Assembly (NCBI RefSeq): GCF_003324165.1
Contig: NW_025407889.1
Coordinates: 17,785 to 81,784 of the forward strand
Origin: Naegleria lovaniensis
Taxonomy: Eukaryota; Heterolobosea; Eutetramitea; Acrasida; Naegleriidae
Length of the DNA: 64,000 nt
Reading direction: 5' to 3'
Every line of letters begins with the position of its first letter. Within the stretch, counting starts at the first letter, position 1. The position numbers and the translations under genes were made by a program. Shown in pieces: positions 1 through 64,000 of this stretch. The notes under the pieces were generated by a model. The model was not told the DNA's origin, ran no database searches, and worked only from the letters and a program-made list of their open reading frames with translations.

Positions 1-108
1 CATTCATAAACCTGTCAAGATTTATCTATTAAGCAAATCTCTCGACACCCCGAACAACCACTTTGTAAACTCCATTCCCGAGTCAACTCCGTTCCGACAC
101 AAAAAAAA
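1..108 (+). promoter_or_regulatory. 5' leader of the phospholipase B-like gene
   Basis: Short AT-rich stretch before the first start codon. It ends in ACACAAAAAAAAATG, the A-run before ATG that recurs at most starts in this window (for example 8453, 23931, 28489, 37104, 47955). No TATA box or other motif could be assigned. Any upstream gene lies outside the window. Confidence 0.4.
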
Positions 109-2091
109 ATGAAACATCCTTCTTTACTACTCTGTCTTTCATTCATTTTCATTCTATGCACTTCACTCATTCAAGCTTCAATCTCGTCCCCTTCCGTAGT
201 AACTGTCTACAGTCGGGAACATTTTGTTTTCGGAGTGGATGATTTACAGAGAGGAATTGCCGTTGCCAAACTCTCGGATCAAGTTCAAAGCAATGGTTGG
301 ACCCAACTCGATATTCGTACCAATTCTGCTCATTCCGATGAAATACAGACCTTTGCTGCTGGTATGGCAGAAGGCTTGATCTCTCATTATCAAACTTGGC
401 AGTTGTACCAAAATCAAGTCTATGATTGGAATTTTACGGAACTGGCAACTCACTCTTCAAAACCAACTTGGTGTAGAAATGACAAATCATCATTGTTATG
501 TAATTACGCATATCCAGAACGAATTATTGAGTTTTTGAAACGAAATTTGGAATGGATGAGAGAAAATGCTCGCCGAAAGAAATTTGAATTTAAATTTTGG
601 TATCATGTGGATTTGTTATTGGCACAATTTGATGGCTTGGTTCATGGCTTTATGCGTATGCAAGAGTTGGATGGAAGAATTACTGAAAATAAGAGAATGG
701 ATTGGTTTGATTTGTACGTGTTGCAATCGGCTGGAGATATGTATACCTTGGTCGATGCATTTGGCAGCTCACAAGTTCATTCGAGAGCTCGAGCAGAAGC
801 GTTTAATATGGGAATTCCTTTAGAAGTTTTTCAATCAAGTGCTTTCAATAGAAAATATAAGGAAGACGCTCCATTTACTGAGTGTAGTGCTCTCATTAAG
901 GTCACTTCTACCTCTCCACAAAAGCAATGCGATGATTTATTTGTTGGACATACCACATGGAGAAGATTTAACATTATTAACAAATTTTTCAAGAGTGTCA
1001 CCATGTCACTCAAGTTTGCAGCAGCAAAAACTGTGACCTTGAGCTCGAGTGCAAGTTTTTTCTCTAGCAAGGAAGACTATTATGCCATGGATTCGGGAAT
1101 TGTTGCCTTGGAAACTTCTCTGAGTACTTACAATTCAACCTTATTCAAATTGATCAAACCAGAGTCATTGTTGTGTTGGGTGAGAAGTGTGGTAGCTTCT
1201 CGATTGGCATACACCGCAAAGGAATGGGTAGACTTGTTTTCCTTGCACAGTAGTGGTACCTAGTAAGTAGTATTATTATAGGGTCTTGAATTTGTTAGAT
1301 AATTTATGTCCTGTGTCCCTCTTTTCAATTTCTGATGCCTCAATTTTGAATTATTGAATTTACAATGATATCATTCTACCAAGTAACAACCAATGGATGG
1401 CTTTGGACATGAAAAAGTTTACTCCTGGAAATTGTCAATTGCAACCAGATACTTTATGGATCATTGAGGAAATTCCAGGAGGTGCCAATGAAAAAGCCGA
1501 CGTGAGCTCTGTTGTCAACTCACAAGGAGGGTATTGGCCTTCTTACAACATTCCATATTTTCCAAGTATTTATAATGTTTTAGGTTATAACGAAGGTTAG
1601 TAGCAAGAGTCATAGTTCACTGATTTAAAATCGAGTTGCATGATAAATGGTTAGCAAAGAAAAAGTTTGGCAATGACATGGATTATCATTTGTGTCCTCG
1701 TGCCAAGATCTTTGCAAGAGAACAAGGAAAGATAACAAGTGACTGGAAATCGTTTGGAGCCATGCTACAGTTCAATGAATGGCAAACCGATCCTTTCAGT
1801 GAAGGAGATCCTGGAAAATCCATTGCTGCTCGTTACGATTTGAGAACACCACAGAGTGGATTGAAACCATCTGCATTTGGGGGTGCTGATTCCAAGCTTA
1901 CAAGTTTTTCAAATGTGATTAACCATCCAAAACCTGTCACGTTCGGTATTGCTGGCCCAACACACCAAAATCAACCTGCATTTACATGGAAAGATCCAAG
2001 ATGGAGCTCAATTCCTCACTTGGGTCAACCAGAGACCTATAATTTTGGTTGGGTTGAATTGAGTTCAAAAGATGATTTTGCTCGAAAATAA
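109..2091 (+). CDS. Phospholipase B-like protein (PLBD / laminin-A-like family)
   Basis: Predicted secreted or lysosomal N-terminal-nucleophile hydrolase acting on phospholipid acyl chains. I place three exons, 109-1262, 1384-1595 and 1655-2091, giving about 600 residues, normal for the family. Both introns have good donors (GTAAGT, GTTAGT), and phase forces the acceptor at 1654 rather than the AG at 1635. Residues 1-24 form a signal peptide. Seen family landmarks are the likely nucleophile Cys259 (context TECSALIKV) that becomes the new N-terminus after self-cleavage, GHTTWRRF, the exon-junction motif TYNNQWM, and the C-terminal CPRAKIF and HLGQP segments. It converges on the next gene with only 22 bp between stop codons. 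The family call is firm; lysosomal location is inferred from homologues. Confidence 0.93.
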
Positions 2092-2113
2092 AAGTGCCCA
2101 TCTTCGAAGATGA

Positions 2114-4225
2114 TTATTCATCCAGGTCCAGTCCAGCGAATCGAAACATGACTGAAAAGACATCGCTTGCATCAATATTGTCAAAATTTTGATCAGGATT
2201 TTCCAATTTCATCTTCTCTAAATGATACTCTGCAAGAGCTTGCTTTCTCAAAATTTCTGTCTCAATCAAGCCACCTACATCTTGCCTTCGTTTAGCATTC
2301 TCACTCAACTTGGTAACAAACTCAATCTTGGCATTTTTAACATTGCTTAATAGCTCTAAAGAAAGTGGCCCAGAGTTTTTGATACGTTGCTCTTCGACCA
2401 AACCTTCAAATAAGAGTTCCAACATCTCCATGCCTGTTAAGAGTTGAGACAGAGTTTCTTTGTTTGTTCGAAATTTTTCCAAAATCTTTTTCACATCCAA
2501 AGGAGTATTCTCGGAAGAAATGGATGTGTTATATACTGGATATTCCTCTTTTTCTGGCTCCAACGATGCAACATTGGAGTTTTCATTTTGTAAAAGCAGC
2601 GAGGGTTGTATCATTTCACTGTGTGAAATGTCGCTAGTCAATGAGAGAATATTCGAAGCAACCATTTCACTATTTGTTTGTTGTTGCAAATAAGTCAAAG
2701 CTTCAATGGCTTTGATTAATTGTGAGTTTTCTTTTTGGATCAGTCTATATTTGTTCGAAAGTAATTTCAATGCACGCAAATCATCATTCATATTGTCACA
2801 CGAGGAAAGATGTGAAAAATACTCAACTCTCAGTGAACATGCCATAATCAAAGCCTTTGTGGCACAACAAGGTAAAAAGCTAAACAATTCATGTTTCGTC
2901 AGTTCAATCACTTCTCTGGAAACTCTCAAAATGGCTTTCACATTTTTCTTTTCACAATTCGTTAAAATTTCCAAATGAACTTGCTTTGCAACCAGAGAAG
3001 AGAATAAAAATATTAACGAGTTCTTTTTACGAGCTGCCGTCATGATCAGATCTGTCATTGCAACAAATATCTCATGAATGGTCATTAATTGATGATACGT
3101 CTCATTTGAAAGACATCGACATGTTGTTGCATTCAATTTATATCTTTTCAGCTTGAACATGGATGCCATCTCAAATTCATCAAAGATAAATGTTTCTGGA
3201 TTCAATTCCTCAATAAAATACAACTCATGAAATTTTGTTTGAGATTCTAAGAGGAAAGCAGAAAGATATTGACTGTTAATATTTGGTAATGTCATTGTGC
3301 TTCTATGACCGTTCGTGGACGAGAATGAATTGCAGCAGAGACGATAACATTCTTTGATATATGGTTCCAACTTGGCTCTCACAGTCATGTACATGGCTCG
3401 AGATTTCGTTTTCTCTCCATTTCCTAACATGTAATCAGCCATAAAATTCATGGCAACCAATACACTTATTGAATCCACTTCATCAAAATATTTTCCAATG
3501 ATTTGTTTTCCATTCATAAATAATTGATCTGAAACTTCTCGAAGAATTCCCATTTGTTGCAAACACACTGCTTGCATTGTTTGTAAAACAGCAACCTCTT
3601 TTTCCAACTCACAGGACACTTGATATGGTTGTGTTTGAAACCACAATTGCTCATTGAGCTGGAAATCCAATGCTTTCTCTAATTTGCTTCGATCATACAC
3701 TGGATATCCCAATGCAGTAATATGGTAATAAACGTCCAACGCCTGGGTTGCTGAAAATCTATAATTCATTTGATGTTGTAATAGCATTTCATTAGAAGAG
3801 ATGACTGCTGTTATTGATTCTGTACAACTCGTTCCATCGTGGTTAGTTGCTGGTGTCTTATTTACATGATTATTGGAATTTCTTTGTTTGTTAGAAGTTA
3901 AGTGCGGTTGTAGATAGGGGTGATAGCCTCGATGATGAATTACAGTTGAATTTCCTTGTTTTGATGAAATGATCTTTTGAGAATATTCATCATTAATAAA
4001 CACAATTTCATCAATAGCAGATGCAGATTGATTGGAATTTGGAGCCTTTCTTCTTCCCGATGATGATGGCTCATAAATACATTTATATCCTCTTTTGATA
4101 CAATATTGACATGATGGTAATGTTTTTGAACATTTCCGATGTAATTGTCTGCAAGACAAACAACTATGAGGACTCAACGTTGATTGTGTTGCAACGGAAG
4201 AAGACGCAACACCAGAGTGAGACAT
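2114..4225 (-). CDS. Zn(II)2Cys6 (Gal4-type) transcription regulator
   Basis: Single-exon protein of 703 residues. The N-terminus carries a binuclear zinc cluster with Cys22, Cys25, Cys32, Cys39, Cys42 and Cys49 (spacing C-x2-C-x6-C-x6-C-x2-C-x6-C), the DNA-binding fold typical of fungal Gal4 regulators, followed by a basic GRRK patch. The rest is low-complexity Ser/Asn/Gln sequence and then a long, mostly helical region of about 500 residues with no motif I recognise; a fungal-type regulatory domain is possible but not seen. The start is chosen at MSHSGV just before the cluster. It is divergent from the zinc-knuckle gene, with about 150 bp of shared promoter. Nuclear location and DNA binding are inferred from the cluster alone; target genes are unknown. 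Confidence 0.82.
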   Translation of the reverse strand: MSHSGVASSSVATQSTLSPHSCLSCRQLHRKCSKTLPSCQYCIKRGYKCIYEPSSSGRRKAPNSNQSASAIDEIVFINDEYSQKIISSKQGNSTVIHHRGYHPYLQPHLTSNKQRNSNNHVNKTPATNHDGTSCTESITAVISSNEMLLQHQMNYRFSATQALDVYYHITALGYPVYDRSKLEKALDFQLNEQLWFQTQPYQVSCELEKEVAVLQTMQAVCLQQMGILREVSDQLFMNGKQIIGKYFDEVDSISVLVAMNFMADYMLGNGEKTKSRAMYMTVRAKLEPYIKECYRLCCNSFSSTNGHRSTMTLPNINSQYLSAFLLESQTKFHELYFIEELNPETFIFDEFEMASMFKLKRYKLNATTCRCLSNETYHQLMTIHEIFVAMTDLIMTAARKKNSLIFLFSSLVAKQVHLEILTNCEKKNVKAILRVSREVIELTKHELFSFLPCCATKALIMACSLRVEYFSHLSSCDNMNDDLRALKLLSNKYRLIQKENSQLIKAIEALTYLQQQTNSEMVASNILSLTSDISHSEMIQPSLLLQNENSNVASLEPEKEEYPVYNTSISSENTPLDVKKILEKFRTNKETLSQLLTGMEMLELLFEGLVEEQRIKNSGPLSLELLSNVKNAKIEFVTKLSENAKRRQDVGGLIETEILRKQALAEYHLEKMKLENPDQNFDNIDASDVFSVMFRFAGLDLDE

Positions 4226-4376
4226 TTTTTGTGATAATAAATCAATATCATAAATTCAGTAATAATTTGGAAATCCAGTTGAAACTGTCAGTTGTTTCAT
4301 GCAATCTTGCTCATGGTTTTCACATCAAATAATAAATACCAAGGAACTTTATAACCCCATGTTCAATCACAAAAAA

Positions 4377-5348
4377 ATGAACCGATTTCTTCCTTTATCA
4401 CGCCCGACTCAATCCGCTTCACACAAGAATGAGAAGGAAGCGTTTTGTCAAAAGTGTTTCACTAGTGGGCATTGGACCTATCAGTGCACTGAGAAAAATT
4501 CATCAACTCAATATATTAAAAGGCCATCCTATACGCAACGATTGGAAATGATGAGAAAAGGAATTCCTTTTCATGATGATGACAACTTTTTGGATTCGGA
4601 ATTAAAACCTAAAGTCATTGAAGACGAGGATGCCATATGGACCAATAGTGATAGTGATAGTTATTTAAATCCAAATGGATCAGGCGGTGATTCATCTTCT
4701 AGTAGCAGCAGCAGCACGAGTAGTTATAGCAGCGGAAGTGATGCAGCCAAAAAGAAGAAGAAGAAGAGGAAAATTACAAAAAAGAGAAAGAGAAGAGCAT
4801 CGACAAGTAGCAGCAGCAGTGGTAGCTCATCGGAGTCATCTTCTGAAGAGGAGGAGCCATCAAAAGAACACAAAGTAGAAAATGAAGCCTTACTTGAATA
4901 CAGAAAGAGATTAAAACAAGAATTAGAACGACAATTGCAACAACATAAGGAAGAAGAGGAATCTGCATCGAAACAATCAACAGCTCAATCTTCTGAAACT
5001 AGCAAGCTGAATAAGAATGAAGAATCATCATCAACATCTGGAAGACGTCTCGGATCGTCAACATCCGATTCCTCAAGATTGCAAGGTACCACTGTATCTG
5101 CATCTACACTAGGCGCATCCACTGCGAAACGAGGAATTGAGATGGCAGCTGAACGAATGGCTCAAGAACAACGACTTTCTTCACAAAATCGACGTTTTGG
5201 AAATAATGACAGAAGGTCCTACGATAAACAGGGATCCACAGATCGATCTGTGAATGAGGATCGTGCAGAATCATCTCAAAGATCAGCTCCACCTCCAAGA
5301 ACCTATCAGTCCAACAGATACGGAAGAGTCAAAGATGATACCAAATAG
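4377..5348 (+). CDS. ZCCHC10-like zinc-knuckle protein
   Basis: About 323 residues. A single CCHC zinc knuckle (CQKCFTSGHWTYQC, C-x2-C-x4-H-x4-C) near residue 25 is followed by a segment like ZCCHC10 (YIKRPSYTQRL). After it come Ser runs, a Lys/Arg-rich patch that looks like a nuclear signal, an acidic stretch, a short helical EYRKRLKQELERQLQQ segment and a disordered Ser/Arg tail. Start 4377 is preferred over an in-frame ATG at 4359 because it has the CACAAAAAAATG context. The knuckle suggests single-stranded RNA binding in the nucleus, but the partner and process are unknown. Low complexity beyond the knuckle prevents a firmer assignment. Confidence 0.75.
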   Translation: MNRFLPLSRPTQSASHKNEKEAFCQKCFTSGHWTYQCTEKNSSTQYIKRPSYTQRLEMMRKGIPFHDDDNFLDSELKPKVIEDEDAIWTNSDSDSYLNPNGSGGDSSSSSSSSTSSYSSGSDAAKKKKKKRKITKKRKRRASTSSSSSGSSSESSSEEEEPSKEHKVENEALLEYRKRLKQELERQLQQHKEEEESASKQSTAQSSETSKLNKNEESSSTSGRRLGSSTSDSSRLQGTTVSASTLGASTAKRGIEMAAERMAQEQRLSSQNRRFGNNDRRSYDKQGSTDRSVNEDRAESSQRSAPPPRTYQSNRYGRVKDDTK

Positions 5349-5693
5349 TACAGTAGTGAAACGTGACAACAGGAAGATATTTGTTAAAGGTCTCATAAGA
5401 AAGATATAATACCTCCTCAACTCGTCTCACAATCAATTTTGGATTTCAGTGTGTGGAAATTGTCAGACTAGCAAAAACAACCAAATCTAGACATTTCAAG
5501 TTTGTAAATTTTCCACATTTGGATATTAGTTTTTTTGGGCTAAATTACAAAGTCTCTGGTCTGATCTCGAGGTGGTATTTTCAGTGCACTAAAACAAAAA
5601 CAATCATAATAACCTTTCAATAATTTCATTACGGAAAATACAACAACTCACACCAAATAGACCAACTCGAACACCTTGTCAATCTCGCTCAAC
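5349..5693. other. Intergenic region
   Basis: AT-rich spacer between two genes on the plus strand. No ORF, RNA gene or repeat was recognised. It must hold the 3' end of the zinc-knuckle gene and the promoter of the next gene. Confidence 0.4.
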
Positions 5694-6435
5694 ATGTCCA
5701 TTCTTCTCAAAACACTTTCAAAACCTCGTACAAATTCCTTCTCAAAACTCGTACTCCCTTCTTTACAACAAGTAGTTATTCAAAAGGAGAATACTAGACA
5801 CTTTTCACAAAACCTTTCTACATTTTATGCTCTCGATTCTGACAATTACAGCGATGTGAATGCATCTCTCGGAGGAGGAGGTTATTTTGGGGCACAACGT
5901 CAACAAGGATACGATGGAAGAGAGCATACCTTTGAAGAACAGTATGCAGCCAAGAAGGATTTTGAACTTTTATTGAAAATGGCTTCTGACTTTAACAAAA
6001 AACATCCCTCATTGAGATATAAGGATATTTTCGAAAAAATGAAGGTGAGTAGTGACGTTTAAGGACAATTCTAAATGGATTCTCACTGAAAAGAATTATT
6101 GTGAACATTGAATGTTGTTGATTATTAACAATAATAAGGAAAAACATGAGGCAGGAGAAGTAGCCGATCTGACACACATCATTCATGACTTGACCATGAT
6201 GAAACCTGATGCGAATGATGACACTTTGGGAGATACTCATGTCGCCAATGTAGATGTTCAAGCAAAAGGTGTTTCTCAATTCACTGACAAACCATTGGGA
6301 GGAGTGTTCGCAGGAAAGTCACCCAAAGTACCTGAAGAGAAAAATCCCAAGGGTGTAATTGTTCCAGCGAAGGAAGAACGTAAGGCCAGTGATGAGAATT
6401 ACCCTTACGTGGCCGACTTGACTTATGAACTTTAG
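5694..6435 (+). CDS. Small protein with mitochondrial-type presequence, unknown function
   Basis: Two exons, 5694-6044 and 6139-6435, joined in phase 0 through a GTGAGT donor, giving 215 residues. The first 40 residues are rich in Ser, Lys, Arg, Leu and Gln with no acidic residues, as in a mitochondrial targeting peptide. A Gly-rich patch (SLGGGGYFG) and a helical segment (AAKKDFELLLKMASDFNKK) follow, and the tail is rich in Lys, Pro and acidic residues. I do not recognise the family; it may be a heterolobosean-specific subunit of a mitochondrial complex. It converges on the GspE gene 224 bp away. Mitochondrial location is inference from the N-terminus only. Confidence 0.6.
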
Positions 6436-6658
6436 GAAACATTTCAAAATGATCACAACAATAATGTAAAATTATAATGTAAATCATTGTTGCATTGGTA
6501 CAATAAATTAATGACTGAACATGAATTAATCCGGTTTTCTGGTGGTTGCAGACTCTCTTATCATTCAATCTTTTCATTAACAAGAATTTCTCCACACAAA
6601 GATGTTTACGCTTATTTTCTGTGAAGTTGTCACAGATCAAAACTTCTCTTCACAACAC

Positions 6659-8269
6659 CTAATGAATACTATTTTGTAAATATAACGGATTCACCTCTCC
6701 TTGCATGATGAGAGACAATAGCGTTTCTTCCGTAGTGTAGGTGTGTTTTTTACGAAGTGTTTCCATGTCACTCTCTGGAGTAATGTATAAAAATTCATAA
6801 ATCGTATGATTACTGATATAACCATTAACACAATGAGGACATGTATCTGCCTTATTCTTGGAAGGTTCTGGAGGCATGCAAACCACTGGAACTTCTTTTC
6901 TTCGATTGACCTTCTCAGTTGTGACCACCCGATACATGGTCAATAATTTCAGTGCTCGATTGTCGGTTTTTCCGTAAATGACCATTCGCTGCTTACAGTG
7001 AGGACAAAGTATGGGTACACGTTTGACTCCTAAAATGCATTTAAAAGCTCGAAATTGCGTTTTTAAATCAATATTCATGGATCTCAATCTTTCCAACAAG
7101 TCAATCGGTGATGAAGCGTGTCCTGTACTAATTACTTGAACACCACTGAGAGCAATGGAGGTGGCTGTTTCGAAATCTACTTTGTGTCTCAACTCACCAA
7201 AATAAATTATATCTGGATCATGTTTGAGTAGGTTGTTGGCTGTCTCGGCCAAGGATCGTTGCTTTCCCTGAATTTCTTGAAACATGTCAATTTGACATAC
7301 ATTAAACAATCCATGAGTCTGTAAATTCACTTCAACAGGATATTCTAAAGAATAAATAGCAAGTGCTTTTTCTGCAGACATTTGACAAAGAATTCCTCTC
7401 ACAATTGTGGATTTTCCTGTTTAGATGGTTTAAGATCCAATTCAATATTAGCAGAATAGATTATTGGTCCAATAATAGAAGTATGATATCAATATTTTCC
7501 AAAATAACAATTATTCGTGCACAGCACACATACCTGATCCAGTGGGGCCCACAATGCATACATGTCCTCCTTGACCTTTTTTACTTCCAAATACCTTGCT
7601 AATATCTGGAGGATCTCCTTTTGGTTGTTCCACTAACTCACTTCTGGGTACGAGTGGTTTTGTACTTGTGTAAACTCTTTCATTTTCTCTCGAAAATAGG
7701 GTTGCTTTGACGTCTGTGTCTGGAAAGCCAATTTTCCACTTATTTTGCTTCCGATTCAAATCTTCTGCATTGGAATGACTCATCGTTTGATAGGACGATT
7801 GAAAGGATTTTGAAAAGCTCTCCGATGATTGTCTATTTTGAGGATTTTTCATGGCATGAAAGAGAGCCTTCACTGGCAAAATTATGTTTTCATCTGATTC
7901 ATCGTGGAGCGTTTGAGATGGATTAAGATTTTGAAAAGATGATGAACGATGACCCTTCAAATCGGAACTACCATGATCATTATTGGTAAAATCACTAGAA
8001 TGACCGTTTGGTTTCAATTCATGACTAACTTGTTGGTTCGGGCGTAAATTTGATGATGAAAATTGTTTGTTGCTATTTTGATGATGATCATCATCGGAAT
8101 GAGTATTGACGCTCGTTAAAGAATCTTGAACTTTAAACACATTCGGTATTAAATGTCTCAATATTGTTGAAACTCTGGATCGTTTCATATCTTCATTCCA
8201 ACTCCCTCGCGTTTCTGTTGTATCCGTTTCTTTTTGGCTTTCATGACTCCCAGCCAATCGTTTCATCAT
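6659..8269 (-). CDS. gspE: GspE-type secretion ATPase of the mitochondrial type II secretion system
   Basis: Two exons, 8269-7534 and 7416-6659, give 497 residues; the splice rebuilds the Walker A motif GPTGSGKST (residues 241-249), so the join is certain. Exon 2 carries the type II/IV secretion ATPase core: an Asp-box-like stretch, Walker B in DPDIIYFGELR with Glu320, and the His box ISTGHASSP. A tetracysteine zinc motif (Cys383, Cys386, Cys438, Cys441, then NGYIS) is diagnostic of GspE/PilB and absent from TadA or PilT. The spacing between the two Cys pairs (51 residues) is longer than I recall for bacterial GspE. The first 230 residues are low-complexity Ser/Asn/His sequence and show no clear N1E/N2E domains. 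Expected role: energising a miT2SS in the mitochondrion with GspD, GspF and GspG encoded elsewhere. Confidence 0.9.
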
Positions 8270-8452
8270 TTTTTCATTTTAAATAATAAATTTAAATAAT
8301 TTTCATTCTCAACAACACCTATTCTCTTCCATTTCACCGTCCACCCAATAACGATTCATGAAAGATGTTGTTCAAAACAAACGAAAAACTTTCACAACGT
8401 CCAAAAAAAACAAGAGTTCAACATTTTATTGAAACAAAAAAATTCAAAAAAA

Positions 8453-10899
8453 ATGGGTCGAAACAAACAAACCAAGAGTGATAAAAAGTACAAGAAGAAT
8501 AAAAAGTTGGTGAAGGCCAAGATCAAAACTCAACGTATGACACAAGAGAAGAAAGTACGAGAGGTGATTAGGAATGAAAAATTGAAAAATGAGGATCTTT
8601 CCGATTCCGAAAAGGAGGAAGAACAATTGGAACAACATTACTTGAAGGCTGTGAACAAGAAGAAGCCTTCTTCCACCTCCGTATCAAAACAATCATCGGA
8701 AAACAAAACTTCTAGTAGTGGGTACGTACAACTATCGTAGAAATTATTTGTTGTTAATTCCATCATCATCAATATCATTAAATACTTGACATTATGTTCC
8801 AACAACTTTTTGACCCTTATAGAACCATCTCAAAAGAAGAAATTGCAGACTTTTTTGAAAAGTTAAAGGCTGAAGGAGGTAAAACCACAAAAGAAGAGGA
8901 AGAAGAAATCCAACAATTAATTTCCGGAGTGGATGAAGATGATGAGGAGGAAGTCTATGATGGTGGAGAACGAGAAGAGGGCGACTCGGAGGATCACGAT
9001 GAAAATATTCCTGCTGACCAAGAAGACGATGAACAAGATGAAGCCTATTTCCAAAGAATTGCCGATGAAATTGAAGAGGAGAATGAAAAACAAGTAAAAG
9101 AATTTGGTTCCCGAATCAAAGTTACAAAGGCTCTCATTGCACGATGGGTGAAGAAGATTAAGTCTAGCAATGCAGTGCAACCATTGTTCCATTTGGTGTT
9201 ATGCTTCCGATCGGGATTGAAGAAGGAAGCGTCATCAGATGAAAAGAAAAAGAAGAAAGATGAACCTGAAATTCCATATGTGGTTCCTGATGCAGCCACA
9301 TTTGCAAGAGTAGCCATGGCTTGTGTCAAATGCTTGGGAGATTTGGCCACAATATTAACCAAATATGAACAAGGATCGTAAGTAGTTAAATGACATTTTT
9401 CGTTTGACAAATTTTATCAATTCACCATTGACCATGTATTATGGCACAATAGAAACAAGATGCCTGCAAAATACTCTGGTTGGAAACAAGTGAAATTAGC
9501 TCTCTCGACATTTATTAATGCATTTTACACATTAATGGAAAGTAGTGTGGACGAAAAACTCTTGATTTATATTTTGCATTATTTCACAAGACTTGTCCCA
9601 TTTTATGGGCTATTTGAGGCACATCCAAAGAAGATTTTACGAATCATGCTCAATTTATTAGGTCACACTAATGAGGACGTGAGAGTGAGAGCCTTCTTAA
9701 TTATCAACTCAATGGCTGTCATTTATCCATATCCATTCCTTGAATTGTGTATTAAGGGAGTTTATTATACACTCTTGAGAAATTCAAAAGGATACAACCC
9801 ATCGACATTCCAACAAATTGAATTTTTAAAGAATTGTCTCGTCGAGTTGGCCTCTATCAACTTTAACAGTACCTTCCAACATGCTTTTATTTATATTCGA
9901 GAACTTTCCATCACAGTGAGAAGAGCCATGGATACAACGGTACAAAATGGTTATGCCTTGTGCTACAATTGGAAATTCTTCCATTGCTTGGATGCATGGG
10001 CAAAAGTTGTTTGTGCCTACTTTAAACAAGAAAAGATTGGCGAATTGCTGTATCCAATCACTCAAATTGCCATGGCTGGTCTTGGTTTGAGCAATTCGGC
10101 CAAGCATTATCCATTCAAGATCAAACTATTGACCATGCTGAACACCTTGTCTCGAGAGTGTGACCGAACCTTTATTCCAATTTCACAATTTATTTTTGAA
10201 ATTCTCCAATTGAAACAAGCCACAGAGACGCCCAAACAAAATCAAAAACCACAACCTTTGTATTTTGAGTTCAAACTGAAAGCAATGCCTGAGGAACTCA
10301 AATCTAGGGAATTCCACCAAAGAATCATTGATGATTGTTGCTTTTTGCTTTTGGATCTTTTGGCTACACATAGCAAATCTGTTGCCTTCCCAGAGCTTTC
10401 GTACCCAATTACCAGTTTTTTGAAAAAGTATGTCAAGAATCATAGTGAGACTCTGCATTTTGGTATTGCCAAGCAAATTACCAATCTTGTAAAGCACGTC
10501 AACGACAATATTATTTTTGTGAATGAAGCCAAATCTAAAATATCCTTCACGCCTCTCGAATTTGACAAGGCAAATCAATTTTTGCAAGACACAGAGACAC
10601 CTCTCGAAAAATACTATGCTACTGAGAAGAAGAGACAAGACCGAGAATTATTAGAGAGAGTTGCAGCTAAATTGGATGAGAAGGTCCTCTTCGAAGATGG
10701 AGAGGATGAAGAAGAGTCAGCCCTCAGAGAAATTGAGGAGACCAAATTAAAGAGAAAGAGAGCCTCCACCACCGCCGCAGACGAAGATGAAACCACACAA
10801 TCTGACGAAAAAGAAACCAAGAAGAAGAAAAAGTCGACCACTTCCAAGACCACATCGAAACAGGACACACTCAAAGAATTGGATTTGGAGAATTTTTAA
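8453..10899 (+). CDS. NOC2: Nucleolar complex protein 2 (NOC2), 60S ribosome assembly factor
   Basis: Three exons, 8453-8721, 8823-9377 and 9453-10899, encode 756 residues. The introns start with GTACGT and GTAAGT, and the phases agree at both joins. The N-terminus is Lys-rich, followed by an acidic region of Glu/Asp runs. The NOC2 core then runs to about residue 600: SGWKQVKLALSTFINAFYTL, the YPFLELCIKGVYYTLLRNSKGYN segment (split here to stay short) and the YNWKFFHCLDAW stretch are characteristic. A basic, Lys-rich tail suggests nucleolar targeting. In other eukaryotes NOC2 pairs with NOC1 and then NOC3 on pre-60S particles. The start has a run of seven A before ATG. It is divergent from GspE with about 180 bp between the starts. 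Confidence 0.93.
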
Positions 10900-10958
10900 T
10901 GTGAGTAGGTCAATAATAAATTTATATATTTTCATACACAACTAATTTCTCAAAAGTG

Positions 10959-11719
10959 TTAATCCTTGAGCAATTCAAGAACATCGTCAACAAATTCCTT
11001 CTCTGGATTGTCTCGACATTTCTTGGCAAGTTTTAGAGCATCGGTGAAGGCTTTCACGACGTTTGTACCGTCTGCTGCTGAAACATAATACAACGGAAGT
11101 TCTCTTTTACTTGCAAAATTGAAGGTGGTTTTTGTCACATCCATATTTACTAAGGGATGATTGAAATGAATGCCACATATCAATTATTCATTATTCGAAA
11201 CGTTAACCAGCAAAACTTACAATCAATCTTGTTGCATACCACAATGGCTGGAATTCCCTTTCTGTAGGTTTGCAATTCGTTGTACCACTTTTCCAAATTT
11301 TTGTATGTGATTTGTCGATCATCAAACACTAGAATGCAGGCGTGAGCTTGATGATAATAAGAGGGATGAACATTATTGAACCTCTCTTGACCAGCAGTGT
11401 CCTATTGTATATGTTTAAAAAAGTAACGGGTGGGTTGTAGTTTCATGTTGAGCAGAATAACCTACCCAAAATTCAATATCACAGTCCTCACCATCAATTT
11501 TTGATTTATAAGTAAATATATTCAAAGCAAATGTTGATTGTTGTTGTTCTCGGTATCCATCAATTAAAAAGCGTTCAACCAGCTAGCATTCGAATTTATC
11601 GTAATAAAATTCCGAAGCAGATCGTTCCATATATTTGATAGTAGGAATGAACATACTTTTGACTTTCCGACTGCAGAATCACCCAACAAAATGACTTTAA
11701 TGACTTTGGAAGAAGACAT
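10959..11719 (-). CDS. RABL2: RAB-like 2 (RABL2) small GTPase
   Basis: Four exons, 11719-11657, 11582-11466, 11401-11221 and 11149-10959, give 183 residues with every phase consistent. GTP-binding motifs are complete: GDSAVGKSK in exon 1, DTAGQERF at the start of exon 3, NKID at its end, and SAADGTNVVK in exon 4. The segments YYHQAHACILVFD and LPLYYVSAADGTNVVK are specific to RABL2 rather than Rab or Ran. RABL2 regulates entry of the intraflagellar transport complex into cilia, which fits an organism that builds flagella. The C-terminal tail is shorter than in vertebrates and ends in LELLKD without a prenylation motif, as usual for RABL2. Convergent with NOC2. Confidence 0.92.
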
Positions 11720-11858
11720 TTTTTGTTTTGTAATTCGTTGTTGTATTGGATTTGGAGGGAAACCAAAAATAAAAGAGGCTCTCCTTTTGCTATCCACATC
11801 AAAATAAACGCCACTTGGAACAAACATTAGCGATTCATGTAACCTTGAAAACAAAATG

Positions 11859-11931
11859 ATGAAGAGATGGATTTGAACCATCGACCTCGCGTTTGAACAA
11901 CACACACTCTCCCACGCTGAGCTATCTCCAT
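11859..11931 (-). tRNA. tRNA-like gene with atypical anticodon loop (copy 1)
   Basis: 73-nt cloverleaf on the minus strand. The acceptor stem is ATGGAGA paired with TCTTCAT. The A-box-like TAGCTCAGCGTGG and B-box GGTTCAAATCC match RNA polymerase III internal promoters. The T stem GATGG/CCATC is perfect, and TTTT follows the 3' end. The anticodon arm pairs TGTGT with ACGCG (two wobbles) and the seven-base loop reads TGTTCAA, so position 33 is G instead of the almost invariant U. The formal triplet would be TTC, yet the body does not look like tRNA-Glu. A similar element lies at 14779-14850. It could be a divergent functional tRNA, a pseudogene or a tRNA-derived repeat. Confidence 0.55.
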
Positions 11932-12322
11932 CAAAAAAATGTCTAAAACTAATTCTTTTACCCTCATTTCACCGTGCTCATAGGTCTCCTATGGTTATAA
12001 CATTTTTCGGATCTTTCACACACCACTCACATGTTTTCGTAATTGTAGTTTTTGGATTGTTTCAGAGTTGCTGAAAGTCGAGTCGAAGTTGAAATAAATT
12101 CTCTCAAGGGACATTGAATCGAGTGAGAATAATTGGACATGCCACAACATTGGCAAATAGCATGGTCCAACAAGAAGGGATTCATTGGTTTGCATGAGTG
12201 ACTATGTGGTGTCCAAGTACTTGAGTGGCGACCACTCGAGTTCTAACAACATTTCACTTTTCACAACGGGAACCACAAGAATGGAGGGTGGTGTCGTCTG
12301 GGTCAACGAAAATCGTCAAAAA

Positions 12323-14684
12323 ATGTGTCCACGTTTACGCCTTGTCCAATATTTGTGTTTTTTAAATCTTCTCGTTGTGTGTGTATTCCTTGCACCGGTG
12401 GTCACATGTGCCTACAGTATCACCACTATAGTAGGAACAGGAGCTCAGGGTTCAGGAGGCGATTCTGGAAACGCTTTATCTGCTCAACTGTATTGGCCAA
12501 AGGGAGTATATGAATACAATAATGAAATTTATATTGCAGATACTTATAACCATAAAATTAGAAAGGTTTCACAGACAGGTATCATTACAACCATTGCAGG
12601 AACAGGTAATCAAGGATATTCAGGAGATTTGGGACTTGCCATAAATGCTCAACTTTCACTTCCAACCTATGTGTACGTGGATTCCACAGGCGTATATGTT
12701 GCTGATGCTGGAAATAATTGTATTCGACGAATTCAGAATGATAGAATTGAAACCGTCTTTTCCACTGGACTTCAAAATCCTTTGTTCGTTAGTTTCAATT
12801 CGAATCGCGACATGTACATTGTTGACGCGGATAACAATGTCTTGAAAAAAGTTTCCAACGGTGTTGTGTCCAACGTGGTAGGTTCAGGAACGAGAGGTTT
12901 CGGTGGGGATGGCAGCTCTGCAACCTCTGCCTTGTTAGACCGACCAGCAGGTGCCTACATGTCCTCATCCTCGAATGAAATTTATATTAGTGACACTTAC
13001 AATAATAGAATTAGAAAAGTTTCATCTTCAGGTTTCATTTCCACTCTTGCAGGATCCACTCAAGGATTCAGTGGAGATGGTAACTTGGCAAGAGATGCTC
13101 GATTGGATCATCCTTCGAGATTGCTGGTCAACTCGAAAGGCGTGTTGTTTTTTGCAGACACCAATAACCATGTCATTCGAAAAATATCCGGTGATATCAT
13201 TACAACCATTGCAGGAATTGGTGGATCCAATGGATTTAATGGTGACTCGGCCAATGCTCGAAATGCTCAATTATTTTACCCTCATGACATTATGTCAAGA
13301 TGGAAGTTTTTACATTGCGGATTCTTTAAATAATAGAATTAGAATGTTACGTCCCCTCTGTAATGGAGTGGTTTCGAATGATCCATCCGTGTGCTCTGGT
13401 CGTGGCCAATGTCTCGATGAGGACACCTGTACCTGCACACAACCTTCCTTGTACGGTGGTCCATATTGTGAACTTCCCAAATGCAACAACAAGCTCTCGA
13501 ACGAGACTGGAGTCTGTAATGCCAGAGGAACTTGCTCATCACCCAATACGTGTACTTGTACTGAACCTGCCAAATTTGGAGGAAACGACTGTGAATTTCC
13601 CAAGTGTTTTGGAATTCTTCAAACGATGGCATCTACGGTGTGTAGTGGTCATGGTTCTTGCGACTCTCCAGACGTGTGTCGATGTAATGCCAAATGGACA
13701 GGTCCAGCATGTGACATGCCTATCTGTTTTGGAATGAATCAAAATGAAACGAGTAGGGTTTGTAGTGGGCGTGGAACTTGTAACGGTCCTGACCTTTGTG
13801 TCTGCAATTCAGGATTTACAGGTCAATCGTGTGAAAAGTCAATTCCTGTTCTCTTGGTCAACAAGATGTTCATTTCTCAAGGACAAACCATTACAATCAC
13901 TACCAACGAGTTGCAAGCGTCTGATCCTGTCGCCAATGACTCTCAACTTCAGTTCATTGTTAGTAACATGCTTTACGGCAGATTTGAATTGAGTTCTGTG
14001 AGTGTCAATGTTTTTTCACAACAACAGGTGAAGGATGGTCAAGTGAAATTTGTGCACACTGGAACAAACAATCAACCACCTACTTTCCAAATAACAGTTT
14101 CCAACGGTGTAGTTCAAACTTCTCAACAATCTCCTTCCATTACTTTCAATGTTGGTCCATATGTGAATGACAAGATGCTCGATCAGACCGTGCAAGTTGA
14201 TCAAGAATTCAAAATTCCAGTATCGAAAAATATGTTCATTGATCCAGATGGAGAAACTTTGACCTCTTATGCATCGTTGGAAACTGGACAACCACTTCCA
14301 AGTTGGATTAAATTTGATGAAAAGACATACTTTCTCAGTGGAAAGAGTTCAGAACCAAGTACGAACAAATTCAAATTCTACGTAGTGGATAGGGGAAATT
14401 TGAAAGCAGAATGTGTGTTTTCATTTAAGGTTGTGGCAAATTCAGGAAGTTCAGGAAATTCTGGAAACTCTGGAAATTCAGGTCTTGGAGTTGCTGATAT
14501 TGTTGGAATTGCTGTCGGTATTTCTACACCAATTCTTACGATTATTGGACTTCTTGTTGGGGGAGGAGGTATTTGGCAATGTGTTAAACATTTTAAGAAA
14601 CCAAAGTCTACTTTATCACCTGCAACGACTGAAATTTCACTTGAAGATACCTCAGCCACGGTGGCTCCAAAACCCGAAGTATGA
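12323..14684 (+). CDS. NHL-repeat / EGF-like single-pass surface receptor (reading frame interrupted)
   Basis: Starts at 12323 (TCAAAAAATG) with a signal peptide ending near VVTCA. Six NHL-type beta-propeller repeats follow, each with variants of TIAGTG..GFSGD and YIADTYNNRIRK. At about 13290-13300 the frame changes; the sixth repeat continues in another frame (DGSFYIADSLNNRIRM). Restoring a lost TG (ATGTG read as ATG) would give normal repeat spacing. Downstream are four to five EGF-like modules (VCSGRGQC..., TCTCTEP, VCSGHGSC...), a cadherin-like dystroglycan-type module (about 14165-14440), a Ser/Gly/Asn linker, one membrane helix (GIAVGISTPILTIIGLLVGG) and a short cytoplasmic tail. Probably adhesion or recognition at the cell surface. 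The break is either an assembly error or a true lesion. Confidence 0.75.
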
Positions 14685-14778
14685 AATCATCGTTTAAAAT
14701 AAATAAGAAATAGAGCCATTGTTACTGGGAAAAAGGATATGAATCCATTCCAATGAATGTTGATGTGATAAAACGAAA

Positions 14779-14850
14779 ATGAAGAGAAGGATTTGAACCA
14801 TCGACCTCGCACAGAATCGTGCACGCTCTCCCGTGCTGAGCTATCTTCAC
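14779..14850 (-). tRNA. tRNA-like gene with atypical anticodon loop (copy 2)
   Basis: 72-nt relative of the element at 11859-11931, also on the minus strand. It shares the acceptor 3' strand TCTTCAT, the A box TAGCTCAGCACGG, the B box GGTTCAAATCC and a following TTTT. The anticodon stem is strong (TGCAC with GTGCG) but encloses only six bases, GATTCT, and the T stem has one mismatch (GATGG/CCTTC). No U33 is present, so I cannot name an amino acid. It may be a decaying tRNA or a tRNA-derived RNA gene. Confidence 0.5.
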
Positions 14851-15055
14851 CAAAAAGGTTGCGCCTTATTCTGTCAACGTAACAAACTCATCTGCATTTC
14901 CATAAATGAAACAGGAATGCTCATTTCTTGTTGGAGAGGAGGTGAAAAACAAATTTGTTTTTTTATTGGAAAAGAAAATGAAGTGACAAGCTGTCAAGGC
15001 ATTTTGTTTCATCACTCCAGAGCACTCATTGACATTGAATTTCAAGCATTTTCAC

Positions 15056-15610
15056 AAATATTACTGTTACTTCACCATGAAATCAGACAGAATTTCAAAA
15101 TGAACATTGCAACTATTTTTAATGAACTCATACATTTGCTTCACATTGAACAAGCCTTTTCTTCACAACGCAATGCTAAAAATACAATGAACACAGCATA
15201 TCCCCAAAATACTGGAAATTTATTTCTTTTTCATTTTCGTCACCAAGGTCTGAGATAAAACGTTGCGATCAACGCTTACCTCTTCGCCACCTCTCAATCT
15301 TTATCAAGTCACGAGTTTGGATCACTTGATAATCAACAACCCAACTTTCAGAAATGCTCAATATCGATCGTTTTGAATTGATAACGTACCTGTGATCACT
15401 TTGTCAACCAAGGCAAAAGTTTTCGATCCAAGAAACTTCCACCAAAATATGACAAGTTATTTTTAGATGCCTAAAGTTTCTCGAACAATTCATACCAGAG
15501 TAGTTTCGACGATTTCATAGTTTTCGAAATGCTGATTCCATTTTTTTATAGATGCAATGTTCATTTTGAAACCTTGTATGATTTCATCGTGAAATGACAG
15601 TATTGTTTAT
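15056..15610. repeat. Diverged inverted repeat pair in an intergenic region
   Basis: Two arms of about 65-70 bp in opposite orientation: 15056-15124 on plus and 15542-15610 on minus. The core CAAAATGAACATTGCA (or its complement) is identical, and flanks such as ATGAAATCA also match; overall I estimate roughly 80 percent identity by eye. Between the arms is a hairpin-capable TATCAAGT...ACTTGATA (about 15302-15331). The surrounding stretch 14851-15617 has no convincing gene. It may be a mobile-element relic or a folded non-coding RNA. Confidence 0.5.
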
Positions 15611-15617
15611 CACGATC

Positions 15618-17555
15618 TTAATTATTTATAATTTCTGTTCCAATTAATCCATAATTTGTGAATATGGCATTCTTCTTTTTTCGCGTCACTCTCTTCACTG
15701 CAAATACACAATCAGTATCGGTAGGTGCCAATTTGAGAGCTTGTGAAAAACTCTGCAATGCATCATCGTACAATTCGCTCATTTCAAATAACACTCCCAA
15801 ATTATAATATCCATATGGAGAGCTAGGTTCCAATTCGATGGCTTTTGCAAAACATTCGCCAGCTTCTTGAACATGATCGGCATACATGTGACACAATCCA
15901 AGAGTGTTGTAGTAATTTTCTGTTGAATAATTTGCAAGAATATTTGGAAATTCTTGTACCAATTCATGATATCGTTGGAAATATCGAATCGCTTCATTGA
16001 AGAGAGTTTCTGATTTTTCTGAATCTTCACTTTCACTTGAATACTTGATAATGGCAAGTAAATAATAGGATTCTGCAAGATATTGATACAATCTTAATCG
16101 ATCACTGGATGACTCTACTAGCGTGGATGCTCTCTCTATGATACATTTCAATTTAATTTTACAGTTAGCGGTCGATCCACATCGCAAATGCAATTTTGCC
16201 AATTCAAACAAGGCCCTGAAATTTTGTCGATTCAATGTACATGCCAAATCCAAACTCGACTTGGCTCTTTCTAAAACTCCCAATTTTAAGTGACACATTC
16301 CAACTCGTTCATAGGCACAATCAAAGGAAGGTTCCTTAATTTGTGATGATTTGTAATATTGAATTGCATTTTGGTAGTCACATTTCCTTTCATAGTAAAG
16401 TCCAATCGCATAATGAGTGAGTGCATGATTCGTGTCCAAGCTCGATAAATACGATTGTAAATTCACATCTTGCAAATTGGTTTGATCTCCAAGAATGGTG
16501 CATAAAAACATGGCACTTTTCAATTCACCTCGATCAGCCATATCATTCGAATTGGATTCCTTTTCGAGCGCTTGCAATGACTTTTCGAAATATTGATTCG
16601 CTCGTTCGTACTGTTCGTCACACACCAACGTATGACCATAATCACGTAAAAATGTTGACTTTTCAGACAATGACGAATCCAATACAAGAGCTTCATCAAA
16701 ACATTTCAAAGCATCTCGAAAAAGTAAACCTTCTCGCAATGCACACGCCAAATACACATAAATTTGAGCCATTTTCGACTCACTTGAAAAGAATCGATTC
16801 AAAAAGTCTCGACACACACGTTCCAAATCTCCAAATTTTCGAGTCGATTTCAACTTTTCACATTCATTCAGTGTCGAATCGAAATCTTTTTCAGTGGCTT
16901 GAGTGGCAACTGTTCGTCCATTCGATCGGGCACGCATGGCACTTGGAATGACTTCTGAGAGAGAAGAATTGATCAAATTTGGAGACCCGACAGTAGGTGA
17001 AATGGAAGTAATTGTTGTTGTTGTAGGAGAGGTGTGGATCTGATTTTGACTGCTGACACTTGTTGGACTGTCCACAGAAATGATGATGGGAGATTTTGAT
17101 TTGTTTTCAATAATACGTTTGATAATGTTACTGTGCGTATTGTTGCTTTCACTGCTGCTATTATTGTTGCCAGTTATTTCAATATTATTGTCAATAACAG
17201 TTGAAGTGAAGAGTGAGAGGTCTTTTGTTTTTTGTTGTTGTTGTTCGTAAAGGTTCTCATTCTCTTCGTTCATCTGTTGTTGGTCGGTAATACTTGTGCT
17301 GTTGTTGATGTTGGAAGCAAAATTATTTTGAGTGTGACACAAAGGATTCGTGCTACGGTCATTGTTCTGTGGGGTGTCAGTTGTCATTGAAGAGGTTGTG
17401 TTTTCATGACTATTGGAGGAAGCCACAGTTGAGTGGGAATGAGCTGAGGTGGCCTTTCTAACCATCACTACTTTCTTCCGAACAATGGTTTGAGGAGGTC
17501 TTGTCGATGGAAAATCATTGGGAAGATTGGGTGTGCTTGAAGAATCGGAAGACAT
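15618..17555 (-). CDS. Tetratricopeptide-repeat (TPR) protein
   Basis: Single exon, 645 residues from ATG 17555 (GTCAAAAATG); the three codons upstream begin with TTG and are not used. The first 210 residues are low complexity (Ser, Asn, Thr and Gln runs). From about residue 220 a series of TPR helices follows, for example FRDALKCFDEALVLDSS, YERANQYFEKSLQALE, YQNAIQYYKSSQIKEPS and, near the C-terminus, AGECFAKAIELEPSSPYGYYN then YDDALQSFSQALKLAPT. These repeats act as protein-binding scaffolds. I cannot assign it to a named complex: the pattern recalls APC/C or BBS4-like TPR proteins but without a decisive signature. The 3' end lies 8 bp from the inverted-repeat arm at 15542-15610. Confidence 0.8.
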   Translation of the reverse strand: MSSDSSSTPNLPNDFPSTRPPQTIVRKKVVMVRKATSAHSHSTVASSNSHENTTSSMTTDTPQNNDRSTNPLCHTQNNFASNINNSTSITDQQQMNEENENLYEQQQQKTKDLSLFTSTVIDNNIEITGNNNSSSESNNTHSNIIKRIIENKSKSPIIISVDSPTSVSSQNQIHTSPTTTTITSISPTVGSPNLINSSLSEVIPSAMRARSNGRTVATQATEKDFDSTLNECEKLKSTRKFGDLERVCRDFLNRFFSSESKMAQIYVYLACALREGLLFRDALKCFDEALVLDSSLSEKSTFLRDYGHTLVCDEQYERANQYFEKSLQALEKESNSNDMADRGELKSAMFLCTILGDQTNLQDVNLQSYLSSLDTNHALTHYAIGLYYERKCDYQNAIQYYKSSQIKEPSFDCAYERVGMCHLKLGVLERAKSSLDLACTLNRQNFRALFELAKLHLRCGSTANCKIKLKCIIERASTLVESSSDRLRLYQYLAESYYLLAIIKYSSESEDSEKSETLFNEAIRYFQRYHELVQEFPNILANYSTENYYNTLGLCHMYADHVQEAGECFAKAIELEPSSPYGYYNLGVLFEMSELYDDALQSFSQALKLAPTDTDCVFAVKRVTRKKKNAIFTNYGLIGTEIINN

Positions 17556-17932
17556 TTTTGACAACTGGCAGGAGATGTGTTTTGATAGGATGAGGTGCTA
17601 ATAATTGCAATCTCGAGATGAGAGAATGGGTATGTTTGCGTGGAAATAGTGAGGCAGCCGAGAGATTTTTGTTTTTTGTTTCTCTTCCTTTCCCAAGAGA
17701 TCGCAAGCTAATGAACTTGCGACAAATGACAGGAGCAGCGTTGAGGTTAAGGAAGGTCTAGAATTAATTGAACGATGATTGGTTCGAATCCTCCCGATGT
17801 TGGAATGGTGAAATTGATTTTGAATAGATCAAGACAATTATGGGTTTCTTGTTTATCATCATGTTTCATACAACAAAAAGAGAGAGCAGTAAATTCATTC
17901 ATATATGATTTACAGAAAGAATACAAAAAAGA
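17556..17932. promoter_or_regulatory. Divergent intergenic region
   Basis: Shared upstream region of the TPR gene (minus) and the small gene at 17933 (plus). Short ORFs on the minus strand here have no family features. No motif was assigned. Confidence 0.35.
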
Positions 17933-18433
17933 ATGGAGCAATTATTAGCCTATTTAGAATCATCCTCCTCCTCCTCTCAATTTAAGGAAAAGAATGAAAT
18001 GAATGTTCATTCTACAACAACAACTGAAAGGAATGTTCATTATGAGAATAATGATAATGATGAATGGTCATTGGTGAATGATTCTTCTCCTCAATCAGAG
18101 AAAGAAGGTCCCACCACACTCTCCGACCAACATCTCGTTTCGTATTTACAAGAATTAAACAGCGTGCACAAGAAAAATCGAGCGCAAGATGAAAAGCCTT
18201 TATCGGAATGGAACGAATTGGACGTGATGATCTTTCTCGCCGTGCATGAGGTTCCGCAAACAGTGATTGAACAGTTTAAAGAATACAATGGAAAGAAAAT
18301 CATGATGAAATTAATGGACAGTTCTGTAGATATGACGATGGAAACGGTAGAACATCATCATGATGATGAAACCAACGAAAATTTGAAATTAATTTTGGAA
18401 TTAATTCGGAAACATGTTCAAAACATTCTTTAA
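17933..18433 (+). CDS. Small hypothetical protein, possible SAM-like helical domain
   Basis: Single exon of 166 residues, start at GAATGGAGC after an A-rich stretch. The N-terminal half is Ser/Asn/Thr-rich. The C-terminal 75 residues (from PLSEWNELDVMIFLA to the end) have the rhythm of a SAM domain: a Trp followed by DV..FL, a central hydrophobic Phe, a short ..GKKIM.KLMD element and a final long helix LILELIRKHV. SAM domains mediate oligomerisation or RNA binding, but this match is by pattern only. A His/Asp cluster (EHHHDDE) sits before the last helix. It converges on the next gene with about 30 bp between the stops. Confidence 0.5.
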   Translation: MEQLLAYLESSSSSSQFKEKNEMNVHSTTTTERNVHYENNDNDEWSLVNDSSPQSEKEGPTTLSDQHLVSYLQELNSVHKKNRAQDEKPLSEWNELDVMIFLAVHEVPQTVIEQFKEYNGKKIMMKLMDSSVDMTMETVEHHHDDETNENLKLILELIRKHVQNIL

Positions 18434-18464
18434 TCATCGTTTAACATCTTCCTAACAAGTTGAT

Positions 18465-18764
18465 TTATTCCTTTAATTCCTGACAAGCTTTCACGATTTT
18501 CTTGATAGATTCCTCTCTCAGATCAGGATATTTACGAAATAGATTTCGTTGATGCGATTGAAAAATTGTTTTTGGCGATTCATTCTTTCGTTTTACTTCA
18601 ATTTTCACAAAGATGGGATACTCATCAAGGCACACGGATTTAATAGATGCATCGGGAAACACTTGTTGGATGGCACTGATTGCTGTGGATTCTTCTTGAG
18701 TACCTCCATCACAATTCTCACAAAAAGTCACTGTGAATTCCATGGAATTGTGGTCTGATTGCAT
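18465..18764 (-). CDS. Rdx/SelW-like thioredoxin-fold protein (Cys form)
   Basis: About 99 residues from ATG 18764 (AACAAAATG); an in-frame ATG at 18854 would add 30 residues with no family resemblance. The pattern resembles the Rdx family (SelW, SelT, Rdx12): a beta strand into a CxxC site (FCENCDGGTQEE), a helix with FPDASI, then PIFVKIEVKR, and a helix ending in KYPDL near the C-terminus. Family members are small redox proteins; the Sec position is Cys here and no in-frame UGA is needed. The match is moderate because the domain is short and I compare from memory. Confidence 0.42.
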   Translation of the reverse strand: MQSDHNSMEFTVTFCENCDGGTQEESTAISAIQQVFPDASIKSVCLDEYPIFVKIEVKRKNESPKTIFQSHQRNLFRKYPDLREESIKKIVKACQELKE

Positions 18765-19261
18765 TTTGTTTGATGTTGCTGCTTCAACAAGGTTGAATTC
18801 AATGAAACCACCACCCACTCTTTGTGACCTCCAAATTGTAGGGATTACAAACATAGTTCGAACGACCCCATAACGGCATTATATTAAAAAAGCCGACAAC
18901 AACACATGTTTTTGGTTCCATCTCAATCACAGACGAGAGCTCTCAATGAATTAATTTTCAGCTCCATCACACTAACAATCATGTACGATCATTATCGAGT
19001 TTTTCAATTTTCTTCTTCCTCAATCAAATGAAAACCTCAAAGAGGTGAACAACAACAACAGATTAAAAAAATATTTCCATACGAGTTGGACCTGTGCGAT
19101 TCGTCATTCATCTTGTTAGATTATCATTTCAAAATTGGAGATCACCATCATTGCGATCTAATGATACTGTGAGAGCAAGCTTGAAAACTACTTTCCGATA
19201 CCTTGCAAATATATTTCTTTTCTGATAAATTATACATTAACAGTCAATACATTGATTCCCG
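18765..19261. promoter_or_regulatory. Divergent intergenic region
   Basis: Upstream of the Rdx-like gene (minus) and the LRR gene (plus). AT-rich with CAACAACAACA and poly-A stretches near 19040-19070. No gene or specific motif was recognised; the extra ORF residues between 18765 and 18854 may be 5' UTR. Confidence 0.35.
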
Positions 19262-21391
19262 ATGATGAAGAGTAAATTAATTGGTCTTTATTTGACGAAT
19301 CATGGGAAAAACTTTCAAGAGTACAATCATAATTTGAGATATTTGCTCGATCATTTGAACGGTGCGTCCAATAACCTTACTTTGGTATCAGAACCATCAT
19401 CATTGAGACCATTGAGTTCTGTACAATTGAAACTGCATATATTAAGCTATTCAATTTTAGAAATTTCACCCCGGACATGCCCGTCCCTCTATTGCATGAG
19501 CGGATCGGAAAAGAAGGCCAAATTGGATGAGTGTTCTCTTGCTGAAATTGAAAAATGCATTGTTAGACTTATTTACGGAAAGTTTGATTGTGAGAACAAG
19601 TTGAAAATTCGACAAATATTTCATCATTTTCGTATTTATTTAGAAACATCCAAACATGTTACTATCAAGTTTGACTCTTTGTTTGACGTCCATCTCGTGA
19701 GAATATTGTGGAGTAAGGCCAAGTCTATTCATTGCCAAAACGGAGGTTCTTCTGAGAATTTTTACTTTTCAATTCCTCAGAGAAATTACCAAGAAGTACT
19801 GAGCTGCACTGATAGTAATCACCACTCGAACAATGTTTCCGTAAATAATGTCGATCATGACAAGGACGAGCAAGAAACAGAGTTCGATAGAAAACACAAG
19901 AAACGAAAAATGCTATCCCAGCAGCACTCCAACGACGATCGCCACTCCTTAACGACTCTCCAACTTCTCAAAAATTGGTCCACTCAGTTGAAAACCTATT
20001 GCACACAATTAGAGGAATTGAAAGTGAAGCTAGATTATGATTTACTTAAATACATGATATGGAATCATGACAAATGTATTTGTCCATTGCTGAGAAATTG
20101 TGAAGCCATTATTCTTCCTGAACACTACGAGTCCATGACAACTAATGCATGCACACAAGAACTCGTCCATTCTGCAACAAGTTCCTCATCTCTTGGCCCT
20201 AATTGTCACTATAATTTTGTGACAAAATTGGAATGGATCGTGTCCCGTGAATCCACTCATCATTTCTGGGAAACGCTGAACATCATGGCGACAAATTTTC
20301 TACCACATTTTCCAAATCTAGAGTCTCTAACAATCAAGGGATTTCATGTAAATAGTTCCTCGACCTATACTACCTCTCCCTTAGGCCCGTTAATAGAATA
20401 TTATTCGAAACATTCATCCACTTGTCTAAAAAGCTTGAGTATGGACATTTGTTTTTCATTTAACTCGAAAACATGCGACGTGTTTTGGAAAGGCTTATGG
20501 AACGACATTTCGCAACTATCTTCCTTGGAGAAGTTAGAAATGAATGTTGGTGTACTCTCATGCGACAGTAGTGATATTTTACTTGTTGTAGAAGAGGCCT
20601 TTTCATTGCATGATGAGACAAATTATATTGCTCTCAATGGAATCAACAAGGATGAAAAAACTCACCACACACCATCACCACAGGTGAAAATACCCAATTT
20701 AAAAAGCATCTCAATGAGCATCAAAAAAGATGGACAAATAATTATTGACCAATCCATGCTATTAACGTTGCTCAAATACAGAGTTAAAGACTTACAAGAA
20801 ATTGACATTGATTTTCGAGTGAACAATGAAACTCAATTCTCTCAATGTTTTGAATATTGGAATTGCTTTGATACATCATTGGCTTGGTACAATATTAGAA
20901 AGCTTAAATTTTCGAATGTGAAACTGGATTCAGAAAAGTGTGACGTGCTGGGTCGGTGTCATACACTGAGGTGGCTCATTTTGAATCATGTCGAGTTTGA
21001 TTCACATGATAACGACGACGAAAAGCGCTATGTTATTGAATGTCTTGCACAATCACGATCCATTACTCATTTAGAGCTTCCATATTGCAATCTTGAAGAT
21101 TATCATTTGGAACCAATATTTTTGAATATGAATCAGCTTGAATTACTGAATTTGAAACATAACAATGTTGGACCTTTATTATTGCTAGCTCATTTAACCA
21201 AAGTAGAAATTGGCAACCCCACTTCAACTGTACGGAATAATTTGATACATTTGTATGCTTTGAATTTGGAAGGAAATTCAATGATTACTGAAGAACATAT
21301 CAACAAACTTCTGGAACACAACGAAACATTGACTTATTTAACTCCTCAAAGCAAGGATTCGTTACCTTTACCTACTTTTACATGGCAGTAA
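19262..21391 (+). CDS. Large leucine-rich-repeat-like protein
   Basis: Single exon of 709 residues. The N-terminal half has no recognised domain and contains a Lys/Arg/His-rich insert (about residues 195-225). From about residue 320, irregular leucine-rich repeats appear, such as FPNLESLTIKGF, SLEKLEMNVGVL and, clearest at the end, SITHLELPYCNLEDYHLEPIF, NQLELLNLKHNNVG and LIHLYALNLEGNSMI. Such repeats form a curved binding surface; amoeboid protists carry many LRR/F-box proteins of unknown role. The start MMKSK at 19262 follows CCCG rather than an A-run, so the true start could differ. It converges on the DUF455 gene 22 bp away. Confidence 0.7.
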   Translation: MMKSKLIGLYLTNHGKNFQEYNHNLRYLLDHLNGASNNLTLVSEPSSLRPLSSVQLKLHILSYSILEISPRTCPSLYCMSGSEKKAKLDECSLAEIEKCIVRLIYGKFDCENKLKIRQIFHHFRIYLETSKHVTIKFDSLFDVHLVRILWSKAKSIHCQNGGSSENFYFSIPQRNYQEVLSCTDSNHHSNNVSVNNVDHDKDEQETEFDRKHKKRKMLSQQHSNDDRHSLTTLQLLKNWSTQLKTYCTQLEELKVKLDYDLLKYMIWNHDKCICPLLRNCEAIILPEHYESMTTNACTQELVHSATSSSSLGPNCHYNFVTKLEWIVSRESTHHFWETLNIMATNFLPHFPNLESLTIKGFHVNSSSTYTTSPLGPLIEYYSKHSSTCLKSLSMDICFSFNSKTCDVFWKGLWNDISQLSSLEKLEMNVGVLSCDSSDILLVVEEAFSLHDETNYIALNGINKDEKTHHTPSPQVKIPNLKSISMSIKKDGQIIIDQSMLLTLLKYRVKDLQEIDIDFRVNNETQFSQCFEYWNCFDTSLAWYNIRKLKFSNVKLDSEKCDVLGRCHTLRWLILNHVEFDSHDNDDEKRYVIECLAQSRSITHLELPYCNLEDYHLEPIFLNMNQLELLNLKHNNVGPLLLLAHLTKVEIGNPTSTVRNNLIHLYALNLEGNSMITEEHINKLLEHNETLTYLTPQSKDSLPLPTFTWQ

Positions 21392-21413
21392 ATTTTCAAA
21401 GTTACTGAACTCA

Positions 21414-22632
21414 CTAATGAATGACTTCTTCTTCATCATTGCTTGTAGTTGCTAGTGAAGGAGATGCATTTGTCTCATCACTAGGAATGAGAGGTTCATA
21501 CCAGTCCTTTGTGAATCCTGCTTTCAATCTCAACTCATGATTGAACGGTGGACGCAACACTCCTGTGGCTGTATGGTTTCGCACCAAATGATGAAATCGT
21601 TGTCGAATTAAATTCTCGTCCACTTCCTCCTCTTGTGTGCTATCTTGTTGTTGCATTTCTTCTCTGTTCTTTCTTCGTTCCTCTCGAATGGCATGGGCAC
21701 AACAAAACTTGAACCATTTCACTCCTTTCTGCACATGACTCACTTCTTCTTCCAATATTACATTCAACAAGTCAGCACTTTCAAAATCTTTGGCTTCTCT
21801 CAATCTTCGAATATTGTTTGGGGTCATGTCCAAGCCACGTGCCTCATGAACTGTGTGTAAAATACATAAACGTAACATGACATCATTTTCAGTGGCAGTA
21901 GCGGCTGCCCATAATCCTCCATGTGCTGGGAACTGACCATAAAAACTTGCTAATTCTGTCAATCGTTTGCTTAACATTTTGAAATGTCGACATTCATCCA
22001 ATGCAACATAAAACCAATCAATGAGAAATTCGTCAGGTAAATAATCGAGAATTGCGAATCGACATAAAATGTCCCAACTCAAATCAATAGCGTAAGATTC
22101 CATATGACAAATGGAACTACATTAGATCAAGTGTATAATTTAAAAGAGATTTAAAATGATTATTTGAGAGGCGTGATCAAATAGTTCAATTTTCAAGATC
22201 CCATTCATTTAAAATTATCATTATATTCCATATTGTGTCATATCAACGTGTCGTTCACAATCAACAAATTGATGTAAAAGAAATTAATATTAATAAATTG
22301 TTCATTAATTTGATAAATCATTTCCTGTTCAACACAAATTCTCCAACTTACTGAATCAAAGCTGCTCTATTTTCCACAGTTCCTGCTCCTCTTTTATGTA
22401 ATTGTTTCGGATGAACAATGGTGATATTATCGGGACGAGCCGGAACACTCGGAGGTCTCACTTTTACCATTTCATTGGGATCCAAAGGCCTCACACGTAT
22501 TTTTCCATCTTCATAAAGTTGTTGAGCGAGAAATGAGAGATTAACTTTTTCATCTGTATCTTTGGTATTCAAAACTTGAATTCCGAAGGAATATAAATCA
22601 TGAAAAGTTGATGAAGCCTCCATGGATAACAT
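21414..22632 (-). CDS. DUF455 ferritin-like (MiaE-related) protein
   Basis: Two exons, 22632-22352 and 22116-21414, give 327 residues. The splice (GTAAGT to GTAG) restores the family signature ENRAALIHSICHMESYAIDL, which neither exon holds alone. Further PF04305 features follow: DWFYVALDECRHF, YGQFPAHGGLWAAA, VHEARGLDMTP and EEEVSHVQKG. The Glu and ExxH residues are the expected ligands of a di-iron centre in this ferritin-like four-helix fold, related to the tRNA hydroxylase MiaE; the substrate in eukaryotes is not known to me. An acidic/Gln insert lies near residue 260. The start has AAAGAAAAATG. Head-to-head with the DHHC gene, now separated from it by the inserted element. Confidence 0.88.
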
Positions 22633-22813
22633 TTTTCTTTAATGTAATTATTAAATTACAAATAGAACATTAACGCAACCAGAGTTTGACTCCAATCGAG
22701 TTTCGCTCCAAAATTCATTGATGAAAAACATGTTGGAATGACATGTCAAATACTCGCCCTTTCTATCCATCTTCCAAAAGCATACGTTCCATCATCCTGC
22801 CCATCGTTTTGAA

Positions 22814-23932
22814 AGTTTACAAAAAAAATCTAATTAGTTTATTGTTAGCACCATTGGTGCTGGTAAAACTATTAAACGCACGTTCATGCGGTTGACTTTG
22901 GCTTGAACTGTCTTGAAATTGGTTTCAATTCTGTGGAGCAAATAAATCTTGTTGAGGTTAGTCTATTCAATTCATTGATGTCATTAAGCTTGTATTCAAC
23001 AATTAGGTATGAGTAGGTATCTTTTACCTTTTTCTTAATACTGAGTCTCTCTTTTTCGAATTTGATGGTTGTGTTCTTGCATAGTGTTTTAATTGCTTTG
23101 GTAATTGCAAGTTCACTTGTTGATTCAGGAAGTATGCAATTTGCTATGTGCGTTTCTTGCTTTCTTTTGATAATTTCAAATCCTTGTTCAATCAATTCAG
23201 TGTTGGGATTCTTGGAATCAAAGTTAATTTTAAGTTTGTACAAGGTTTCTCGAGGATTGAATGTTAGGCACATTTGTTCAATTCTACATTTCTTTTGGTT
23301 GATTGAGTACTTGATGAGAGTTTCGATGTTCGAAATTGATTTTTCTTTGGCTATTAATGTTGTTGGAGATGATGTAAAAATCATTGGTGAAGCGAAATAT
23401 TTTGTTTGTGTTTTTTCTGTCATGGCTGGTGAATTAAGTTTCTTTAGTATTTGTTGTTGAGTTTCGGCATTTTGAATGACTAAATTGAGAGTGTTGGTCT
23501 TGCTGTCTGGGATGTACCAGTGTTCAATGACTGATTCAAATCTTTTTAGAATAAATTTAACAAATGAGGATGAGATATTGCTGTCCGAGTAGATTGAGAT
23601 TGAATTAGTTTTGTTCTTGGGTTGACCAGTATGTTCAATTTTGAGTTGAGGAGTTTCTAAATGTTTAGTTTCCTGTTTTGGTTGTTGGGTTGGTTCAGGT
23701 TGAGGGTGAATTTTTTGCGCTTCATTTTGAGCTTGAGAAATTTTGATGGTTGGTTCAGGTTTTGGTTGAGTTGGTTTTGTAACTTCAATTAATTGCTGTA
23801 CTGTTTGTGTGAGCGTCTTAACAGCGTCTTGCAGTTCTTTGATTTGTTGTTGTTGTTGTTCTAGGTGGTTTATGAGTTCTTTGATGGTTTGTTGTTGAGT
23901 CATTTTTTTCGCGTCGAGTTTACAAAAAAAAT
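22814..23932 (-). mobile_element. ORF-bearing insertion with 16-bp target-site duplication (probable non-autonomous non-LTR retroelement)
   Basis: The exact 16-mer AGTTTACAAAAAAAAT occurs at 22814-22829 and 23917-23932, bracketing a 1,087-bp segment. In element orientation (minus strand) it begins CGACGCGAAAAAAATG and starts its ORF 13 bp from the 5' end. The ORF spans nearly the whole length. Its stop overlaps a second ATG in ATGA (22887-22884), which opens a 17-codon ORF ending 5 bp before the 3' repeat copy. A palindrome AGCACCATTGGTGCT (22847-22861) lies near the 3' end. There are no terminal inverted repeats, LTRs or transposase. A target duplication of this length and an ORF1-ATGA-ORF2-like layout fit a LINE-derived element lacking the reverse transcriptase ORF. 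Confidence 0.65.
22884..23903 (-). CDS. ORF1-like protein of the inserted element
   Basis: 339 residues, single exon, lying wholly inside the repeat-bounded insertion. Layout: an N-terminal Gln-rich coiled coil (residues 1-45, TIKELINHLEQQQQQIKELQ), a Pro/Gln/Glu linker (45-95), then a basic, mostly beta/alpha domain (about 100-330) with many Lys and Ile. A coiled coil followed by basic nucleic-acid-binding folds is the general plan of LINE ORF1 proteins, but I see no RRM signature, CCHC knuckle or known homologue. No reverse transcriptase, endonuclease or integrase motif is present. The alternative is a host gene that happens to be flanked by the repeat. Confidence 0.6.
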   Translation of the reverse strand: MTQQQTIKELINHLEQQQQQIKELQDAVKTLTQTVQQLIEVTKPTQPKPEPTIKISQAQNEAQKIHPQPEPTQQPKQETKHLETPQLKIEHTGQPKNKTNSISIYSDSNISSSFVKFILKRFESVIEHWYIPDSKTNTLNLVIQNAETQQQILKKLNSPAMTEKTQTKYFASPMIFTSSPTTLIAKEKSISNIETLIKYSINQKKCRIEQMCLTFNPRETLYKLKINFDSKNPNTELIEQGFEIIKRKQETHIANCILPESTSELAITKAIKTLCKNTTIKFEKERLSIKKKVKDTYSYLIVEYKLNDINELNRLTSTRFICSTELKPISRQFKPKSTA

Positions 23933-25339
23933 GTCTTCATTGCCCGCAGCAAACAACGTGAATCAAGACGAGCAAGAAATTGAAATTATTCAACATCATT
24001 CCATTCATCATCATGAATCGTCGGAACATCCCTTGCACCAGGAAGAAGAGGATGATGAATCTCATCGTTCTTATGGCAACTCGGGAGTGATGATGGGAAA
24101 TAGATTGAATAACCGATCTTCGGAATTTGAAAAGAAACCCTTGTTGATGAATTCTGATTCTTCCCAACCTTCGGATCAGACTATAACATCACCTTTGGCT
24201 GGGATCGGGAACAAGGTTACACAATTGTCTGTAGATTCTCAAAATTTCTTTGATAAATTGGAAGATAAGAGAGTGAGCATGTCTCCACTCGATTCGCTCT
24301 ATGATTCAAAATTTGGATTTATTGTTTTGAAAGGTGCAAAATATTGCATGAGAATATTTGGACTTTTCATGGTGATGGTTGCTGTGGTTCTCTTATCTTT
24401 AAATTTTTATTTTTACTTTGCAGTGACATTGCCCATGATGAACACACAAATGTGGACCTACACATTTCATTTACTCCTTGGATTGTATATAGCACTTTCA
24501 ATTTCATTTAACTATGTTCAATGCGTTCGAGTGAGTCCAGGTGTGACTCCAAAAGAATGGGTTGATTCTCTCGATAATGTGGAGACCTTTAGAAATGATA
24601 CAAAATCTGTGCCAGGAAAAAATTGGAGCAAGTGGTGTGGACGGTGTCAACAACCAAAACCCATTCGAGCTCATCATTGCCATATTTGTGATGTTTGTGT
24701 GTTGAGAATGGATCATCATTGTCCATGGTTAAATAATTGTAAGTGTTTTTGCATGATGTGGCGTTGTGTGTGAATAGTTGATAATGATAATCGTTCGTGA
24801 TGCATCACGCATGTCATATGAACTACAAATTTCACTTGTCGTTGCAACAACAACAAAAACATTCAGGTGTTGGACTTCAAAATCACAAATACTTTGTTGG
24901 ATTTATTGGATTTTTAGCTCTTGCTGCATTGTACAATTTTGTCATGATTTCACTTGGAGTGTTTGGTTTCTACACACCAGATCCCATCCTGTACGCAACA
25001 TGGAGTGGATGGCTGACATTTGTGATGGTTCTCTCAGGTTCTCTTGGACTCACCATGACTACTTTCACAGGATGGCATGTGTATCTTGTGTTGACCAATC
25101 AAACCACGATTGAATTCCAATTTAACAAAATGAAGGCCGTGAGAAGTAAGTCTGGAGGTTCTGACAATCCATACAATATTGGAATGAAGAGTAACATACA
25201 GCAAGTGTATGGTTTGGCCACTCCTGAAGATTCTGTATTGGGGTGGGCAAAATTGTTAATGTTGCCCAACCTTCAAAAGTCGCCTGTGGATGGCATCAAT
25301 TATCCCACCAACCAGCCAAAAGGAGGCGAAAACGTGTAG
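23931..25339 (+). CDS. DHHC-type protein S-palmitoyltransferase
   Basis: Two exons, 23931-24738 and 24867-25339, encode 426 residues; the splice rebuilds DHHCPWLNNCVG. Membrane helices flank the catalytic domain: two before it (around FGLFMVMVAVVLLSLNFYF and FHLLLGLYIALSISF) and two after it (YFVGFIGFLALAALYNFV and WLTFVMVLSGSLGLTM). The Cys-rich zinc-binding domain ends in Asp261-His262-His263-Cys264, with Cys264 the acyl carrier. A TTxE motif (NQTTIEFQ) follows the last helix. It acylates cytoplasmic Cys residues of membrane proteins. The ATG overlaps the right copy of the 16-bp repeat, so the inserted element replaces everything upstream of position -14 relative to the start. Confidence 0.94.
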
Positions 25340-25703
25340 TGACTCTCCGATCGTGTGTGTAGCAAAAGTGCATGTCATATATAAATGTGTCAAACAACAC
25401 TTTCAATTTCTCCTCCTCAATCGGAGCCAGCGCCTCAATCGTGCCGATTTGTGCCTTTGAGGGCCGATGACAGGGCCAATTTGCCTTCATACTAGGGTTA
25501 GGCGACGAAAACACTATCAGCAGAAAAAAGAAACAACAACTTGAAAGCCAACGTTCTTCCACAACAATATCGTGCTAATCATGAAAACTGATGTAGGCTT
25601 TATTCAAGTTAGTAACATTTACAATTGAATGAAATACACCCTACTAGCGTAGTGTTTATTTGGCCCCGTACACTATTCGGTATTTGACATCAAGAGGGCT
25701 CTC
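25340..25703. other. Intergenic region between convergent genes
   Basis: Holds the 3' ends of the DHHC gene and the minus-strand gene at 25704. One stretch (about 25410-25500) is less AT-rich than its surroundings, but no ORF with family features, tRNA or repeat was recognised. Confidence 0.35.
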
Positions 25704-26358
25704 TTAGATTTGCTTGTTCTTTGCTCTGTTCAGTTCGTTTTGGAACAAGGTCTTGAAATCGGAAGCTTGAGGACCGAATGGATAGCAGAATCTGAAGAGT
25801 GGGTTCACTGAGGCTTGAGAGTCAGCTCCATTCTTAACCATGAGGAAAGGATGAGGGTTGGATCTCGACAAGGTAGTTTGTGAATCAAAGAAAGTGTACC
25901 AGAACAATGAGAAGAGAGAGAAGAAAATACCAGCAGCAACTGGGATGGCAATAATGATACCACCCAAAAAGTTGGTATACCACAAAGGTTGGCCACCACG
26001 GAACTCCAAAGGTTTCATGGAGAGCTTGAAGCCTGGTGTAGAGTAAATTCCAGAAACTTGATCAAAGAAGCCTGGTGTCTTGTTTTGAATGTGGAGGAAT
26101 CTGACTCCAGCGTTAGCCGAAGGAACAAACACAGTGTTTGGATTTCTCTTGATCAATTTCACGAGTTGTTTTGAGGCTGTTAGGAGAGGTGAGCAAAACA
26201 AACACATTTCAGAGTTGGCAGACACCAATACGATAGTGATGGAATTAAGTTTCGTTGTATGAATGAACACGACGAAAAGCAAAACAAGGAATAAGTATTG
26301 GCATCCATGCCCAAAAATACACAATGAAAGACCTACCTGGTACAATGCTCTTGTTCAT
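25704..26358 (-). CDS. Small single-pass membrane protein, probably mitochondrial
   Basis: Two exons, 26358-26337 (seven codons plus one base) and 26176-25704, give 164 residues; the tiny first exon MNKSIVP has an A/T-rich ATG context and a GTAGGT donor. The N-terminal 40 residues are basic and Ser/Asn-rich without acid residues, like a mitochondrial presequence. One strong membrane helix follows (FLGGIIIAIPVAAGIFFSLF). The C-terminal part ends in NELNRAKNKQ. This layout fits a small accessory subunit of a respiratory complex, but no family is recognised. It is divergent from the cyclophilin gene. Confidence 0.65.
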
Positions 26359-26847
26359 TTTTTTTACTTGTTGTTTCTTCTGTTACGTCCAAATAAGTAC
26401 ATTTTAATACGGTTGAGCGCTTTTACAAATTTTCGCCATTTTTGGTACGCACTGTTTGAAATTGACTCAAAACAATGAAATTATTTGAAATTGGCAATTA
26501 GGTTGCTCACCAGAGAGACTTCTTTAATTCACCTGAATTGGTCACAGCATCTCGATCGAAACCTCCATGAATTAGAAACCAGACTTTGAAATTAGTGTTT
26601 ATTCTTATATTTCGCAGGCTCAATATTTGTTTTAAAATACTGGAAGTAGTAGATACGTATTCGTTGAACGGTAGAGAGGTGGTTGGGTGGAGTGGAAATT
26701 AAACTCCCCTCGGGTACTCAAAGGTGAGATAGGTCAGGACGGAAAGTGGTTTTAACTGGAGAGCAAAAAAACACCAAGCCAAACCATGGTCTCGCGCCGT
26801 TTCTTGTTGTTAACAATTTTTTTGAATTCATAAAAAATATTGTCATC
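26359..26847. promoter_or_regulatory. Divergent intergenic region
   Basis: Shared upstream region of the small membrane-protein gene and the cyclophilin-RRM gene. An in-frame upstream extension of the cyclophilin (from 26746) is open but looks like 5' UTR. No specific motif assigned. Confidence 0.35.
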
Positions 26848-28361
26848 ATGTCCTCTCGCAAATCCCTTTCATCAGCCAATACTTCTGTTTTAAATTCTTC
26901 TAAATTGAATATCGGCTCATCTTCCAGCAAAAACAGCAACAGACCAAAGGTCTTCTTTGAAATAACCATCGGAGGAAAACCTGCTGGTCGTATTGTGATG
27001 GAGTTATTCAATGATATTGTACCAAAGACTTGTGAAAATTTCCGTTGCCTTTGTACAGGAGAGCTAGGAATGTCAAAGAATTTTCCAAATAAGAAATTCC
27101 ACTTTAAGGGAGTCTCATTCCATCGAATTATTCCTAATTTTATGATTCAAGGAGGTGATATCATCAATGGAAACGGAACAGGAAGCGATTCCATGTATGG
27201 AAGACAATTTGCTGACGAAAATTTTAAAGTTAAACATAATAAGGTATGTTTTGAGAGGTTATTTCACATATTGTTGCTGATTGTCATGTACTTGTCATTA
27301 ATTGCTCGGTGAATGACATCATGTCGATTTCATTGAATTTTTCACACAACATTTTTCAAACATTTTTCATTCAATACTGGACGATGACAGACTGGTTTAT
27401 TGTCTATGGCAAATTCTGGAAAAAATACAAATGGAAGTCAATTCTTTATTACTACAGCAAAAACAAACTGGTTAGGTAAGTGCATGGGAGTGTGCATGAG
27501 CAAAATTAAGATTATTTCATTTGTGATATCTTTATCGTTTTTAAATTTGCACGTCATCACTTTTAAATTTGCCAATTCAACAACTGTAATATTGCACCCA
27601 TTGTCATGAAAATATTCATTGTAATACACAACAATCCCAATTCAACATTGGACAAATGACATGACCTCACACCCCATTATGCAGACGGCAAGCATGTCGT
27701 CTTTGGACAAGTGATTGAAGGCATGTCTGTAGTGAGAGCTATTGAGCGTCAAGGTACCACTGAAGGCACTCCTAGAAGTCGAGTAATTATTGCAGACTGT
27801 GGAGAGATTGTGAAGGAAGATAGAGAGGAGGCTGCTGCTGAAGTCTCTCTATTGGAAACTTCAACTCTTCAAAAAGCTGCATCAAGAAAATCATTGGCTT
27901 CTTCATCGACCAACTCCACTGAAACATCTCCAAAGAAGAATGTCGACACCACTCGTGCTCTCATGTTTTCTGGTCTCTCTGAAAAGGTCACTGAGAAAGA
28001 AGTGACGGAATTGTTGAACGGATACAAGCTTGCAGAATCGTCACCAGTTTGGATTTTAGGAAGAGGTTCAGGATTAGCTTTGGTTGAATTTTTGTCTTCG
28101 GAAGAAGCACAAAAAGTTGAACAAGATATTCTCAATGCTACCCTAAAATTGCCTTGTGAAGTACATCATATTGAGAATGCTAAAAAGAAGCAAGGCATGA
28201 AACGAGTAAAACAAGAAGCTGCTAACAGTGACGACGATGAAGAAAGCAATGAATATGAGTCCAAGCAAAAGAAGGTGAAAAAAGAACCAGAAGAAGAGGA
28301 TAAGGATTTACAAAAAGCCAAGAAAATTGTTAGCTTGTGGAAACAAAGTAAAAAGCAGTAA
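26848..28361 (+). CDS. Cyclophilin peptidyl-prolyl isomerase with C-terminal RRM-like domain
   Basis: Three exons, 26848-27243, 27391-27475 and 27685-28361, give 385 residues with agreeing phases. Residues about 30-200 form a cyclophilin: [37 protein letters not shown] with the catalytic Arg, NGSQFFITT, and [11 protein letters not shown]. The usual cyclosporin-binding Trp is present in KTNWLG. The C-terminal 120 residues contain an RRM-like segment, [16 protein letters not shown] (RNP2-like) and [11 protein letters not shown] (RNP1-like), then an acidic and Lys-rich tail. Order cyclophilin then RRM is that of PPIL4, pointing to spliceosome-associated or other nuclear RNA work. The start at 26848 is the first ATG close to the fold; an extension to 26746 is possible. 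Confidence 0.88.
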
Positions 28362-28488
28362 TAAATGTGACAATCTGCTCCTCAAGATCGTTCAAGTTCG
28401 AACCGCAGGCACTGCGAGACAATATTCTGGCCTTAAATGAACTGCTCAATTTATGAAACCTCAAACTCAAATCTTCAACATCAAAAAA

Positions 28489-30171
28489 ATGGCGAGACAG
28501 AAACAGAACCTTTCATCCACACGAAATCGTTTCCGAACAAAGGAGAACTCTCATTTTGCCATGATTGATACTTTTGAAACACAATTTGATTTTGATCATT
28601 ATGAATATGCACATTATGTGGTCAACCGAAGTAAAGTCTATTGCTTGGTGCCGGTCGGAGTGATTTTTCAACAGTTATGTCCAAACTTCCTTTCCAAAGA
28701 ATTTCCTAAATACATCTTGAATTGTGATCTTACTCAGACGCCACCTCCGAACTATAGGCCTTCTCATCTATTGATTGTGCTTAAACAAAAAGAGATAGCT
28801 CCGAATGATTGGGATAATTATACATGCTCTCGCTTTGGCCTTCTGCGACTGGGAAAGGTTGGTTTTGAGTGCAATCCTGAAAGAATCTTTCTCTTTAAGG
28901 ATACCTGGTTTGGAGGATATTACGATGATGTAACTTGTTACATCACCCAATGGAATAAGCAGAAAGCTGAGCTTTTTTTGGCCAGCCCACGTTATCCGAA
29001 AAGAGCTTACATACATATCCATCCTTCTTCAATTTATCAGAGTTCCATAACTATTGATGGGCAAAATAATTATTCATTTTTATATGTAATGGCTGAGCGC
29101 CATTTACCTCAAGTAGTGGATGAAACGAATGGCGACACTGTCTTTTATCTGAAATTTCCAGAGAACGACGTCCATTCCCAGAGATTTGAACTTTGTCAGA
29201 TGACATTTTGCTCGAGCAAGTATGATATGCCAAATGTAAAAATTATTTGTGAATTAGAAGGATTCTCTAGTGATGGATATTACGAGTGTCTGGAGATGGT
29301 GGGAACTAACAAAACCAAAGTAGCTTTTTTACTGAGTCATAATTCGAGTAAATTTAAGTGGTCTGGTAATCCACTAGAGTTGACATCTGGATTATATGAG
29401 TTGAAAGAAAATGAGGAAGTCAAGCTAAAGAAGTTGAATTTTACCAATTTTAATACGTATTTCACACAAAATATGAAGACTTTAAACACATGTAAATTAG
29501 TGAATGGAAAGTATTTAGTAATGGGAAGAATGAGCAATGGCGTCGAGTCTACTGCCAAAGAACTATCGTCACATGCAATCAATAATGACAACATTGTTCA
29601 ACACCCCACTTTTGATCGTTTATTTGCTGAGGAAATTATCTGGATTGTTCTTGATTTAAATATGAAGACAGTGAAGAGAGTTTTCCCAAGAGAGGATCCA
29701 ATTGCATCCTCTTCATCCACAAATCATCATGAAAAGAGATCAAAAAAACAAAAGAAAACAAGCAATCAACCACAATTTTTATTTATTCAAGATGGAGATT
29801 TGAATGGAGGTTTTGCAAATCCATTTCCTCGCAATTCGTCAAAAAATCAACTCAGTGATACCCTTAATTACATTTCAGAGGACAAGAGATTCAAGAAATA
29901 CGATTTACAAATTCCAAAATCGATTATGCTTGATTCAAACTTGACACTGTGCTCAATGAGACCTTTTCCAAGCAATCCAGATCTTTTTCAGATCATGGTA
30001 CACATTACATACCACAGCAGTGCGTACTATTCTAGTGAGATTTATGGCCGTTTGTTTCAGTTTTATTTCAGAATGAGAGAGGAGTGCAGTCCTTGTTTTC
30101 TTGAAAATCCTGTGCAGTTTTGTGACCTTCAATTTATGAACCGTCAATGTAACCATGCAAATAGTTTGTAA
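28489..30171 (+). CDS. Lineage-specific protein of unknown function
   Basis: 560 residues from ATG 28489 (ATCAAAAAAATG); an in-frame ATG 36 bp upstream has a poorer context. No signal peptide, membrane helix or known domain was found. The composition is rich in aromatic residues and Cys; regular short motifs suggest a beta-rich fold, possibly a propeller, but this is impression only. A basic, disordered patch (HHEKRSKKQKK) lies near residue 420. The last 100 residues are repeated almost intact in the fragment at 30342-30680, so the gene belongs to a family that duplicates locally. Confidence 0.6.
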   Translation: MARQKQNLSSTRNRFRTKENSHFAMIDTFETQFDFDHYEYAHYVVNRSKVYCLVPVGVIFQQLCPNFLSKEFPKYILNCDLTQTPPPNYRPSHLLIVLKQKEIAPNDWDNYTCSRFGLLRLGKVGFECNPERIFLFKDTWFGGYYDDVTCYITQWNKQKAELFLASPRYPKRAYIHIHPSSIYQSSITIDGQNNYSFLYVMAERHLPQVVDETNGDTVFYLKFPENDVHSQRFELCQMTFCSSKYDMPNVKIICELEGFSSDGYYECLEMVGTNKTKVAFLLSHNSSKFKWSGNPLELTSGLYELKENEEVKLKKLNFTNFNTYFTQNMKTLNTCKLVNGKYLVMGRMSNGVESTAKELSSHAINNDNIVQHPTFDRLFAEEIIWIVLDLNMKTVKRVFPREDPIASSSSTNHHEKRSKKQKKTSNQPQFLFIQDGDLNGGFANPFPRNSSKNQLSDTLNYISEDKRFKKYDLQIPKSIMLDSNLTLCSMRPFPSNPDLFQIMVHITYHSSAYYSSEIYGRLFQFYFRMREECSPCFLENPVQFCDLQFMNRQCNHANSL

Positions 30172-30341
30172 GGAAGAATAATCTTTTAGCAAGTGTGACT
30201 AAGGTGTAACTTATTTGATGTAAAATGATCGCTGTTTCAAAACATGATTTGTGTAACATGATTACAATATGGAGTTTTGACACCATAACCCTTTAATATT
30301 CCTTCTTTGTTTTTACAAAACGTGATTTTCAATATCTCGAG

Positions 30342-30680
30342 ATGAAAACATTCTGTATTCCTCACAACTCTTCAACAAATCAACTTGGTGATAACCTTAA
30401 TTACATGTCACAGGACAAGAGATTCAAGAAATACGATTTACAAATTCCAAAATCGACTATGCTTGATTCAAACTTGACACTGTGCTCGATAAGACCTTTT
30501 CCAAGCAATCCAGATCTATTTCAAATCATGCTCTTTAAACGCAGACAGGCTGTGTATTATTCGAACGAGTGTCATGGTCAATTGTTTAGATTTTATTTCA
30601 GAATGAGAGAGGAATGTAGTCCTTGTTTTATTGAAAAGCCATTGAATTTTTATGACATTCAATATAAGAGTCACGTTTAG
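30342..30680 (+). pseudogene. Truncated tandem copy of the upstream gene's 3' end
   Basis: Encodes 112 residues whose DKRFKKYDLQIPKS, SNLTLCSIRPFPSNPDLFQI and REECSPCF stretches match the C-terminus of the protein at 28489-30171. DNA identity is very high over about 30400-30535 against 29880-30000 (only a handful of differences by eye) and lower towards both ends. The 450 codons that precede this region in the parent are missing. It starts with an ATG, so a short product is possible, but a decayed tandem duplicate is more likely. Confidence 0.75.
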
Positions 30681-30935
30681 AAGTTGTAGTAGCGAACAAC
30701 ACAGATATTTGAAAAAAAACGTTGCCGATTTGAGGAATACCAAGTTTTTCTTTAAGAATTTTTTAAATTGTTACTTCTTTTTTAATAATATCAAATAGAC
30801 TTTATTATGAAAGGAGTAGTCCTTGGGTGGTTAATTGGAAGACACACTTTTGTGACTTTCACTTCTGCCAAAGCTCTATGAAAATTGGAGAATCCAATCT
30901 AACGAAAAAACAGTAAAAAAATTGTTTCTAAAAAA

Positions 30936-32223
30936 CTACATGATTTGTTGATAACTTCTAGTTTTCCATTTACAAATAAACACAATACCAGCAACAATTG
31001 CACTCACTGCCACGCCCACTACCCACACAAACACCAAAATTGAGGTCATAAAAGCAGAGTCCACAATCATAGACGTTCCAGGATAACAATGTTGCAATTT
31101 GTTTAAATTTGCATTACAATGCAAAGAAACTCCAACTGGAATATCATCCACCGTTATAGTTGAAAATTGTTCAGAATTTTCTATGGACCATTCATCATTC
31201 TTTGTGAAGAAGGACACTGTCGATGAGAGAACTTTCAAAGTACGATCCACATAATGTTTCAACATTAATTTCCACTCATTCCATCTTGTTCTCACCATAG
31301 ATTCTGAAGACGAATTTTGAGAAGGATTCACCACTTCAATTCCACACAAAACTTGTGGTGTAATATCATATGGAAATACATTCACATATTGATTATTTTC
31401 ATTGGGATCTGTATACGTTGCATTTTCTTGTTGACATGCAGAAACGAGTTCTACACAAAAATCTTGACAAATAATTGGCGTAACCGTTGAAATTTCCGAG
31501 TTTGAATCTGGATCGATTTGAATGGAAGAATTAGCAAATAAATAGGAAGAAGGAGAGCAGGCAATACATTTCAATTTTCTTAATTGTTCAAAACATTTTG
31601 GAAATTGTGTCTTTCAAAAATTTACAGAAATAAATGTTCCGAAATTGGTATAATTTAAAATAATTGTAAATGACCTACTTGATTAATTCTTGCTTCCAAA
31701 TATACTTGAATGAGCTTATCATTCTTATTGGAACAACAACTTAATCCATTATAACAAAAACAATCCATGCACTATATCAAATATTTTTTTCATCATCACC
31801 AACATAAATTCAATATATAGTTTCAAAAACATGATTCCGAGAAAGAGAACAATAATTTTCATCATCAACAACATAAATAGTCATCGGAACTGATCGTTCA
31901 GACCTATTTCAACCTACCTCCACAGGTTGATTATTGGAATTTGTAAATGGACAATAATCCGTTTCATTGGCTGCTCCAGGAATGTATTGCTGTACCCGAT
32001 GAATCATGATTGGTGTTTCATGTTCTTTTAAAGCAAGACTGATCCTTCCAAAGCATCCGAAAAATAAAAAAAGAGAAGAGAGGAGTATGATGATCCGATA
32101 GGATATGTAAGTTGTTGTGTTCTTTGGATGGCTACAGAGTCCAACAACTCCGCCACGATGATGATGATGGAACAATGACGAGAGAAAGGATCGAGTCGTT
32201 TTATGAGATAAAGATCTTTTCAT
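30936..32223 (-). CDS. Folate-receptor-like Cys-rich membrane protein
   Basis: Three exons, 32223-31918, 31771-31679 and 31610-30936, all in phase 0, give about 357 residues. A hydrophobic N-terminal segment (IIILLSSLFLFFGCF, near residue 55) acts as signal or anchor. The extracellular part has a Cys pattern like the folate-receptor / HHIP-N domain: YCPFTNS, CMDCFCYNGLSCCS, FPKCFEQLRKLKCIACSP and ICQDFCVELVSACQ. A C-terminal membrane helix (ILVFVWVVGVAVSAIVAGIVF) and a short basic tail follow. The start is chosen for its TTAAAAAAATG context. A role in ligand uptake or sensing is inferred from the fold; folate binding is not established. Only about 145 bp separates its start from the stop of the phosphatase gene on the same strand. 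Confidence 0.7.
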
Positions 32224-32368
32224 TTTTTTAAAGAAATGTGAAATCTTTCTTTTCTCAATCGGGGTGACGAATGAGTCTGAGGAAAGAGACTCGGCATTCA
32301 ATGTACGTCACTTGTTTAATATATTCTGCCAACTGGAGACATTAAAATATTTGAAATTTCAGTATGGA

Positions 32369-34362
32369 TTAAGGTTGTGTTTTGCGCATGGTGAAATAAT
32401 CAATGACTTCTCCTCGATCGTTGAATTGTTGGAAATTCACAGTGAAGGTCGTGAGTGAGTCACGCTTAATTTTTAAAAGTCCAAATCCTTCATCATTGTT
32501 ATATCTCATGTAATTCCACTTGATGTTGGTGTTGAAATCGTGAGTTGGATCCATTCCTCCCAAACTACCTCCACTTCCATCTACAATGTAAATGGTGTCC
32601 TGTGGATTAATATAATTATGTGGATCTTTGAGTTGATCTTGTTCAATGGTTCCATTATAAATTGGATATTGTCTCTCTGTTCAGAAAAAATTGTGTAAGG
32701 AGAAAAATGTCAAACGAATCGATATTTCAATTGTTTAAATGTTTCATAAATATTTCAATTGTAAACGTTTCATAAATATTTCATTTAACAATGTTTTAAC
32801 AATAAGATCATGAAAAATGGTATTGACTCACGAGTAGCACTTACCATACGCATGTACATGTCCACAAATGGCCATATCTACTCGATACTTTTTATAATCA
32901 TTCTCAAATAATTCCTGTAATATCTTCGAGTCACCGACGACATTGCCGTTGGCATCAGAAAATCCTTTTTCAGTTGAATAAATTGGTCGATGACCAACAG
33001 TCATGAGGAAGGGTGTTTGAGTTCTGTTAGCATTCATGATGGCATTCTTGACATAGGAGACATGATCTCCTTGGAAAACTGGTTGAAATGGAGCATTGGG
33101 ATAATTGGTCTCTGTATCAATCGCTACAATTCTCACTGGTCCAAAATCGAAATGATACCACATATTGTGCCCATATTTGGTATCATTTCTGAGTGGCATC
33201 CAAAATTTGTGATTGTAAGCAGTAAAGTTGTATTCGAACGAGTGTCTATTTGTTGTTGTTGGAATTTTGGATTCATTAAATTTCATATTAAATGTGTCAC
33301 ACATTAAAATTGAATTGTTAACATCGAAAAGAACGAAAAGATTGGAAAATTCTTGTTAAAACTATCATTCCTAAACACTTACTTGTCAGGTCCTAATCTT
33401 GGTCCATACTCATGGTTACCTACAGTAGTCATGTAAGGCACATAGGGCTGAACTCCTTCCCAATGCTCAAAAAATTTATCCCACACATACTGATACATGA
33501 ATCCGGGATATGAATCAGCATAGCTGATATCTCCTACATGGTAGATGAAGAAATTTCCATTTCCAGTGTTATCTTTAACAATTTTTGAAATTCTCTCAAT
33601 ATTGGATTCACAAAAGAAAATTCCCATATCACCAAAGATGACAATGGTGACCTCAGAAATGTCTTTGCTTCTTGTTGTAAAGTAATGAGTCGAATCCGAT
33701 TGAACAGTAAATACAGGTTTTCCATTCACAACATTTCCAAATCCAACCCGATAATAATATGTCGTGTCAAAAGTTAAATTATTCAACAAAATGGCATGAT
33801 CAAATCCAGTGACACTCGACTCTCCATACGAGGTCGTGACTGCTCCAACTCCATACCACTGCGGATTGGATTGTAATTCTTGCTCGCTTTTTCCAATAAT
33901 TGCCAATGGCTTTCCAACCTTGTTTTCATCATATCCGAACGTATGAAATTGAATGATCATTTCATTAGGATTTTGAGTTAATGCCAAATGAATGTACCTC
34001 ACCGAGAAATCACTACTTGAGGCTTGCACTCGGTGTTGCTTTACTTTTTCAAGCTGTCTCAGTAATAACGGATGGCGCAAGTCTTTCTCCAATTTCTTCC
34101 ATGAAGACTCAGAATGATGATTAGATCCGAGGAGTGAGGAAGGCATGTTTGTATGCTCTCTGATGTGGATTGGTATGGTTTGTATTTCCGTTTGTTTAGA
34201 TTCATGATGATGATGAACAAGTTCAATTTTTGAGTGATGGGGCTGCTGCTGATGTGCTTGCGCAACGAGAGAGCAAAATGATGAACACAACACGGATACA
34301 GCAAGAATTGTTGCCAACATGCGGATCCAAACCCCTAGAATGGAACCACTCTGCTTGTTCAT
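32369..34362 (-). CDS. Purple acid phosphatase (metallophosphoesterase)
   Basis: Three exons, 34362-33383, 33245-32845 and 32676-32369, give 562 residues. Splicing restores the join PDKHSFEYNF and the motif HVHAYERQYPIYN. The signal peptide is at the N-terminus (MLATILAVSVLCSSFCSLVAQA). An N-terminal fibronectin-like domain (about 150-270) is followed by the five metal-binding blocks: FGDMG, GDISYAD with the Tyr that gives the purple colour, GNHEYG, VGHRPIY and GHVHAYER. The C-terminal domain includes VDGSGGSLGG. It should hydrolyse phosphate esters in the secretory, lysosomal or extracellular space using an Fe/metal pair. The tempting acceptors nearer the first donor all run into stops. Confidence 0.93.
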
Positions 34363-34826
34363 TCGTGGTATGTGAGCTTGATAATTGTGAATTGATTTTT
34401 TGTTGGTCCGTACTCTTCCATAACAACAAGAAAAGCAAAATTTTGTGGTGTAACAGAGAAAACCAAGAGGAATGAATTGTGAGGTACCCAAGTCGCGTTA
34501 TGAGTCGTTTCAAACTCGCACACAACGTGTGATAAGGTACACCCTTGTAGTGGAGTTGCTTTCTCAAGTCGATAACCCTGAAAAACGGGCTTTTAGGCCG
34601 ACGTTTCATGAGCAGAAGTGATTGAAAATTGGAGTAGTGGCTTTCGACTCGAATCAAGGACAAGCTCGCTCGATGCAGGAAATGATCAATTTTATTGTGG
34701 GTTGGGGGAATATTTTTTCTTATGGCTCGAACAATTTCAGTTGATAGCATAATTATATTCCATGATTAAGGCTTTCCAGTTAACGGGAAAAGGATCACAC
34801 AATTTGATACAAAAGATGGCTTTTTA
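34363..34826. promoter_or_regulatory. Intergenic region
   Basis: Lies between the start of the phosphatase gene and the stop of the transporter gene, both on the minus strand. Open frames here are short and featureless. It should contain the phosphatase promoter. Confidence 0.35.
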
Positions 34827-36242
34827 TCACAGGCTTGAATCTTTTGTTTCTTTTCGAATTCTTACTTCTTCTCTCCATTTGGAAAAAACTACCAGCACCA
34901 ATCCCACCACAATGGCAACAGCTCCAGGTAAATTCCAAAGTGAAACTCGTTCTCCTGAAATGAATACAGTCATGAATGTAGTAACTATGGGTGACAAGGT
35001 ATTATAAATTCCAATCACAGTTGGAGAGGTCAACCCAGCTGCTTTGGATTTTATAATCAAACTCAAAGCTCCATGAATGACAATGGCATACGCTAATCCA
35101 ATATATGATTGAGCATTCAATTTGTAGAATCGAAAGGAAGGTATATAAAAACATGCAGCAATTAATGGAATGTACAATCCACCAAGATAGGTCCATAAAC
35201 TTAATGTGACTGTGGGAATTCGTGTGGTCAATTTCTTCAACAACACAATATATAGAGCAAGAGTTAAAGTATTCAGCAGAATTAAGACCATTCCTATCGT
35301 GAATGAAAAGGTTTGAATCCATTCCCTTAACGAATTCGAAGAAGTAGTAGTACCATTAGACTCTGGTTTGTCATCACCTTGTTCCGAGTTCGTAGCAGTC
35401 AAAGTAGAAACTCCAACCATGGCAATAGCTCCCAAGCATGACATGAAAACTCCCAAAATTTTCACCACTCCTCTCGACTCACGTCTCAATACAATCGAAA
35501 TGAAACACACCTCAACAGCCACTAACGGTTGTAAAATTCCTGCCATGGTTGCATTGGTAAGATCCAATCCAACAATAAACAAGACGATATTCAATAAATT
35601 CATAGATCCACACAGTACCAATCGTTTAAATACTTTCCACGGAGGTGTTTTCATCTTCCACAAACGAAGGATTGGATTTTGAATTCGAGACAAGACACGT
35701 CGTGATCGAAATGAAAAGGTTCGATCCACCACCAGAGAAAGAGGTAAAAGAATCAACGTGATGGCAACTGATCTTACCAATGAGAAGATGGCAGGTTGCA
35801 TGGCTCGAATAGGTTGAGGAGCGAGTACACAAAAACCTCCAAATGTAAGCAATGAGGTCATCATTAATAGATGAGCATAACTTTGGGAATGAAGAAAGTT
35901 TTGAAAGGAATGTTTGAATTTTTGGAACCATCGGGAACAAGAAGGAGAGGATTCATGTGAAAGAGAATCATTGGGAGGATGGGAAAAGTCAAGAGAAGTT
36001 GTTGGATGACTGGATGAAAGATCTTCTTCTTCTTCGGAGGAGGACGAGATCAAGAGTTGAGTCGTTTGTTGTGAAAGTGAATCAACCATATTCTCTAATA
36101 ATTCATAATCTCGAGTATGTTCATATGTGGGAATACCTCTTGAATTGGGTTGATAATATTCTGTCAACTCGTACTCTTCACAAGAATAATCTGGTTTTTG
36201 TTGTGGACAACCGTTCAGTTCTTTCCCGTGATATGGATCCAT
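34827..36242 (-). CDS. DMT-superfamily (EamA-type) transporter
   Basis: Single exon, 471 residues. A 140-residue cytoplasmic N-terminus with an acidic Ser/Glu cluster (SSSSEEEEDLSS) precedes about ten membrane helices arranged as two EamA halves. The first half includes NATMAGILQPLVAVEVCF and the second LTSPTVIGIYNTLSPIVTTFMT, both typical of drug/metabolite transporters such as plant WAT1-like or bacterial EamA proteins. A short basic tail follows. The substrate cannot be predicted; relatives move amino acids, nucleotide sugars or metabolites. The start follows a long CAA run (AACAACAACAACGAGAATGG). Confidence 0.85.
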   Translation of the reverse strand: MDPYHGKELNGCPQQKPDYSCEEYELTEYYQPNSRGIPTYEHTRDYELLENMVDSLSQQTTQLLISSSSEEEEDLSSSHPTTSLDFSHPPNDSLSHESSPSCSRWFQKFKHSFQNFLHSQSYAHLLMMTSLLTFGGFCVLAPQPIRAMQPAIFSLVRSVAITLILLPLSLVVDRTFSFRSRRVLSRIQNPILRLWKMKTPPWKVFKRLVLCGSMNLLNIVLFIVGLDLTNATMAGILQPLVAVEVCFISIVLRRESRGVVKILGVFMSCLGAIAMVGVSTLTATNSEQGDDKPESNGTTTSSNSLREWIQTFSFTIGMVLILLNTLTLALYIVLLKKLTTRIPTVTLSLWTYLGGLYIPLIAACFYIPSFRFYKLNAQSYIGLAYAIVIHGALSLIIKSKAAGLTSPTVIGIYNTLSPIVTTFMTVFISGERVSLWNLPGAVAIVVGLVLVVFSKWREEVRIRKETKDSSL

Positions 36243-37103
36243 TCTCGTTGTTGTTGTTGTTGTTGTGGTAGATTCACTCGATGTGAATGTCTTTTTTCAA
36301 CTGGTCCTTTCGGTCAAGACTACATAGATATGTGGTTGTTGGCAACACCCAAGACCAAACTGCCAACAGAAAGATTTCCTAACGTGTGTTTCATGGCGAG
36401 TTGAGCATTTTCTCAAATAAGAAAGGTGTGAAAGATTTTCAATTTTCGAGATTTGAAAAAGAATGAATTGCTTGCTTTGGTTTTGAACCAACACTGGAGA
36501 TGAAACTGTGAGATTGCGGACAGTTTTGATGCTCGTGATGAATGTTTGGAATTTTTTGAGCATGTTGGTGTGGACTTGAAAAATTGACAAATAGCCGAAG
36601 TGTAAACAAACGTTTTCGTTGCATACCTTTTGAAAGAGCTCACGCGTAGTAAGGGTCATGTCACATCACAATTAAGGGTTTGGTAATAAAGGAATCTTTG
36701 ATATTTCAGTTCGATCTTTCATAGCGACATCCAAAAAACATTTCAAGAAAACAACAATAGCCATCTTCAAGTGTAAAATATCTTCACTCCTGGAAGCATG
36801 TCTCGAACCCATTCGCTGTGAATGCTCGTATATTCACTTCACAACCCATTAATGACCGTTTTGATTTTCACTCATTGATACAACACAGAGAATACAATGT
36901 TCACAAGCCCTTCACTTTTTACCTCTCTCAATGTTGATCATCAATGAAACCACTCATGTCTCCCATACATCTTTCGACACTTGTCATTGACCTCTCAATG
37001 CATCATCCTTCGCTTCTTGAATTGTCACTCATCACTAAAGAGTCTCACAATGGAAAAAAAGGCACTAAAAAAATTAATTTTTAAAAAAATAAACGCTAAA
37101 AAA
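36243..37103. other. Long intergenic region
   Basis: About 860 bp between two divergent genes. Minus-strand frames at 36297-36659 are open but overlap each other in several frames and show no domain; a small spliced gene cannot be excluded because CAAAAGGTATGC near 36625 resembles a donor. In-frame ATG 37050 upstream of the PWWP gene may be an alternative start. Confidence 0.3.
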
Positions 37104-39834
37104 ATGAGCAAAGTCGTTTCATCCTCTCAGCGTCGGTTTTTTCATTCGCATTCGCATCATCAGCAACAACCGCAACCCTCCTTGAATCATTTACAACAGA
37201 GTGCGGCAGTGGCCATGATCGGTCTTCAACAATTACAACAAGTGGCTGTTGCTTCTCAGATGAATTCAACCGCCACAACTGCAGTACTTGCTAATCGTCA
37301 AAAGGCTTCCCATACATCATCTAAAAATAAAGTACAGATGGAAGAAAAACCAAAGACCAGCAAAACAAAAGAAACAGAGAAGAAATATAATTCTCAGTTG
37401 GATAAGGATATTCGGGAGGGAGATTTGATATTTGTAAAATTAGGCAAGTTTTTTTGTATAATGATCATTTTTAGTAATATATCATCCTATTGTATTCTCA
37501 TTAAATTATAACTTCGGATCTCATAATTAATGTCATGACGATGGACTACCATCATTTTATGATAAATACAACAATTTAGATGGCTGCCCCTATTGGCCAG
37601 CAAAGGTTATTTCTCCTCACGCCCCACACATTCCAAAAGCAATACGGGAGGAAATTCTTGAACAAATGGATGAAGAAGATACTAATACAACACTTATTGA
37701 ATTTTTTGGTGACGACAAATCCAAGTAGTAAGTACAAATATTTTATTGATGAACTGTGCAGTGAGCATAGAAATCCTTCCCTCTACCATTCATGCCTCCA
37801 TACAATATTTTACAATTACAATTTCAAAATTAATACTCACGGACAATCAACCATTTTTTCAACAAATTCACCTCTCACCAACACTATTCTAGTTACTGTA
37901 TGGACAAGGTTGTAGAAATTTATACAAAGAATTCTGACGTGATTACAGATAAAATGACAAGAAAAAACAAGAAATTAGCTGAGGCTATGAGACAAGCCTT
38001 GTTGTATGCTCAATCAGAAGAACTACTCGACAATAATTCTTTGCAAAATCGAAGACAAAGTTTTTCAGGAAATAATTTAACAATTTCAACTACAAATGAC
38101 AAAAAGCGAAAAGTGAATCCAGTATCTTCTTCCAATGACAACAAAAAAAAGAAAGTTATTTCTGATGACGAGGATGATGTGACAATATTAATTTCTGACA
38201 ATGATTCTGATACAATGAGCGACGATAATGAGCACCAAAAGCCTAACAATGATGAAGAAGAAGAGTATTCATTTTCTGATGAAGAAGAGAGAGAAAAAAA
38301 GAAAAGCAAACGGAAATCATCGAAACGAAACAAATTCGAGGCCAGTGATAAGAATGCATGCCATTCGTGTGGAAAGAATTACAAAATAACCGTGACATGT
38401 TCCAACGATCAATGTGGAAAAACATTTTGCAAAAAGTGCTGTGGAAATCCTAAACTCGACAAGAAATTTTTTGAGGATTGGCTTTGTAGTGATTGCAAAG
38501 TTTGTGGTATTTGTGAGAGTGCAACATGTAATTCATCTCCAAATGTTACAGAAACTTCACAAATTGCGAACCGTCTACGTATTTGTTCGAAATGTGACTC
38601 TTCTTTTCATATTAATTGTTTGGACAATGAAGGGGCGTTTGTGCTCTACAAGGACATCTTTACTTGCCCCGATTGTACAGAAAAGAAAAGTGAATGGCTT
38701 CGAAGACGAGGAGAACACGATTCCACCTTTGAAAATTATTTATTTACTGCCTCTAAAGGAATTTTAGAAAAAGTCACCCTTGATTTTGTTTTGAACAGTC
38801 ATGACGACGATCACGATGCAGAAGACTCTGATACTGCATCCACCACCAGTGACGAAGATCAATCCGACACAGAAGACAAGCCCATCAAGGGCAATCAGAG
38901 AACATCATCCTCCGTCCCATCTCCACCTACCATCCATCATCACGCAATTCCTAACACTGTCGTGACAACCAGTTGCAATTGCTCTTCATTCGTGGATAAC
39001 AGTTCCACAGATTCGGGCAATACCTCACCGACAACCACTAAGAAATCCCCAAAATCTGGACGAGCCACAAAGAAAAAGTTATGCACACATGAGCAGTACA
39101 CTCATACTGCGGCCGTTGCAGAGTCTCCAAAAACATCCTCCATTCATTCACATCCTCATACTCACTCTGCGGACATGCCTCATTCCCCACCTCTTCACAA
39201 ACAAGTATTTGACCAACCAATGACTTTATTGGAAACATCACATCCTCTCACTCCATACATGAAAACAGAATTTGGCTGTAGTGATCGACCACATAATAGT
39301 AGTAGTACAAACACTGCCGTTGTTTCACCCTCCTCAGCACTGAACTGCTCTGGAAAGAGTAGAAAAGCGACCAAAGTCAAACCGAGAGGAGGAGGAGGAG
39401 ATGTCTCCAACTCTTCGGAGAGTAGTGGAAATTTGCATGCTCCATCCAGTGTTTCATCTCCTCTCAAAGAAGATGTTACATCCATCCCAAGTCCAACCTC
39501 AATGAGTCCAACCACTACAAGTCCCTCATCGAGTAGCAATGGTGACACACCTTCGCAAGAGCTCATTACCTTATTCATTAAATGTTTTGTGGATGGTTAT
39601 CAGACAGACTATACCAAGAGAGTGCGTGTATCGAGTCACATTGATATTTCTCAACTGAAATCCATCACCAAGTCCATAGTTCTCAAAATGAAGAAATCGA
39701 CCAAGTTGGATAATCACAAAATTTATTTGAAGAACATTGACAGACATGGGCATGAAGTTCTTCTTGATTTAGATGAAGATTTCTTTTTGCATGACCGACT
39801 CCAAAACAGCGATGTTCTTGTGCTCAAGATGTAG
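37104..39834 (+). CDS. PWWP and PHD-finger chromatin reader
   Basis: Three exons, 37104-37443, 37580-37727 and 37893-39834, give 809 residues. The first intron uses a GC donor (GGCAAGT) and the splice restores the PWWP motif DLIFVKLDGCPYWPAKV at residues 107-123. A Gln/His-rich tract precedes it. After the PWWP (to about 200) come acidic/Lys-rich low complexity, then a Cys-rich PHD-type block (CHSCGKNYKITVTCSNDQC ... CTFTC-like repeats ending FTCPDC, about residues 310-415). A Ser/Thr/Pro-rich linker leads to a C-terminal 90-residue folded region that may be ubiquitin- or PB1-like. PWWP and PHD modules read methylated histones. The start is chosen by CTAAAAAAATG. Confidence 0.85.
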
Positions 39835-40393
39835 ATACCTTTGTAGTCATCTATTCGATCCCACTGTGAATTCAGTGAGAAAAACAATAGATGTTGCACG
39901 GAAAATAAAAGAATAGAAGATTGGTAGTACTGTCAAAAACTTTGAGTTTGATAATTGTTGTGCTTGAAAACCAAACTGTTTGCCTGTTTTCCAAGTGTTG
40001 TTTGATGATAACGAAAATTCCCTTTTTATTGTTGGTGTTAATTGTGCTTATCGACGGATGAAATTGGAGTACAATAAATCCACTCGGAATTTCACAAGTA
40101 TGTTATTCAAATAATAATAATAAATTGTTGTTTTGTACTGATAATATTAATTACAATATTAGAATCCTATGAAATCTGCACAATTTGAGAGGAAGGAGGT
40201 AGTGAAAGAATGAACGGAAGAATGTGTGTACTAATAAATTGATAAAGTGATTGAAGAGATTGGAGTGTTTGGTGTGTTGTTGTTGCTACTGCTGTTGTTG
40301 TAATCAACTCATAAAAATTCAAAATATAATTGCTGATGACCCAATTAATGATGAATATTAAACATTAGCGAACAAAAAAAGCTGATGATGAAA
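39835..40393. other. Intergenic region with simple repeats
   Basis: Between convergent genes. Contains AT-rich runs (ATAATAATAATAAATTG near 40120) and a GTTGTTGTTGC tract near 40275. No gene or RNA recognised. Confidence 0.4.
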
Positions 40394-40957
40394 CTAATAT
40401 TGTTTCTCTCTCAATTCTTTCAACTCTTCAGAAGGAGTCAATTCTTGTGGCTTCCTTGTGAGCAATTTTCCTGGTTGATTAAAATCTTGTTCAATAATAT
40501 GTGCCTTGTATGGATTTCTCTTAATCTTCTTTTGTAACATGTACACTCCGTACAACAATGCTTCAGCTGTTGGTGGGCATCCTGGCACATAGACATCCAC
40601 AGGAATGATTTGGTCAGCGCCTCTCACCACGTGATAACTAAAGTGATAATAACCGCCTCCGTTTGCACATGATCCCATACTAATCGAATATCTTGGTTCA
40701 GCCATTTGATCCCAAACCTTTCTCAAAGCAGGAGCCATCTTGTTAGTCAACGTTCCAGCAATAATCATGGCATCGGATTGTCTAGGAGTAGGACGGAAGA
40801 AAATACCATAACGTTCCAAATCGTATCGGGCAGCAGCAACGTGCATCATTTCTACAGCACAACAAGCCAAACCAAAGGTTACAGGCCACATGGAACCTGT
40901 TCTGGCCCAAGCAAATAAATCATGAAGAGGAGCTCGTAAGTATTCAACAACGCTCAT
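40394..40957 (-). CDS. NDUFS7: NADH:ubiquinone oxidoreductase subunit NDUFS7 (PSST / NuoB)
   Basis: Single exon, 187 residues, nuclear-type gene for the complex I subunit that carries the terminal 4Fe-4S cluster N2 beside the quinone site. The cluster ligands are visible as Cys32-Cys33 ([10 protein letters not shown]), Cys97 ([11 protein letters not shown]) and Cys127 ([14 protein letters not shown]). The conserved [20 protein letters not shown] stretch is complete. The protein begins just at the conserved core ([21 protein letters not shown]), with no N-terminal mitochondrial presequence, and no acceptable upstream exon was seen. Import may use an internal signal, or a first exon may be missed. 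An extra C-terminal tail ([16 protein letters not shown]) is present. Confidence 0.95.
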
Positions 40958-41144
40958 GATGATGACGAGAATATTTTTTTAATTAAAATGAAATGTTGGG
41001 ATGATTGGTCTAAAACGTTAGACCTCGTTGAAGGAGAGTTTTATTCTCTAAAAATTTTGGAATGAATTTCGTTTGAATTGAATTCACCCATCCAGTAAGC
41101 AAACAACCCTCACATTGGCCTATCAATCTTGAGCTTGATGCAAA

Positions 41145-42227
41145 ATGGAGTTTTATGGATTTCATTTTCAGAATGGAATAAAACAAAAGAAAATGCCTCG
41201 ATTGGAATTTCCCAACGGAACGATGAAATTTAAATTTGATAAATCATGTCCGTTCTATGCTTCGGATCGAAAGATCTTTAAATCACAAGCAAGTGATCAA
41301 TTTACAGAGCTGTTTGAACGTTTCAATAATATTGTTATTCTTAAAATTTCGGGAGTGGAAACAACCGAATTACAAACATTAAGAAGAGCCTTGTCCAATC
41401 AAGATTCTGAGCTATATTCAGAGTTATATGTTGGGAAGCACTCTCTTTCTCGAGTCTCTATTGATGGATTGATACGGAATTTAAAAACGAAAATTCAGAA
41501 TTCTATCAGCTCTGTAACCAAACAGTCATCACAGAGTCGTGATCAAGAACTTGTGAAGGCTCTTACACAATTCAAAGAATTATTGGTTGGAGAAATTGCA
41601 CTATTATTTACAAATTGTGAGAATTATTATACTTTGTGTAATGAGATATCAAAACATGTGTCTTTAAAAAAAGCCAAAGTTGGATCTATCATAAAGGAAA
41701 ATGTATTTTTCGAAGGAGAGACAGGAGCGCTACCATATATGACCTATATTTTTCTCAATAATAACATTACTACCAGAATTCGAAGAGGACAAGTTGTATT
41801 ATTGGAAAGGCAGCAAATTCTCACAGCTGGAGAGGTGTGCACTGCTGAAAAAGTCAGACTGTTAGATTTGTTAAAATGGAAAGTCATTCAAGAACGATGT
41901 GAACCTTTGTATTTATTTAGTAAGATGGATGCATGTATTTTATCTAATGAAGTATTAGAGCGTGATTATTTTGAGAATTGTGTGGAGGCTGCCAATCAAA
42001 TGACAGCTCTGTCAATGGAATGTTCACTCGTGAATGAGCTCACCATCGTTGCTGATATTAAGAAGGGAATATTGGATTTGGTAGCACTGGACACAGAAAC
42101 ACAATGTGAAATGCGTTACAAGATACGCAAAGTGATGCCACCACCCGTTATTGATAACCATTGTTATCCTTCAGATTCCTCCAGCGAATCCTCTGAATTT
42201 AACGACCTGTTCGATTTATTTTTTTAA
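41145..42227 (+). CDS. Divergent ribosomal protein uL10 / P0-like (or MRT4-like) protein
   Basis: Single exon, 360 residues (344 if ATG 41193 is used). The core follows the uL10 fold: FNNIVILKISGVETTELQTLRRAL, VGKHSLSRVSI, LVGEIALLFTN, then TRIRRGQVVLLERQQILTAGEVCTAEKVRLLDLL (split here), which aligns with the P0 segment around IxRGxxxxL...V..G..V...EA.LL..L. The C-terminus SDSSSESSEFNDLFDLFF resembles the acidic P-stalk tail. It is too divergent to be the main P0, and two insertions rich in Ser/Lys are present. The alternative is MRT4, the P0-like assembly factor, which also has GEVGLLFTN and an acidic tail. Cytosolic or nucleolar role inferred. Confidence 0.6.
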   Translation: MEFYGFHFQNGIKQKKMPRLEFPNGTMKFKFDKSCPFYASDRKIFKSQASDQFTELFERFNNIVILKISGVETTELQTLRRALSNQDSELYSELYVGKHSLSRVSIDGLIRNLKTKIQNSISSVTKQSSQSRDQELVKALTQFKELLVGEIALLFTNCENYYTLCNEISKHVSLKKAKVGSIIKENVFFEGETGALPYMTYIFLNNNITTRIRRGQVVLLERQQILTAGEVCTAEKVRLLDLLKWKVIQERCEPLYLFSKMDACILSNEVLERDYFENCVEAANQMTALSMECSLVNELTIVADIKKGILDLVALDTETQCEMRYKIRKVMPPPVIDNHCYPSDSSSESSEFNDLFDLFF

Positions 42228-42712
42228 ATGTTAGATGGCGCTTCATAGCTCTTTGCCATTGAAAAGAACTACTGTAACCTTTCCAATCTTAAAGATTTGA
42301 AACTTGATGGATAAATTCAAAGGTTTGACATCACAATGAACAATGTTTTTCTCTAGTATTCATTATCATGAAATATCTTCATAATTTTGAAAATGCTTGC
42401 CGTTTATTGCTGAATAGAATGTATACATCTCCTCAATGCCTTACACACTCACATCCTTCTTGATACTGAGGTAATTTGAGATTCATCAATGTACGAGCAT
42501 CTCCGTATTTGTAATATTCCGTTTGATGAAAGAGAGCTTGGTCAGTTTACAATTGTAAATTGAAAGTCACAATAACAGAACCAAATTTGCGCTACACTGA
42601 AGGAAAGTATTAATTCTCAACGAGCATGACTATTTGAAACGCTTTATCCTGGAATTTCTTTTATTTCATTATCATCAATTCCTTTTCCAAGATACCAGTT
42701 GCTCACACTTTC
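42228..42712. other. Intergenic region between convergent genes
   Basis: No ORF, RNA gene or clear repeat was seen. It holds the 3' ends of the P0-like gene and the vWA-like gene. Confidence 0.35.
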
Positions 42713-44011
42713 TTAATTTCTTCTAAAGAATCCACCAGTAGCATAGGCAATAGCATTCAAATTACGACTTGTCATTTCACGATAAGCCTCTGCATTGCTC
42801 ACTGAAAAGTGTTCACTTCCGATTGTGAAGGCAATGGTATTCACTGGAGCACGAGCCATCTCTGCATATTCACGAATTGAGTCAGCCAACTTTTCAGCAT
42901 CCTTGAATTCTCCACGATTTCCTGGGCCACAGCTCAACAAATATACTGTATTATTTCCCATTTGTTGTGAAAGTGCTGGTGTAAAGAGCTTGAGAGCACT
43001 CTTCAATGATTCTTCCAAATTGATCGAGCTCGATGAAGTACCACTTGAAGGGAATGGGCTTTTAGCTACAAGTTCAATATTTTGAGGAGTTGCAGGAACG
43101 AATTGATCAAACTTGGTGAAAATCTTTTCATGATAGGACACTACATTGAATAAAGTGGTAGCTGGCAATTGCTTTAACATTTGAATCAAGTGGTATTTGG
43201 CAAAATCATAACGAGAGACTGATGAGGAATAGGTGAGTTTGGAATACATCATTGAGTCGCTTCTTTCCAGAACAAACAAGACTCTTGAACCGGAAGCAAG
43301 GCTGTTATACGCACCCATAGCACAATCATGAAGTTTAACTTCATTCAATAACAAGGAAGCCTTCTCCTTCACGATAGGATCATTGAAAAGAGCCATCAAG
43401 ACATATTCACGATTCGTTGGTAAATCCACAATATTGGATACCAACAATTCCAACAATTTGAAACGTTCCCAATCACGATCAGAAACACTTTGAATCAATC
43501 CGATGGCTTCATTCGATTTCATATCCATCAAACGTTTCAATAAGCTTTCGGTAACGTGCTTACGAACAACACGAGGTTGAGCAGCAGCAACTGCTTGCAA
43601 TATTTTTAAGGCTTGTTTCAAAGAGAAGGGAAAGGAAGGTGTTAGAATGAATTTTCCAAATTCAGACAACAATTGTTGAGGATTGGTGGTTACAGTTGCA
43701 ATAAATTCATCAATGGATTTTTCAGAACGGAATGGAGTGGCTGCAACAGCACATGGAAATTCAGAGGAAGAAGTAGCCATGGATGTCATGTCTGCAGCAG
43801 GAATGAAAGAGTTGTCTGCTGCTTCCTCTTCTTCGTGAACTTGTTCAGAGTTCCATTCACCTTCTTGAATGATTTCTTTGAGAAGTTGTTTCAAGACATG
43901 CATGTCGTGTTGATATCTGCGGGGTTTAGCAGCAGAAGCCGATGAAGTGGTCATGCATGCGAACAACGCAACCAACAACACAGTGGCAATGAATACTTTG
44001 AGTGTTGTCAT
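42713..44011 (-). CDS. Secreted vWA-like protein
   Basis: Single exon, 432 residues. A clean signal peptide (TLKVFIATVLLVALFACMTTSSASA) is followed by a Glu-rich linker. Residues about 110-220 form a helical region with a pattern like DUF4476 (VSDRDWERFKLLELLVSNI). Residues 240-425 look like a von Willebrand A domain: a first strand RVLFVLERSDSM, a second TLFNVVSYHEKI, and later VYLLSCGPG. The metal site DxSxS is degenerate (ERSDS), so metal-dependent ligand binding is doubtful. Few Cys are present. Probably an extracellular or vacuolar protein of adhesion or scaffolding type. Confidence 0.65.
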   Translation of the reverse strand: MTTLKVFIATVLLVALFACMTTSSASAAKPRRYQHDMHVLKQLLKEIIQEGEWNSEQVHEEEEAADNSFIPAADMTSMATSSSEFPCAVAATPFRSEKSIDEFIATVTTNPQQLLSEFGKFILTPSFPFSLKQALKILQAVAAAQPRVVRKHVTESLLKRLMDMKSNEAIGLIQSVSDRDWERFKLLELLVSNIVDLPTNREYVLMALFNDPIVKEKASLLLNEVKLHDCAMGAYNSLASGSRVLFVLERSDSMMYSKLTYSSSVSRYDFAKYHLIQMLKQLPATTLFNVVSYHEKIFTKFDQFVPATPQNIELVAKSPFPSSGTSSSSINLEESLKSALKLFTPALSQQMGNNTVYLLSCGPGNRGEFKDAEKLADSIREYAEMARAPVNTIAFTIGSEHFSVSNAEAYREMTSRNLNAIAYATGGFFRRN

Positions 44012-44404
44012 GTGTGAAAAGTGGTTTGTTTTTTTGACAGATAAATTGATGGGAGTTGTTGTTGTCTCTTGTTAAACGAATATTCACGCAGGCCCTAAAA
44101 CAGACGTTCCTGGTGTTCCATTGTAACATCCAAGTGGTTGTCATTCAATTTGCATGTGGAATAAACTTGAGGTGTTACAGACCACTGCAGTAGGGGAGAA
44201 CACTCGAGGAACAAGCGTTTAAAATAGGCGCTTAAATTCGGTGCACGATTGAAAATGGCATTTGGTTCTTGAATTCTCCGGAGAAACAGGGCACTACAAT
44301 TTGAAAATCTATGGTGGTGTGTTTATTTCACACAAGCATGCCTTGAGGACAAATAAATAGTATTTGCTGTCACCTAAACGAATAATAAGGAGGTTAAACA
44401 AAAT
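44012..44404. promoter_or_regulatory. Intergenic region
   Basis: Upstream of the vWA-like gene and downstream of PRMT5 (both minus strand). Nothing further recognised. Confidence 0.35.
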
Positions 44405-46972
44405 CTAGAGTGAAATGTAATAATGCTTTCCATGACTATTATGAATCTTGGAACAGGTAGAATTGGTGGTCACACACCATTCATACCACACTTTTCTTGT
44501 TACATCATGATCACAATTTCTCCACATTTGAACTCCAATGTCTTCTCCCTTTTTGACAATGACTGGAGTTTCAACTGGGAAGAAAATTGGGAACCAGCTA
44601 AACATTCCTGAAGAAAAAGTCTCAGGTAAAATACTCATCCATACATCCTTATATAATTGACATTCGAAATAGCCAATGAGACCATGTACCACTGCATTCT
44701 GTTGAGATTTGAATCGGAGGGAGACGTATCGATCATTGTTCACAAGTGGAATGTGCAAGTTGTAAGTTTCATTTGTGTCATCCAATGCATTCTCCTTTTC
44801 TTTGAGAGCTTCTGTGACTTGAGGATTGGGATGGATAAAGGTGAAACATCGTTGAGGTTTGTCTAGAACAACGCCTCTGTGAACAAGACAAACATAACCA
44901 GTCTCAAAGGCAGGTGCTTCAAAAACGGTTGATTTTTGTAAATTTTTCACTTCACTCCAAACCTTGTAACTGCAAAGTGGGCTCAAGTATGAAGTGTAAC
45001 GTGCAGGTATGGAAATCCCTTCGCCATTCTCTTTCAAGAGACGTTGAGCTCCATCTAAACATTCTGGACTCAATTCATTGTCGCCAAATGAACCTAATAA
45101 TTCAGAGACCAGTAAGTCTGCCTTCTCAGGAGGATTCCACACACGCATATCTTTTTGAATAATTTCAACAATTGGAATTTCCAAATTTTCACCTGCGTGC
45201 GCTTGTGTAAATGTTCGCCAAATGGTCTTTTTGTAGTAGAGGAGATGACTTAGGGCATTAGGATTTTTCTCCACGGCGTACACCAAAACAGGAACTTTAG
45301 TGGTTCGAGCTGCTCTCAAAACGGCCTTAACAATTGGACCACGACCAGCTCCCAAGACCATGGCAATGACACGTATGGTTTTGATGTCTTCTTCGCTAGG
45401 TGCTTTCTTTTTCTTTGCTTCGTATAGATCGAGGAGAGCCTTCTCTGCAGACTTTTCATAGAGCATGTATTTGATGGGATCTCTCTCGAACACTTCATAG
45501 GTTTGACTATCCAAATTATCAATTAAAGGTTGTAAAGGCCTCTGTAAAAAATCTCTAAATGACTTGCTGAACACTTCCACATTAGTTAACATGCAGCTTG
45601 TCTCGAAGAGTGACGCAATGGTTCTCTTATAGAGAGTCATGTTTGGACTTGGCTCATTTTCAAAGCCTGCTGCGCTCAAAACAAATTGAATGTCGTATTT
45701 AAATGTTTTTGCAAGGAATTGAGCGACTTCATCATGGAGAAATGGAGTGGCATTGTTTACAGGCCTTGAAAAGAGATCCAAATTCAATATTATTGTTCTT
45801 ACATTTTCTGCAATCCAAACAGAAAGGGATGTCACTGTAGAATTTTCAGCTCCAAATGTTTGCTTTTCAAATGCATTCCACAGTGTGTCCTGTGGTGCAT
45901 ATTGCTCGGGTGTGACACCTGTATTTGTTTTCTTCTTCTTCTTGTCACTTTCTCCATGTTGTTGACTTGATTGTTTGAGCGATAAGATTAACTCTTCCAC
46001 GTCCTTATTTTTTAAATCCAAAACTGGAATCAGTAAAGTATGACTATTGCACATGGTTCTCACTAAATTCCACAAGTAATAATTATTAGCACTAAATCGT
46101 ATCCATATGGCGGTATTTCCCATGGTCGGAAGTATGAGATTAATAAATTGAGCTAGTGCCATTGCCATTTCCTTATTTTGAGGTTCTGGGAAGAGAACGG
46201 CAGGAATGCATAAATGTGTAGCCCATTGCAATTCCTGTTGAAGAATGAGCTTGGCAGCTTGAGCTTGAATATGAATTTGTGAGAGAGTACCTGCAGTGGA
46301 TGGAATGGCAAAGGGTGCAAGCTGTTGTTTGTTCTGCTTGCTTGAGGAGGTCTTTTTTGATGAAGTATTATCAAGAGGTGTTGATGATGATGGGATCGTA
46401 CCAGAAGCACTGTATTCATCTAATCCAGGGACATCATAGGGCTTATCGGAGCACAGTAGCTTTTTGTTAGTGGGTGAATAAATTCCAAAGGCTGCCTGGA
46501 AAGCTGCTTCGTCGACCTTTCCGACCATGCAATGAGACCAATCAGTCGTACGAAATAGATATTGTCGTGATGAAACGTTGTGTTTTTGACAAATTTGCCT
46601 CAAATCCAAGAGATGACTCGTACTACTATTGGGTACATTGGATGATTGAAGAGTTGCTGTGTTGTTGTTGTTGGGCGTATTGGATGTTCTGCTAGCCTTG
46701 TTTTGTAAATTTTGCTGCTGTTGATGATGTACGGAAATGTCCATCAAGAGAAAATCCAATCCGAATTCATTCACGACCGAAATTCCTTCTTCCACACTAT
46801 CCACATGCAATTTACTGATATTATTGTTTTTTGCCATCATCATGTTATTTGGATTCATTAATTTCAAGGATGATGTTGAATGAAATTCCAATCCCATGAA
46901 TGGTGGTGTGGTTGTTTCATTACTCAAAGTGTTGGTAATGGTATCCACAATGGGATCGCTCAAATCATCCAT
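44405..46972 (-). CDS. PRMT5: Protein arginine methyltransferase 5 (PRMT5)
   Basis: Single exon, 855 residues, longer than the roughly 640 of animal PRMT5 because of Asn/Gln/Ser/Thr-rich inserts in the N-terminal TIM-barrel half. The barrel retains DWSHCMVGKVDE and EELQWATHLCIPAV-like stretches. The catalytic half has the AdoMet loop VLGAGRGP, the acidic end of the next strand in VYAVEKN, and the double-Glu loop SELLGSFGDNELSPECLDG around residue 620, all typical of type II symmetric dimethylating enzymes. The beta barrel follows, ending in WYEWCVTTN. Substrates are Arg/Gly motifs of Sm proteins and histones in cytoplasm and nucleus. Confidence 0.95.
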   Translation of the reverse strand: MDDLSDPIVDTITNTLSNETTTPPFMGLEFHSTSSLKLMNPNNMMMAKNNNISKLHVDSVEEGISVVNEFGLDFLLMDISVHHQQQQNLQNKASRTSNTPNNNNTATLQSSNVPNSSTSHLLDLRQICQKHNVSSRQYLFRTTDWSHCMVGKVDEAAFQAAFGIYSPTNKKLLCSDKPYDVPGLDEYSASGTIPSSSTPLDNTSSKKTSSSKQNKQQLAPFAIPSTAGTLSQIHIQAQAAKLILQQELQWATHLCIPAVLFPEPQNKEMAMALAQFINLILPTMGNTAIWIRFSANNYYLWNLVRTMCNSHTLLIPVLDLKNKDVEELILSLKQSSQQHGESDKKKKKTNTGVTPEQYAPQDTLWNAFEKQTFGAENSTVTSLSVWIAENVRTIILNLDLFSRPVNNATPFLHDEVAQFLAKTFKYDIQFVLSAAGFENEPSPNMTLYKRTIASLFETSCMLTNVEVFSKSFRDFLQRPLQPLIDNLDSQTYEVFERDPIKYMLYEKSAEKALLDLYEAKKKKAPSEEDIKTIRVIAMVLGAGRGPIVKAVLRAARTTKVPVLVYAVEKNPNALSHLLYYKKTIWRTFTQAHAGENLEIPIVEIIQKDMRVWNPPEKADLLVSELLGSFGDNELSPECLDGAQRLLKENGEGISIPARYTSYLSPLCSYKVWSEVKNLQKSTVFEAPAFETGYVCLVHRGVVLDKPQRCFTFIHPNPQVTEALKEKENALDDTNETYNLHIPLVNNDRYVSLRFKSQQNAVVHGLIGYFECQLYKDVWMSILPETFSSGMFSWFPIFFPVETPVIVKKGEDIGVQMWRNCDHDVTRKVWYEWCVTTNSTCSKIHNSHGKHYYISL

Positions 46973-47398
46973 GTTGTTGTTGGTGAATATTATTATATGG
47001 TTTCAAAATCGGAAGAATATCTTGAAAAACGAGGAGAAATGCTGAGGATGAACACAAGTGCAAAATTGATAGACTGTCTTGCTAAATTTTTTTCTTCAGT
47101 CAACTTTTTTATTGAGTGAACATGCTCCGAAAGAGGTGACTTGAGTGTGATCGACTGTTCAAGATTTTATCCTTGAAGATCGTCTCAGGAATGTTTCAGT
47201 ATGATTAGAAGTGGCTTCATCCTCATATGATGAATCCTCTTGGAAGAACATGAATCATCCAAGTCAAACTCATCCTCATCGGAAATGATCATGTCAGAAG
47301 TATCCATGAAAAAGTAGACAAAGTATAGATCCTGTCTTTGGATAGCCGATGTTCCAAGTCAATTCTTCCATCACAAGCTTTCCTGACTTGGACTTTCT

Positions 47399-47900
47399 TT
47401 GAGCTGGTTCAACCAACAGCAACGAGTGTGTCAGCTTTCTCACGTGCAGTTTTTGGTTTGGAATCAGCTGAAGACCCTTAAAGCTTTCCTTTCCATCAAA
47501 CATCATTTCAACCAATGTACAAACATTCAGGATGCTGTTAAACGCAATGGTTATACATTGAAATATGCAGATGATACAGAAATAGTGATGGAAGCAGTGA
47601 AAAACAGAGATGAGAAATGATAAACATGTTGTGTGGGCTGCTTCTAAAAAAGATGCTAACTTATTTGATTAACAACTTGCATCAGAAGCATTGAGAACAT
47701 TAGATAAGGAAATAATAGAGGCAGCCAACACTTCGCAAAACACATCTGAACAATTAAGGCAGGATAAGGATGTTATCACGATAGCAGTAGTACTCTGTTC
47801 TAATTATTTTTATCCAGGGAATTTTTAATGATAGAGAATTCATGATGGAACTAAGTGAAAGCTTTGTTTTCGCAAGGTCTCAAGTTATTCATGGAGACAT
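47399..47900 (+). pseudogene. Decayed DUF4116-type gene fragment
   Basis: Broken reading frames carry degenerate copies of the repeat typical of the abundant DUF4116 proteins of Naegleria. Seen pieces are AVKRNGYTLKYADDTEIVME then a TGA at about 47618, a frame change, DKHVVWAASKKDANLFD followed by a stop, ASEALRTLDKEIIEAA, and NDREFMMELSES near 47835-47870. The consensus of an intact repeat (DKEVVLAAVKxNGxALxYASxEL) is recalled, not searched. Stops and frameshifts make expression unlikely. The region 46973-47398 upstream has no recognised gene. Confidence 0.6.
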
Positions 47901-47954
47901 GATCACTCTGTAATTGAACCTTTCAGTTGTCAACCAAAAGATTAGTTCAAAAAA

Positions 47955-48218
47955 ATGACTTGTTGTGGAGACGATCAAACAACAGCTGCAACCTTCGGTC
48001 TCGTTCTATTATCATTCATTCTTCCTCCATTGGCTGTCTACATCAGCTTCTACGTTTCTCCAAATAGCGACATGGATTGGGATGATTCTGCCTACATGGG
48101 AAGACACATTTGGTTCTGTATCACTCTCGGAGCAACCATTTGTGGATATTTACCTGGAGTGTGCATTGCATTGTTTTTTGTTATGACTAATGGACCTTGT
48201 TGTGATAAAAAGGAGTAG
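47955..48218 (+). CDS. PMP3 / UPF0057-type small membrane protein
   Basis: 87 residues with two membrane helices joined by a short loop. The first helix contains the family motif LPPLAVYISF and the second ends in the equivalent of LGWIPGVIHAL (here CGYLPGVCIALFF). Cys residues cluster at both ends (TCCGDD, PCCDKKE), possibly for acylation. The yeast and plant relatives sit in the plasma membrane and affect membrane potential and salt tolerance. The start has the strong TTCAAAAAAATG context. The loop between the helices is longer than in the classic 52-residue proteins. Confidence 0.82.
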   Translation: MTCCGDDQTTAATFGLVLLSFILPPLAVYISFYVSPNSDMDWDDSAYMGRHIWFCITLGATICGYLPGVCIALFFVMTNGPCCDKKE

Positions 48219-48694
48219 CAAACTCGGAAACATGCAAAGAAATAAAGTTGTCCAAGTGGCACATCAGAGAGTTTTGTCATCCATGTCAAAATTGTTGGGG
48301 ATGGAAAAATGCTGGATTGGATGTGAGTCAAGAAGGGTATTGTCACCGTGTTGTTTGTGAAAAGTTTGGAATGGAGCACACAGGAATTTGACAGAGAGAT
48401 TATTTTCCCACTTCCCAAAAATACCATATCGTCAACCAATCGAATGGGATTCATTGCAGTTTTAATTTTGACTTGTAGATATTTAATAAAAGACTTTAAG
48501 ATTTGTGAAAATGACAATTCACTATTTGTGCCTTTTAATAATCAATTTCAAAAACATTGATACAATGTTCCAGAATTCTGGCATGACAAAAATATAAAAC
48601 CACTCCAGACGTAAGGTCAGCATTCAGTTGTTGATATTTATGATGATCGAATAGGTAAATAGCAAACATTACCGACCAAAAGAAAAATTTTAAT
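48219..48694. other. Intergenic region
   Basis: No family-bearing ORF. The region ends at the tRNA-Pro gene. Confidence 0.35.
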
Positions 48695-48766
48695 GGGGAG
48701 CAGTGGGAATCGAACCCACGGCCTCCTGCACCCAAAGCAGGAATCATACCACTAGACCATGCTCCC
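48695..48766 (-). tRNA. tRNA-Pro (anticodon TGG)
   Basis: Perfect 72-nt cloverleaf on the minus strand: acceptor GGGAGCA/TGCTCCC, D arm TGGTCTAGTGG, anticodon stem CCTGC/GCAGG with loop TTTGGGT (anticodon TGG, reading CCA), and T arm GTGGGTTCGATTCCCAC. Discriminator base C. Both pol III promoter boxes are present, and there is no intron. Confidence 0.96.
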
Positions 48767-48890
48767 TTGTGATATTTAAGAATTTCATTTAGCAAAGTAG
48801 TAAAACGACTTCCGTCCCTTGGTGGTCAGTAAGCCCGCTACAGCAATTGAGCTAAATTATCTAGATTCTACTTTTACTTGCTTGTATTTA

Positions 48891-50411
48891 TTACAAGAAA
48901 TCAACTATTCTGAAAGTGCCATTACAGACATAGCTCACAGGTCCAACCATGTTGACCAGTGTCTCAGACAGACCTTGTTGTTTCTTTCGATCATATTTGA
49001 AATATAAATCTCCTCCATTGAGCTGCACTTGCACCGTGCACATGAGAGGTGGAGATTCTGTGTCATTATCGCTCTGTTCAGCAGTGTCGTGTCGTCGTCC
49101 ATAGAATTTCCTTAAATAGACAAGTTGTGAAACAGCAAATGCTCCAGTACCACAAGCATTAGTTTCACCACTTCCTCTTTCCCACTACGTATTTGTTAAG
49201 AATCATCATAATTTGAAAGTAGGGTCAGATTTTGTTTCACATTAGAATCATTGTTTTACGGTTGTTTTTAACAAACTTACTGTTCTCTGTCTCACTCTCA
49301 ACACGCAATTGGATTCCAGCATGGATAAAATACTAGTCGATTCTATTTCAGCTGTTTCATAATTATTCAATTCTGACGAGGGAGAGATTAGTTCAATAAA
49401 CTCGACATTGGTTCTCTGAGGAAATATTTCTCGATCATTTTCAATGACAGGTCCAACAAGGGTTAATGGAAATTGATCGACATCCTTCTTCCATACATGA
49501 TGCTCATCAACATTGTCATTTTGTGAATTCCTTTCTAAATTTAAAATTTCATTCACAAAGCAAATAGCATGAGGATTTGGAACTAAGAGGCAATACAATG
49601 GAATTTTCAATACCGGAATATTTTCTTGTTCATACGTATATGAATAGAGAACCTTTCGAATGAGTCCTTCTTCTTGCTTGACGAGAGAAACTTCCATGAA
49701 TGGGTTTTCAAAATCTGAGGCCATGTCAAAATTGGATGCTTTGGTCTGTAATGGTCCCATTTCAATTTCAACCCATAACGAATTGGTGTGTGAATTCGTG
49801 AATGGACTTTGTAACTTCTTGTTTCGTTCGTCTTCCACTCCAGCATAACAAATACAATCATAGACTTTTCTTCCTCGATTACTTTGAACGCGAATACAAT
49901 ATCCATATTGACACGATGGTGAAACAGAGGAAGAATCTTCTGAGCTTGTGTTCAAATGATTCTTTTGTGAAATTGGAATTTTTTCAATTTTTTTCATTTC
50001 AATCAAACGATCACACGCATACTGAGCGACACATCTCAAACCATTTCCACACATTTCGCCGCTAGATCCATCCGAGTTGTACATTTCCATTTGACAATGA
50101 ATAGTGCCGTGTTGAGAGAAATTGGAATCTTTTTCTAACAATTCCAAATTTGGTTTCGTTATGAAAATCACACCATCGGCACCAATTCCAAAATTTCGAT
50201 GACATAATTTCTGAATGATATTCTCAATTGTGTGATTTTCATTACGACCATATAAATTTTCAATATATTTCCGAAAATCATTTTCAATTGGATTGGAATG
50301 ACCATTTCCGAAACAACAATCCATGTACAAATAATCATTTCCAAGTCCATGCATTTTGCAAAATGAAAACAAATCATTGTTGAGAAGTGATGATGAATAT
50401 TGTTGAGCCAT
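48891..50411 (-). CDS. dapF: Diaminopimelate epimerase (DapF)
   Basis: Two exons, 50411-49281 and 49184-48891, give 474 residues. The first catalytic Cys121 is in EMCGNGLRC and the second, Cys388 in TNACGTGA, lies in exon 2, so both halves of the active site need the splice. FCKMHGLGNDYLYMD and IGADGVIF are also family motifs. DapF converts LL- to meso-diaminopimelate, one step before lysine. The protein is much longer than the bacterial 275 residues because of inserts. Start 50411 (CAAAAAAAAATGG) is preferred; an ATG at 50495 would add a possible mitochondrial presequence (MNFNMKLFQRLETSQAT). A eukaryotic DapF suggests a diaminopimelate route of algal, bacterial or ancestral origin. Confidence 0.92.
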
Positions 50412-50546
50412 TTTTTTTTGTAGACCTTGACACAAGTGTTTGGCAGTTGCTTGTGAGGTCTCTAATCTTTGAAATAGTTTCATATTGAAATTCATTGAAA
50501 TAATTATTATAATAAATAATATTTAATTTTATTATAATACAAGAAT

Positions 50547-51124
50547 TTACTTTTTAGAATTTTCATAAATAAAATCAAGAACTCCCTTGGCAGTCATTGG
50601 GCCGTCATGAGTAATTGGATTCTTGAGATTGCCATCTTTGAATAAATAAATAGTTGGGAATCCTTCTAAATTCAATCGATTGGATAAAGATTCATACTTG
50701 TCACCATCTACTTTGGCAATTTTGACATCTGTTCTTTTAGATTCGGAAACAACCTTTCCGAGTTTGCCCAAAGACTTGGAGAAGGCTTGACAATGTCCAC
50801 ACCACTACACATTTAGTTTATCACAAATTTTCCAAACGAAAAAAACAATGATAAAAATTAATAATGATTACAATAAATAATAATAACAAGGATCATGAAT
50901 GAAATTAACAACAAGATAATAACAAATCAAACACTACATACTGGTGCATAAAATTCTACAAGGACATACTTGTTACTCTTGATGAATGTATCAAAATTTT
51001 GATCGGTTAACTCCGCGACTCCAGGCATCACGTCCTCAGGTTTTCCTCCGAGAATTGATTGTGCAAAGAGAAGGGAGCATACTAAAAAGCAAAAAACAAT
51101 CAGAGTTGTTGTTGTTGATTTCAT
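50547..51124 (-). CDS. Secretory thioredoxin-domain (PDI-like) protein
   Basis: Two exons, 51124-50942 and 50804-50547, give 146 residues. A signal peptide (TLIVFCFLVCSLLFAQS) precedes a single thioredoxin domain. The splice restores LVEFYAPWCGHCQAF with the CGHC redox pair, and the cis-Pro lies in GFPTIYLF. PDI family members form and shuffle disulfides in the ER. The protein has one domain rather than the usual two or more and ends in NSKK, not KDEL, so retention may differ. The signal peptide argues against a cytosolic thioredoxin. About 50 bp separates its stop from the extended 5' part of dapF. Confidence 0.88.
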
Positions 51125-51320
51125 TCCGAGAGAGTTTAAACTAGAGTGTTATTGTATTTTTTTGATTACTGCCACTGGAGAACACGTTTTTGGTCTGCCA
51201 CTTGTCAGTTAAAACATTACAAAAAACACAATAGGAAATTGAACAGAAATAATTCATGTCAACTATTTGACTGTTTTTAGTTTGTTTGAAAGTCCAATAT
51301 TAATCTCTTCATCTGTGCCC

Positions 51321-53234
51321 TTAAAAGTGATCATATTCTTCCCACTTGGAGTACCGTTCGAAATACTGTCCCGATGACGGCTGACTGCAATTAATGAGAG
51401 AATAAACATCAAAAAAGAATGCAAGATCAAGTGCTGGAAGAAATCGGTGATTCACACAGCAACACAAATCCGCTACAGAGGCCACCCAAGACGGAAAACC
51501 ACATGATCTTAGAGCGGTTCCAATAGATTTGTTAACCTTATAGCAGCAACATGAAGTCATGCACCAACAACAACAAATACCGTAACAGTTACATGGACTT
51601 AAATAAGGCACAGCACAACATTTTTCAACACAGCACTTGTCCAAGGTACCAATTCCTGCAGTAACATGAAATAATCGCTTATCACTTGGTCGAGTGTGAG
51701 TCATGTTGGAGACGCTCATGTGCGGATACATGGGAAGAGTGAATATATTGTGTTTCATTTTGGCAGTGGTTCGATCAAATTCTAGAGTTTGAAATGTAAA
51801 TGTCAATACTTGATCGTTCTCTGTACATGTTCGCTCGATTTGTATTGCATCATCTTTGCCAATTCCAAATTGTGTGAAATACTTCTCTCGCCACTCGTCA
51901 GATATTAAAAGTTCGGAATGATAAATGTGTTGAAGGGCTAGACGAACAAATGGTATTCTCTCTTTGTCGTTCATGGTATCGAAAGAGATTAAATTAAAAT
52001 ATTCAATCATGGCAAGCGGGCCAATTGCTTTTTTTTCATAATTACTGTTCTTGATAGGTGGTAAAGCAATTTTCTTATTCATAACCTGTCTTCGATATCT
52101 GCAAATAATATTGTGGTGAAGAGTGAAATATTTGTAGATTTTTGGAATGTCGTCAACTTGTTTCAGGAGTCCATTAAGGTAATTCATTTCCGAGTGGCCA
52201 TAGACTGATTTCAAAGGAATTTCATACTTTTCCATAATCGGTATTAATCGAAAATAAAAGAAGACATATAGACAAATTTTTGGTATGTTGCTGAGCTTGG
52301 CCTCTACAGAAGAGTCATCTTCCCAAAGGTTTAGCTTTCGAAAGCTAAATTTTTGGCCCCAATCTTCAATTACATGTCCAAGTCGTAGGTCAATAATGTA
52401 TGGATCCATTATTTTGTAAAACGTATAGTAATAGGTCCTGTTTGTCAAGCGAATAATGGACTCTCTTGGAATTCCTCTCATAGATTCACGTTCTCCAGTG
52501 ATATTGATGTGCAGAATAAACTTTTTAAATACCCTGAATGGATTCACAGTCATCTTCTTGGTGTTAATAAATGCAGGATATTGATTGCGCCATAGTTTCA
52601 ACCTGTCCTTGATGGTGACATGCTGTCTCATCAGTTGTTGTCTCTCCTCTTCCGTTGTTGCATAATACTGCATGTTGATCGGCTCCTTTTTCAATTCTTC
52701 TCCATTGAGCTGTGAGACGTTTTCATCCTTTGAGTCGTGCTGTGTGGATTCATAAATATTATCCAAGGACACCATAAGAGCTTCCGACTGTTCCCAATCA
52801 ATAACAACCTCAACTTCATACTCTCCAATTTTTTTGCAATTATGCACTCCAAACAATTCCATGAATTGTTCAAGCAAGATCGAGGGATTCTCTAGCTCTT
52901 CTTCGTCGTTATCGATCATACTTTGAGTATCATCCACAGTTCCAAAAGCAACATGCATGTAAACTCTTGGTAAATATAAATTTTCCATCTTCTCATGGAT
53001 TCTTTTGTATGAATACATCATTGTGATGGTATTTTCTTCATGGGTGGTCATGACTTTACTGTCCAACGTATCCCAACCACCCGACAATATTAGAAATAAA
53101 TTTCTGCACGAATATTTGAGAGATTCAATTTCGCTTGCTCCTGTACAATAGCTCAACACCAATTCCAACGTATCGGGATCCAAATCATAGAGTTTAGGCC
53201 GAGTGAGAGATTGTTCTTGATCGGTACCTAGCAT
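51321..53234 (-). CDS. F-box-like protein with a Cys-rich C-terminus
   Basis: 637 residues from ATG 53234 (TAAAAAAATG); an upstream ATG at 53267 would add 11. Residues about 15-60 (LYDLDPDTLELVLSYCTGASEIESLKYSCR, split here) look like an F-box, the adaptor helix that binds SKP1. The middle has no recognised domain. Residues about 530-600 hold an unusually dense run of Cys (KCCVEKCCAVP, GICCCWCMTSCCCYK, DLCCCVNH), reminiscent of PLAC8-like or palmitoylated membrane-associated segments. It could recruit a ubiquitin-ligase substrate at a membrane, but this is inference. Confidence 0.6.
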   Translation of the reverse strand: MLGTDQEQSLTRPKLYDLDPDTLELVLSYCTGASEIESLKYSCRNLFLILSGGWDTLDSKVMTTHEENTITMMYSYKRIHEKMENLYLPRVYMHVAFGTVDDTQSMIDNDEEELENPSILLEQFMELFGVHNCKKIGEYEVEVVIDWEQSEALMVSLDNIYESTQHDSKDENVSQLNGEELKKEPINMQYYATTEEERQQLMRQHVTIKDRLKLWRNQYPAFINTKKMTVNPFRVFKKFILHINITGERESMRGIPRESIIRLTNRTYYYTFYKIMDPYIIDLRLGHVIEDWGQKFSFRKLNLWEDDSSVEAKLSNIPKICLYVFFYFRLIPIMEKYEIPLKSVYGHSEMNYLNGLLKQVDDIPKIYKYFTLHHNIICRYRRQVMNKKIALPPIKNSNYEKKAIGPLAMIEYFNLISFDTMNDKERIPFVRLALQHIYHSELLISDEWREKYFTQFGIGKDDAIQIERTCTENDQVLTFTFQTLEFDRTTAKMKHNIFTLPMYPHMSVSNMTHTRPSDKRLFHVTAGIGTLDKCCVEKCCAVPYLSPCNCYGICCCWCMTSCCCYKVNKSIGTALRSCGFPSWVASVADLCCCVNHRFLPALDLAFFFDVYSLINCSQPSSGQYFERYSKWEEYDHF

Positions 53235-53430
53235 TTTTTTATGAACTCGACAAGAGCACCAATACACTTGATCGATCCTTGGTTGTATTCATGAAGATCA
53301 TCACTTGAAAGCGTTGAGTACATGAGCTCGCAATAGTACTCTTTTTCTTGAACGCTCTCGAAATCTGGTTGCATTTGTGGTGTCAAAATGTTTCAAACGT
53401 TTTTTCAACTCAATTAAAAATTGGTTTTTG

Positions 53431-55065
53431 TCATTCTTCCCACAATTCTACGGTGACTATTTGGACAGAATCATCCTCTTCGAATTTACATCTCACATTG
53501 GCATTATCAATTCGAAAACCATACAACTTGTCATCTCGTCTTTTGCGCATGTAGACTGGTCTTGGATCGCTTTGCAGAACTTGAATAATGGCTTTTTTCA
53601 TAGAATCTACATTATCATAAAAACGTAGCTTTGGTAACAGCTGTTCGAGTTCTGTTACTGCCTGTTGAGAAAATGAAATTTTGGACTCATCAATTTTTTG
53701 CACAAATGTGTCCTCTTGGATCCATTCTGGAACTGTAGTTTCAGTGTTGGGCAAGCTGTCATACCTTGAAATGTATGGCTTAATATCAATGACTGGTGTG
53801 CCATCGATAAGATCAGCTCCAGATAAGTACACTAATTTTCCTTCAATTTTGTCAATTTTTGCAACGCTCATTCCAATGCCATTGGGTCTGTGCGGAGATC
53901 GAGTGGCATATATTCCTACCTTGCCATTGCCGTTCATTCTTGGAGGTCTAATTTTCACACGGTCGTTGCTTTCCAAAGAGTTTTCATGAAATACAAATAT
54001 AAGCCAACAGTGACTGAATTTTTCCAAACCATCGAGAGCCATGTCTCCTTGAGGTATAGTAACTTCAAGAATTCCCTTACTTGCATCTACTAAACCAAAT
54101 TGTCTCGGACATCCATTCTTTGTAGGAAATACGGAGTGAAAGACGCCAATGGATTTCATGTTGAAAGAATAAGTTTTGGTGTGGCTATCATAATTAGAAA
54201 TGACCTCATTGTGGAGGCTTGACTCAGGATTGGAGCTGATACTGTTGCTGCCAGTTGTCACATTGTCTGTACTGCTCACTGATTCCTTAATTTTAGAAGA
54301 AATTGTTTTTCTATTTAACTTTCCAGCATAATGAGACGGTATATATCCCACATAAACTCTGGTCAATTCTTCTTCTTCGCTTGAAAGGGTAGGATTGGCA
54401 TTAGATGATTCGCTTTCTGTAGAAATAACGTCAGATATTTGACGTTTCACTCCCTTCTTTTTCTGCTGTTGTGAGAGCCACAAAGAAGAAGCCACTACCA
54501 CCAGACGCCATTCTCCCTTTTCCAATTCTTCAATTGAGAATATTTTCGTTCCCTTATCTAAAATCAGCAACACGTTATCTTTGCTCTCATCGTTATTCAC
54601 GTGCTCGAGAATAGGTTTGTTTGTATGTTCATGCTTTTGCTGAAGAAATGAAGGTTCTATAGAACTATTTTCTGAATTGGTTGGAATACTTCTATACAGC
54701 ACACAAGAAGGCTTTTGGATGACATGACTGGGTTCAAGTTCTTTTTCAATGTCTTTTTCAAACTCCGATACATTTTCAATAGTTTGAAATTCGTATTTAT
54801 TTTCTGTATGCTGATTCGTCATTTCTATTTTGCTCATAGTAGTATTGTTGTTATATTCGTAAATAATTTTGAATAAATTCAAATTTGGAAAATATTGAAC
54901 AATTTTCATGCCTGATGTCGTGCTACCCGAGAGACTGCCTGACGATGATGATGAACTCCCAGTCATCCCCATGATCCCCATGGATGGCAAGGATGCCGTT
55001 GTTAACATCTTATTGGAAGAGTAGGTTCGGAGCAACCGAAAAAACAGCCTTGATGATGACGACAT
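53431..55065 (-). CDS. TRMO: tRNA (N6-threonylcarbamoyladenosine) methyltransferase TrmO
   Basis: Single exon, 544 residues. The N-terminal 30 residues are Ser/Arg-rich and could target mitochondria. A non-conserved Ser/Glu-rich region follows. The TsaA/UPF0066 domain begins about residue 290 with KSIGVFHSVFPTKNGCPRQ and continues with LEKFSHCWLIFVFH, the AdoMet-site motif ATRSPHRPNGIGMSV, and LSGADLIDGTPVIDIKPYI. TrmO methylates t6A37 in tRNA-Thr. The conserved C-terminal region (DPRPVYMRKRRDDKLYGFRI) is the substrate domain. It lies tandem to the F-box-like gene. Confidence 0.92.
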   Translation of the reverse strand: MSSSSRLFFRLLRTYSSNKMLTTASLPSMGIMGMTGSSSSSSGSLSGSTTSGMKIVQYFPNLNLFKIIYEYNNNTTMSKIEMTNQHTENKYEFQTIENVSEFEKDIEKELEPSHVIQKPSCVLYRSIPTNSENSSIEPSFLQQKHEHTNKPILEHVNNDESKDNVLLILDKGTKIFSIEELEKGEWRLVVVASSLWLSQQQKKKGVKRQISDVISTESESSNANPTLSSEEEELTRVYVGYIPSHYAGKLNRKTISSKIKESVSSTDNVTTGSNSISSNPESSLHNEVISNYDSHTKTYSFNMKSIGVFHSVFPTKNGCPRQFGLVDASKGILEVTIPQGDMALDGLEKFSHCWLIFVFHENSLESNDRVKIRPPRMNGNGKVGIYATRSPHRPNGIGMSVAKIDKIEGKLVYLSGADLIDGTPVIDIKPYISRYDSLPNTETTVPEWIQEDTFVQKIDESKISFSQQAVTELEQLLPKLRFYDNVDSMKKAIIQVLQSDPRPVYMRKRRDDKLYGFRIDNANVRCKFEEDDSVQIVTVELWEE

Positions 55066-55190
55066 TTTTTTGCCGAACCTTGTTCACTTTTTCCTGACCT
55101 GCAGAGATTGGAAATTGCATTCTTGATAGTAAATCAATACCTGAGTTATTTGAGCTTAATTCAATCTTGTACATGATCGCTAAGATTATA

Positions 55191-58171
55191 CTATTTACTT
55201 GTGTTGTTCAAATACGAATTCAGATACTTGTGCCTCTTTTTCTCGTATTCCTCTTCGTCGAAATATTCAGAGGTCATGGATTTTCTTTCGTGCGCCAGTT
55301 GGTGATTCTTGGAGAGAAGTGCAATCAATTTCAAGTAATTCTTCAATTTGGGTGTCTTGTTCACACTCGTGGTTTCTTGTGTCAGCTGATCCATGGTAAT
55401 ATTGGGATTTTCTCGAATTTTGTGTTCAATCAATAATTCCTTCTTACGTGCTTTCTTTTTTAACATGTCAATAAAAACATTAATAATGGGATCTGAATGA
55501 TGGGCATCCAATTTTAACAATCCTGCATATGAGTTAAATCCTGGATTGTGAGGTTGATCCATCCGAACATAGTTCAATAAGGCAAATATTACTGTCTTCA
55601 AAGTGCTGATAATACCTGCAACGATGAAACCAAATACATAGTTGACAGTAATGAAAAGAACATCGAACACGCTGAAGAGTGCGTTATGAATGAGCCAAGT
55701 ACCCTTTTTACGAAGGAATACTAATTTCAAAATAATGGCCAACACTACAGTTGTGATTTTTGTTCCCAAAAATGTAAAGATGTTCAAAATGAGAGGTAAA
55801 TTCTCAACCACAAAGAAGCTCTTAAAGAAGGCCTCAATCATTGGACCTATGGCTTGTCCCAACACTGATAGCATGAAAATAATAAGCCCAATAATGATCA
55901 AGACAATATAAATGATGGCAAAATAAACTACAGTGGCAAGGGCAAAGTGAGCCGATTGAAGACCTGGATAATTGGAAGCATTAATGATCGAGTACGACGA
56001 AAGGTTGAAAGGTAGCTTGCCTTTTCTGTAACTTTGAATCTAATTTTCAAAATTGTTTGTTCATGCTCGCTCTCCAAGAAAAATCCTCACAAAATATGTG
56101 AAATTACTTACATGACGTTTGTAATTGCGTAAAATTAAAATAATAATCACCACAATTACAATAAAGGTCAATATTTCAGCAATAAAAAAATTAACCTCAA
56201 TCAAATCTACCACTCGCATCAGAGCACTTGAGACACCTGTTTGACAGGTATCAAATTTTTCAAAGTCAATAATTTGTGGAAAGCAAAACAATAACACGCT
56301 AATAATGAAGAGAATATTAAATGCAGAATAGCCAACATGGAGAGACAAGGCAGCAAAGGTTGTCAAAATTAAAACCACAATTAGTACGGAAGAGGAGAGT
56401 CCAATAATTAATCGTGATGGGAAAAAGAAAGAAGAAAAACCTCCTTTCATGCTTTGTAGCTTCTTTTTGATCCCTATTATTATGATTCGTTGTGCAATTC
56501 ATGGATGAGTGTGAATTGATGGTTAAAGGATGGAGAGGCAATGATTGTCTATTATAATTGTTCTTTTTAAATAACTTCAACTTACTAATCCTCAAAGCAC
56601 TCAAAGAGTAACGAATTTTCATCCAATACACGACAAAGAATTTCACAATTAATTTCTTGTCGCTTTCTCTCCAATATGCTTCAATTTTCTCATTAATTTC
56701 ATTTTCAATATCATCAACTTCTAAACTTGTGGAGAGGGATGAACGAGTAGCTGTCAACGACGACGAATAAGAACCACTCTCGGAAAAGAAGTGTTTTCTG
56801 TTTCTCTGTCTCTTGGTATTTGAAAATAAGTTTCTCACATATCCATAAAATCGCTTCAAACGAAGTTCATAAAAAGAGAAATATTGCAAATGTTTTCTGC
56901 CTGTGGCATGATGAACTATGGCTGCTATAAAAGGTACAGCCAATAAAAAGATCAATAGAAATGCTAAAATCCATTCTACGACTAAATATGCCTCTACGAA
57001 ATTAAATTGAGATGTTTGAATATTGTGCTTCATAGTTCGAGCTGATTCATTAAGAAATTGAAAAAATTGACTCTGTGAAGCTAGGATGGCACTGGCATTC
57101 ATTAATCGAAATTGAGTCTCACCAGGACTAAGGAATGGATAGGGTTTGACATTTGGCACAATATCAAATAGATTTGTCTTGTAACATGAAATACTCCATG
57201 CATTGAGAGAAACATCTATGGCAACTGCAATGGCAATGAATATGAGAGCAGGTAATCGTTTCTTGAAATTCAGAGAAGTCACCGAATTTAAAAACGAAAC
57301 AGACCAAAACATGCCAGACAATGCTAAAACTGTATAAACAGCTCTATGGTTCATTACATGTCAAGTGGTGAAAATTTTCGTCATTGTACGAAATCGAGTT
57401 CAATAAAATTTTTTTACGAGCATTCACAGAAAGCAACCATTTTCATCATATGAGTACAACATGTCACAATCATACCACAAATAATATGCCTCACACTTAC
57501 TTGAACGTACTAAATCCACCAAAAAGCATTTCTCTAAAATCACATTTCAGTATGATTGCATCCATTCTTTCGTCACTGAAAATCAAAAACACTTTTGTCA
57601 AATATATTGCTTCAAAATATAATCTCGCAAATAAGGCCCACACTACAAATCTAAAAAACACATTTTCATTTGATAAATCCACCATTCCAATTCGAGGATC
57701 ACAAGAAATGGCATTTCTCGATTTCACACATTTCGGAAAACAGACACAACACATGTTAAATTTTTCTTTTCGTTTTTTACGTTGCCGAATATAGTCTTTA
57801 ACTCGATAATCAAGAATTTCATCATCGTCTATGAATTGTCGATCGTGTCCGATCTGCTTTTGATGAAAAGTAATATCATGATGATCCATTTCTTGATATT
57901 GTTGATAGGATGACGATGGTTCATAATTATGATCCATGTGGGCAGAAGTATTTTCTGTTGTTGTTGTTGCTGCTGCTGCTGTATAATAGAACGGTTGATG
58001 TTTGAACTGACTATTTCCCCGAGTGGTATTTTGTGTTTCTGTGGTGGTGGTATCCGGAAGCATTTGTTGTTGCTGGTTTTGTTGTTGCTGAGAAAGATCA
58101 GCCACCAATTTCATCTCTTCTTCTTCCTCAACATGTTGCAACCATGGAGTCAGCTCTGACTCTTTTGGCAT
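55191..58171 (-). CDS. STRA6-like multi-pass membrane receptor
   Basis: Four exons, 58171-57501, 57343-56586, 56443-56112 and 56039-55191, give about 869 residues with all phases agreeing (the acceptor at 56443 could shift 3 bp). The N-terminal 150 residues are Gln/Thr-rich and cytoplasmic-looking. About nine membrane helices follow. The C-terminal half has YPGLQSAHFALATVVYF and VRMDQPHNPGFNSYAGLLKLDAHHSDPI, close in pattern to the STRA6 retinol-receptor family (dpGf.sY.g.L.ld..hs.P). In animals STRA6 exchanges retinol with its binding protein and binds calmodulin. A protist relative implies an older lipid or ligand transport role. Family call is by eye. Confidence 0.65.
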
Positions 58172-58551
58172 CCCGATCGTGTGTTTCAGAGCTCTGGAGG
58201 GAACAACGTGCTCAGTTGTGTTTTTTTTTCAAAGTTTTTTTTCGCTTCGAATTTAAATGAATTTGCATTGTACTGGAAAATCAAATCGAAATATTTCATG
58301 TAACCTGGAATCTGAAATCGAGTCTCGAGTACGATCTGCAGTTTTGATGTAGCATGCTGAGAGGTTTGAAAATCCTAGTAGTAGTGATGTCAGTATATTT
58401 ACGGTAAACCCTTTTGTTCGGAGTAACCTTTGATTTCGCGAGTTCACTGATCCCTCATCAACCAAGGGCGTTCTCATTCCCAACCATGAATGCACATGGC
58501 TTCTGCCATTGACTCCTTTCATCATCAAAAAGAATACGAAACACGAACCAA
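58172..58551. promoter_or_regulatory. Divergent intergenic region
   Basis: Between the STRA6-like gene (minus) and G-alpha (plus). An upstream exon of G-alpha could lie here, but none is supported. No motif assigned. Confidence 0.35.
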
Positions 58552-59721
58552 ATGTTCCTCTTTACAAGTAAATCGACATCACCACAAGAACAACCACCAC
58601 TTCCATGCCACAAGATTTTACTTCTCGGAACTTTGGAGAGTGGAAAAAGTAGGTTCAGCTCTCATGATGTTCTGTTCATTCTAAATAATATTCGAAAATT
58701 TAATTTCCAATGTATGCATTCATAATTACGATCTGTTGTTGATGCATCATCATCATGATTGCTTCATACAACTGATTCCAAAATTTGATCACTCCTCTCA
58801 TGCAACTGAACAGGTACCATCTTTAAGCAGATTCCTCTCATCTTTGGAGATGGTTTTTCCATGGAAGCGAGGAGGAATGTGAAACCATGGATATTGAGCA
58901 GTGTCATTGACAATATGAGAATTCTCATTCAAGGAATGAAAACTCTCAATCTTTTCTTTTCCAACGAAGAGAATATACAACGTGAGAAGAAGATTTTAGA
59001 GTTGAACTATTATGAATGTTGGACAATATACGAGGTTTGGAATGACCAATTAGTTCAAGATATTTTCGAATTGTTGAAAGAACCTGCCATTGTTCAAGTT
59101 CTTTCAAAAAGAAATGAATTTCAAATTCATGATTCTGCAACTTACTTTTTTGAACATTTAAATCGAATTTCAATGAAGGATTATGTTCCATCTGATGAAG
59201 ATATGATTCGAGTTAGAATCAAGTCAACTGGTTTTGCCGATCAGAATTTCACGATCAATACTCAATCGTTGTGCTTGATGGATGTGGGAGGAGCAAGAAA
59301 TGAAAGAAAAAAGTGGCAGTTACATGTCAATGTGTGTGAACATATCATTTATTGTTGCTCATTGAGTGAATTCGATCAACTGTGTTATGAAGACGATAGT
59401 ACAAATCGAATGAAAGAAAGTTTGTCTGCATTTGAACATGTCCTCACAAATATATTGACACCCACTCAACCACATCATGTGTATTTAGTGTTTACAAAAT
59501 TGGACATTTTTGAACACAAGATTAAGAATGGATCTCGTTTAGCTGATACTTTTGAGGAATACAAAGGTCCAGAGAAAGATCCAATGGCAGCTTTAGATTT
59601 CATCACTGAAATGTATTTAGCAAAAGATGTTCTCAAGAGAGTGAAAGAAGTGTTTTATGTGAACGCTTTGGATTCCAACAACGTCAAACAAACCATTCAA
59701 CAAATTGCAAAGCATATTTGA
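58552..59721 (+). CDS. Divergent heterotrimeric G-protein alpha subunit
   Basis: Two exons, 58552-58648 and 58814-59721, give 334 residues. Splicing rebuilds the P-loop KILLLGTLESGKSTIFKQ, where canonical GAGES is GTLES. The helical-domain Arg of switch I is kept (IRVRIKSTGF, Arg167). In switch II, DVGGQ is DVGGA (Ala193), so the catalytic Gln is absent. The guanine-specificity NKKD is TKLD (residues 260-263), and TCAT is replaced by VNALD. There is no N-terminal Gly/Cys lipidation motif or long alpha-N helix, though an upstream exon may be missing. GTP hydrolysis is predicted to be poor and nucleotide binding altered. Confidence 0.85.
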
Positions 59722-59901
59722 AAGTAAATACTGATCAACTTCTGACACTTCTAGGTAACTCTCTGCTTCTGTCGATTAAATTAACTCTCGTAATGCCTTA
59801 TTTTCAGAAAGCGGTCACGTTTGATTACTAACCCATCACATGCATTGTTGAAAACGTTTCTCGTTTTTCAAATTGAAAAAACAATTTAGATCACCCCAAC
59901 C

Positions 59902-60133
59902 ATGCAAATCTACATCAAACACCTCTCAGGAAGGACCATCTCCATAGAATGTGATATGAACGATACTATTGGAAGGATCAAAGAAAAAACAAGTTGAAAA
60001 CATTCCTCCAGCTCAACAACAATTGATATTTGGATCGAAATTTCTTGCTGATGACCAACGGACCCTTTCCGACTACAATATTGTCAAAGTGAATTCCACA
60101 ATTGGACTCTTGATGGCCATGAAAATGATTTGA
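59902..60133 (+). pseudogene. Ubiquitin-like gene with frameshift
   Basis: Encodes the ubiquitin fold in two frames. MQIYIKHLSGRTISIE to GRIKEK reads from ATG 59902; after six consecutive A near 59984-59989 the frame changes, and ENIPPAQQQLIFGSKFL, DDQRTLSDYNI and STIGLLMAMKMI follow. With one A fewer, the frame would join into a typical 77-residue ubiquitin-like protein. The C-terminus ends in MAMKMI and lacks the GlyGly tail needed for conjugation. The break is either a homopolymer error or a real pseudogene. Confidence 0.75.
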
Positions 60134-60331
60134 ATCATGTTCAAGACTATTCACAAGTTTATGGAACTTTTGAACAACCTCATCAATGATTGTGTGAATA
60201 TTCATATGATCATCAGATGAACCATACTTGTGTGAAAATGAAGAATATTTAATGATCATGTTTTTTAAATATACGAGAGAAATGAACAATGCAACATGTT
60301 TCTCAAGAAATAGCTCACTGTTCTTATTAAT

Positions 60332-61481
60332 TTACAAAACCATACATTTACCACTTCCAGAGCTTTGTTTCTTTCCACCCTTCTTTTCTTCTTGTGGTGG
60401 TTCCAAAACAACAGCAATACACTTGTTGAAAATATCACGCAATCCATCTTGAGTTCTTGCAGAACATTCTCCAAAATCAGCAGCACCAACATCTTGTTTC
60501 ATGGATTCTCCTTCCTTAAAGGTAATTGGTTTTTGATCCTTCTCTTCGAGAATTTTGATGAATTCTGGATCGTCACGGAGATCTTTCTTTGTACCAACGA
60601 GAACGATGGGTGTGTCTGGACAGTGATGTCTAACTTCTGGAACCCATTTGCTTTTAATGTTTTCCAATGAACTTGGATTGACAATGGAATAACTGTTGAA
60701 TTTTCAAAATGAAGAATTTGGATTTGATTCGATTTGATTCGATTCGGTTCGATTAGGTTCGATTCGGTTCGGTTCGGTTCGGGTTGGATTCGAAATAAAT
60801 GTCAACAAATTTGTTGTTGTTGTTATTGTTGAATAATGACGATGGACAATTTTAAATACTAATACTACTTACCAAGCCAAGAATACGTTAGTATCAGGAT
60901 AGGAAAGAGGTCTCAAACGGTCATAACTGTTTTCCAATGATGATTATTAGACCATCACATGCCACTTGTCAATAAAAGATTCACATGTCAACAAACACTT
61001 ACTCTTCTTGACCAGCTGTATCCCACAAACCCAATGAGACGTTAATTTCCTTATATTTGACGTTGGCATTGTAGTTATCGAAAACAGTTGGAACGTAATC
61101 CTCTGGGAATGTCTATTGTTGTCAAGATGATCAGAATGAATTCAAAAAGTTGAAAAGTTTGTTGTTGTTGTTGTTGCAAAGGATATTTGAGAGTTGTTAT
61201 TATTATTGTTGATAGTGATTGGAGGGATATCGGGGAAAGACACGAGGATTCGAATCGTTTGGAAGATGATGATGTGAAGGAAAGAGTAGTAAGAACACAA
61301 AGTGTCAAAAGTCATCATGCGCAACAAGAAGAATACCATAGATTGAATTCATCATTATCGTCATCAATGATAAACTAATTTCCACATTTTAAACACTTAC
61401 ATTTGATGCAAATGAAATCAACAAACAAGTCTTTCCCACAGCACCGTCACCAACGACTACACATTTAATTGATTCATCCAT
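60332..61481 (-). CDS. Rac/Rho-family small GTPase
   Basis: Four exons, 61481-61401, 61112-61003, 60926-60873 and 60692-60332, give 201 residues with matching phases. P-loop GDGAVGKT (residues 11-18), effector region [38 protein letters not shown] (with the Rho insert helix after it) and [10 protein letters not shown] are all Rac-like. The basic tail ends in KCMVL, a CaaX box that predicts geranylgeranylation. Rac proteins drive actin remodelling for crawling and phagocytosis. The third intron holds a degenerate GATTC/GGTTC repeat tract. Confidence 0.95.
60719..60792 (-). repeat. Degenerate GATTC/GGTTC microsatellite in a Rac intron
   Basis: Tandem five-base units, mainly GATTC and GGTTC, with small variations (for example TTTGATTCGATTCGGTTCGG) inside the intron between exons 3 and 4 of the Rac gene. 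It expands this intron to 180 bp. Confidence 0.75.
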
Positions 61482-61821
61482 GATTGTTGTTGTTTTTGTT
61501 TATCTAGTGTTGTAAAGGAAAAAGGAAGAAGGAACACAAGAGATATTGAGTTGGAGTGCCCTTGCGAAGTGTGAGCGTTACTTACTCTGTGATGTGTTTG
61601 TATTTTTTTGATGGCTGACAGGACGACCATTTTGTTTGTATGTGACAGGTTCGATGGGGTTGTCTTTGGGTTACAAAGGAACACAGTACTTGGTAGAGTT
61701 CCTTTTTCAAGACAAAATCATTACCCAGAATTTTTCAATTCGACCGATTATTATTATTAAGGAACTTTTTCAATAATTATTGTTAAACTTATGTACAATA
61801 AATTTACAAAGAATTCTCCTC

Positions 61822-63362
61822 TTACTGCCATTCCAGAACAAAACTAAATGAAAAGTTTTGTTTCAATAATTTGGAGAACTTTTTCGAAATTTCTTGAATG
61901 TGTTTCATTCCAATTTGGCACTGTGTCATGTCCAATTCTGTTAAATTTTGAATGAAGGGGGAGAACTGTGAACTCAAGAGTGCTTGAGCTCCTTCATTGC
62001 CGAGTGCATTGTTAGAAATGTTGAGAGAAGTGAGTTTGGGAAAGTGATGCAGATTGGTGCAGAGGATTTCCATGCCTTGAGGATCAAGGTTTGTGTTGGA
62101 TAGGTTGAGTTGTTGTAAATTCTGGAACTGTTCACTTGTGGCAAGTTGAGAAATTCCTTCAAATCCAATAAGGGTGTTTTCTGCAAGATTCAAACATGTT
62201 AAATTTTGTAAAAAGAGAGTTTTGGAAAGGATCTCCATTCCTACGGAATTGATGAAATTGAAACTTAAATCTAAATCGGTTAAAGTTGACATGTTCTGAG
62301 AGTTTGACAGATGGGTCACTGCTTCATTCAATACCACTGTTGATCCCAGTTTGAGAGTGGTGAGCTTCTTTAAAAAGTCAGAGCAACAAACTAATTTCAC
62401 ACCTTCATCTCCAATACTACATTTTGTGAGATTTAAATATGTCAAGTGTTGAAAATTGGGTGATGCTGTCAAATGGTTCAATGCTCGAAGTCCAATGTTG
62501 GTATAGGAAAGGTCTAAAAATGTTAAATGATGCATCACCTTGCTCATTGCTAAATGCTTCATTCCTTCCTCTTCAATGGATGTATTACCACTAACAATCA
62601 ATGTTTGTAATTGGCCAAATCGCGATGCAATGAATTGCAAGGTAACTGGACCAATTTTGTTTTGACTCAAATCCAATTCTGTCGCTTGATCGAACCATCC
62701 TCTTGGAACATTCTCAAACACTTCTTCCATTCCCTCATCTTCCAATTCATTGTTCCTTAAACATAATTTTCTTAATTTTGACCTCTGACATGCATTTCTT
62801 TTCTCCACATGACTCGACCACAACAACAATAACTCTTTCCATCCCTCATTATACAGTCCATTCGAGTTCAAATTCAATTCTGTTAAATATTCAAAAAACT
62901 CTGCACATTCACCAATAAGTTTCACTCCGTCCATCCCAATAGAATTTCCCTCCAAATTCAATGCTACTAAATTCTTCATGAATGGACTTGTAGAAAGTAA
63001 CAAAGCCCCTTCACTTCCACAAAAAGTACCACTAAAATTGACATTTGTCAATTGTTCAAGATTGGACATGTTAAGACGGAATGCAAATTCTTTTCATCCA
63101 TGAAAGAAAATGATTTAGATTGCGAACTGAAATCTAACATTAATGGAATTTGCAAGGCTTGTTGGAACCATTGACGAGAAATTTTCATACACACTCGCAA
63201 TATAAATTCCGAATCCAAAAATTGCATAATATGAAAAACAATATCATCAATGAATTCAATGGGTTCTCCTTCTTCTCGGAAAGTCCGATCCAAGGATGGA
63301 TCTATTTCCTCTGATTCATCACCATGATCATTGGATTCATTAAGAGCGAGAAAGCGAAACAT
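61822..63362 (-). CDS. F-box and leucine-rich-repeat protein (reading frame interrupted)
   Basis: The N-terminal frame (from ATG 63362, CTAAAAAAAATG; an upstream ATG lies at 63425) encodes an F-box (IEFIDDIVFHIMQFLDSEFIL) and continues to about 63090. There a run of four A breaks the frame: GATGAAAAG joins to EFAFRLNMSNLEQLT in another frame only if one base is added. The second frame carries LRR units about 24 residues apart, such as LVALNLEGNSIGMDGVKLIG, ELDLSQNKIGPVTLQFIASR, YLNLTKCSIGDEGVKLV, DLDLSFNFINSVGMEIL and NLQQLNLSNTNLD. The product would be a substrate adaptor of an SCF ubiquitin ligase. The break is probably a homopolymer error; if real, the F-box is uncoupled from the repeats. 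Confidence 0.8.
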
Positions 63363-63425
63363 TTTTTTTAGATTTTTACTGAAACTTGCTTCGGATCGTG
63401 AGGATGAATCATTATTGGATCGCAT

Positions 63426-64000
63426 GTGTTTGTGGGTCTTCTGGCTCTAGTCCTAGGATAGAGAGTCACATGAAAAAGTCGAACGTTGCATTTTTTTCAA
63501 AACGTCAGTTGTACTTTCGAATTGGAATGTTGTTGAGAATAGCGTCGTTTTGAGATCGTGCTTCAGGAAGAAAATTAATGGTTTCATATTCTAGTGTACT
63601 TCAATTACTCTGTCGTTCCTCTCAACAAAGTCGTTGCAATAAAACACAAAAAAATGAGAAATTCATCATGACAACAAAACCACATTGAAATGATTGAACA
63701 TTTTTCGATAGCAATGGATTGAGCTTGGCGGAGTGATGCTTGGAGGCTTTCAATGAAAACATAATTTCGGTTTGACAAATTCCGAAAATGTTATGATAAA
63801 ATGCTCATGAAATAGGCTCTACATTTTAGTTCGGAATCTCTCGGAATCGGAACATGAATTTGATTCCGTAAATAGGAACTAACTAATTTTAGGATAAATA
63901 GATAAGCAATGACCATTGGCACTGAACAACAACAACAACATTTCAAAAGAAAAATCCAAACATCTCTAACTGTGGTTTTCTACCAAGCTACAACAACTCT
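63426..64000. promoter_or_regulatory. Terminal intergenic region
   Basis: Upstream of the F-box/LRR gene on the minus strand. It contains a CAAAAAAATG at about 63648 that opens only five codons before a stop. No gene, tRNA or repeat was recognised; a neighbouring gene may start beyond the window. Confidence 0.3.

Follow-up and report, generated by a model that had tools for sequence, protein, structure and literature searches.

A 1.1-kb ORF-bearing insertion with a 16-bp target-site duplication at the start codon of a DHHC palmitoyltransferase gene in Naegleria lovaniensis

Introduction

What is the segment of about 1.1 kb, bearing one long open reading frame (ORF), that lies between two identical 16-bp sequences at the start codon of a DHHC palmitoyltransferase gene, and how did it get there? 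The locus is part of a 64-kb stretch of Naegleria lovaniensis DNA (the window, to which all positions refer). The initial annotation had read the segment as a LINE-derived element that lost its reverse transcriptase ORF (ORF2) and kept ORF1, which it called an uncommon kind of parasite. The insertion of LINEs has been described as a target-primed mechanism (PMC2881922). By automatic repeat classification, LINEs account for 0.25% of the assembly in N. lovaniensis and for 1.85% in N. fowleri (PMC6125883, PMC6831594), and because LINEs are reported in Naegleria assemblies, a partner LINE in the host genome is plausible.

Results and Discussion

The insert and its boundaries

Using exact searches of the whole 64-kb window, we found AGTTTACAAAAAAAAT exactly twice, at both ends of the segment (Table 1). 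Allowing up to two mismatches, no further match was present on either strand of the window; in a shuffle control, at least two matches at this tolerance were obtained in 6 of 100 shuffles. On its sense strand, which is the minus strand, the insert begins with CGACGCGAAAAAAATG (the first bases being CGACGCG) and ends with CTAATTAG, the fuller 3' end reading ...AGCACCAATGGTGCTAACAATAAACTAATTAG. When the flanks were joined by script without the insert, they gave ...CGTTTTGAAAGTTTACAAAAAAAATGTCTTC..., an unremarkable A-rich leader that runs into the DHHC ATG.

No LTR was found in the insert. Inverted repeats of at least 12 nt joining its ends are absent (shorter ones were checked by eye only), and apart from the 16-bp direct repeat no repeat pair of at least 12 nt joins both ends. 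Moreover, no obvious promoter is visible in the insert, where the leader is only 13 nt long. A duplication of 16 bp has the usual length for LINE-type insertions and is unusual for cut-and-paste DNA transposons.

Table 1. Positions of the insert, its parts and the neighbouring genes in the window
Feature	Position	Strand	Remarks
Target-site duplication, left copy	22814..22829		Insert's 3' end (sense = minus); 16/16 match to 23917-23932
Target-site duplication, right copy	23917..23932		Insert's 5' end; last two bases = first two of DHHC ATG
Insert	22830..23916	-	1,087 bp between repeat copies
Leader, insert 5' end to ORF ATG	23904..23916	-	13 nt; A-run before ATG
ORF1-like ORF	22884..23903	-	339 aa; 1,020/1,087 bp of insert including stop (94%)
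Domain plan of 339-aa ORF (predicted)	22884..23903	-	Coiled coil 3-41, P/Q-rich linker 46-97, RRM-like 99-181, basic C-terminal 184-339
N-terminal coiled coil codons (residues 1-41)	23781..23903	-	AlphaFold helix 3-41, block pLDDT 84-94
RRM-like codons (residues 99-181)	23361..23609	-	E99-106 H112-121 E126-130 E138-143 H146-156 H159-169 E174-181
Frame opened by overlapping ATG	22834..22887	-	17 codons then TAA; possible ORF2-start remnant
Predicted two-tier RNA stem-loop	22835..22871	-	Ends 5 nt before insert end; core = palindrome 22847-22861
DHHC palmitoyltransferase first-exon ORF	23931..24773	+	Pfam PF01529 E 4.6e-13; ORF as listed
5' part of DUF455 gene, divergent from DHHC	22348..22632	-	PF04305 E 2.6e-5, below curated cut-off

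How much weight can the 16-bp repeat bear?

Direct repeats of this kind are not confined to the locus. Nine non-low-complexity direct repeats of at least 16 bp, spaced 300-5000 bp, were found in the window, the AGTTTACAAAAAAAAT pair included. A partial gene duplication near 29.9-30.6 kb accounts for four of them and the internal repeats of one gene for two; a seventh is common to two tRNA genes. Another, the exact 16-bp repeat TATTCGAACGAGTGTC, is found at 30558-30573 and 33231-33246, 2.7 kb apart, and looks like chance. We rejected this pair as a second insertion, as parts of several genes lie between its copies, and it is a useful control for claims of target duplication. An order-3 Markov model gave an expectation of 0.337 repeats per 64 kb at a spacing of 300-5000 bp, with at least one in 86 of 300 simulations, and of 0.073 at 300-1200 bp. 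Since a chance-like pair is present in the window and the simulations yield such repeats as well, the 16-bp repeat by itself is weak evidence.

The position of the repeat, which brackets the ORF, is a stronger point than its length. Both AGTTTACAAAAAAAAT copies lie within 75 bp of the ORF ends. When 19,871 pairs of 75-bp stretches were drawn at random, at least 16 bp were shared in only one (pairs less than 200 bp apart were skipped, and that one pair was not inspected). Both copies have an A-run, with 7 bases in common upstream of it. Among 21 pairs of A-runs of at least 8 on the plus strand, one shares 7 further upstream bases; a shared A-run is not the explanation, since the other 20 pairs share at most 2. 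Overall, an insertion with a target-site duplication at the start codon, as the initial annotation had proposed, is well supported by the 16/16 match together with the flank and A-run controls. Its further statements, that the repeat occurs only twice in the window and that the segment has neither LTRs nor terminal inverted repeats, were confirmed at the tolerances given above.

The insertion site

The insert lies between the DHHC gene and a divergently transcribed DUF455 gene, a further stretch of which (21414-22103) matches PF04305 with an E-value of 6.3e-64. An intron of the DHHC gene, judged by eye, probably begins at 24739 with GTAAGT. With the insert removed, the listed DHHC and DUF455 starts are 195 bp apart. 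With it in place, the divergent start codons of the insert ORF and the DHHC gene are separated by only 27 bp, so that the former upstream region of the DHHC gene is no longer its direct neighbour. In one more divergent pair in the window, the listed starts at 4225 and 4299 are only 73 bp apart; hence, short divergent spacing is not decisive by itself.

At least four A directly precede the ATG at 9 of 29 start codons, those of the insert ORF and the DHHC gene included, and for this reason it is plausible that the original site is the right-hand copy and that the left-hand one arose by duplication. At 23898-23936 the two divergent start contexts, AGTCATTTTTTT and AAAAAAATGTCT, are near mirror images, being 92% complementary over 12 nt; the insert leader thus resembles the host leader at its landing site.

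Coding signal and composition of the ORF

The claim that the segment is nearly filled by one ORF of 339 residues is borne out by its length (Table 1). The other five frames contain 12, 20, 26, 29 and 34 stops. The chance of 339 open codons at the composition of the insert is about 3e-10, with bases taken as independent, and because of this low value the ORF appears to be coding, or to have been so until recently.

In base composition the ORF is an outlier. The plus strand of the insert has an AT skew of -0.339 and a GC skew of 0.346, and none of 1,215 comparison windows of insert length, taken elsewhere in the window in 50-bp steps, reaches either value. The sense strand of the ORF contains 44.3% A and 10.8% G, while the 27 other ORFs average 33.0% and 19.5% (z 4.2 and -5.5), with a maximum of 38.0% A and a minimum of 16.6% G. 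Together with the insert ORF, this set makes up 28 of the 29 listed ATG ORFs of at least 200 aa; the omitted ORF (12975-14684) overlaps another one. When the 28 ORFs are ranked by how closely their synonymous codon usage resembles the pool, seven rank lower than the insert ORF. It is therefore not clearly foreign, and its oddity lies in base composition, not in codon preference. L1 typically has a sense strand rich in A.

These data bear on one alternative, that the ORF is an ordinary lineage-specific host gene and the 16-bp repeat a chance match between two A-rich leaders. Chance repeats do occur in the window (30558/33231), A-runs are common before start codons, and the starts at 4225/4299 are also close to each other. 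However, the copies bracket the ORF tightly (1 in 19,871) and share 7 bases beyond the A-run, the divergent start codons are only 27 bp apart, and the ORF is a composition outlier. We regard an ordinary host gene as very unlikely.

Predicted architecture of the protein

The protein was modelled with AlphaFold from its single sequence. The best of five models had a mean pLDDT of 49.9 and a pTM of 0.31, and the other four had mean pLDDT values of 34.8-42.3. An N-terminal coiled coil is a confident prediction; in the heptad register that fits best, hydrophobic residues occupy 9 of the 11 a/d positions. It is followed by a P/Q-rich linker and a region with the order beta-alpha-beta-beta-alpha-alpha-beta, which is predicted with moderate confidence to be an RRM-like domain (block-mean pLDDT 59-79 over residues 101-180). 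The basic stretch of 156 residues at the C-terminus (pI 9.5) contains all 5 cysteines of the protein; by eye, the translation has no CX2CX4HX4C pattern (CCHC knuckle). Modelled separately, the C-terminal half gave a mean pLDDT of 34.3 and no usable fold. Two further beta-alpha-beta-beta-alpha stretches in this half were considered, by eye only, as RRM-like repeats and were dropped, as the models give them no confident support.

In a Foldseek search with the model, RRM proteins top the 50 matches listed, with a best E-value of 0.0076 and all E-values above 0.001. Among the single-RRM matches, the best has a TM-score of 0.70 by target length and a probability of 1.00 at an E-value of 0.014. Aspartate kinases, elongation factors and protein kinases are also among the matches listed, and L1 ORF1p is not among these 50. 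In Pfam, which was run on 16 ORFs of the window in all, no family reached its cut-off with the whole protein or with three pieces of it, neither Transposase_22 (PF02994) nor an RRM model. A search of the PDB by sequence gave no match at E-values up to 10.

An ORF1-like protein is thus suggested by the coiled coil, the RRM-like domain, the basic pI and the A-rich sense strand, which together support this prediction. The initial annotation had described a coiled coil, a basic domain and no known family; the first two agree with the predicted helix 3-41 and the pI, and the third with the Pfam result.

The 3' end of the insert and the ATGA junction

The stop codon of the ORF, TGA, overlaps a second ATG as ATGA (22887-22884), as had been noticed from the letters. 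Because the second frame has only 17 codons, any remnant of an ORF2 could comprise no more than roughly its first few codons, and the 1,087 bp offer no room for a reverse transcriptase. This anatomy, consisting of the duplication, an intact ORF1, a 3' stem-loop and the ATGA junction, is also what a full-length LINE would leave if its ORF2 had been deleted after insertion, or if an internally deleted RNA had been inserted here once. The segment would then be a dead fragment and there would be no ORF1-only family, in line with the lack of a second copy in the 64-kb window. Yet a random deletion would need one breakpoint no more than about 20 nt from the ORF1 stop and the other just before the stem-loop, with ORF1 and both ends spared. 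We therefore consider a one-off deletion unlikely, although it is the alternative that we take most seriously.

No poly(A) is present at the 3' junction of the insert, where CTAATTAG directly abuts the duplication. AATAAA begins 14 nt before the insert end. The palindrome that had been pointed out near the 3' end was recovered as the 15-nt sequence AGCACCATTGGTGCT at 22847-22861. For the last 61 nt (22830-22890), a fold of -15.5 kcal/mol is predicted (z -2.79), and 3 of 200 shuffles were as good. Elsewhere, 87 of 3,134 windows of 61 nt are equally stable, and the predicted 3' fold is only moderately unusual here. Of 68 hairpins in the window, counted with a perfect arm of seven and a loop of up to five, three have at least 4 G/C in the arm, the core palindrome of this fold among them. 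L1 has been described as relying on poly(A), whereas stringent-type LINEs need a stem-loop of this kind (PMC4176376). Since a poly(A) tail is missing, the mechanism looks like that of a stringent-type LINE, with the predicted stem-loop at the 3' end, rather than that of L1.

The 3' end also bears on whether a LINE could have made the segment as a retrocopy of a cellular mRNA, that is, a processed gene with a target-site duplication. The intronless ORF with a short leader and trailer between 16-bp duplications fits such a copy, and so does the position of AATAAA. However, the 3' junction has no poly(A). Moreover, the protein has neither an above-cut-off Pfam match nor a PDB sequence match, and its gene differs in composition from the 27 other ORFs of the window. 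A processed cellular gene is accordingly very improbable in our view.

From this one copy we infer that the repeat is duplicated target and not part of the element. A single copy cannot separate a target duplication from an element's own direct repeats, and the 3' hairpin, lying close to the end CTAATTAG, is reminiscent of elements whose termini form hairpins. The segment might thus be another kind of mobile element, for example a DNA element using a partner's enzyme, with 16-bp repeats that are element-borne or reflect an unusual target. Against this, one of the two repeat copies can well be read as the A-rich leader and start codon that the DHHC gene would naturally have, inverted repeats of at least 12 nt joining the ends are absent, and transposases are not known to have the predicted architecture of coiled coil plus RRM-like domain. 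Such an element seems highly improbable to us. A Helitron, suggested by the 3' hairpin, was rejected. Helitrons begin with TC and end with CTRR, whereas the insert begins with CG, ends with TTAG and has the 16-bp repeat at both ends.

Searches for relatives

A second copy was sought in the rest of the window by blastn and tblastn, and nothing beyond chance was found (best E-values 0.058 and 0.33). Protein pattern searches with the ORF returned 12 stretches from viral contigs and 59 from prokaryotic genome contigs, none of them a relative. The ORF had no match in the phage collection and the insert DNA none among plasmids, and a 27-nt stretch of the insert 3' end gave 0 matches in viral contigs. 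Two weak matches were obtained in PHROGs, the better one, with an E-value of 0.0084, covering residues 6-45 in the coiled-coil part. All of these collections, whether viral, prokaryotic, phage or plasmid, are ill suited to finding relatives of a protist element, so that absence from them means little. Rfam returned five matches for 22700-24000 at E-values of 2 to 4.5, all far below the gathering scores. Among the matches listed in literature searches on Naegleria retrotransposons, transposable elements and non-LTR elements, titles and abstract openings mention no such element.

A LINE-type insertion that encodes only ORF1?

Taken together, we find it probable, by a modest degree, that a non-LTR (LINE-type) retrotransposon inserted here by target-primed reverse transcription, and that it encodes only an ORF1-type RNA-binding protein. 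A LINE-derived element that lost ORF2 is the best reading, and suggests a parasite that borrows the machinery of another element. Of the initial proposal, the insertion, the duplication and a predicted ORF1-like layout hold, while sequence homology to ORF1 was not found. Points against the LINE reading are the single copy, the weak Foldseek E-values, the poor AlphaFold model and the 13-nt leader. In addition, the nick that would have been made on the plus strand, AAAAAAAAT/GTC, is unlike the endonuclease site of L1, which is TTTT/AA.

Before the insertion, the DHHC and DUF455 genes would have been separated by about 195 bp with a single AGTTTACAAAAAAAATG. The RNA of the element would start near CGACGCG and be translated from the ATG in its A-rich, host-like leader. 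Its protein would oligomerise via the coiled coil and coat its own RNA through the RRM-like and basic regions. The endonuclease and reverse transcriptase of a partner LINE, acting in trans, would recognise the 3' stem-loop. A nick on the plus strand right at the DHHC start codon, within the A-rich leader (...AAAAAAAAT/GTC), would provide a 3' end from which the enzyme reverse-transcribes the RNA at the site; the duplication would result from a second nick, at a distance of 16 bp.

The logic of keeping ORF1 without the enzyme is known from other systems. HAL1 (half-L1) of mammals has been described as a non-autonomous LINE derivative with ORF1p only (PMC5753468), and the predicted coiled coil and RRM-like domain of the insert ORF recall ORF1 of the L1 type (PMC4120745). 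It differs from HAL1 in its predicted 3' stem-loop, in lacking a Pfam match to L1 ORF1 and in its heterolobosean host. HAL1 has poly(A), as L1 does. The insert has none and in this respect is not a HAL1 proper. HeT-A of Drosophila is described as a non-LTR element that keeps Gag/ORF1 without pol, its enzyme being thought to come from a partner (PMC5537684). This logic is common to the insert; however, HeT-A is telomeric and has poly(A), whereas the insert sits in an intergenic region and is flanked by a 16-bp duplication, and its ORF has no CCHC knuckle by eye.

As for the 3' end, stringent-type LINEs and their partner SINEs (UnaL2, ZfL2) are reported to use a stem-loop in the 3' tail rather than to rely on poly(A) (PMC4176376). 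Unlike these, the insert has no visible terminal short repeats, its stem-loop is a predicted one, and it bears an ORF, which a SINE does not. With respect to the protein, type II ORF1 has been described as having the order coiled coil, RRM and CTD (PMC4120745). The predicted order of coiled coil, RRM-like domain and basic C-terminal region is like that of type II ORF1 (L1 ORF1p), from which the insert ORF differs by the lack of a Transposase_22 match and by the P/Q-rich linker of about 50 residues between the coil and the RRM-like domain. Type I ORF1 combines an RRM with CCHC, and the insert ORF has no CCHC knuckle after its RRM-like domain.

Tentatively, and as a possibility that we would not yet count as probable, the insert may represent a heterolobosean family of ORF1-only non-LTR parasites. 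These would supply a coiled-coil/RRM-like coat protein in cis, capture the enzyme of a LINE in trans by means of the stem-loop, which takes the place of poly(A), and target A-rich start-codon leaders, a strategy like that of HAL1 and HeT-A that would have evolved independently outside animals. If further copies exist, this would be an ORF1-only LINE parasite far from animals, and a system in which to ask why an element keeps ORF1 yet gives up the enzyme, a question known mainly from HAL1 and HeT-A. If the segment is a one-off deleted LINE, it is ordinary. The insertion between the former upstream region of the DHHC gene, a conserved gene, and its start codon is a natural promoter-displacement experiment.

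Other observations in the window

The GC content of the window is 0.33-0.42 in 2-kb steps, mostly 0.35-0.40; for three Naegleria species, values of 37, 37 and 35% have been given (PMC6125883). One ORF of the window encodes a G-alpha protein, whose best PDB match is Galpha7 6ne6, which we take to be the N. fowleri protein, with 311 bits (the next match has 137). Galpha7 has been studied in N. fowleri (PMC9283941).

The partial gene duplication mentioned above extends over 29879-30613 and concerns the gene at 28453-30171, whose 3' end has one partial, diverged copy about 530 bp downstream. At 14777-14851 (minus strand), ARAGORN predicts a tRNA with an unreadable anticodon that has 22 bp in common with tRNA-Asn at 11857-11932; it is possibly an intron-bearing or a damaged tRNA gene. 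At 2114-4225 (minus strand), a 703-aa ORF has a fungal-type Zn2Cys6 domain (Pfam E 8.6e-9) in a heterolobosean genome.

Heteroloboseans carry a mitochondrial type II secretion system. At 6659-8269 (minus strand), two ORFs resemble exons of a type II secretion ATPase of the bacterial type, which would presumably be the GspE of this system. The ORF at 6659-7381 matches T2SSE (Pfam E 4.1e-19), and the one at 7511-8269, without a Pfam match, has a Walker-A-like GPTGSG near its end.
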